DNA from: Alphaproteobacteria bacterium
GTDB lineage: Bacteria; Pseudomonadota; Alphaproteobacteria; SHVZ01
NCBI GenBank assembly: GCA_009694025.1
Contig: SHVZ01000038.1
Span: 1-33,886, forward strand
Length of the DNA stretch: 33,886 nt
Reading direction: 5' to 3'
The position numbers and the translations under genes were made by a program. Shown here in pieces: positions 1-33,886 of the stretch (the first letter of the stretch is position 1; the number at the start of each line of letters is the position of its first letter). The notes beneath the pieces were generated by a model. The model saw only the letters and a list, made by a program, of their open reading frames with translations. It searched no databases and had not been told where the DNA came from.

Positions 1-1286
1 AGGATCGCGAACTTGACGATGAACAGGATGGCGAGCACGGCGACGACCGGGCTCACGTCCTGGAAGCGGCCGGCGGCGATCTTGATCGCCGCATAGGAGA
101 TGAAGCCGAAGGCGATGCCGTGGGCGATCGAGAAGGTGAGCGGCATGGCGACCGCCGTCACCACGCCCGGCGCGTATTCGGTCACGTCCTCCCAGTCGAG
201 CTCGGCCAGCCCCCGCGCCATCAGGCAGGCGACGAAGAACAGCGCCGGTGCCGTCGCATAGCCGGGAACGGTGGTGGCGAGCGGAGCGAAGAAGAGGGCG
301 AGCAGGAACAGGAGGGCCACGACGACCGCGGTCAGGCCGGTGCGTCCGCCTTCCTTGATGCCGGCGGCGCTCTCGATGTAGCTGGTGGTGGTCGAGGTGC
401 CGAGGACGGCACCGCCCATCGCCGCGACCGAGTCCGTCACCAGCGCCTGGCGGATGCGCGGCAGCTTGCCCTCCTTGTCGAGGAATCCGGCGCGATGGGC
501 GAGCCCGATCAGCGTGCCGGCGTTGTCGAAGAGGTCGACGAAGAGGAAAGCGAAGACCACCGCCACGAGCCCGAGAGAGAGCGCACCGGCGACGTCCATC
601 TGGAAGAAGGTCGGCGCCAAGGACGGCGGCATCGAGGCGACGCCGTTGAAGGGCGAGAAGCCGAAGACGATGCCGATCGCCGTCACCGCCAGGATCGCGA
701 TCATGATCGCGCCGCGCACGCGCATGGCGTCGAGGCCGACCATGACGAAGAATCCGAGGCAGGCGAGGATGGTGGTCGGCGACTTCAGATTGCCGATGCC
801 GACGATGGTCGCCTTGTTCTCGACGATCAGGCCGGCGTTCTTGAGCGCGATGATCGCAAGGAAGAGCCCGATGCCGGCCGAGATCGAAAGCTTCAGCGCG
901 CGGGGGATCGAGTTGATGATCCATTCGCGCACACGCGTGACGGTCAGAACCAGGAAGAGGAATCCCGAGACGAAGACGGCGCCGAGCGCCACCTGCCAGC
1001 TCACGCCCATTCCGAGCACGACGCCATAGGCGAAATAGGCGTTGAGGCCCATGCCCGGGGCGAGGGCGATCGGGTAGTTGGCGTAGAGCCCCATCAGCAG
1101 GGTGGCGCCGGCCGCGGCGAGGCATGTGGCGACGAACACCGCCCCCTTGTCCATCCCGGCGTCGCCCAATATCAGCGGGTTGACGAAGATGATGTAGGCC
1201 ATGGTGAGGAAGGTGGTGATGCCGGCCAGCACCTCCGTCCGGACGTCGGTCTTGTTCTCGTCGAGCTTGAAGAACGTCGCGAGCAT
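1..1286 (-). CDS. NCS2 purine permease, AzgA/GhxP type (C-terminus cut by window edge)
   Basis: Inner-membrane uptake of a purine base (adenine, guanine or hypoxanthine), probably proton-coupled; the exact substrate cannot be read from the sequence. The ATG at 1286 follows a good ribosome site (AAGGGGGACC). The protein begins MLATFFKLDENKTDVRTEVL, the characteristic AzgA opening, followed by many hydrophobic helices and the conserved GMGLNAYF and FVDLFDNAGTLIG segments. 428 codons are open with no stop, against about 430-450 for the family, so only a short C-terminal tail is missing. It lies 92 bp downstream of ntrX on the same strand, which would fit a nitrogen-scavenging role under NtrYX control (inference). 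No promoter is obvious in the 92-bp gap. Family assignment is secure. Confidence 0.9.
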   Translation of the reverse strand, partial: MLATFFKLDENKTDVRTEVLAGITTFLTMAYIIFVNPLILGDAGMDKGAVFVATCLAAAGATLLMGLYANYPIALAPGMGLNAYFAYGVVLGMGVSWQVALGAVFVSGFLFLVLTVTRVREWIINSIPRALKLSISAGIGLFLAIIALKNAGLIVENKATIVGIGNLKSPTTILACLGFFVMVGLDAMRVRGAIMIAILAVTAIGIVFGFSPFNGVASMPPSLAPTFFQMDVAGALSLGLVAVVFAFLFVDLFDNAGTLIGLAHRAGFLDKEGKLPRIRQALVTDSVAAMGGAVLGTSTTTSYIESAAGIKEGGRTGLTAVVVALLFLLALFFAPLATTVPGYATAPALFFVACLMARGLAELDWEDVTEYAPGVVTAVAMPLTFSIAHGIAFGFISYAAIKIAAGRFQDVSPVVAVLAILFIVKFAI

Positions 1287-1378
1287 CTTAGGTCCCCCTT
1301 TTGCCGCGGTTACTTCTTCGGACGATCCGCCGCAGGATGGCGGAAGACCGTCTGCCCGTCGAGACGAGAGAGCTGCTC

Positions 1379-2773
1379 TTAAGCGCCGCTGCGGAGCAGC
1401 GGGCGATCGGCCGAGGGCACGCCCAGGGACTTGAGCTTCCGATGGAGTGCCGATCGCTCCATGCCGACGAAGCCGGCGGTGCGGGAGATGTTCCCGCCGA
1501 AGCGATTGATCTGGGCCAGGAGATACTCGCGCTCGAACAGCTCCCGGGCATCACGGAGGGGCAGGCCCATGATCTCCCCACCCCTCTCCCAGCGCAACAC
1601 CGTGGGCGTGTTCGAGCCGATCTCCGGCGGCAGCGATTCGGCCGAGATCGGCTGGGTCGGGTCGCCGGCGGCCATGATCAGCAGCCAATCGGCCACGTTT
1701 CGGAGCTGACGCACGTTGCCGGGCCAGTCGTAGGCCTGGAGGGCGACCATCGCGTCCTCGCCGACCTCGCGTTTCGGCAGGCCGGCATTCTCGGCTGCCT
1801 GGCTGAGGAAATGGCGAATCAGCACCGGAATGTCCTCGCGCCGTTCGCGCAGCGAGGGGATACGGAGCGGCACGACGTTGAGCCGGTAGAACAGATCCTC
1901 GCGGAACGTCCCTTCGACGATCATCATCGGCAGATCGCGGTTGGACGTGGCGAGTACGCGGGCATCGACCTCGATGCGGGTGGTGCCGCCGACCCGCCGG
2001 AACGCCTGGTCCTGGAGCACGCGCACGATCTTGCCCTGGGTCTCTGCCGGCAGATCGGCGACCTCGTCGAGCAGCAGCGTGCCGCCATGGGCCTGCTCGA
2101 AGGTGCCGAGCCCGACCTCGGTCCCGGATTCGATGCCGAACAGCTCGGCCTCGAAGCGCTCGGGCTCCAGCGTCGCGCAGTTGAGCGCGACGAAAGGACC
2201 GTCGGCGCGACGCGAGCGCGCATGGATCATCCGCGCCGCCACCTCCTTGCCGGCCCCGGCGCCGCCGGTGATGAACACCCGGCTTCCGGTCGGGGCAACG
2301 CGCTCGATCGCAAGGCGCACCTGGAGCAACCCCTGGCTCACGCCGGTCAGCTCCTGGGCGGCGCCGGAGCGGAGCTTCAACTCCTCGTTCTCGCGCCTGA
2401 GATGCGCCGTTTCGATGGCATGGGCGACGATCAGCAGCAGCCGGTCGGTCTGGAACGGCTTTTCGATGAAGTCGTAGGCGCCGAGCTTGATCGCCTGGAC
2501 CGCGGTCTCGATCGTTCCGTGGCCGGAGATCATCACCACCGGCACGTTCGGATGCTCCTTACGCACCGCTTCCAGCACCTGCAGGCCATCGAGCGTGCTG
2601 CCCTGAAGCCAGATGTCGAGCACCAGCAAGGACGGTCGGCGCTGGCGCAGCTCGGCCAACGCCGTGTCGGAGTCCGCCGCCACCCGCGTGAGATAGCCTT
2701 CGTCCGCGAGCACGCCCGCGATCAGCATTCGGATGTCGGCCTCGTCGTCGACGATCAGTACGTCATGCGCCAT
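1379..2773 (-). CDS. ntrX: Nitrogen assimilation response regulator NtrX
   Basis: DNA-binding response regulator of the NtrY-NtrX system (nitrogen metabolism, and in other alphaproteobacteria redox and envelope traits). 464 aa. Receiver domain 1-120 with acidic pair D9/D10, phosphoacceptor D53, S83 and K105. AAA+ domain about 140-375 with a Walker A loop (GGAGAGKE, 170-177), Walker B LLLDEVAD (233-240) and FREDLFYRL (290-298). C-terminal Fis-type HTH with the NtrX signature GMERSALHRKLKSLG. The sigma54-contact GAFTGA loop is absent, replaced near 222-227 by a sequence reading LGTFEQ, as is usual for alphaproteobacterial NtrX, so it may not act as a classical sigma54 activator. The ATG at 2773 overlaps the end of ntrY by 11 bp, implying translational coupling. 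Confidence 0.93.
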   Translation of the reverse strand: MAHDVLIVDDEADIRMLIAGVLADEGYLTRVAADSDTALAELRQRRPSLLVLDIWLQGSTLDGLQVLEAVRKEHPNVPVVMISGHGTIETAVQAIKLGAYDFIEKPFQTDRLLLIVAHAIETAHLRRENEELKLRSGAAQELTGVSQGLLQVRLAIERVAPTGSRVFITGGAGAGKEVAARMIHARSRRADGPFVALNCATLEPERFEAELFGIESGTEVGLGTFEQAHGGTLLLDEVADLPAETQGKIVRVLQDQAFRRVGGTTRIEVDARVLATSNRDLPMMIVEGTFREDLFYRLNVVPLRIPSLRERREDIPVLIRHFLSQAAENAGLPKREVGEDAMVALQAYDWPGNVRQLRNVADWLLIMAAGDPTQPISAESLPPEIGSNTPTVLRWERGGEIMGLPLRDARELFEREYLLAQINRFGGNISRTAGFVGMERSALHRKLKSLGVPSADRPLLRSGA

Positions 2774-5018
2774 GTCCGGCGACCCTCGTTCCCTTCCGCT
2801 CGACCTCGCCGAGCACGCCGCCCGGCAGAATCAGCACGACCTTCGCCCCGCCCCCCTCGTTGTCGCCGAGGACCAGGCGGCCTCCATGGTCCTCGGCGAT
2901 TTTCTTGACGATGGCGAGCCCGAGCCCGGTGCCCTTGGTCCGCGTCGTCACATAGGGCTCGGTCAGGCGCTCGCGCCCCTCGACCGGCAGTCCCTTGCCG
3001 TTGTCGGTCACCTCGATGCGAGTCTCGCCGGCCTCGACAGCCAGCATCAGGCGGATCAGCCCCGCCGGCAGCTTGCCGGACTCCGGAGGCGCCCGCCCGT
3101 CGATGGCGTCGGCGGCGTTCTTCAAGAGGTTGGTGATCGCCTGGCGGAGCTGACGCGCGTCGCAAGAGACAACTACCGGCGCCGCCGGCGCGTTGATCTC
3201 GACCTTGGTCGACGTCCCGCCCTGGCGCTGCAGGAAGACCGCCTCCTCGCAGATCGGTTGGAGGGCCTCCGCCTTGATCGTCGCCCGCGGCATACGGGCG
3301 AAGGAGGAGAACTCGTCGACCATGCGGCCGATGTCGCCGACCTGGCGGACGATGGTGTCCGTGCACGCCCGGAAAGTCTCGGGATCCGAGGTGATTTCCT
3401 TGAGGTAGCGCCGCTTCAACCGCTCGGCGGATAGTTGGATCGGCGTCAGCGGATTCTTGATCTCGTGCGCGATCCGTCGGGCGACGTCGGCCCAGGCCGC
3501 CTGGCGTTGGGCGGTCAGAAGCTCGGTCACATCGTCGAAGGTCAAGACGTAGCCGATCGTCTCGTCCTGCCGGGTGTCGACGCCGAGCCGCGCCAGGAGG
3601 ATGCGGGTGCGGCCGCCACGGACGATCTGCACCTGGTCCTCGGCGAGCTTGTCGGGGCGGCGGCGAACCTCGTCCCAGAGGGCCGCCAGCTCCGGCACCG
3701 CCTCGACCAGCGGCCGCCCGATCAAGGACTCAGGCTGCACGCCGAGCCGGCTGGCGGCGGAGCGGTTGGGCAGCGTGATGCGGCCCTCGCCATCGACGCC
3801 GATGACGCCAGCCGAGACGCCGGACAGGACCGCTTCGATGAAGCGGCGGCGCATGTCGAGCTGGCGGTTCGCCTCCATCAGGTCGCCGCGCTGGGCCTCG
3901 AGCTGCTCGGTCATCCGGTTGAAGGCCTGCGCCAGCACGCCGATCTCGTCACCGGCCGTGCGCTCCTCCACCCGGGCACCAAGATCGCCGGCGCGGACCC
4001 GCTCGGCCGCCCGTGCCATCCCGATGATCGGCCGGGCGAGCTGGTTGGCGAAGGTGAGGCCCAGCCAGATCGCCGCCAATAGCAGCAGCAGGGCGACCGC
4101 GGCGAACCAGACGATGAAGCTGAACTGCAGGCCGGCGGCGCGGGCCTCGATCTCCTGGTAGGCTTCGACGGCGAGCCGGGTGCGCTCGGCATAGGCGAGC
4201 GCCGTCGCGTCGACGACCCGTCCGATCATCAGATACGCGCCGATGAAGCGATCGAGCTGCACCACCGCCCTGACACGGTCCTCGTTCTCGCTCGAGAACA
4301 CCACGACCTCGCCTTCGGAGGCGCGGTTGACGATGTCGTCCGCCAGCGGCTCGAGCTCAAGTGCGAAAGACAGGCCGGCGCGCGCGAGGATCGCGCCTGA
4401 CTCGGTGAACACCACCGCCTCCGACAGCGTCCGCGAGGCGGCCCAGGCGGTCAGGAGCGAGTTGAAGCGCTGCTGGCTGCCCATCAACGCCGGTGCTTCG
4501 CGCGAAATGTTCTGGGCCATCAGCAGGACGTCGCCGCGGATGCTTTTCTGATGCTCGTCCAAGTAGAGCCGGGCCACGGCGTGGCTCTCGTTGACGGCCT
4601 TGCGGACGACGTCGTCGAACCAGCTCTGGATGCCGAGATGGAGGAAGAGCGCGGCGAACACGGTGACCACCAACGTCGGCGCCAGCGCAACCAAGCTGAA
4701 GAGGAGGGCGAGACGACGGTGGAGCCCGGAGCCGGCGCCGTCGCTCCGGCGCTCGGCCCAGAGGCCGACCAGACGGCGGGCCACGAGGCCCGCCAGCAGC
4801 AGCAGCAGCACCACGTCGAGGGTAAGAAGCTGGATGATCGGCTTCGGCTCGCGCGGCAACGCCCCGACGCCGGTGAAGGTGAGGTAGGTCGCGATCGCCG
4901 AGACGACGGAGGCCAGCGCGAGGAGGATCGCGAGCTTGCGGGCGAGCGCCACGCGCACCGACCACGCCTCGAAGCGCCGCCGCATGCCGACGAGGTCCCC
5001 GGTCGCGACTTCCGTCAT
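2763..5018 (-). CDS. ntrY: Sensor histidine kinase NtrY
   Basis: Membrane histidine kinase that phosphorylates NtrX. With the ATG at 5018 it is 751 aa. Membrane segments lie near 29-48, 62-84 and 103-130, then a periplasmic region of about 160 residues, then a fourth segment at 299-323. HAMP domain about 324-380, PAS about 390-500, HisKA with H518 in RRIAHEIKNPLTP, HATPase with N-box NLLKNAAD (630-637), DNGKG (672-676) and GTGLGLAI (696-703). The frame is open further upstream to a TTG at 5090, and an internal ATG at 4985 is another possible start; none has a perfect ribosome site. It follows hemW by 90 bp on the same strand. No ntrB or ntrC is in the window. Confidence 0.92.
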   Translation of the reverse strand: MTEVATGDLVGMRRRFEAWSVRVALARKLAILLALASVVSAIATYLTFTGVGALPREPKPIIQLLTLDVVLLLLLAGLVARRLVGLWAERRSDGAGSGLHRRLALLFSLVALAPTLVVTVFAALFLHLGIQSWFDDVVRKAVNESHAVARLYLDEHQKSIRGDVLLMAQNISREAPALMGSQQRFNSLLTAWAASRTLSEAVVFTESGAILARAGLSFALELEPLADDIVNRASEGEVVVFSSENEDRVRAVVQLDRFIGAYLMIGRVVDATALAYAERTRLAVEAYQEIEARAAGLQFSFIVWFAAVALLLLLAAIWLGLTFANQLARPIIGMARAAERVRAGDLGARVEERTAGDEIGVLAQAFNRMTEQLEAQRGDLMEANRQLDMRRRFIEAVLSGVSAGVIGVDGEGRITLPNRSAASRLGVQPESLIGRPLVEAVPELAALWDEVRRRPDKLAEDQVQIVRGGRTRILLARLGVDTRQDETIGYVLTFDDVTELLTAQRQAAWADVARRIAHEIKNPLTPIQLSAERLKRRYLKEITSDPETFRACTDTIVRQVGDIGRMVDEFSSFARMPRATIKAEALQPICEEAVFLQRQGGTSTKVEINAPAAPVVVSCDARQLRQAITNLLKNAADAIDGRAPPESGKLPAGLIRLMLAVEAGETRIEVTDNGKGLPVEGRERLTEPYVTTRTKGTGLGLAIVKKIAEDHGGRLVLGDNEGGGAKVVLILPGGVLGEVERKGTRVAGHGA

Positions 5019-5020
5019 AG

Positions 5021-5052
5021 GTGCGAAATAGCCACGGTGCAGAATAGCCACA
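5021..5052. repeat. Two tandem copies of a 16-bp unit just upstream of ntrY
   Basis: GTGCGAAATAGCCACG is followed immediately by GTGCAGAATAGCCACA; the copies differ at three positions. The pair ends 3 bp before the chosen ntrY start codon and lies in the 90-bp hemW-ntrY gap. It could be a regulator-binding direct repeat or a leader element; no regulator is identified from sequence. Confidence 0.6.
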
Positions 5053-5076
5053 GTTGATGCCGATTTACGACACCTC

Positions 5077-5091
5077 GTTGCGCGCCGCAAC
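5077..5091. other. Short inverted repeat in the hemW-ntrY gap
   Basis: GTTGCG and CGCAAC (6 bp) are separated by CGC. It lies 18 bp after the hemW stop on the transcribed strand and has no T-run behind it, so it is a poor intrinsic terminator; it may be a processing hairpin or an operator half of the ntrY upstream region. Confidence 0.3.
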
Positions 5092-5108
5092 AGGACAAAT
5101 TTCCGGCA

Positions 5109-6239
5109 CTAGGCGAGGAGATAGTCGAGGACACCGTTCAGACGTTGCCGTCCTGCCGCAGTTGCCCGAATCCCACGACCGTCGTCGACGAGATAACCCT
5201 CCTCGACCAGCGCGCTCCGCCGGTCGGCCGACGGCAGCACGTCCAGGCGCCCGTAGGGGATGCCCTCGGCCAGCCGCAGCCCCATCATCAGGATCTCCCG
5301 TCGTCGCTCGCCGGCCGGCTGCGTCGTCTCCTCCGCGGTGCCATGACCGTCCGCCTCGACCGCCGCGATCCAGGTTTCCGGCGCCCGCGCCTGGCGCGTC
5401 GCATGCCAGACCCCGCCACGAGGCACCCGGCCATGGGCGCCGGGACCGATGCCGAGATAGGGCCCCATCCGCCAATAGGTCAGGTTGTGCCGGGATTCCT
5501 CGCCTGGACGTGCGTGATTCGAGATCTCGTAGGCGGGGAGCCCGGCGCGGTCGAGGATCTCCTGGGTCGTCTCATAGAGCGCGCCGGCGAGATCGTTGTC
5601 CGGAATCGCGATTTCGCCGCGCTGGAAGCGCGTCTGGAACTGGGTCCCGGGCTCGATCGTGAGCTGATAGACGGAGAGATGCGATCCCGCGTGGCCGAGC
5701 GCGCGGCCGAGCTCGTCCCGCCAGGCCGCGACCGATTGCCCGGGGCGGGCATAGATCAGATCGAAGCTGAAGCGCGGAAAATGCCGGGCTGCCATCGAGA
5801 CCGCCGCCAACGCCTCCTCCGGCCCGTGCTGTCGGCCGAGAAAGGCGAGATCGGCCGCGTTCAGCGCCTGGACGCCGAGGGAGACCCGGTTGACCCCGGC
5901 GGCACGGTAGGCGGCGAAGCGGTCCGCCTCGACGCTGGTCGGGTTGGCCTCGAGAGTGATCTCGGGAATACCGGCGAAGCCGAGGAGGCCTCGCGCCCGC
6001 TCGATCACCGCGCCGACGGTTTCCGGGTCCATCAGCGAGGGCGTACCGCCGCCGAAGAACAGGCTGGTGAGCGGCCGGCGGTCGACCCGCGCCGCCCACC
6101 AGTCGAGCTCGGCCAGCAGCGCGCGGCGCCAGCGCGCCTGGTCGACCCCGTCGGCGACATGGCTGTTGAAGTCGCAATAAGGGCATTTCGACCGGCAGAA
6201 CGGCCAATGGATGTAGAGCCCGAAGCCGGGATCGATCAT
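5109..6239 (-). CDS. hemW: Radical SAM heme chaperone HemW (HemN-like)
   Basis: Cytoplasmic radical SAM protein that binds heme and is proposed to deliver it to target proteins; often mis-annotated as oxygen-independent coproporphyrinogen III oxidase. 376 aa. The radical SAM cluster is CRSKCPYC (C15, C19, C22), followed by FFGGGTPSL (61-69) as the SAM-binding glycine motif, EANPTS, and the C-terminal HemW domain. The length matches HemW rather than the longer true HemN (about 450 aa). The ATG at 6239 overlaps the rdgB stop in an ATGA of 4 bp, so the two are translationally coupled. The frame stays open upstream into rdgB out of its frame, but that upstream part is not a fusion domain. Confidence 0.92.
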
Positions 6240-6838
6240 CGCCGCCCGAAACACGCAGCCACCAGCTTGGCCAGCGCGCGGGCGCGGTGGCTGGTCGCGT
6301 GCTTCTCCTCCGCCGACATCTCGCCGTAGGTGCGGTTGGCGCCCTCCGGGGCAAACATTGGATCGTACCCCCAGCCGATATCGCCTCTGGGGGGCCAAAC
6401 CAGGATGCCGTCGACTTTGCCCTCGAACACCTCCTCGTGCCCATCGGGCCAGACCAGCGCCAGCGTCGACATGAAGGCGGCGCGACGGTCTGGATTGGTG
6501 CCGAGCTCGCCCTGCACCCGGCGCATCGCGACGTTGAAGTCGCGCGGCGCGCCGGCCCAGTCGGCCGTATGGACGCCGGGTCGGCCACCGAGTCCGGCGA
6601 CGCTCAGGCCGGAATCGTCGGCCAGCGCCGGAAGGCCGGTGGCGGCCGAAGCGGCCCTGGCTTTGAGGAGCGCGTTGTCGACGAAGGTTTCGCCGGTCTC
6701 CTCCGGCTCCGGCAGGCCGAGCTCTCCGGCAGACACGACCTCGACGCCCCAGGGCGCCAGGAGCTCGACCAGCTCGCCGACCTTCCCCGGGTTGTGGGTC
6801 GCCAGCACCAGCTTGGGCTCGACGAAGCGGCGGGCCAT
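6236..6838 (-). CDS. rdgB: dITP/XTP pyrophosphatase RdgB (Ham1 family)
   Basis: Hydrolyses non-canonical purine nucleoside triphosphates (dITP, XTP, ITP) to monophosphate and pyrophosphate, cleansing the nucleotide pool. 200 aa from the ATG at 6838. Family motifs: [10 protein letters not shown] (11-20), [14 protein letters not shown] (47-60), [19 protein letters not shown] with D74/D75 in the active site, and GWGYDPMF. The start MARRF is typical for alphaproteobacterial RdgB. A GTG at 6847 in the same frame would overlap the upstream acetyltransferase stop as GTGA and is an alternative start. Located between the GNAT gene and hemW in a tightly overlapping operon. Confidence 0.92.
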
Positions 6839-6843
6839 GGCGG

Positions 6844-7704
6844 TCACTTGAACACCACGAGGCCATACTCGCCGACCACGCGGAAACCGATCGCGCGATA
6901 GGCGGCCTGGGCCGAGGGGTTCTCCTTCGGCGTGAACAGGACCGCGCGGTCGGCGCCGGCACCGCGGGCGGCCAGCAGCGAGCCGGCGATGCAGGCCCGG
7001 GCGAAGCCGAGACTGCGCAGATCGGGTGGGGTGAACACGCCGCCGATCTGCACCATGTCCGGGACAATGGCGTTGTAGCCGTTCATCGCTACCAGGCGGC
7101 CGTCGACCTCGAGCACCCAGAGAGCGCCCTCGCGATCGAGCCGTCGGATGCCCTCGTCGGCCTCGGCCCAGGTCTGCTCGTTGTCGTCGCCGGCCGAGGT
7201 CTCGACCATGCTCTGGACCCGCCAGCCGACGAGGTTCTTGAGTTCGATCCGGCGCGGACGCCGCGACGTCCAGTGGCCGGCCAGCAGATGCTCGGGCACG
7301 ACGATCTGGTTGAGATCGAGGGCGAACAGATCCTCGCGGCTGTCTTTCCGTGTCGGCGCCGTGCGGAGGCCGAGAAGCTGGCGCGCCTCCGCGGTCTGGG
7401 CGTGAGGGCCGAGCAGGCCCTTGATCGGCCTGACCGCGCGCTTGGTCAGGTGCTGGAGGATCGGCCCCAGATGGTAGGGCGCCTGGATCGAAAGGAAGCC
7501 GTTCCAGTAGAGCGCTGCCACGGCCTCGACGCGGCTCCCGGCCATGGCCCCGACATAGGTCCCGCCGTAAGGCGTGCCGCTATCGATCAGTCCCGACCGC
7601 CGGAGATTGGCCCGGAGAAACATCGAGCTGTCCGCCCGCTCCTCGAGAAAGTCCGAGATCATCAGGTCGTCGCCGGGAACGAGCTGGCGAACCTCGATCG
7701 GCAT
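6844..7704 (-). CDS. GNAT-family N-acetyltransferase
   Basis: Predicted acetyl-CoA-dependent acetyltransferase; the substrate is unknown. 286 aa. The N-terminal half (1-140) is poorly characterised, and the C-terminal half carries the GNAT fold: [17 protein letters not shown] (beta 4), [20 protein letters not shown] (motif A, acetyl-CoA pyrophosphate loop), and [20 protein letters not shown] (motif B). The ATG at 7704 sits in TGATG shared with the rph stop, so translation is coupled to rph. Its place between rph and rdgB is notable because those two genes are usually adjacent in alphaproteobacteria; it may have been inserted, or may act in the same nucleotide/RNA housekeeping context (inference). 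Confidence 0.82.
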
Positions 7705-8423
7705 CAGACGAGACCGAGAGCCTCGCGCTGCAGCGAGGCGAGATGAGCGACCCCGGTCCGCGCCAGCGCCAGCATGCGCAAAAGCTCGGCCTCGGCGAAG
7801 GGCGCACCTTCCGCCGTCGCCTGCACCTCTATCAGCTTGCCGGCGCCGGTCAGGACGAAGTTGGCGTCGGTCTCGGCGGCCGAATCTTCGACATAGTCGA
7901 GGTCGAGGACGGCCGCGCCGGACACCACGCCACAGGAAACCGCGGCAACCGAATCCATCATCGGAATCGCGGTCACCATCTTCAGGCGCTTCATATGCTG
8001 AAGGCATTGGTGGAGCGCCACATAGGACCCGGTGATGGCGGCGGTTCGGGTACCGCCGTCGGCCTGGATCACGTCGCAGTCGATCTTGATCTGGCGTTCG
8101 CCGAGTTTGCCGAGATCGGTGACGGCCCGAAGCGCCCGGCCGATCAGCCGTTGGATCTCCTGGGTCCGCCCGGACTGCTTGCCCCTGGCCGCCTCGCGGT
8201 CGGTGCGGGTGTTGGTCGAGCGCGGCAGCATGCCGTATTCGGCGGTCACCCAGCCCTTGCCCGACCCCTTGAGGAACGGCGGCACCCGCTCGTCGAGCGA
8301 GGCGGTACAGAGGACATGCGTGTCCCCGAAACGGACGAGACAGGAGCCTTCCGCGTGCTTTGAAAAGCCCGGTTCAAGGACGACGGGACGCATCTGATCG
8401 GACGCGCGACCGGAGGGTCGCAT
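7704..8423 (-). CDS. rph: Ribonuclease PH
   Basis: Phosphorolytic 3'-5' exoribonuclease that trims tRNA 3' ends, using phosphate and releasing nucleoside diphosphates. 239 aa, the normal length. It starts [14 protein letters not shown] at the ATG at 8423, preceded by AGAGG. Conserved elements: [16 protein letters not shown] with R86, [15 protein letters not shown] with the phosphate-binding GTR at 124-126, and [18 protein letters not shown]. First gene of the minus-strand operon rph-GNAT-rdgB-hemW; it diverges from hrcA with a 118-bp gap. Confidence 0.95.
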
Positions 8424-8487
8424 GGTATCGCCTCTTGGTCTGGACGGAGCGGCGCGCACCCTACCAGCTTCGCTTTGCTTTCGCACC

Positions 8488-8520
8488 CTTGTTGACGCCC
8501 CGCCGATGCGACACTAAGTA
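8488..8520 (+). promoter_or_regulatory. Candidate hrcA-grpE promoter
   Basis: The gap between rph and hrcA contains CTTG at 8488-8491 overlapping TTGACG at 8492-8497, followed after 17 bp by a weak -10-like TAAGTA (8515-8520). The CTTG could belong to a heat-shock sigma32 -35 element, which would suit hrcA-grpE, but the -10 region does not match well. I see no CIRCE element (TTAGCACTC-N9-GAGTGCTAA) here. Confidence 0.3.
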
Positions 8521-8541
8521 CCGGCAGGAGCATAGAGAAAC

Positions 8542-9573
8542 ATGATCGTCGAGCTGAACGAGAGGTCCCGGGAGATTTTCCGGCGGGTGGTCGAGGCGTT
8601 CGTCGAGACCGGCGAGCCCGTCGGCTCGCGCACGATCTCGCGCCGGCTCGGCGTCCAGCTGTCGCCGGCGACCATCCGCAACGTCATGGCCGACCTCGAG
8701 GAGGCCGGGCTCCTGTATGCGCCCCATACCTCCGCCGGGCGCCTTCCGACGGAGGCCGGCCTGCGGCTGTTCGTCGACGGCCTGCTGGAGGTCGGCAGCC
8801 TGACCGACGCGGAGCGCCAGAGCATCGACGGCCAATGCGCTGCCGTCGGCCGCAGCCTGACCGAGGTGCTGGAGCAGGTCTCCGCGACCATCTCCGGGCT
8901 CACCCATTGCGCCGGTCTCGTCTATTCGCCGAAGATCGAGAAGGCGCTGAAGCATATCGAGTTCGTCCCGCTCGGCCCCGGCCGCGCCCTGGTGGTCATC
9001 GTCAGCGAGGGCGGCCTGGTCGAGAACCGGGTACTCGAGCTGGCGCCGGGCATCACTCCCTCGATGCTGATCGAGGCCGGCAACTTCCTGAACGCGCGTG
9101 TCGCCGGCCTGACGCTGGACGAGGCCCGCAGCCAGGTGATGACCGAGATCCAGCAGCAGCGGGCCCAGCTCGACGAGTTGACCCGACGTGTGGTCGAGGC
9201 CGGCATCGCGACCTGGAGCGGCAGCGACGGCGGCCACCTGATCGTGCGCGGCCGCGCCCATCTCCTTGACGACGTCAACGCCATCGGCGATCTCGAGCGC
9301 ATCCGCTCGCTCTTCGACACGCTCGAGACTCGGCAGTCGCTGCTGCGGCTGATCGACGCGACCTCGCTCGCCGAGGGTGTGCAGATCTTCATCGGCGCCG
9401 AGAACGAGCTGTTCCAGGTCGCCGGCTGCGCCATGATCGTGGCGCCTTTCTCCAACGGCCACGAGCGCGTGGTCGGCGCGATCGGCGTGGTCGGGCCGAT
9501 GCGGATGAACTATGCCCGCATCATCCCGATGGTCGACTACACGGCGAAGCTGATCGGCCGCCTTCTGGGTTAA
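8542..9573 (+). CDS. hrcA: Heat-inducible transcription repressor HrcA
   Basis: Repressor of class I heat-shock genes; it binds the CIRCE inverted repeat, usually upstream of groESL, and depends on GroEL for activity. 343 aa. N-terminal winged helix about 1-75 (NERSREIFRRVVEAFVETGEPVGSR, in which GEPVGSRTIS is typical, then SPATIRNVMADLEEAGLL), then PHTSAGRLPT and the long C-terminal dimerisation/GAF-like region ending GVVGPMRMNYARIIPMVDYTAKLI, the standard HrcA tail. The ATG at 8542 has AGGAG 12 bp upstream. It heads the plus-strand pair hrcA-grpE, divergent from rph. Confidence 0.96.
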   Translation: MIVELNERSREIFRRVVEAFVETGEPVGSRTISRRLGVQLSPATIRNVMADLEEAGLLYAPHTSAGRLPTEAGLRLFVDGLLEVGSLTDAERQSIDGQCAAVGRSLTEVLEQVSATISGLTHCAGLVYSPKIEKALKHIEFVPLGPGRALVVIVSEGGLVENRVLELAPGITPSMLIEAGNFLNARVAGLTLDEARSQVMTEIQQQRAQLDELTRRVVEAGIATWSGSDGGHLIVRGRAHLLDDVNAIGDLERIRSLFDTLETRQSLLRLIDATSLAEGVQIFIGAENELFQVAGCAMIVAPFSNGHERVVGAIGVVGPMRMNYARIIPMVDYTAKLIGRLLG

Positions 9574-9596
9574 TTTCCGTATCGACGAGGATGGTG

Positions 9597-10175
9597 ATGA
9601 GCGACGAGACCAAGACCGGCGGGTCCGGCCCCGAGACCGAGCCGGCCAATGACGCACCTCCCGCCAGCCGGGAGGCCGAGCTCGAGATCGAGCTGAAGAA
9701 GGTCAAGGACCAGCTCCTCAGGGCCGTCGCCGAGGCCGAGAACGGCCGCCGGCGCGCCGAGCGCGAGCGCGACGAAGTCCGCCGCTACGGCGCGGCCGCG
9801 CTGGCCCGCGACATCCTGCAGATCTCCGATAATCTCCGCCGCGCCCTCGAGCTGGTGCCCGCGGAGGCACGGAAGGCGAGCGAGGTGCTGGATGCGCTCC
9901 TGGTCGGCCTTGAGGCGACCGAGCGCGAAGTTCTGGCGGCCTTCGAGAAGAACGGCATCAAGAAGGTGACGCCGCTCGGCGAGCGCTTCGACTACAACCT
10001 GCATCAGGCGATGTTCGAGGCCGAGAACACCGGCAAGCCGCCGGGAACCGTGGTCCAGGTGATGCAGCCGGGCTACGTGCTGCACGACCGCCTGCTCCGA
10101 CCCGCGATGGTCGGCGTCGCCAAGGGCCAGTCCTCGGACCAGCCGCCGGTCGAGCGCGTCGACGAGAGGGCCTAG
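9597..10175 (+). CDS. grpE: Co-chaperone GrpE
   Basis: Nucleotide exchange factor for DnaK; cytoplasmic homodimer. 192 aa. Acidic disordered N-terminus, long coiled coil about 28-70 (charged, rich in E/R/K: EAELEIELKKVKDQLLRAVAEAEN), a four-helix bundle, then the C-terminal beta-wing with FDYNLHQAMFE and GTVVQVMQPGYVLHDRLLRPAMVGVAKG, the GrpE signature. Two in-frame ATGs exist at 9591 and 9597. GAGG ends at 9590, directly against the first and 6 bp from the second, so 9597 is preferred. It begins 23 bp after the hrcA stop. dnaK is not adjacent, as is usual in this class. Confidence 0.95.
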   Translation: MSDETKTGGSGPETEPANDAPPASREAELEIELKKVKDQLLRAVAEAENGRRRAERERDEVRRYGAAALARDILQISDNLRRALELVPAEARKASEVLDALLVGLEATEREVLAAFEKNGIKKVTPLGERFDYNLHQAMFEAENTGKPPGTVVQVMQPGYVLHDRLLRPAMVGVAKGQSSDQPPVERVDERA

Positions 10176-10303
10176 GCACGTCCGCGCGTCGGATTCTGTT
10201 GAGGGACGGTCGACCGCTCACAGTCTCAGCGTCTGTTCGTAGAAACGCTTGGCAGCCCCAAACGGGCCGTGCAGATTTGCCGTGAACCAACCATCACAAA
10301 CGG

Positions 10304-10681
10304 ATGTACTCCATGCGAAATGCGCTCGCGTTGTTCTGCGGTCTGGTGGCGTTCGGCCTCGGGCAGATCGCACATGCTCAAGGCAAACAGGATTTCACGC
10401 TGATGAACGCGACCGGCTACGTCATCAGCCACGTCTATGTCTCGCCGAGCAAGGAAAACGACTGGGGCGACGACATCCTCGGCAAGAGCTCGATGGACGA
10501 TGACGAAGTGGTGCCGATCGTGTTCTCGCGCAAAGAGAGGACCTGCGATTGGGACCTGAAGGTCACCTACGAGGACGACAACTCGAGCGTCATCTGGCGC
10601 GGCTTCGATCTCTGCAAGGTCACGAAGATCACCATCAAGTACAACCGCAAGACCGACACGACGAGCGCGATCTGGGAGTAA
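10304..10681 (+). CDS. Small secreted protein of unknown function
   Basis: 125 aa. I recognise no catalytic domain. Residues 4-25 form a Sec signal peptide (hydrophobic ALALFCGLVAFGLGQ, cleavage likely after AHA), leaving about 100 mature residues. The mature part is rich in beta-strand-like stretches: FTLMNATGYVISHVYVSP, DDILGKSSMDDDE, CDWDLKVTYEDD, WRGFDLC. It holds two cysteines that could form a disulfide in the periplasm. Small proteins with the same DFTL-N-TGY / VSP / CDWDLKV-Y pattern occur widely in alphaproteobacteria with no known role. An ATG at 10313 gives a shorter signal peptide and may be the true start; neither has a clear ribosome site. It is 128 bp after grpE and convergent with tctA. 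Confidence 0.75.
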   Translation: MYSMRNALALFCGLVAFGLGQIAHAQGKQDFTLMNATGYVISHVYVSPSKENDWGDDILGKSSMDDDEVVPIVFSRKERTCDWDLKVTYEDDNSSVIWRGFDLCKVTKITIKYNRKTDTTSAIWE

Positions 10682-10686
10682 TCCGT

Positions 10687-10737
10687 CCGTCGACGGTCCC
10701 GGCTGTCGACGGGCACCTCTCCTTCGGGAGAGGCGCC
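10687..10737. terminator. Two consecutive hairpins between convergent genes
   Basis: First hairpin: CCGTCGAC (10687-10694) and GTCGACGG (10705-10712) with a 10-nt loop. Second: CCTCTCC (10716-10722), loop TTCG, GGAGAGG (10727-10733), extended outward by GGC/GCC. Both lie in the 59-bp gap between the secreted-protein gene and the tctA stop. They lack strong T-tracts, so a bidirectional terminator is probable but not proven. Confidence 0.6.
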
Positions 10738-10740
10738 GTC

Positions 10741-12231
10741 TTACGAGCGCGCACGCGTCCACCATCGGTAGATGTACGGGCTGAGCACGGCGAGCGCCGC
10801 CAGGACCAGGAGCGTCAACGACAGCGGCCGGGTCACGAGCACGGTGACGTCGCCTTGGGCGATGGTCATGGCGCGGCGGAACTCCTGCTCGGCCAGCGGA
10901 CCTAGGATCATGCCGATGATCACCGGCGCGGTCGGGAAGTCGTACTTCCGCATCAGGAAGCCGATGCCGCCGATGGCGTACAACAAGATCAGGTCGATCG
11001 GCGACTGGCTGATGCCATAGGTGCCGATGGTGGCGAAGACCAGGATGCCGCCATAGAGCAGCGGCGCCGGGATCGCCAGGATCTTCACCCAGAGCCCGAC
11101 CAGCGGCAGGTTGAGCACCAGCAGCATGACGTTGCCGATATAGAGGCTGGCGATCAGGCCCCAGACCAGGTTCGCCTGGGTCATCAGGAGCTGCGGCCCC
11201 GGATTGATGCCGTAGCTCTGGAGCGCCGAGAGCATGATCGCCGCCGTCGCCGATGTGGGAAGGCCGAGGGTCAGCATCGGCACGAGGACGCCCGCGGCCG
11301 ACGCGTTGTTGGCGGCCTCCGGCCCGGCGACGCCCTCGATCGCGCCGTGGCCGAACTCCTCCGGCTTCTTCGAGAGCTTTTTCTCCACGTAGTAGGAGAG
11401 GAAGGTCGGAACCTCGGCGCCGCCGGCCGGCATCGCCCCGATCGGGAAGCCGATCGCCGCCCCCCTGAACCACGCCTTCCAGGATCTCGCCCAATCCTCG
11501 CGCGTCATCCACAGCGAGTCCTTGACCGGCAGGATCTCGTCCCGGCCGTAGCGGTGACGGGCGGCCAGGTACAGCGTCTCGCCGACGGCGAAGAGGCCGA
11601 CGGCGACGACGATGACGTTGACCCCGTCCAGAAGCTCGAGGATGCCGAAGGTGAACCGCGCCTGGCCGGTCTGCAGGTCGATGCCGATCAACCCGAGCCA
11701 GATGCCGAAGAAGAGGCTGGTCAGCCCCCGGATCGCCGAGTTGCCGAGCACCGCCGACACCGTGACGAAGGCGAGGATCATCAGCGAGAAATATTCGGCC
11801 GGCCCGAATTTGAGCGCGAAGTCGACGACGATCGGAGCGACGAAGGTCAAGCCCAGGGTGCCGACGGTGCCGGCGACGAACGAGCCGATGGCCGCGGTCG
11901 CGAGCGCCGCCCCGCCGCGGCCGCGGCGCGCCATCTTGTTGCCTTCGAGCGAGGTGATGATCGACGCGCTCTCGCCCGGCGTGTTCAGCAGGATCGAGGT
12001 GGTCGAGCCGCCGTACATGGCGCCGTAGTAGATGCCGGCGAAGAGGATGAAGACGCCGGTCGCATCGACCTTGTAGGTGATGGGCAGCAGGAGCGCGATG
12101 GTCAGCGCCGGGCCCAGGCCCGGGAGCACGCCGATCGCGGTTCCGAGGACGACGCCGGTGAACGACCAGACGAGGTTCATCGGCGTCAACGCCACGCCGA
12201 AGCCGTTGGCGAGCTGGGCCAGCGTATCCAT
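10741..12231 (-). CDS. tctA: Tripartite tricarboxylate transporter, large permease TctA
   Basis: Large inner-membrane subunit (about 12 helices) of a TTT-family secondary transporter that takes up carboxylates delivered by the periplasmic TctC receptor. 496 aa, the normal length. Conserved sites: [19 protein letters not shown] near the N-terminus, the family signature [15 protein letters not shown], and the second half [20 protein letters not shown] with [18 protein letters not shown]. The ATG at 12231 overlaps the tctB stop by one base (TGATG). Substrate not deducible. Last gene of the tctC-tctB-tctA operon. Confidence 0.94.
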
Positions 12232-12704
12232 CAGAGGAAGCTTTCGAGGAGACCCGCCCCCATGTTGATGCCGAGGACCCGGGCGAAGCCGAGGTAGCAG
12301 ACCATGGCGAAGACGAAGGCGATGGCGAGGTCGCGGGCGGTCTTCCGGCTGCCGAAGGCGCGTGCCACCGAGGCGAACAGCACGGTCGATGCCAGGATGA
12401 AGCCGAGAAGGCCGATCAGCGCGACATTGAAGACAAGGCCGAAGCCGAGCCAGCCGAGCGCCCGCCAGTCCGTCGGACTCGCCTCCCCCTCCGCCTCGGC
12501 CCTCCACCGGCCGGCCCAGGCCTGCCAGAGGAGGGTCAGCCCGAGCAGGATCAGGCTTGCCGAGACCATGGTCGGGAAGACCTTGGGGCCGACCTTGGCA
12601 TAGGCCGGCGTCATCGGGATCAGCGTCGTCTGCCAGCCGACGACGATGCCGACCGTGACGACGCCGACTGCAACCGCGATCGCGCCGGCCGAGCCTTCCC
12701 GCAT
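12231..12704 (-). CDS. tctB: Tripartite tricarboxylate transporter, small permease TctB
   Basis: Small membrane subunit with four predicted helices: residues about 7-25, 44-62, 83-108 and 125-143. 157 aa. It starts [16 protein letters not shown] at the ATG at 12704 with a strong GGGGGAG ribosome site. The pattern [30 protein letters not shown] is typical of TctB. It is coupled to tctA by TGATG and separated from tctC by 140 bp holding a strong hairpin. Confidence 0.88.
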
Positions 12705-12787
12705 GCGTTCTCCCCCTCGCCGCCTGACCGCTCCATTGTCGCTTGGAGCTTGGGAGGCACTCAACTCAGCAAGACTCGCATCGAACT

Positions 12788-12820
12788 CCCTCTCCCCCGC
12801 GCCATGCGCGGGGGAGAGGG
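12788..12820. repeat. Perfect 15-bp inverted repeat (hairpin) between tctC and tctB
   Basis: CCCTCTCCCCCGCGC and GCGCGGGGGAGAGGG are exact reverse complements with a CAT loop. In the tctC-tctB transcript it would fold into a very stable stem-loop without a T-run, fitting a 3' stabiliser or attenuator that lets the receptor outnumber the permease. Short GC-rich palindromes of this CTCTCCCC...GGGGAGAG type are also often dispersed intergenic repeats in alphaproteobacteria. Confidence 0.75.
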
Positions 12821-12844
12821 CACGAACCGGAGGAGGTGTTTCGC

Positions 12845-13825
12845 TTACGCCAAGCCGAGGTTCTTCAGGATGGCCTCGATGCGCACGTTCTCGGACTTGA
12901 TGTAGTCTTCGTAAGCCTTGCCGGTCAGCAGGATGCCCATCCAGTCGCGCTTCTGCAGCTCGTCCTTCCAGGCTTGGCTGTTGGCCATGGCCTCGACCAT
13001 CTTGGTGAGCTTCTCGCGCTCGGCGTCGGTGACGCCCGGCGGGGCGAAGACGCCGCGCCAGTTGAACAGCTCGACGTCGATCCCCTGCTCCTTCAGCGTC
13101 GGCACGTCGAGGCCCGGCACGCGCTTGTCGGAGGAGATGGCGAGGGCCCGGAGCTTGCCGGCCTTCACCTGCTCGGAGAACTCGCCCCAGCCGGAGACGC
13201 CGCAGGTCACCTGGTTGCCGAGCAGCGCCGCCTGGGCGGGGCCGCCGCCGGCGAAGGCGACATAGGCGGCCTTCTTCGGGTCGAGGCCCTGGCTTTGGCA
13301 GATCATGCCGACCAGGATGTGGTCGGTGCCGCCGGCCGAGCCGCCGGCCCAGGAGACCGAGCCCACATCCTTCTTCAACTGCTCGACCAGGCTCTTCATG
13401 TCCTTGTGGGGCGAGGGACCGGGGACGACGACCACCTCGAACTCACCGGTCAGCCGCGCCAGCGGCAGGGTCTGCGACAGGTTGACCGGGCTCTTGTTGG
13501 CGATGAGCGCGCCGACCATCACCATGCCGGCGACCATGATGCTGTTCGGCCGGCCCTTCCACTGATTGACGAACTGCGGCAGGCCGACGGCGCCGCCGGC
13601 GCCGCCGACATTGGTCACCTGGGCCGCGTTGATCTGCTTGTTCGCCTTCAGCACCGCCTCGATAGTGCGGCCGGTCTGGTCCCAGCCGCCGCCGGGCGCC
13701 GCCGGCACGAAGATCTGCAGCGTGTCGATGGCCTGGGCGAGTACCCGGCCGCTCAAGCCGGCACCGGCCACGAGCGCGGTCGAGCCGGCGAGGCTCGCCA
13801 TCAACATGTCACGACGGGTCCACAT
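12845..13825 (-). CDS. tctC: Tripartite tricarboxylate transporter receptor, TctC/Bug family
   Basis: Periplasmic solute-binding protein that delivers a carboxylate-type ligand to TctAB. 326 aa from the ATG at 13825, which has GGGAG 8 bp upstream; the ATG at 13831 is only 2 bp from that site. The N-terminus TRRDMLMASLAGSTALVAG, with cleavage probably after VLA, carries a twin arginine and may use the Tat route. Bug-family hallmarks: IFVPAAPGGGWDQTGRTIE near the mature N-terminus, VTNVGGAGGAVGL, VSWAGGSAGGTDHI, and WRGVFAPPGVTD. The ligand is not deducible. First gene of the operon. Confidence 0.92.
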   Translation of the reverse strand: MWTRRDMLMASLAGSTALVAGAGLSGRVLAQAIDTLQIFVPAAPGGGWDQTGRTIEAVLKANKQINAAQVTNVGGAGGAVGLPQFVNQWKGRPNSIMVAGMVMVGALIANKSPVNLSQTLPLARLTGEFEVVVVPGPSPHKDMKSLVEQLKKDVGSVSWAGGSAGGTDHILVGMICQSQGLDPKKAAYVAFAGGGPAQAALLGNQVTCGVSGWGEFSEQVKAGKLRALAISSDKRVPGLDVPTLKEQGIDVELFNWRGVFAPPGVTDAEREKLTKMVEAMANSQAWKDELQKRDWMGILLTGKAYEDYIKSENVRIEAILKNLGLA

Positions 13826-14007
13826 GAACATTTCTCCCTTGGTTGGGCCGGTCCGGAGCCTTGTCGGCGCGCAGCGAGCCGATGTCGATCCTCAGTGAAA
13901 CCCATTCCGGCCGGAAAGCAAAGCCGGACCATGGGGTAAGGCGGCTCAGGGCGAGGCTGTCAATTGCAGCCCTCATGCAGAGCCTGTCGGCGCGTGAGGG
14001 CAACCTC
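13826..14007. promoter_or_regulatory. Upstream region of tctC with two operator-like palindromes
   Basis: This 182-bp gap between tctC and the ybaK-like gene holds a perfect 12-bp palindrome TTCCGGCCGGAA (13905-13916) and a near-palindrome GGCTG-T-CAATTG-CAGCC (13955-13971, one extra base). Both lie 80-150 bp upstream of the tctC start and could be operators. No regulator gene is adjacent and no promoter hexamers stand out. Confidence 0.35.
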
Positions 14008-14487
14008 TCACCCCGCGATCGGGGCGACCAGCGGCCTGGCGACGGCGAGATATGACGCGGTTGCCAGGAACATCGAGCGGTCGAGGCGGCCGGCGTTGAA
14101 GGCGATGCGCTCGTGGGTCAGGAGATTGGGATCGACCACCACCACGAGCTCGTCCGAGAGCGAGAACGGCGGCACCGCCCCCATATCGCAGTCGGTCAGC
14201 CGCCTCGCCTCCTCCGGCGCCGCCAGCGCCGCCTTCCTGCCACCGACGGCGCGCGCGATGGCGCCGAAATCGACCCGGCGGTCGCCGGGCAGAACGGCGA
14301 GCACGAATTTCCGCCCGCCGGCGGTCTTGACCACCACCACCATCGCCTTCGCCGCCTGGGAGGGATGGTTGCCGCGGATCTTGCTGATGACCTCGCTCCG
14401 CCCCTCCGGCGCGTGCTCGACTATCCGGAAGTCGGCCTTCTCCGCTTCGAGAAGGGTGACCAGCCGGTCGAAGACATCGGCCGTCAC
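14008..14487 (-). CDS. YbaK/ProX-type aminoacyl-tRNA deacylase
   Basis: Free-standing trans-editing domain expected to hydrolyse mis-acylated tRNA (Cys-tRNA-Pro, Ala-tRNA-Pro or related). 159 aa. It starts at the GTG at 14487, overlapping the aldo/keto reductase stop as GTGA with GGAG 6 bp upstream; no better ATG lies in frame. Family features: FRIVEHAPEGRSEVISKIRG at the N-terminus, AAKAMVVVVK with the conserved lysine, FVLAVLPGDRRVDF, GCDMGAVPPF-like sequence (DCDMGAVPPFSL) and the C-terminal FNAGRLDRSMFL. Which tRNA it edits cannot be told from sequence. Last gene of its minus-strand operon. Confidence 0.85.
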   Translation of the reverse strand: MTADVFDRLVTLLEAEKADFRIVEHAPEGRSEVISKIRGNHPSQAAKAMVVVVKTAGGRKFVLAVLPGDRRVDFGAIARAVGGRKAALAAPEEARRLTDCDMGAVPPFSLSDELVVVVDPNLLTHERIAFNAGRLDRSMFLATASYLAVARPLVAPIAG

Positions 14488-15317
14488 GTCATCTCCAGGC
14501 GGGACTTCTTCTTCGGCGGCGGGAAGGCCGCATCGATCTCGGCCATGTCCGCTTGCGTCAGCGCGAGGTCGAGGGCGGCGCGGTTGGCGCGCAGGTGCTC
14601 GGGCTTCACCGCCTTCGGGATGACGATGGAGTCCGGCCGCGAGAGGCCCCAGGCGAGCGCAACCTGTGCTGCCGTCGCGTCGTGGCGCCTGCCGATCGCC
14701 GCCAGCGCCGCATGTTTCGCAAGCCGCGCCTGATCGACCGGCGAGTACGCCATGATCGGCACCCGGTGCTTTTTCTGCCACGGCAACAGATCGAACTCGA
14801 TGCCGCGCGCCGAGGGGTTGTAGTAGACCTGATTGACCTGGGTCGCCGGGCCGCCGGGAACGCCCCACAACTCCGCCATGTCGTCGGCGTCGAAGTTGCT
14901 GACGCCGTAGTGGCGGATCTTTCCCTCCGCCTTCAGCTTCTGGAACGCCTCCATGGTCTCGGCCAAGGGCGGCCGGTCGCGCCAGTGCAGCAGGTAGAGG
15001 TCGATGCGGTCGGTCTTGAGGCGGCGGAGGCTGCGTTCGCAGGCGACCGGCGCATTCTTCCGCGTGCCGTTGTGCGGATAGAGCTTGGTGAGGAGGAACA
15101 CGTCGTTCCGGCGCCCGGCGATGGCCTCGCCGACCATCTCCTCCGCCCCGCCCTCGCCGTACATTTCGGCGGTGTCGATCAGCGTCATGCCGAGATCGAG
15201 GGCGAGGCGGACGGCGGCGACCTCGTCCTTCCTGACACCGCCGCGCTCGCCCATCTTCCACGTGCCGAGGCCGAGGGCGGGAACCTTTTCACCCGCCGGC
15301 AGCAGAACGGTCCTCAC
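14484..15317 (-). CDS. Aldo/keto reductase
   Basis: NADPH-dependent carbonyl reductase of the AKR superfamily, cytoplasmic; substrate unknown. 277 aa from a GTG at 15317, which overlaps the upstream hydrolase stop as GTGA; the frame runs on to a GTG at 15359 but that would overlap the hydrolase by 46 bp. The catalytic tetrad is visible: D and Y in LIDTAEMYGEG, K in FLLTKLYPH, H in DLYLLHW. Also GLGTWKMGE at the barrel entrance, VNQVYYN, MAYSPVDQ and the NADP-binding IVIPKAVKPEHLRAN. Middle of the operon with the hydrolase and YbaK-like protein. Confidence 0.9.
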   Translation of the reverse strand: MRTVLLPAGEKVPALGLGTWKMGERGGVRKDEVAAVRLALDLGMTLIDTAEMYGEGGAEEMVGEAIAGRRNDVFLLTKLYPHNGTRKNAPVACERSLRRLKTDRIDLYLLHWRDRPPLAETMEAFQKLKAEGKIRHYGVSNFDADDMAELWGVPGGPATQVNQVYYNPSARGIEFDLLPWQKKHRVPIMAYSPVDQARLAKHAALAAIGRRHDATAAQVALAWGLSRPDSIVIPKAVKPEHLRANRAALDLALTQADMAEIDAAFPPPKKKSRLEMT

Positions 15318-17206
15318 CGCTTCTTGGCCTTCCGCGCCTTCGACCAGCGCTTCGACCACACCAGCGCGCCGTCAATGCGGATCTCTGCCTCGATCGAGAG
15401 GTCGTGGGTGGTGGCGACCACGGTCGAGTCGATGGAGGTGGCGCCCACGGGCCGGCGGATCCTGACCTCGGTCTTGGCGATCGAACGTGCCAGGCCGGGC
15501 CGCGACTTCGGCACCGAGACCGTGTAGCTGTGGCGCGCGAACAGCGTCGTCTCCGGGTCGAGGCGCTGGTCCTCGTCGCGGCTGCCGACCAGGCTCACCG
15601 TGCCGGCCGACAGGTCGCGGTCGATCGCCCAGCGCTGGTTGCCGCCGAGATCGCCGGGCCCATGCATGACCTCGGCCTTGCGGAGTCCCCAGTTCGGCTC
15701 GCGCGCCTTCGCCGGCTTGGCCGTCGGCACCACCAGCCGCGTGCCGGCATGTCCGAGGCTGATCGCCGGCTCGCCGTCGGTCGGCCAGATGCGTGGGAAG
15801 TCGGCGAGCGCCACCGACAGGCGGAGCCGGTTTCCGGGGGCAAGGCGATAGGCGGTCGGCCGAAGCTTGACCTTGACCGTTTGCGCGCCCGCCTTGATCT
15901 CGCGAAAGCCCATGGTGATCAGCGTCGATCGGCCGTTGGGCGCCACGTCGGCGAGCTTGAGCGAGAGCGTGCAGGCAGCGGTCGCGGCGAGGTCCAGGCT
16001 CGCCTCGGCGGCGCCCAGGATATCGAGGGCTGACGCCAGCGGCGCACCGGTCAGCGCCAGCGATTGCGCGTCGTCGCGGCTCTGGTCCCACGGCAGGTCC
16101 TGCGGCAGCGCCGTCGACCACGCGTCCCAGGCGATCGACTCGGCGCCGACGGTCGGATCGGCGACATAGGCCGTCCGCCCGTTCCCGGACGAGTCGCCCA
16201 GCGACAGGTCGTCGCCCACCTTGAAGGCGGTTGCCTTGGCCCGGCTCAGCGGCCAGCCGTCCTCGTGCCGCCACTCGGCCTGATGCCCTTGGACATAGAG
16301 GAAGATCGGCGGATCGTTCTCGACGCCGTTCCTGATGCCCTTGAGCCAGCGGTCGAACCAGCGCTCGATCTCGTGCAGGCCCGAGCACGGACCGTCGAGG
16401 GCGGTGTCGGGGAAGGCGTGCTTCCACGGCCCCATCATCAGGCGCTTCGGCGCCTTGATCGCCAGGTGATCGGCGATCGTGTCCTCGGCATAGAGGTCGC
16501 GCCAGCCGCAGATGTTGAAGGTCGGGACCTTGATCTTCGACATGTCGGCGACGCGGGACGTCCACCACTTGTCCTCGGACGGGTGGTCCCACCAGTCGGC
16601 GATCCAGGGCGGATTTCCTGCCAGGTGCTCGCGCCAGACCTTGGCCGACCGCCCGGTCGAATCCTCGAGCAGCGGCGGCATCAGGTTGTAGGCGACCATG
16701 CGCGGGCCCCAATCGGCGTCGCACCAGAAGCCCGTGCGGCAGTCATGGAGGTGGAAGAACCCGCGGCGGATGTCGGAGGTGGCGTGAATGGGCACGATAG
16801 CGGCCAGCGACTTCGGCCGTGTCGCGGCGACCGAGAGCGCGGTGATGCCGGGATAGCTCACCCCCCACATGCCGACCTTGCCGGTGCACCAGCGCTGGGC
16901 CGCGATCCATTCGACCGCCTCGTGGCCGTCCTGGGCCTCCTGGGCCGACATCGGCTCCAGCGCCACGCCGCCGGAATTGCCGAGGCCGCGGATGTCGAGG
17001 GTCAGACATACGTAGCCGCGGCCCGCCATGTAGCGGTTGAAGCCCTCGACCGCGAGCCGGCCGCCGCGGCCGTCCTTGTGGTAGGGCAGGTAGTTGAGCA
17101 GCGCCGGCCACTTCCCCACGCCCGCCGGGCGAAAGAGGTCGGCGGCCAGGTGCACGCCGTCGGACATCGGAATCAGCAGATTCCGTTCGACCACGACCTC
17201 GGCCAT
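15314..17206 (-). CDS. CocE/NonD family hydrolase (peptidase S15 type)
   Basis: Serine alpha/beta hydrolase of the cocaine-esterase / X-Pro dipeptidyl-peptidase family, which cleaves esters, amides or beta-lactam side chains. 630 aa. Catalytic serine S117 in GVSYPG, oxyanion segment near LNYLPYHKD, DIRGLGNSGG before the nucleophile, D237 in NICGWRDLY and H263 in MMGPWKHAFPD complete the triad. The C-terminal 250 residues form the jelly-roll PepX_C domain (YRLAPGNRLRLSVALADFPRIWP). The ATG at 17206 has GGGGG ribosome site. No signal peptide, so probably cytoplasmic. It follows a small ORF and an oxidoreductase on the same strand, suggesting a catabolic operon. Confidence 0.92.
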   Translation of the reverse strand: MAEVVVERNLLIPMSDGVHLAADLFRPAGVGKWPALLNYLPYHKDGRGGRLAVEGFNRYMAGRGYVCLTLDIRGLGNSGGVALEPMSAQEAQDGHEAVEWIAAQRWCTGKVGMWGVSYPGITALSVAATRPKSLAAIVPIHATSDIRRGFFHLHDCRTGFWCDADWGPRMVAYNLMPPLLEDSTGRSAKVWREHLAGNPPWIADWWDHPSEDKWWTSRVADMSKIKVPTFNICGWRDLYAEDTIADHLAIKAPKRLMMGPWKHAFPDTALDGPCSGLHEIERWFDRWLKGIRNGVENDPPIFLYVQGHQAEWRHEDGWPLSRAKATAFKVGDDLSLGDSSGNGRTAYVADPTVGAESIAWDAWSTALPQDLPWDQSRDDAQSLALTGAPLASALDILGAAEASLDLAATAACTLSLKLADVAPNGRSTLITMGFREIKAGAQTVKVKLRPTAYRLAPGNRLRLSVALADFPRIWPTDGEPAISLGHAGTRLVVPTAKPAKAREPNWGLRKAEVMHGPGDLGGNQRWAIDRDLSAGTVSLVGSRDEDQRLDPETTLFARHSYTVSVPKSRPGLARSIAKTEVRIRRPVGATSIDSTVVATTHDLSIEAEIRIDGALVWSKRWSKARKAKKR

Positions 17207-17229
17207 GCGACGCCCCCAGAGTTGATCGG

Positions 17230-17364
17230 TCAGTCGCCGGTTAAGGCGGCGAGGAACAGCGGCAGGGAATTGGCGATGTCGGATTTGATGTCGGTCCTCT
17301 TCGCCTCGGCTTGCGCGGCGATCCGGACCTCGCGGGTGGCGAGCGAGGTGGAGCGGGCGGTCAT
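17230..17364 (-). CDS. Small ORF, 44 aa, unknown
   Basis: Fills the gap between the oxidoreductase and the CocE-type hydrolase. It starts with an ATG 4 bp past the oxidoreductase stop and ends 23 bp before the hydrolase start. The product begins MTARSTSLATREVRIAAQAE, has a charged centre (EAKRTDIKSDIANS) and ends in a hydrophobic LPLFLAALTGD. Third codon positions are almost all G or C (about 40 of 44), like the real genes around it. I recognise no family. It may be a small protein, a subunit-like peptide, or the remnant tail of a lost gene. Ribosome site weak (GTAGGGCG). Confidence 0.4.
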   Translation of the reverse strand: MTARSTSLATREVRIAAQAEAKRTDIKSDIANSLPLFLAALTGD

Positions 17365-17368
17365 CGCC

Positions 17369-18343
17369 CTACTTCACCTTGATGAGATCGCCGCTCTTGG
17401 CCGACTTGCCGATGGCCTCGAAGCAGGCGACGCCATGGACCACGTCGTCCAGCGGAACGGGATAGGGGACGCCCCGATTGACCGCGGCGGCGAAGGCCTC
17501 GAGCTCGGCCCGCTCCTTGTTCACCGAGGGGAAGTTGCGGGTCTTCGGCTGCCCGTCGACGAGGCAGACGGTGAGCTCGGTCTCGCCCTTGAGCTCGGCC
17601 CAGCCCTTGGAGCCGAAGACGGTCAGGCGCTGGGCCGGCGCCGTCGCCTGGAGACAGGCGAGATATCCCGACATCTTGTTCTTGAAGCGAAAGAGCATGC
17701 TGGTGGTGTCGTCGAGCGCAACGTCCAGCACCAGGCGGAAGCTCGACACCTGGATCGAGGCGATGTGCCCGACCAGGAAAATCATTGAATCCACCGTGTG
17801 GATGCCGCTGCCGCCCATGCCGCCGGCCGGGCTCTCGGTCGGATCGGCCCGCCACATGCCTTTGCGGTAGCGGAATCCTCCAGGGCCTGACGTGTTGCCT
17901 TCCAGATGCATGATGGTTCCGAGCGCGCCGTCGTCGATCAGGCGCTTCATCTCATGCAGCGACGGCAGGAAGCGCCGGTTGTGGCCAGCGGCGAGCACGA
18001 CGCCTGCGCGCTTCGCCGCCTGCACCGCCTTGACCGCGCTGTCGCGGGTGATCGTCACCGGCTTGTCGACGAAGATGTGCTTCTTGGCCTTGGCCGCCAG
18101 CAGGATCTGCTGGGCGTGGACCGAATGCGGCGTCGCCAGGACGACGGCGTCGACCTTGGGATCGGCCAGCGCAGCTTCGTAGTCGGAGTCGAGCGGGAAA
18201 CCGTGGTCGGCAGCAAAGGTCGCAGCGTTCCTCGGCGTCCGGGTGACACCACGGACGAAGCGGACCTTGTCGCTCTTCCCCTGGACCGAGTTCACCAGGG
18301 TTTGCCCCCAGCGCCCCAGTCCCACGATCGCGCACCTGACCAT
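17369..18343 (-). CDS. Gfo/Idh/MocA family oxidoreductase
   Basis: NAD(P)-dependent dehydrogenase acting on a sugar, inositol or related cyclic polyol; substrate unknown. 324 aa. Rossmann motif AIVGLGRWGQ at residues 5-14, AVVLATPHSVHAQQ, the family's (E/D)KP motif as VDKPVTITR, then AAGHNRRFLPSL, and GGSGIHTVDSMIFLVG, holding the conserved D/H region of the catalytic C-terminal domain. The ATG at 18343 follows GGGGGG; an upstream in-frame start at 18421 lacks a ribosome site. First gene of the minus-strand operon, divergent from the P1 peptidase gene. A 7-bp inverted repeat CCGGCCC/GGGCCGG (18363-18383) lies in its leader. Confidence 0.9.
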   Translation of the reverse strand: MVRCAIVGLGRWGQTLVNSVQGKSDKVRFVRGVTRTPRNAATFAADHGFPLDSDYEAALADPKVDAVVLATPHSVHAQQILLAAKAKKHIFVDKPVTITRDSAVKAVQAAKRAGVVLAAGHNRRFLPSLHEMKRLIDDGALGTIMHLEGNTSGPGGFRYRKGMWRADPTESPAGGMGGSGIHTVDSMIFLVGHIASIQVSSFRLVLDVALDDTTSMLFRFKNKMSGYLACLQATAPAQRLTVFGSKGWAELKGETELTVCLVDGQPKTRNFPSVNKERAELEAFAAAVNRGVPYPVPLDDVVHGVACFEAIGKSAKSGDLIKVK

Positions 18344-18442
18344 GCGACGCCCCCCGACGTAAACCGGCCCGACGGCGGGGCCGGGCCAGTTCTCCAAGTT
18401 TCGCACCGTTCCGTTGGACATTCAACGGCTTGCAGGGCGAAG

Positions 18443-18451
18443 TGCTAGAAT
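18443..18451 (+). promoter_or_regulatory. Extended -10 promoter candidate for the P1 peptidase gene
   Basis: TGCTAGAAT is an extended -10 element (TGN plus TAGAAT, five of six to TATAAT) 29 bp before the GTG start. No good -35 sits 17 bp upstream, as is common for extended -10 promoters. It stands out in otherwise GC-rich sequence. Confidence 0.4.
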
Positions 18452-18480
18452 TACGTATCTTTCCCGCTCGCGAGGGACCC

Positions 18481-19533
18481 GTGAACACCTCCCCTGCCCG
18501 CCGTCTCCGCGACCTCGGGCTCGTCGTCGGCGAGCTGAAACCGGGGGCCCGGAACGCCATCACCGACGTGCCGGGGGTGGCCGTCGGCCACGCTACCTTG
18601 AAGGGCGGCAGCGTCAATACGGGGGTCACCGCCGTCCTTCCCCATGGCGGCAACGTCTTCCGCGACAAGGTCGCCGCGACCTCCATCGTCTTCAATGGCT
18701 TCGGCAAGACCATCGGACTCGTCCAGGTGGATGAGCTCGGGGCCATCGAGACCCCGATCCTCTTGACCAACACCTTGAGCGTCGGCACCGCCGCCGAGGC
18801 GCTGGTCCGCTACAAGCTCCGGCGCAACCCGGAAATCGGCGTGACGACCGGAACGGTCAATCCTGTGGTTGGCGAATGTAACGATAGTTTTCTAAATGAT
18901 ATACGTAGCTTACATGTTAAAGCTTCTCATATAGATGAAGCTATTTCTACGGCTACGGCCGATGTTGTCCAAGGCGCCGTCGGGGCCGGAACCGGGATGT
19001 CCGCCTATGGCCTCAAAGGGGGCATCGGCTCCGCCTCCCGGCGCCTGGACCTGGGCCAGGCGACCTATCATCTCGGAATCCTGGTCCTTGCCAATTTCGG
19101 CCGAACCGAGGATCTGACGGTGGCCGGTCACCCCCTCGGCCGGCGGATCGCCGAGGCCCGGCGCGCCAAGGCAACCCCGGATGCCGGCTCGATCATCATC
19201 GTGCTTGCGACCGACCTCCCCTTGAGCGAACGCCAGCTCCGGCGGGTCGCCAAGCGGACCTCGGTCGGCCTTGCCCGGACCGGCTCCCATCTCGGGCACG
19301 GCTCGGGCGACCTCTGCATCGCCTTCACCACCGCGAACCGCATCGCCCACGACGAGCGGAAGGCGGTGATCGCCTGGCAGGCGCTCGCCGAGACCAGGAT
19401 CGACCCGGCCTTCCGCGCCGCCGCCGAGGCGACGGAGGAAGCGGTGATCGACGCCATGCTGGCGGCCGATCCGATGGTCGGGCGCGACGGCAACCGGCGG
19501 GACTCGCTCCGCGACTTCCTTAACCTTCTCTAG
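18481..19533 (+). CDS. P1 family self-processing peptidase (DmpA/S58)
   Basis: N-terminal-nucleophile aminopeptidase of the DmpA/BapA family. The precursor cuts itself to create a new N-terminal Ser or Thr that is the catalytic nucleophile, and releases N-terminal residues, including D- or beta-amino acids in known members. 350 aa from the GTG at 18481 (GAGGGA upstream). Motifs: DVPGVAVGHATL, VTAVLPHGG, PVVGECNDSFLNDIR, and GGIGSASR with self-cleavage expected before S184, then the C-terminal DLPLSERQLRRVAKRTSVGLARTGS. No signal peptide. Codons 132-157 are AT-rich and full of rare codons, although the encoded residues still fit the family. The stop shares a CTAG with the convergent ArsR-type gene. 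Confidence 0.92.
   Translation: MNTSPARRLRDLGLVVGELKPGARNAITDVPGVAVGHATLKGGSVNTGVTAVLPHGGNVFRDKVAATSIVFNGFGKTIGLVQVDELGAIETPILLTNTLSVGTAAEALVRYKLRRNPEIGVTTGTVNPVVGECNDSFLNDIRSLHVKASHIDEAISTATADVVQGAVGAGTGMSAYGLKGGIGSASRRLDLGQATYHLGILVLANFGRTEDLTVAGHPLGRRIAEARRAKATPDAGSIIIVLATDLPLSERQLRRVAKRTSVGLARTGSHLGHGSGDLCIAFTTANRIAHDERKAVIAWQALAETRIDPAFRAAAEATEEAVIDAMLAADPMVGRDGNRRDSLRDFLNLL
18874..18950. other. AT-rich, rare-codon patch inside the P1 peptidase gene
   Basis: 23 of 77 bases are G or C (30%), against about two-thirds in flanking sequence. Codons such as TGT, AGT, TTT, CTA, AAT, ATA, CGT, TTA, GTT, GCT and TCT follow each other for some 26 codons, then usage returns abruptly to GC-rich. 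The frame is uninterrupted and the encoded segment (about residues 132-157) matches the P1 family pattern. It also contains AGCTTC and GAAGCT (18921-18942) as a small inverted repeat. Confidence 0.9.
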
Positions 19534-20240
19534 GCCAGCGTCACCCCGAACACCTCGCGGAAGCCGCGCTGGCCCTTCGGCGTGATCGCGACCGCGCGCG
19601 TGCCCTCGCTCCGGCGGATCCAGCCGGTCGCCAGGCAATGGGCGCAGAGCGCCGCCCCGACCGCACCGGCGAGGTGCGGGCGCCGTTCGCTCCAGTCGAT
19701 GCAGGGCCGGCAGAAGAGCCGAGCGCTGCGCTTGCCGGAGCGGGAGGCCAGCGCATCGAGATCGATGCCGAGTCCGGTCAGCAGCGCCACTCCGGAGTCG
19801 GTCACCGCGCCGGCGTCGCTCGCCAGCTCGATATGGCCGCCGGTGACCATGGCATCGGCGAGCGCCACCCCGAGCCGGCCGGCGATATGGTCGTAGCAGG
19901 TGCGCGCCGTCCGGAGCGCGGTATCACGCGGGCCGACGACGACCGGCTTCCGCGCCACCGCCGCCTCCGAGGCGACCTGCATGATGCCTTCCATCATGCG
20001 CGCGACGGACGGCGAAGCGAGGCGATGATAGCGGTGCCGACCCTGCTGCGTGACGGCGAGCAGGCCGGCCGCGATCAGACGGGAGAGATGGCCGCTGGCG
20101 GTCTGCGGGGTGACCCCGGCGGTGCGCGCCAGCTCGGAGGCGGTGAGCGCCCGCCCGTCCATGAGCGCGTGCAGCATGCCAGCTCGCGCCGGATCTCCGG
20201 CAAGAGCTGCGACTTCGGCGAACAAGGCGTTGCTGGCCAT
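19530..20240 (-). CDS. ArsR-type winged-helix transcriptional regulator
   Basis: 236 aa from the ATG at 20240. The N-terminal winged helix (about 1-95) has the ArsR layout: LAGDPARAGMLHALMDGRALTASELARTAGVTPQTASGHLSRLIAAGLL, followed by the wing QQGRHRYHRLAS. The long C-terminal half carries cysteines in LFCRPCIDWSERR and ALCAHCLATGW, which could bind a metal or thiol-reactive ligand (inference). It probably represses the divergent MFS gene 103 bp away, where a 25-bp palindrome lies. An upstream in-frame start at 20345 would run through that palindrome and is not favoured. It is convergent with the P1 peptidase gene; the two stop codons read from the same CTAG (19530-19533). Confidence 0.88.
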   Translation of the reverse strand: MASNALFAEVAALAGDPARAGMLHALMDGRALTASELARTAGVTPQTASGHLSRLIAAGLLAVTQQGRHRYHRLASPSVARMMEGIMQVASEAAVARKPVVVGPRDTALRTARTCYDHIAGRLGVALADAMVTGGHIELASDAGAVTDSGVALLTGLGIDLDALASRSGKRSARLFCRPCIDWSERRPHLAGAVGAALCAHCLATGWIRRSEGTRAVAITPKGQRGFREVFGVTLA

Positions 20241-20318
20241 GGCGATGATCCCTGGTGGCGACGGCCAAGCTAGGACGGCGGGCCCGACCCATGCTTCGGC
20301 CCCCACCGTAACATCGAC

Positions 20319-20343
20319 GCCCGGCTCTGCGCAGAGTCCGGGC
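20319..20343. promoter_or_regulatory. 25-bp palindrome abutting the MFS start codon
   Basis: GCCCGG-CTCTGC joins GCAGAG-T-CCGGGC: two 12-bp arms that are exact reverse complements apart from one extra T. It ends at the base before the MFS ATG and lies in the gap shared with the divergent ArsR-type gene. The size and layout fit an ArsR-family operator; as RNA the same palindrome would fold over the ribosome site. Confidence 0.6.
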
Positions 20344-21624
20344 ATGACAGCACTGGCAAGGGCAGCGCCCTTCTACGGCTGGCGGGTCGTTGCCGCCGCC
20401 TTCGTCCTCGCCGTTTTCGGGTGGGGGGTGGGCTTCTATGGTCCGCCCGTCTACCTCCACGCGGTAAGGGAGGCGAGAGGCTGGCCGGTGTCCCTCGTAT
20501 CGGCGGCGGTCACCGTGCACTTCCTGATCGGCGCGGTCGTCATCGCCAACCTGCCGGGCCTCTATCGCCGCTTCGGGCTCCCCGCCGTGACCAAAGCGGG
20601 GGCGATCGCCCTGGCGCTCGGCGTCTTCGGCTGGGCCACCGCCGTGACGCCCTGCCAGCTGTTCGGAGCGACGCTGCTGAGCGGCGCCGGCTGGGTCGCC
20701 ATGGGCGCCGCCGCCGTCAACGCGATCGTCTCGCCCTGGTTCATCCGCACGCGACCGGCGGCGCTTGCGATGGCCTACAATGGCGCGAGCATCGGCGGCG
20801 TCCTCTTTTCGCCGCTATGGGTCGCCGCCATCGGCTGGCTCGGCTTCCCCGTCGCGGCCGCGGCGATCGGCGCGATCATGGCCGCGGCCGTCTGGATCCT
20901 GGCCGAAAGCGTGTTCTCGCGTACGCCGCAGCAGATGGGCCTGACGCCCGACGGAGACGCGCCCGGGGCGTCGCTGGCTTCCGTGACGTCACCGAAGGCG
21001 CAGCCTCTCCCGGGGCCGCAGCTCTGGCGCAGCGCGAAGTTCGTGACGCTGTCGGCCGGCATGGCTCTCGGCCTGTTCGCACAGATCGGCCTGATCGCCC
21101 ACCTTTTCTCGCTTCTGGTTCCCGTGCTCGGCGCGCAGCAGGCCGGCCTGGCGACGGGACTCGCCACCGCCGCGGCCATCGGCGGACGCACGTTGGTCGG
21201 CTGGCTGATGCCGGCGGGCGCGGACCGGCGGCTGGTCGCCTGCACGAGCTACGCCGTCCAGATCGCCGGCTCGATCGCCTTTATCCTCGCGGCCGGCGGG
21301 AACGTTCCGCTGCTTCTCCTCGGCGTCGTCCTGTTCGGCGCCGGCATCGGCAATGCGACCTCCCTGCCGCCACTCATTGCCCAGGTCGAGTTCGTGAAGG
21401 AGGACGTGCCACGCGTCGTCGCCCTCATCGTCGCCGTCGGGCAGGCAACATATGCGTTCGCCCCGGCCGCCTTCGGCCTGATCCGGGACCTCGTCCCGGC
21501 GTCGGCGGATCCCGGGGCCGCGCCGATCGTCTTCGCCACGGCGGCTGTCGTCCAGGGCCTTGCTATCTGCGTCTTTCTCGCGGGCCGGCGCACCCGACCG
21601 GCTATTTCGTCCGCGCGATGGTGA
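20344..21624 (+). CDS. MFS transporter
   Basis: Inner-membrane major facilitator superfamily permease, 426 aa with about 12 hydrophobic helices and a polar central loop near residues 200-230. It begins MTALARAAPFYGWRVVAAAF; the FYGWRVVAAAF opening is common in MFS_1 carriers related to monocarboxylate/oxalate-type and uncharacterised exporters. Between helices 2 and 3 lies GLYRRFGLPAVTKAG, a variant of the MFS loop motif. The ATG at 20344 lacks a normal ribosome site because a palindrome occupies that position. Divergent from the ArsR-type regulator, its likely controller. Its 3' end overlaps the convergent cyclase gene by 23 bp. Substrate unknown. Confidence 0.88.
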   Translation: MTALARAAPFYGWRVVAAAFVLAVFGWGVGFYGPPVYLHAVREARGWPVSLVSAAVTVHFLIGAVVIANLPGLYRRFGLPAVTKAGAIALALGVFGWATAVTPCQLFGATLLSGAGWVAMGAAAVNAIVSPWFIRTRPAALAMAYNGASIGGVLFSPLWVAAIGWLGFPVAAAAIGAIMAAAVWILAESVFSRTPQQMGLTPDGDAPGASLASVTSPKAQPLPGPQLWRSAKFVTLSAGMALGLFAQIGLIAHLFSLLVPVLGAQQAGLATGLATAAAIGGRTLVGWLMPAGADRRLVACTSYAVQIAGSIAFILAAGGNVPLLLLGVVLFGAGIGNATSLPPLIAQVEFVKEDVPRVVALIVAVGQATYAFAPAAFGLIRDLVPASADPGAAPIVFATAAVVQGLAICVFLAGRRTRPAISSARW

Positions 21625-23812
21625 CCCCGTCCCAGTCCGCGCCCGGCGGGTCCCGCCGGTAGTCGGCGATGCGTTGGGTATAGAGATCCCAGAGAGCGGA
21701 GAGGTCCGGGGCCATTGTCCGTGCCCGCTCGATGGCCGATGCTGCCCGGTCCCACTGCTGAGCGCGGTAGGCGGCCAGCAATTCGTCCTGCACCGCCGAC
21801 AGCGCCTGATGCGCCTCGTCCGGTTCCGCGGCACGGAGGGCATGGATGCGCACCGCTTCGAGCTTGCCCTTGACCGCGATCAGGTCGAGCTCGAGATAGG
21901 CGAAGCCCGGTGCGGCCGCCTTCGTCGTCTCGCCGACGACGATATCGACGCCATAGGTCTTGGACTGGCCTTCGAGGCGAGAGGCGAGATTGACCGCATC
22001 GCCCAGCACCGAATAGTCGAAGCGCTGGTCCGAGCCCATGTTGCCGACGACGGCGTTGCCGGAATTGAGGCCGATGCCGATGGCAAGCGCGAGGAAGCGC
22101 CGCCCTTCCTTCTCGGCCTCGGCGGCGAGCCGGCCGTTGAGCGCGACCAGCTCGGCCCGCATGACGAGCGCTGCCCGGCAGGCGTTGGCAGAGTGGTCAC
22201 GGTCGTCGAGTGGCGCGTTCCAGAACGCCATGATGCAGTCGCCCATGTACTTGTCGATGGTGCCGCGCTTGGCCAGGATCGCGTCGGTCATCGGCGTCAG
22301 GAAGCGGTTGATCAGCCGGGTGAGCGCCTGCGGGTCGCTCTTGAAGCTCTCGGAGATCGTGGTAAAGCCGCGCACGTCGCAGAAAAGGAAGGTCATGTCA
22401 CGGGTCTCGCCGCCGAGCTTGAGCTGGCTCGGATCGGAGGCGAGACGCTCGACCATCGCGGGTGCGAGGTACTGGGAGAAGGCGGTCCGGACCTCGCGCT
22501 TCTCGCGCTCGGTGGCGAGGAAGTTGACGAGGGTCGCCGCGATGTAGACCGCGAGCGTGGCGGCGACCGGCGTCGCCGGGTCGATGAGGAAGCCGAAGTA
22601 GCGGAAGACCTGCCAGGACGCGGCGACCGCAAGGACCGCAGCGGCCGCGCCCACCACCGCAGACCAGGCGGCGCCGATCCGGCGCAGGGCGAGCACGAGG
22701 GCGAGGCCGAGCGCCGCCACGTAGAGAAGCTCGGCGCCCTCGGCCCAGTCCGGCCGGCCGAGGAAGCGGCCGGAGAGGATCTGCTCGACCGCCTGGGCAT
22801 GGGCCTCGATGCCGGGCATGGCCGGGTCGAGCGGACTCGGCCTGAGGTCCTTGAGGCCGGCGGCGCTGGTTCCGATGAGGACGATCGTGCCGTCGAAGGC
22901 ATCGTTGCCGGCCTCGCCGTTGAGGACTCGCCACGCCGATACCGTGCGATCGCGACTCGGCGTGGCGTAGTGGAGCCAGAACTGGCCGTGCGCATCCGTC
23001 GGCACGACGAACTCGCCGACCTTGATCGAGTCGATACCGGTCTCGGCACCGAAGCTGGCGGCGGCCTGTGCGCCCGACGCACGGATGATCGAGGTGCTGG
23101 CGCGCTGAGCGACCCTCAGCGTCTCGGTCACAAGCGAGGCATAGAGGCGGTCCCCGAGACGGAGCACCAGCGGCACCCGGCGGAGGATGCCGTCGCGGTC
23201 GGGAACGCTGTTAATGCTGCCGTTGCCACGCGCCGCGCGCTCGAGGACGGGAAGCGAGCCGACCGCGCCGGAGAAGCCCGGAATGAACGGCGCCGGATCG
23301 ATGCCGGCATGGGCGAAGGTGCCCTTGCGCACGGGGACGCGGCCGTTGGCCTCCGTCGTCAGCACGAACCCGGTGATGGACGGCGAGGCCGCCAGGGCGT
23401 CGGCGAGCGCAAGGTCGTGATCGGGAAGCCGCGCCAGCAGCGGCTTCAGCCCCTCCGTGTGCGGCCAGAGCTTGAGGACCTCCGCCGGCGAGGTGCGGTC
23501 GGGCTCGGGAAAGATGACGTCGAGGCCGATCGCGACGGCGCCAGCTTTGGTCAGGTGGGAGATCAGGTCGGCGAGAAGGGTCCGAGGCCACGGCCATTGG
23601 CCGATCCGCGACAGGCTCTCGTCGTCGATATCGACGACCCGGACGGCCGAGGACTCGGCCTCGCGCGGCGCCAGACGCTGATAGGTGTCGAACACCCTGA
23701 GCCGCACCTCCTCCAGCACGCCGCCGGGATCGAGGATACGAAGGGCTAGAACCAGCACCAGGACCGCGCCGGGCACCGCGAGCGATGCATACCGGCGCAA
23801 GCCCCGCATCAT
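21602..23812 (-). CDS. CHASE2-domain class III adenylate cyclase
   Basis: Membrane cyclase predicted to make cAMP in response to an extracytoplasmic cue. 736 aa. An N-terminal membrane helix (8-26), then a periplasmic CHASE2 domain about 30-355 (VRVVDIDDESLSRIGQWPWPR and GLDVIFPEPDR are typical), three membrane helices about 361-435, and a catalytic domain 470-660. Metal-binding D479 (FLFCDVRGF) and D525 (YMGDCIMAFW); K521 with S601 suggests adenine rather than guanine; N608 and R612 stabilise the transition state, so all catalytic residues are present. The tail has a TPR-like helix pair. Its ATG touches the stop of the fecR-domain gene (TAG then ATGATG), implying coupled translation. Confidence 0.93.
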   Translation of the reverse strand: MMRGLRRYASLAVPGAVLVLVLALRILDPGGVLEEVRLRVFDTYQRLAPREAESSAVRVVDIDDESLSRIGQWPWPRTLLADLISHLTKAGAVAIGLDVIFPEPDRTSPAEVLKLWPHTEGLKPLLARLPDHDLALADALAASPSITGFVLTTEANGRVPVRKGTFAHAGIDPAPFIPGFSGAVGSLPVLERAARGNGSINSVPDRDGILRRVPLVLRLGDRLYASLVTETLRVAQRASTSIIRASGAQAAASFGAETGIDSIKVGEFVVPTDAHGQFWLHYATPSRDRTVSAWRVLNGEAGNDAFDGTIVLIGTSAAGLKDLRPSPLDPAMPGIEAHAQAVEQILSGRFLGRPDWAEGAELLYVAALGLALVLALRRIGAAWSAVVGAAAAVLAVAASWQVFRYFGFLIDPATPVAATLAVYIAATLVNFLATEREKREVRTAFSQYLAPAMVERLASDPSQLKLGGETRDMTFLFCDVRGFTTISESFKSDPQALTRLINRFLTPMTDAILAKRGTIDKYMGDCIMAFWNAPLDDRDHSANACRAALVMRAELVALNGRLAAEAEKEGRRFLALAIGIGLNSGNAVVGNMGSDQRFDYSVLGDAVNLASRLEGQSKTYGVDIVVGETTKAAAPGFAYLELDLIAVKGKLEAVRIHALRAAEPDEAHQALSAVQDELLAAYRAQQWDRAASAIERARTMAPDLSALWDLYTQRIADYRRDPPGADWDGVTIARTK

Positions 23813-26050
23813 CTACGGCTTCTTGCCGACGAAGATCCCGGAGGCGGCGTATTTTACCGCAGTGGTGCCGGGGGTATTGGAGACGTTGAACTGGCCGCCG
23901 GTCTCCTTCACCGGATCGCCGGCGCCGGAGAAGAACGAGCCCTGGGCCCTGCCGGTCAAGCCCGACCGCCCGGTGACGTCGAGGGTCGCCCCGTAGTCTC
24001 GGCCGTTCGTCGAGGAGATCGCCCCGGACAGGGTCATGCCATCGAAGTTGCTGATGGCCATGTTGCCCTGGCGGTTGGCGAAGTTGAACTGGGCGGAGAA
24101 ATTACCGGCGGCCAGATAGCGTGCCGTATCGTTGACCACCGTTCCCACCGCATGGCCGGAATAGCTGGCGCTGCCGGTCGTCGGCATGTCGGCCGGCGAC
24201 AGCATGGGGCCGGCGACCCAGTTGCCCATGTGCAGGTGATTGGTCTGAGTGACATTGTCTCGGCTCGGGGCGACGCCGACACCGCCCCACCAACCCCATT
24301 GCGCGAACTCGCACTGGCAAGCCTGGACACCGCCCGGCAGGCTGCCGCCGGCAAGGCCGCTCGATACCATGTAAAGCCGGGTCGAGTCGGCATTGACCGT
24401 GCGCCCGGATTCCGTGATCGTCACCGGCGCGACAGACTCGACGGCTGCAAGGCGGGAGCGATCGACATAGGTGCCGCGGCCCGGATCGGCGCCGAAGTTG
24501 AAGGCGATGCTCCCGGGGCCCTGTTGCGCGCTCTCCGATGTCATCTTGAACGTCGCGGCCAAGCGGCCGGTCGCCGCATCGGTGCCGACCGAGACGTTGT
24601 CCGGCCCTGCGATCTGGCCGTTCTGCCCCGCAAGCAGCGACGTCGTCGGATCGATCCGTCCGTCGGCACGCACTGAATCCGCGAAGGCGGTCGCGTAGCC
24701 GTTGAGCATTTGCGTCTCCCGGGCACCGACGGCCGGCGTCGAGGTCACTCGTTGGCCGGTCTGACGGTAGCCATAGGAGGCGTTGCCGCCGCCGAGCTGA
24801 GAGTCGGCGCCACTGCCGTTCTGCACGAAGCCGTCGGGCATACGTCCGGCGGCGAAACTGGTGATCGCTCCGGTTCCGTTCAAGGTCGAATTCGACGCTA
24901 TGCTGGTGGTGGTACGATCGGCGTTGGTACGCGAGGTTCCGCGGGTCGAGGCCAGCATTCCGGCGCCGTCGCCACCCTCTCCGGTGGTTACGACGACGAC
25001 CGAGCGCTGCCCGGTGCCCTGCCCGTCGATCGCGACCGACACCTGGACGCTCTTGACCGTGCCTGTCGGGCCGCTGGAGACGCCGTAGAACGGACTCGAC
25101 GAGCCGTTGCCGGCGCCGCCGGTCGCCTGCCCGCGTACGGTCGGAAGGCCGGAGCCGAGCGAGGGGTCCGGATCCAGCCGATAAGCCACGATCGCTCCCG
25201 CCGGCAGCGCCGCGTTAGTGAGGGCGTTCCTCTGGACCTGCTGCGTGGCGTCGCGGTTCGGCGGCGGGCCAGCCGGGCCCGGGCCCTGACCCTGAGGCCG
25301 CACGCCCGCCGGCGGCGGGGGCGGTTGGCCCGGCCCCTGCACCGGCATGCGGGCCGCGACCTGTGTTCCCGTCGGCTGCTGCGAAGCCCCGCCGCTCGCA
25401 TCGGCTCGTCCGTTCAACTGCTCGAGGTTCTGCTTGATCTGATCGGCGCTGGCCTTGGCCGGCGCCGTCGGTGCGGTGGTGCGGCTCTGGACCGTCGTGG
25501 TGAACCCGGGCCGCGCGATCCGCTCGACCGCGCCGGTCGCGGAGGTCACCGTCATCTCCGTGCCGAAGAGGAAGGTCGCGCGGGTGGCGCCGCTCACCGC
25601 ATCGATCGAGACGATTCCGATCCCGCCGCGGATGCCGATGGTCGCCGTCGGCGTGGTGATGGTGACCGGCTGGTTCTTGCTGAGCTTGCCGCCGACGAAG
25701 CGCAGCACGCCTTTCGCCGCGGTCGCCGCCAGCTTGCCGGTGCCGCTCGCCGGATCGAAGATGAACTCGTCGAGGACCAGGTCGGAGTCCGGTCCGACGG
25801 TGAAGGCCGAGCCGTCGAGGAACAGCATCTGCGCCTGGCCGCGCGCATCCGTCACCAGCCGCTCGCGATGGAAGACGTCGTTGCCGATCTGAAGCACTCG
25901 GCCAGCGGCCGCAGGGGGCGTTCCCGTCAGCTGCTGATTGACCGCGGCGGCGACGCCGACCTTGGTCTGAGTCGCGGGCGCCTGGGCCAACGCAGGCCCC
26001 GCCAATGCGGTCGAGGCGAGCAGAGCGAAGACGAGCGAGCTACGAAGCAT
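23813..26050 (-). CDS. Exported FecR-domain protein with C-terminal TbpB-like barrel
   Basis: 745 aa. Sec signal peptide 1-22 (cut after ALA, no lipobox). FecR domain about 45-150 (VLQIGNDVFHRERLVTDARG, DGSAFTVGPDSDLVLDEFIF, TITTPTATIGIRGG). A low-complexity linker rich in Pro, Gly and Gln follows at 195-275, then a repetitive Ser/Thr/Gly middle with beta-strand character. A Cys/Trp cluster, CQCEFAQWGWWGG, is at 578-590. Residues about 620-745 read as a TbpB-type beta-barrel: YSGHAVGTVVN, FSAQFNFANRQGNMAISNFDG, GSFFSGAGDPVKETGGQFNVS, and AASGIFVGKKP at the end. That last domain is what Slam-type translocators recognise. The ATG at 26050 has AGGGAGG. No TonB receptor or ECF sigma factor is nearby, so classic FecIRA signalling is unlikely. 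Confidence 0.82.
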   Translation of the reverse strand: MLRSSLVFALLASTALAGPALAQAPATQTKVGVAAAVNQQLTGTPPAAAGRVLQIGNDVFHRERLVTDARGQAQMLFLDGSAFTVGPDSDLVLDEFIFDPASGTGKLAATAAKGVLRFVGGKLSKNQPVTITTPTATIGIRGGIGIVSIDAVSGATRATFLFGTEMTVTSATGAVERIARPGFTTTVQSRTTAPTAPAKASADQIKQNLEQLNGRADASGGASQQPTGTQVAARMPVQGPGQPPPPPAGVRPQGQGPGPAGPPPNRDATQQVQRNALTNAALPAGAIVAYRLDPDPSLGSGLPTVRGQATGGAGNGSSSPFYGVSSGPTGTVKSVQVSVAIDGQGTGQRSVVVVTTGEGGDGAGMLASTRGTSRTNADRTTTSIASNSTLNGTGAITSFAAGRMPDGFVQNGSGADSQLGGGNASYGYRQTGQRVTSTPAVGARETQMLNGYATAFADSVRADGRIDPTTSLLAGQNGQIAGPDNVSVGTDAATGRLAATFKMTSESAQQGPGSIAFNFGADPGRGTYVDRSRLAAVESVAPVTITESGRTVNADSTRLYMVSSGLAGGSLPGGVQACQCEFAQWGWWGGVGVAPSRDNVTQTNHLHMGNWVAGPMLSPADMPTTGSASYSGHAVGTVVNDTARYLAAGNFSAQFNFANRQGNMAISNFDGMTLSGAISSTNGRDYGATLDVTGRSGLTGRAQGSFFSGAGDPVKETGGQFNVSNTPGTTAVKYAASGIFVGKKP

Positions 26051-26075
26051 GGCAACCTCCCTACACCCCGATTGC

Positions 26076-26081
26076 AGGCTA
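26076..26081 (-). promoter_or_regulatory. Candidate -10 element of the fecR-domain/cyclase operon
   Basis: TAGCCT on the minus strand keeps the T-A-n-n-n-T core of a -10 hexamer. A start site near 26069 would place the nearer CRP-type palindrome at about -41.5, the class II activator position, and the farther one at about -64.5. Inference from spacing only. Confidence 0.35.
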
Positions 26082-26102
26082 GTCGGGATGTGCGCCCGGT
26101 GA

Positions 26103-26118
26103 AGTGACAGGGCTCACA
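26103..26118. promoter_or_regulatory. CRP-type site, proximal
   Basis: AGTGA-CAGGGC-TCACA: nine of ten positions match TGTGA-N6-TCACA. Its centre is 23 bp from that of the perfect distal site, about two helical turns, placing both on nearly the same DNA face. It lies 53 bp upstream of the fecR-domain gene start. Confidence 0.55.
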
Positions 26119-26125
26119 ACGACTC

Positions 26126-26141
26126 TGTGACGACGCTCACA
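26126..26141. promoter_or_regulatory. CRP-type site, distal (perfect consensus)
   Basis: TGTGA-CGACGC-TCACA matches the CRP consensus TGTGA-N6-TCACA at all ten defined positions. At this base composition fewer than 0.01 such sites are expected by chance in a window this size. It sits just past the stop of the Slam-like gene and upstream of the operon that encodes an adenylate cyclase. Confidence 0.65.
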
Positions 26142-26142
26142 C

Positions 26143-27954
26143 TTAGAAGGTATATCCGAGGCCGATTGTGCCGCTCGTGTTGGTATACGTGAAGTTCGCG
26201 ATCGCGGATCTCACCCATTGCTGCTGGAGCTGCAGGCTGATCGACCACCTGCCGAGAACCCGGACGGAGAGCCCGGCCCCGACGGACCATTCGCGATCGT
26301 ATCGGGTCGTGGCGGGATCGATGGTCGTATCGACGCCGTCGTAGTAGCGCAGCGTCCTGCCGCCGCTGAGGCTCGCGACCCAGGGCTGCTCGGTGATGGC
26401 GAACGGTGCCTTGAACTGGCGGTAATAGGCGAGATCGAACGCGTATTCGAGATAGCGTTCGGACTCGGCCCGGGTGTTGGCGAAGGTAACCCCGCCGCCG
26501 GCCCGCACCTGGTCGGTGGCGCCGAGCGCGTAGCGGAGCCCAAGCCGGCCACCATGTTCCCAGCCATCTTTATCTGCCGCCGTCGGACGCGCCTCGGAAA
26601 CATGGAAGCGGCGGAACCGCGACTTGAGGTCGGCGTCGAGGCCGAAGGCCGCGGTGACCGGGAGGTCGACCGCGACGCCGCCGCCGAAGCTGACGAAGTA
26701 GCGGGCGTCGTCCAGCGTCACCAGGCTGCCGAGCGCATAAGGCCGGAGGTTCCAGCCGTCCTCGCCGCCGAAGCGAAGGCGCGGTCCGAGGTCGACCTGA
26801 GCCACCTGCAGGTCGAGCGAGGAGATGTCGAGCTGGCGGGTGCCGTAGAGCTGCAGCCCGGTCTCGATGGTGTCGCGGTCCTGGGTGCCGAGGTCATAGG
26901 CGAAGGTCAATCCGGCCTGGACGTAGCCGTTCCAGTCGGAACGCTGCAGCGAGGTCGAGTCCAGGGTCGCATCCAGGCCGAACAGCTTGACTACGCCGGC
27001 GCTGTTGGCGGCATTGGCGTTCGATTGCCAGCGCACGCCGGTCTGGACCGAGACGCCGAAGGTGGTGGCCGAGAGGCGCTTGTCGATCTCCGCCATGTTC
27101 GTCTGGGTCGAGGCCCGGACATCGGCAGGCAGGTCCGGCGCCCGCGCCACGTCCTCGAAGTAACCACGGGCGACCTGATACGAGCCCAGCCGCATGTAGA
27201 GGAGACCGAGCTCGTACCGGATGCGCGGCAGGTCCGGGTTGAAGATGAGCAGCCGCTCGAAGGCCGAGACCGCGCCTTCAAGGTCGCCCGCCGCCATGGC
27301 GAGCTCGGCGAAGCGGAAGGTGAGATCGAGATTGGCCGGGTCGGCCATCATCGCCCGGAAGGCGCTGTCATAGTCGGTCGGAAGCGGGCCCGCAGGACGG
27401 GGGGCCGCTTGCGCCACCTGGGGCGCAGCCGGCGGCACCGTCGACGTCGCGGTCCCACTGCTGGACGCAAGCTGCCGCCAGCCGGCGCCCGGTCCGGCCA
27501 GCGCCCAGGCGCCCTTGCCCGGGACCCGGGTCGTGCGGCTCGAATCCTCGGTCATGTCCACGACCAGGCGATAGAGCGGCCGCCCGTCGTCCTCAGCGAT
27601 GGGAAAGGCCCGAACCGACTCAGGCGCTTTGGCGAGACGGAGCAAGACGACGGTTTCGTCGGCGGAGTCCGGGTCGATGGCGACTGCCTGGATCAGGCCC
27701 GCCCGGTCGGGCCTGCGCCCACCGAATTGGCGCGGATGTCTGCCCTGGTTGGGCACGACGATGGCGAGCGAGCGAGCGTCGGGCGCGAGCAGCACCTGGT
27801 AGGGCGCCTCCTCGACCAGATCGAGAACCGCCCGGGTCATTCCGGGGTGAACGCCGAGGCGGAGGCCCGGAATCTGCGCGGACGCTGGCATCGACAGACC
27901 CGCGGCAACCGCCAGAAATCCGATCGCGCGAAGCCGCCACCCGTCACCGATCAC
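26143..27954 (-). CDS. Slam-like outer-membrane protein: AMIN-like, TPR and beta-barrel domains
   Basis: 603 aa from a GTG at 27954 preceded by a strong GGAGGGGGAG; an ATG at 28002 is in frame but has no ribosome site. Signal peptide 1-26 (cut after ASA). Residues about 31-135 look like an AMIN domain (TRAVLDLVEEAPYQVLL, LYRLVVDMTED). A Pro/Ala linker follows, then TPR-type helices about 195-295 (FRFAELAMAAGDLEGAVSAF, IRYELGLLYMRLGSYQVARG). Residues 298-603 form an outer-membrane barrel of alternating strands that ends in phenylalanine (GLGYTF); VSVQTGVRWQSNANAA resembles the first strand of DUF560/SlipAM barrels. TPR plus a 300-residue barrel is the Slam (type XI secretion) layout; the AMIN-like part is extra. 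It likely moves the downstream barrel-bearing FecR protein across the outer membrane (inference). Confidence 0.75.
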   Translation of the reverse strand: MIGDGWRLRAIGFLAVAAGLSMPASAQIPGLRLGVHPGMTRAVLDLVEEAPYQVLLAPDARSLAIVVPNQGRHPRQFGGRRPDRAGLIQAVAIDPDSADETVVLLRLAKAPESVRAFPIAEDDGRPLYRLVVDMTEDSSRTTRVPGKGAWALAGPGAGWRQLASSSGTATSTVPPAAPQVAQAAPRPAGPLPTDYDSAFRAMMADPANLDLTFRFAELAMAAGDLEGAVSAFERLLIFNPDLPRIRYELGLLYMRLGSYQVARGYFEDVARAPDLPADVRASTQTNMAEIDKRLSATTFGVSVQTGVRWQSNANAANSAGVVKLFGLDATLDSTSLQRSDWNGYVQAGLTFAYDLGTQDRDTIETGLQLYGTRQLDISSLDLQVAQVDLGPRLRFGGEDGWNLRPYALGSLVTLDDARYFVSFGGGVAVDLPVTAAFGLDADLKSRFRRFHVSEARPTAADKDGWEHGGRLGLRYALGATDQVRAGGGVTFANTRAESERYLEYAFDLAYYRQFKAPFAITEQPWVASLSGGRTLRYYDGVDTTIDPATTRYDREWSVGAGLSVRVLGRWSISLQLQQQWVRSAIANFTYTNTSGTIGLGYTF

Positions 27955-27972
27955 GCAAGCTCCCCCTCCGCG

Positions 27973-27988
27973 TGTGACCGCTCGCACC
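27973..27988. promoter_or_regulatory. Weaker CRP-like site before the Slam-like gene
   Basis: TGTGA-CCGCTC-GCACC on the plus strand (GGTGC-GAGCGG-TCACA on the minus) matches eight of ten consensus positions. It lies 19-34 bp before the GTG start. An extended -10-like TGGTATATG (28008-28000, minus) is just upstream, so the site would fall downstream of the predicted start point and could repress. Low certainty. Confidence 0.3.
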
Positions 27989-28032
27989 CCTAAACCCTTC
28001 ATATACCAGAGAGAGCGGGTTCCTTCTACGGC

Positions 28033-29031
28033 TCAGGCCGCAGCCTGGGCGGATTCCGGAGGGACCAGGTGGCAGGCGGTCATGTGCCCCGCCGGTGCCA
28101 CCTGAATCAGGGGCGGCTCGACCTTCCGGCACACATCCTGGGCGAGCGGGCAGCGGGTGTGGAAGCGGCAGCCCGTCGGCGGATTGATCGAGCTCGGCAC
28201 GTCGCCCTTGAGGACAACCCGCTCCCGCCGGCCCCTCGCCTTCGGCACGGGGATCGCCGAGAGCAGCGCCTGGGTATAGGGGTGCCACGGCTGGGTGTAG
28301 AGCTGCCGCTTCGGCGCGATCTCGACGATCTTGCCGAGATACATCACCGCCACCCGGTCGGAGATGTGCCGGACCACGCCGAGGTCATGGGAAATGAAGA
28401 GGTAGGTGAGCTTGAACTCGGCCTGCAGGTCCTGCAGCAGGTTGACGACCTGGGCCTGGATCGACACATCGAGGGCGGAGACCGGCTCGTCGCAGATGAT
28501 CAGCTTGGGATTGAGCGCGAGCGCACGCGCGATGCCGATCCGCTGACGCTGGCCGCCGGAGAATTCGTGCGGGTAGCGGTCGGCGTGGAACGACGCGAGA
28601 CCGACCAGGCCCAGGAGCTCGATGACCCGCTTCTTTACCGCTGCCCCGAACCTCTCGCCGTGGATCATCATCGGCTCGGCGACGATCTCCTCGACGCTGA
28701 GGCGCGGATTGAGGCTGCCAAACGGGTCCTGGAAGATGATCTGCATCTCGCGCCGGAGCGGCCGCATCTCCGCCGGCGGTAGCCCGACGATGTCGCGACC
28801 GTTGATCAGGATCCGTCCCTGGGTCGGCTCGATCAGCCGAAGGACGAGGCGTCCGGTAGTGGTCTTGCCGCAGCCGGACTCGCCGACGAGGCCCAACGTT
28901 TCGCCGGCGTCGATGGTGAAGGAGACGTCCTCGACCGCCCTGACCGCGCCGACGCGGCGGGGAACGATGAACCCCTTGAAGATCGGGAAATGCTTGGTGA
29001 GGCCCTGGACCTCGAGCAGCGGGGTCCTCAT
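28033..29031 (-). CDS. Peptide ABC transporter ATPase, DppF/OppF-like
   Basis: Second ATPase of a dipeptide/oligopeptide-type importer, on the cytoplasmic face. 332 aa. Walker [11 protein letters not shown]-loop [12 protein letters not shown], signature [15 protein letters not shown], Walker [14 protein letters not shown]-loop ISHD. The C-terminal oligo_HPY region has the clustered cysteines typical of these ATPases ([16 protein letters not shown]). The ATG at 29031 overlaps the preceding ATPase gene stop as ATGA. Last gene of the transporter operon; the Slam-like gene begins 78 bp downstream on the same strand. Confidence 0.93.
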
Positions 29032-30050
29032 CTCACCCCCGCCATAGCCGGCGGCGCCGCGGCGCCGCGGCGATAGCCGGTGTGCCGGATGCAGGCGGCG
29101 AGATGGCTCTGCGCCACCGGAACCAGCGGCGGCGGGCCAGCCGCGCATTCGTCGCGCGCATAGGTGCAGCGCGGCTGGAACCGGCAGCCCGGCGGCAGCT
29201 CATGCGGGTTCGGCAGCGTTCCGGGGATGGCGGTCAGGCGAAGCACGTCCGCCTCGATGTCCGGGATGCTGGAGAGCAGTCCCTCGGTATAGGGGTGGGA
29301 GGGCCGATCGAAAACCCCCTCGACGCTGGCATGCTCGACGGTGCGGCCGGCATACATGACCAGGACCCGATCGGCGAACTCCGCCACCACCCCCAGATTG
29401 TGGGTGATGATGATGACGGCCATTCGGAATTCCTCCTGTAGCTGCCTCAGGAGATCGAGGATCTGCGCCTGGATGGTGACGTCGAGTGCGGTCGTCGGCT
29501 CGTCGGCGAGCAGCAGCTTCGGACCGCAGGAAAGCGCCATCGCGATCATCACCCGCTGGCGCATGCCGCCGGAGAGCTGATGCGGATAGTCCTCGAGCCG
29601 CCGCTCAGGCGACGAGATGCCGACCTTGTGCAACATCTCGATGGCACGGCCCCTCGCCGCCGCCATGCCGACGCGCTCGTGCCAGCGAACCGCCTCGGTG
29701 AGCTGATCGCCGATGGTGAACACGGGATTGAGCGAGGTCATCGGCTCCTGGAAGATCATCGAGATGGCGCCGCCGCGGATCTTCCGCATGTCGGTCCGCG
29801 ACTTCTTCAGAAGATCTGAGTCCTCGAACAGAATCTCGCCGGCGACGACGCGGCCCGGCGGCGTCGGCAGCAGGCCCATGATCGAGAGAGCGGTAACGCT
29901 CTTGCCGGATCCGGACTCGCCGACGATGCCAAGAACCTCGCCGGCGCGAAGATCGAAGGAAAGATCGTCGACCGCCGTCGCCGGCCCCTGGTCGGTGCCG
30001 AACTCGATCCTGAGCCCGCGCACGGACAACAGCGGAGGTGTCGAAGCCAT
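29028..30050 (-). CDS. Peptide ABC transporter ATPase, DppD/OppD-like
   Basis: First ATPase of the importer. 340 aa. Walker [11 protein letters not shown]-loop [20 protein letters not shown], signature [15 protein letters not shown], Walker [14 protein letters not shown]-loop ITHN. C-terminal oligo_HPY region with [16 protein letters not shown]. The ATG at 30050 is 8 bp past the permease stop; a TTG at 30062 in frame is less likely. Coupled to the second ATPase by ATGA. Confidence 0.93.
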
Positions 30051-30058
30051 GCCCACGA

Positions 30059-30955
30059 TCAATCCTGCGAGATCTTGAGGCGCGGATCGAGCACGTCGCG
30101 AAGCCCGTCGCCGAGAAGATTGAGGCTGAGCACCGTGACGGCGAGCGCGAGGCCCGGGATCAGGGTGATCCAGGCAGCGTCCCGGATGTATTGCCGGCCT
30201 TCGGCGATCATGTTACCCCAGGTCGGGGTCGGCGGCGGCGAGCCCAATCCAAGGAAGCTCAAGGTCGCCTCGGTCACCACGGCAAAGGCGAAGACGAAGG
30301 TGAGCTGGACGATCAGCGGCGCCATGCAGTTGGGGAGCACGTGCTTCCTCAGGATGCGTAAATTCCCCGCCCCCATCGCCATTGCCGCCTGCACGAACTC
30401 CAGCTCGCGGACGACCAGGACGGAGGCGCGGACGATGCGCGCGGTCCTGGGAATGTAGACCGCGGCGAGCGCGATCGCCGCGGTCAGGCTCGACGGTCCA
30501 AGGGCGGCGGCGATGCCGAGCGCCAGGAGAACCGGCGGGAAAGCCATGAGCGCGTCGGTCACCCGCATCAGGATGTTGTCGAGGCGCTTGAAGTAGCCGG
30601 ATGCGGCGCCCAGCGCCACGCCGAAGACCGCGTTCATGATGACGACCGCGAGCCCGATGGCGAGAGAGAGACGCGCGCCATAGACGATACGCGAGAGTTG
30701 GCTTCGGCCCAGATTGTCGGTGCCGAACCAGTGCTCGGCGCTCGGCGGACGGAAGCGAAAGCGGACGGCCATTCGCGAGGGATCGCTCGGCGCGATGAAG
30801 TCGGCAAGGATCGCAACCAGCGAGATGATCAGGAAGAGTCCGGCCCCGACGACGAAGGCCTTGTGCCGGATGAGCCGGCGGAGGACCGGATTGCGCTGCA
30901 GGAAGCTTCGCTTCCTGGTCCCCGCTACCGTCGCTGCGTCAACTGCCGTGGTCAT
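30059..30955 (-). CDS. Peptide ABC transporter permease, DppC/OppC-like
   Basis: Inner-membrane permease, 298 aa, with an N-terminal helix (about 34-55) preceded by a basic tail, and five further helices. Family marks: [24 protein letters not shown], and the EAA coupling motif region [47 protein letters not shown]. Its ATG overlaps the end of the dppB-like gene by 17 bp. Confidence 0.93.
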
Positions 30956-31892
30956 AGCGTACCCTGGGGTCGAAATACGCGTAGAGCACGTCGACCAGGA
31001 TGTTCAGCATCAGGAGCGACCAGGCAACCAACAGAAGGCCGCCCTGGATCATCGGATAGTCGCGCCGGAGCACCGCCGATCCGAGCAGCGATCCGACACC
31101 CGGCACCGAGAACACCGACTCGATCACCAGCGACCCGGAGAGCAGCACGCTGAAGATGATGCCGATGACCGTGATGACGGGAATCATCACGTTCTTGAAA
31201 GCGTGCTTGCCGATCACGACGAACTCGGGAAGGCCCTTGGCACGGGCGGTGCGGATGTAGTCCTGCTTGAGCACCTCCAGCATCGTCGACCGGGTGATGC
31301 GCGCGAGCAAGCCGATCTGCAGCAGAGCCAGCGACACCGCCGGCATGGTCGCAGTCGCGAACCAGCCGCCAAAGCTCTCTTGCCAGGGAACGTAGCCGCC
31401 TGTCGGCAACCAACCGAGATGGACCGAGAACAGGATGATGAACATCAGGCCGAGCCAGAAGTTCGGGATCGACACCCCGAGGAGCGCGAAGACCATGGCA
31501 CCCTGATCGGCCCAGCTGTTGCGGTTGAGCGCGGCGACCACCCCGCAGGCGATGCCGAAGAAGAGGGTCAGTACCATCGAATAGAACGCGATCGACAGCG
31601 ATACCGGGATGCGCTCGATCGTTGCCTGCAGCACCGGCTTGCCGAGCAGGAGCGAGGTGCCGAGGTCGCCCTGGACCAAGCCGATGTAGAATTTCCAGAT
31701 CTGAACGTGGAAGGGCTGGTCAAGGCCGAGATTGGCGCGGATGACGTCGAGCTCGGCCGGGGTCGCCGTCGGCCCGCCGATGAGGATCGCCGGATCGCCG
31801 GGCACCAGCTTCATGATCCCGAACGAGATGACGCTGACCAGGATCAGCACGGGGATCGACTGGATCAGCCGCGCGACGATGTAACGACCCAT
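30939..31892 (-). CDS. Peptide ABC transporter permease, DppB/OppB-like
   Basis: Inner-membrane permease, 317 aa, six helices. It starts MGRYIVARLIQSIPVLILV at the ATG at 31892 (GGGAG upstream); an in-frame TTG at 31904 is not favoured. Family marks: VPGDPAILIGG, LGLDQPFHVQIWKFYIGLVQGDLGTSL, IPNFWLGL, EAA motif region YIRTARAKGLPEFVVIGKHAFKN, and SVPGVGSLLGSAVLRRDYPMIQG. It pairs with the C-type permease to form the channel. Separated from the binding-protein gene by a strong hairpin. Confidence 0.93.
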   Translation of the reverse strand: MGRYIVARLIQSIPVLILVSVISFGIMKLVPGDPAILIGGPTATPAELDVIRANLGLDQPFHVQIWKFYIGLVQGDLGTSLLLGKPVLQATIERIPVSLSIAFYSMVLTLFFGIACGVVAALNRNSWADQGAMVFALLGVSIPNFWLGLMFIILFSVHLGWLPTGGYVPWQESFGGWFATATMPAVSLALLQIGLLARITRSTMLEVLKQDYIRTARAKGLPEFVVIGKHAFKNVMIPVITVIGIIFSVLLSGSLVIESVFSVPGVGSLLGSAVLRRDYPMIQGGLLLVAWSLLMLNILVDVLYAYFDPRVRYDHGS

Positions 31893-31970
31893 CCCTGCTC
31901 CCAAGCTCCCCGGGCTCGGCGTTGGCCCGCCGATGCCTCATCCAGTCTATAGCACTATCCGGATACGGAA

Positions 31971-31996
31971 AGCGGGCGGCCGATTGGCCGCCCGCT
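31971..31996 (-). terminator. Hairpin between binding-protein gene and permease genes
   Basis: AGCGGGCGGCC and GGCCGCCCGCT form a perfect 11-bp stem with a 4-nt loop, followed on the minus strand by TTTCC. It lies 20 bp after the binding-protein stop and 79 bp before the permease start, a classic place for a partial terminator or RNA stabiliser that raises binding-protein levels over the membrane components. Confidence 0.7.
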
Positions 31997-32015
31997 CCTT
32001 CGACGTCCCGTCAGG

Positions 32016-33599
32016 TCAGCCCTTGATCCAGACGTTCGACATGCGCGGGATGCGGAAGGGCTTGAAGTCCTCCACATTGGCGCGCACGGCCTGGATCTTG
32101 GTCAGGGAACCGAAAGGCAGCGCCAGGACCTGGTCGAGAATGCGGGCCTGGGCGCGGGCGAAGGCGGCCTTGCGCTCCTCCAGGGTCTTGCCGTCGGTCA
32201 GCGCGGTGAAGGCCTTCATGAACTCTTCGTCCGGCACGTTGCCCTTCGGCTTATAGGTGTTGAACGGATGCGCATGAAAGCGCAGCGCCGCGACACCGCC
32301 CAACGAGGTGTTGGTGCCGTAGCCGGTGAAGAAGAAGTTCCAGCCGTCGGTGGTGTTCTGCTGCTTCTGCACGGACGCCGGCCAGTCCATCACCAGGAGC
32401 TCGGCGTTGATGCCGACGGCCTTCAGCTGCTCGGACATGACCAGCGCCGCCGTGTACATGTTGGTGTAGTCCTGGTTGGTGAGAAGGATGACCTTCTCGC
32501 CCTTGTAGCCGGCTTCGGCCAGGAGCTGCTTCGCCTTGGCCGCGTTCTTCTGGTTGTAGGTCTCCTTCCCGGCTTCGGTGTAGAAGGCCTGGCCCGGATA
32601 CTGGAAGCCGATGTTGAGCTTGTAGGCGCCGTCGGTCGCCGCCTCCATCAGCTCTTCCATGTCCATGGCCGCCTGGATCGCCTGGCGGACCTTGACGTTG
32701 TCGGTCGGCGGGAACGACAAGTTGGGCGTCGCGATCTGGACCCAGAAGTTGTTGAGCGGCTTCAGGACGATGTTCTTGTTGTTCTTGAGTCGCGCCTGGG
32801 CCTTGGCGGGGATGTCCTCGACCGCGTGGAACTCGCCGGTCTCGAGGCCGGCGACGCGAGCGCCGGGCTCGGTGACGATGCGCATGTTGACGGTGTCAAC
32901 GCAGGCGACCTTGTAGCCGCCGAAGCCGTTGGTGGTGGGGAAGCGCTTGTCCGGATTGTAGCCGTCATAGCGCTTCAGCTTCACGTGGCTGTCGGCGATG
33001 AACTCGACGAACTCCCAGGGGCCGGTACCGACGGTCTTGAGCTGCATCGGCGCCGCATCGGCGTTCTCACGCGGCACGATGACGATCGGAACCGAGAAGG
33101 AGCTCAAGTTCTCGAGGAAGGTCGGCTGCGCCTTGTTCATCTTGAGGACGAATGTGGCGGCGTCCGGGGCCTCCCACTTGTCGACGACGTCGAGAATGCC
33201 CTTGTCGATGCCGATCTTCTTGTAGCGGTCGAACGTGGCCATCACGTCGTCCGAGGTCATCGGCTTGCCGTTGTGGAACTTCACCCCCTGACGGAGCTTG
33301 AAGGTGTACATCATGCCGTCCGGCGCCGAGATGACCTCCTGGGCCAGCTCCGGGATCGGGCTCATGTTCTCGTCGCGGGTCATCAGCGACTCGAACATGT
33401 TCATCGCGACGTTACGGGTCGAGATGGTCGACGAAGTGTGCTGGTCCAGGCTGTTGACCTTCGCCTCCTGGGCGAAGACTAGGTTGCCGCCGGTTTTCCC
33501 GCAGGAAAACTGCTGCGCCGAGGCCGGTGTCGCGACGAGCGCCAGGGCCGAGGCGGCCCCCAGCAACGCGCTCCGGAACACGAGATCAGACGTGCGCAT
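32016..33599 (-). CDS. ABC transporter substrate-binding protein, family 5 (DppA/OppA-like)
   Basis: Periplasmic binding protein, 527 aa. Signal peptide 1-28 (FRSALLGAASALALVATPASA). SBP_bac_5 marks: LVFAQEAKVNSLDQHTSSTI, NMFESLMTRDENMSPIPELAQ, YTFKLRQGVKFHNGKPMTSDDVMATFDR, and the C-terminal lobe with AKQLLAEAGYKGEKVILL. Ligands of this family include peptides, nickel, sugars and glutathione; the ligand here is unknown. The ATG at 33599 has a strong AAGGAGG. First gene of the transporter operon. Confidence 0.93.
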   Translation of the reverse strand: MRTSDLVFRSALLGAASALALVATPASAQQFSCGKTGGNLVFAQEAKVNSLDQHTSSTISTRNVAMNMFESLMTRDENMSPIPELAQEVISAPDGMMYTFKLRQGVKFHNGKPMTSDDVMATFDRYKKIGIDKGILDVVDKWEAPDAATFVLKMNKAQPTFLENLSSFSVPIVIVPRENADAAPMQLKTVGTGPWEFVEFIADSHVKLKRYDGYNPDKRFPTTNGFGGYKVACVDTVNMRIVTEPGARVAGLETGEFHAVEDIPAKAQARLKNNKNIVLKPLNNFWVQIATPNLSFPPTDNVKVRQAIQAAMDMEELMEAATDGAYKLNIGFQYPGQAFYTEAGKETYNQKNAAKAKQLLAEAGYKGEKVILLTNQDYTNMYTAALVMSEQLKAVGINAELLVMDWPASVQKQQNTTDGWNFFFTGYGTNTSLGGVAALRFHAHPFNTYKPKGNVPDEEFMKAFTALTDGKTLEERKAAFARAQARILDQVLALPFGSLTKIQAVRANVEDFKPFRIPRMSNVWIKG

Positions 33600-33662
33600 A
33601 GTGCCTCCTTAGCTCCCCTCTACAGGACCGCAGAATCGCCGCCCTGGGTCGATTTTCCAATC

Positions 33663-33692
33663 AGCTTATCGAAGGTGCGGAGCGCTGCACAA
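33663..33692 (-). promoter_or_regulatory. Candidate promoter of the peptide transporter operon
   Basis: On the minus strand TTGTGC (33692-33687) and TAAGCT (33668-33663) are separated by 18 bp, about 65 bp upstream of the binding-protein ATG. The match is moderate. The rest of the 33600-33784 gap shows the IS end described separately. Confidence 0.35.
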
Positions 33693-33740
33693 GGCGAAAG
33701 CGTCGGGCGCCGAACAGCTTGCCGGGCGGCCCCCTGAAGC

Positions 33741-33886
33741 TAGTACCCGCTATGCCTGAAGCGTGAGTCGTGATTCAAGGGGGCATGGCGAGAGGCATCC
33801 CTGAAGCGACCCCGATCATACTGAAGGAAGATGAGCGTGCCCGGCTCGAAGGGTTGGCGCGCTCGACGAAGACGGAGCACCGGTTG
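33741..33886 (+). mobile_element. Left end of an IS630-type insertion sequence (cut by window edge)
   Basis: Inferred from the transposase start that follows. A TA dinucleotide at 33741-33742, the target type of IS630 elements, precedes the putative end. The octamer CCTGAAGC occurs three times (33733, 33755, 33800) around this end. The other end is outside the window, so the exact border and terminal repeats cannot be confirmed. Confidence 0.35.
33785..33886 (+). CDS. IS630 family transposase, N-terminal fragment (runs off the window)
   Basis: 34 codons are visible from an ATG with AAGGGGG upstream. The peptide MARGIPEATPIILKEDERAR and the following LEGLARSTKTEHRL match the N-terminus of IS630-type transposases, which precedes their helix-turn-helix region. 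The catalytic DDE part lies outside. It reads divergently from the peptide transporter operon, 186 bp upstream of it. Confidence 0.72.
   Translation, partial: MARGIPEATPIILKEDERARLEGLARSTKTEHRL

Follow-up and report, generated by a model that had tools for sequence, protein, structure and literature searches.

The window, the whole 33,886-nt stretch of DNA that was analysed (contig SHVZ01000038.1 of assembly GCA_009694025.1, an Alphaproteobacteria bacterium), carries a trio of neighbouring minus-strand genes in its list of open reading frames (ORFs). In order, these encode a Slam-like (SlipAM/T11SS-related) outer-membrane protein (26143..27954), a FecR-domain protein with a TbpB-like C-terminal barrel (23813..26050) and a CHASE2/class III adenylate cyclase (21602..23812); all features given below lie on the same strand. 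The first two genes are separated by a gap of 92 bases, while the stop codon of the FecR gene abuts the cyclase start (...CCG TAG ATG ATG CGG...), as described in an earlier sequence-only reading of three adjacent same-strand genes, the last two joined TAG/ATGATG. Two starts are possible for the Slam-like gene, a GTG at 27954 and a longer ATG at 28002, and the former is preferred because relatives start there (MIGD...).

The cyclase matched the Pfam profiles CHASE2 (PF05226, 6e-61) and Guanylate_cyc (PF00211, 5.5e-16). Its extracytoplasmic CHASE2 sensor (residues 18-371; 22700..23761) is placed between a transmembrane segment at 8-34 and hydrophobic segments at 357-434. The catalytic domain (residues 441-659; 21836..22492), assigned from Pfam and alignment, contains the metal residues D479 and D525, the base-selection residues K521 and S601, the latter position being occupied by Thr in the aligned CyaB of P. 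aeruginosa, and the transition-state residues N608 and R612. The enzyme had been described from its letters as a CHASE2-class III cyclase with all catalytic residues, and this description holds.

Family relations of the two envelope proteins

The FecR protein begins with a Sec-type signal peptide (MLRSSLVFALLASTALAGPALAQ), read by eye, that lacks a lipobox Cys. The FecR domain follows (residues ~50-194; 25469..25903), recognized by PF04773 (4e-6; 27.6 bits against a cut-off of 24) and by an HMM over 45+ relatives. Canonical FecI-FecR-FecA signalling was rejected from the layout of the locus, since the export signal replaces the anti-sigma part and the operon partners are a TPR-barrel protein and a cyclase. 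At the other end of the protein, the single sequence matched Pfam families weakly (FHBP_C, 0.001; TbpB_B_D, 0.035), and its C-terminal 170 residues matched the NCBIfam Slam-dependent lipoprotein model at 6e-7, under the cut-off of that model. A profile of the C-terminal barrel built from 17 sequences matched the structures of NHBA (1.9e-8), TbpB (2.3e-6), fHbp (9e-6) and LbpB (4e-5), and hhalign related the FecR protein family to T11SS cargo barrels with an E-value of 3.5e-12. The barrel spans residues ~577-744 (23819..24322), and alignments place a CxCxFxxWGxWGG motif at its entry (24281..24319); its core, CxCxFxxWGxW, is present in most FecR-fused barrels and in none of the free T11SS cargo barrels among those compared. 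The AlphaFold2 model of this C-terminal part, built on an alignment of four close sequences, reached a mean pLDDT of 31.6, too low for the fold to be read from it. The C-terminus is thus predicted to be an eight-stranded barrel of the TbpB/fHbp type, and the earlier claim that the FecR protein has a TbpB-like barrel at its end is upheld by the family profile, the single-sequence matches being weak.

The Slam-like protein consists of a signal peptide, a genus-specific N-terminal region, TPRs and a C-terminal barrel of ~14 strands, as counted on a low-confidence model. The N-terminal region of ~120 residues (27523..27885) had been called AMIN-like. In the window protein it gave no relevant match in Pfam or the PDB, including no Pfam AMIN match; a relative (L033) showed a sub-threshold AMIN-like match (E 0.003), and the region is present in only some members of the genus, being missing from the relatives L036, L049 and L057 in the family alignment. 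This part of the earlier description is therefore weakly supported. The periplasmic TPR domain (27103..27375; residues ~210-300 when numbering starts at the ATG at 28002) was recognized by TPR_9 and TPR_19 of Pfam and coincides with the only usable part of the AlphaFold2 model (pLDDT 70-80). The whole model, also built on four close sequences, has a mean pLDDT of 44.7, and its barrel region shows about 13-14 consecutive strands at a pLDDT below 50. The barrel (residues 306-619; 26146..27087) ends in an invariant Phe, aligns to SlipAM barrels and matched OMP_b-brl (8.6e-6), and the TPRs precede it, as required of a SlipAM protein. A merely generic porin was considered and dropped as an explanation. 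Single-sequence searches of the PDB returned only TPR proteins or a weak antifreeze match, and a scan of the genome contigs returned only three close relatives.

The window protein alone did not match PF04575 in Pfam at E<1. In the family alignment, which comprises 14 FecR-linked relatives, five members matched PF04575 (best 5e-7) and ten matched TPR_Slam weakly, and a FecR-linked Slam-like protein from a genome outside the class (G489) clears the PF04575 cut-off with 86 bits against 22. When the profile of the FecR-linked barrel proteins was compared by hhalign with PF04575 SlipAM proteins, the two aligned with full probability (100%, E 3e-46) over 373 columns covering both TPRs and barrel. 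A maximum-likelihood tree unites the FecR-linked proteins with their nearest kin in a single group of 62 rows (support 100) and places 11 canonical Slam proteins, which have free TbpB cargo, beside this group and outside it. By these sequence comparisons, the Slam-like protein is clearly a homologue of the SlipAM/T11SS family, though a distant one and mostly below the Pfam cut-off, and the proposed Slam relationship of the barrel protein stands.

Conservation of the neighbourhood and co-occurrence

The trio is kept both within the genus and in distant families. The Slam-like family profile matched 70 of 289 alphaproteobacterial genomes, including PF04575 members with free TbpB-barrel cargo. 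To describe linkage, 72 Slam-like loci were set against 11 canonical Slam loci, counting FecR genes within 3 kb and CHASE2 cyclase genes within 6 kb. A FecR gene was found at 46 of the 72 Slam-like loci, a cyclase gene at 28, the complete trio at 26 and a FecR-TbpB fusion at 18, whereas none of the 11 canonical loci had either a FecR or a cyclase gene nearby. The sequence-only reading had named such a genome survey beforehand as a check on its proposal that the three families are neighbours, and the proposal was borne out. Its other check, on folds, was made with profiles in place of structures and likewise left the proposal standing. Gene order varies among the trio loci, and the cyclase occasionally lies on the opposite strand. 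Carriers of the trio include Shinella sp. H4-D48 and Paracoccus aminophilus JCM 7686. Genome G489 has two Slam-like genes, each with a FecR partner; one of these partners is a FecR-TbpB fusion. Chance adjacency is refuted by this survey; the idea of chance neighbours or misread domains, to which the weak or missing single-sequence matches to SlipAM and TbpB lend some colour, has a negligible probability, since the genes stay linked in many families and in a further class and their profiles match known families.

A FecR-type TbpB barrel was found in 23 genomes, each of which has a Slam-like gene as well, compared with 52 of the 289 genomes overall (hypergeometric p 6e-20, kinship being ignored). 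The co-occurrence holds even when the FecR-TbpB genes are unlinked to the Slam-like gene or present in multiple copies, and it therefore supports a relation of translocon and cargo. Among the cases with neighbours listed, unlinked FecR-TbpB genes stand alone. In genome G284, six FecR-TbpB genes lie scattered, with a single Slam-like match among the best five candidates scored per genome, as expected of one translocon serving several cargoes. For many FecR-TbpB genes no CHASE2 cyclase lies in the vicinity; this holds for every satellite examined in G284 and G165. A translocon-cargo relation between the Slam-like and FecR-TbpB proteins is well supported, if indirectly, by this co-occurrence.

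The FecR partner lacks a recognizable TbpB barrel at 28 of the 48 FecR-linked Slam-like loci, and along the tree the barrel of the FecR partners repeatedly appears or disappears; that early branches have it, as does the cargo of the outgroup, would fit a loss from the ancestral state. It follows that the link of FecR to the Slam-like protein is independent of that barrel, and that secretion of FecR proteins by the Slam-like route is not the general rule. As over half of the FecR partners are barrel-less, a receptor-type relay becomes a serious rival to export.

A candidate relay across the envelope and its rivals

The reading that we favour, although we consider it evenly poised, is a relay spanning the envelope. 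The Slam-like protein, with its periplasmic TPRs and outer-membrane barrel, would act as a relative of the type 11 secretion translocon, grip the TbpB-like barrel at the C-terminus of the FecR protein and carry this barrel to the outer membrane or across it. The CHASE2 domain in the inner membrane would read the N-terminal FecR domain while this is periplasmic, and the cyclase would set cAMP according to the state of the FecR domain, whether held, engaged, bound to a ligand or exported. What the sequences show directly is how the three proteins are built, how their families are related, that their genes stay linked, and that FecR-TbpB proteins go together with Slam-like genes even when unlinked. 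Signalling from a FecR and barrel surface protein to a CHASE2 cyclase is supported by analogy with NsrA-CyaK. Transport, the final location of the FecR domain, the sign of the cAMP effect and a FecR-CHASE2 contact are steps that we infer, the last because of the recurrent pairing of the two domains and the example of NsrA. A more specific version of the relay is tentative: a secretion-coupled second-messenger switch, in which the CHASE2 cyclase would measure whether a T11SS cargo with a FecR N-terminus is held, engaged or exported, so that cAMP would report on the outer membrane or on an extracellular ligand. Of the sequence-only interpretation, the Slam relation, the TbpB-like barrel, the conserved neighbourhood and the co-occurrence have stood, and its claim to novelty has not, as set out below.

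The strongest rival, possible although doubtful in our judgement, is a receptor relay without secretion. Here the Slam-like barrel would be a ligand-binding outer-membrane receptor, with the TPRs and the FecR protein as periplasmic couplers to CHASE2, so that the trio would amount to a split NsrA and the TbpB-like barrel to a periplasmic ligand-binding or contact domain. NsrA-CyaK operates in this way, with FecR, TPRs and barrel in one chain (PMC7529298); many FecR partners without a cargo barrel still keep a Slam-like neighbour, and FecR adjoins CHASE2 with or without a barrel gene, as in Ensifer, beside a kinase in the genome of the window and in Burkholderia (PMC5192318). The confinement of FecR-TbpB proteins to genomes with a Slam-like gene (23 of 23) nonetheless argues against it, the unlinked and multi-copy FecR-TbpB genes would not be predicted by a dedicated one-to-one receptor, and eight-stranded TbpB-type barrels are a common feature of T11SS cargo (PMC12282271, PMC8406197).

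An improbable alternative is that the locus joins a secretion unit to a regulator that is blind to the FecR protein, the FecR-TbpB protein being an ordinary surface effector, for example an adhesin or a ligand-binding protein, and the cyclase merely co-located. Stand-alone FecR-TbpB genes without a cyclase would be expected under this explanation, as would the variable gene order and the cyclases on the opposite strand, and a variable N-terminal effector domain is usual in T11SS cargo (PMC12282271). What speaks against it is the recurrence of FecR beside CHASE2 in NsrA, in an RTX-type protein (L055), in CHASE2 kinase pairs and in a cluster of Campylobacterota (PMC9239204); this recurrence in otherwise unlike architectures points to a direct FecR-CHASE2 relation.

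Most members of the type 11 secretion family have no known cargo, and the input of CHASE2 is likewise unknown. Our search of the openly licensed literature found none that joins Slam, T11SS or DUF560 with FecR or CHASE2; the trio links type 11 secretion with FecR/CHASE2 signalling, two fields unconnected in that literature. Under the favoured relay, FecR-TbpB proteins would be a new cargo class for an unstudied Slam clade, which roughly one in five of the 289 sampled alphaproteobacterial genomes carries. The FecR domain may, on this view, be the common input of CHASE2, tethered in a lineage-specific manner by a barrel in the same chain, by a T11SS cargo barrel or by an RTX-type protein. Since the trio recurs across alphaproteobacteria, protein export or surface sensing may be tied to internal signalling in these bacteria. 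Both ideas can be tested in culturable carriers of the trio, among them the Paracoccus aminophilus and Shinella strains named above.

Comparison with known systems

With T11SS/Slam systems (DUF560, SlipAM PF04575), the locus shares periplasmic TPRs, a putative barrel of about 14 strands and a neighbouring gene whose product has one C-terminal TbpB-like barrel. The unlipidated Sec signal of the FecR protein is also found in the soluble class of T11SS cargo (PMC8406197). The locus differs in that the window-type proteins form a clade of their own and for the most part score under the Pfam cut-off (the window protein itself being unmatched), in the FecR N-terminus of its candidate cargo, an architecture unmentioned in PMC12282271 and PMC8406197, and in the link of this clade to a CHASE2 cyclase and to many FecR partners without a barrel.

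The sequence-only reading knew of no earlier system with these three activities together; as worded, this calls for correction, since NsrA-CyaK (PMC7529298) and a Campylobacterota cluster (PMC9239204) had already been described. In experiments, NsrA of S. meliloti is required for signal-induced cAMP and passes an external signal on to CyaK, a CHASE2 cyclase (PMC7529298, PMC13001267). By sequence, it has a FecR domain (residues 66-160) and TPRs in the same chain as its outer-membrane barrel, which occupies about residues 600-1200 (PMC7529298), and its gene lies directly upstream of cyaK. NsrA-CyaK (and CyaD1/D2) therefore resembles the window in having FecR, TPRs and an outer-membrane barrel adjoining a CHASE2 cyclase. 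NsrA is, however, a single polypeptide, whereas the window splits these elements over two genes; its barrel is larger, without detectable Slam relation, and it has no TbpB-like barrel. Against NsrA, the Slam-like family profile matched the TPRs but not the barrel.

Other pairings of FecR with CHASE2 are more distant. Clusters reported from Campylobacterota combine CHASE2 cyclases with a TPR protein, an outer-membrane protein with FecR and a phosphodiesterase (PMC9239204), the last being a difference from the window. Burkholderia has operons of FecR and a CHASE2 histidine kinase (PMC5192318); they share with the window an exported FecR-domain protein adjoining a CHASE2 sensor and differ in their LysM anchor, histidine kinase output and lack of a barrel protein. 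A second FecR gene in the window's own genome likewise adjoins a CHASE2 histidine kinase gene, the RTX-type protein mentioned above (genome G047, L055) carries a FecR domain and adjoins a CHASE2 cyclase, and the Ensifer arrangement comprises only TPR, FecR and cyclase, with no barrel gene. FecR thus looks like a regular partner of CHASE2; what sets the version in the window apart is that its FecR domain is joined to a barrel of the T11SS cargo type and comes with a putative Slam-like translocon.

The trio in the window and its upstream gene

The Slam-like gene is preceded, on its own strand, by a gene for an oligopeptide/dipeptide ABC transporter ATPase (28033-29148). This ATPase gene ends about 30 bases before the ATG start of the Slam-like gene, or about 80 bases before the GTG start, and read-through from one gene into the other is possible. 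A Cys pair followed by a WG(W/F)W motif, conserved where FecR-linked TbpB-like barrels begin, was located at 24281-24319, within the FecR-TbpB gene.

FecR genes in other settings

In genome G284, six stand-alone FecR-TbpB genes are dispersed (loci L171-L176), and one Slam-like gene, an orphan (L110), was found among the best five candidates scored per genome. Outside the class, in the same phylum, a locus of genome G489 (L200) carries two Slam-like genes that both have FecR neighbours, and one of these FecR genes encodes a TbpB barrel fusion; no cyclase was found in the neighbourhood of either set. The genome of the window itself encodes a second FecR protein, of 227 aa, whose gene adjoins that of a CHASE2-PAS histidine kinase (contig C20, L072:3016-6120), a FecR-CHASE2 pairing with an output other than the cyclase. 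At L055:5589-12379, an RTX/Calx-beta/VWA protein that carries a FecR domain at its N-terminus and also gives a weak BapA_N prefix match is encoded divergently from a CHASE2 cyclase.

Export and cyclic-nucleotide-binding genes near the trio

NHLP-type bacteriocin export genes adjoin the trio in Shinella (L166:14989-19176) and, in Ensifer sp. PDNC004 (L170:771-7788), a TPR-FecR-CHASE2-cyclase set without the barrel, where a cyclic-nucleotide-binding protein is also encoded. On pAMI5 of Paracoccus aminophilus (L167:5542-7368), a patatin-like phospholipase with a cyclic-nucleotide-binding part, encoded divergently from the trio, is a candidate cAMP effector.
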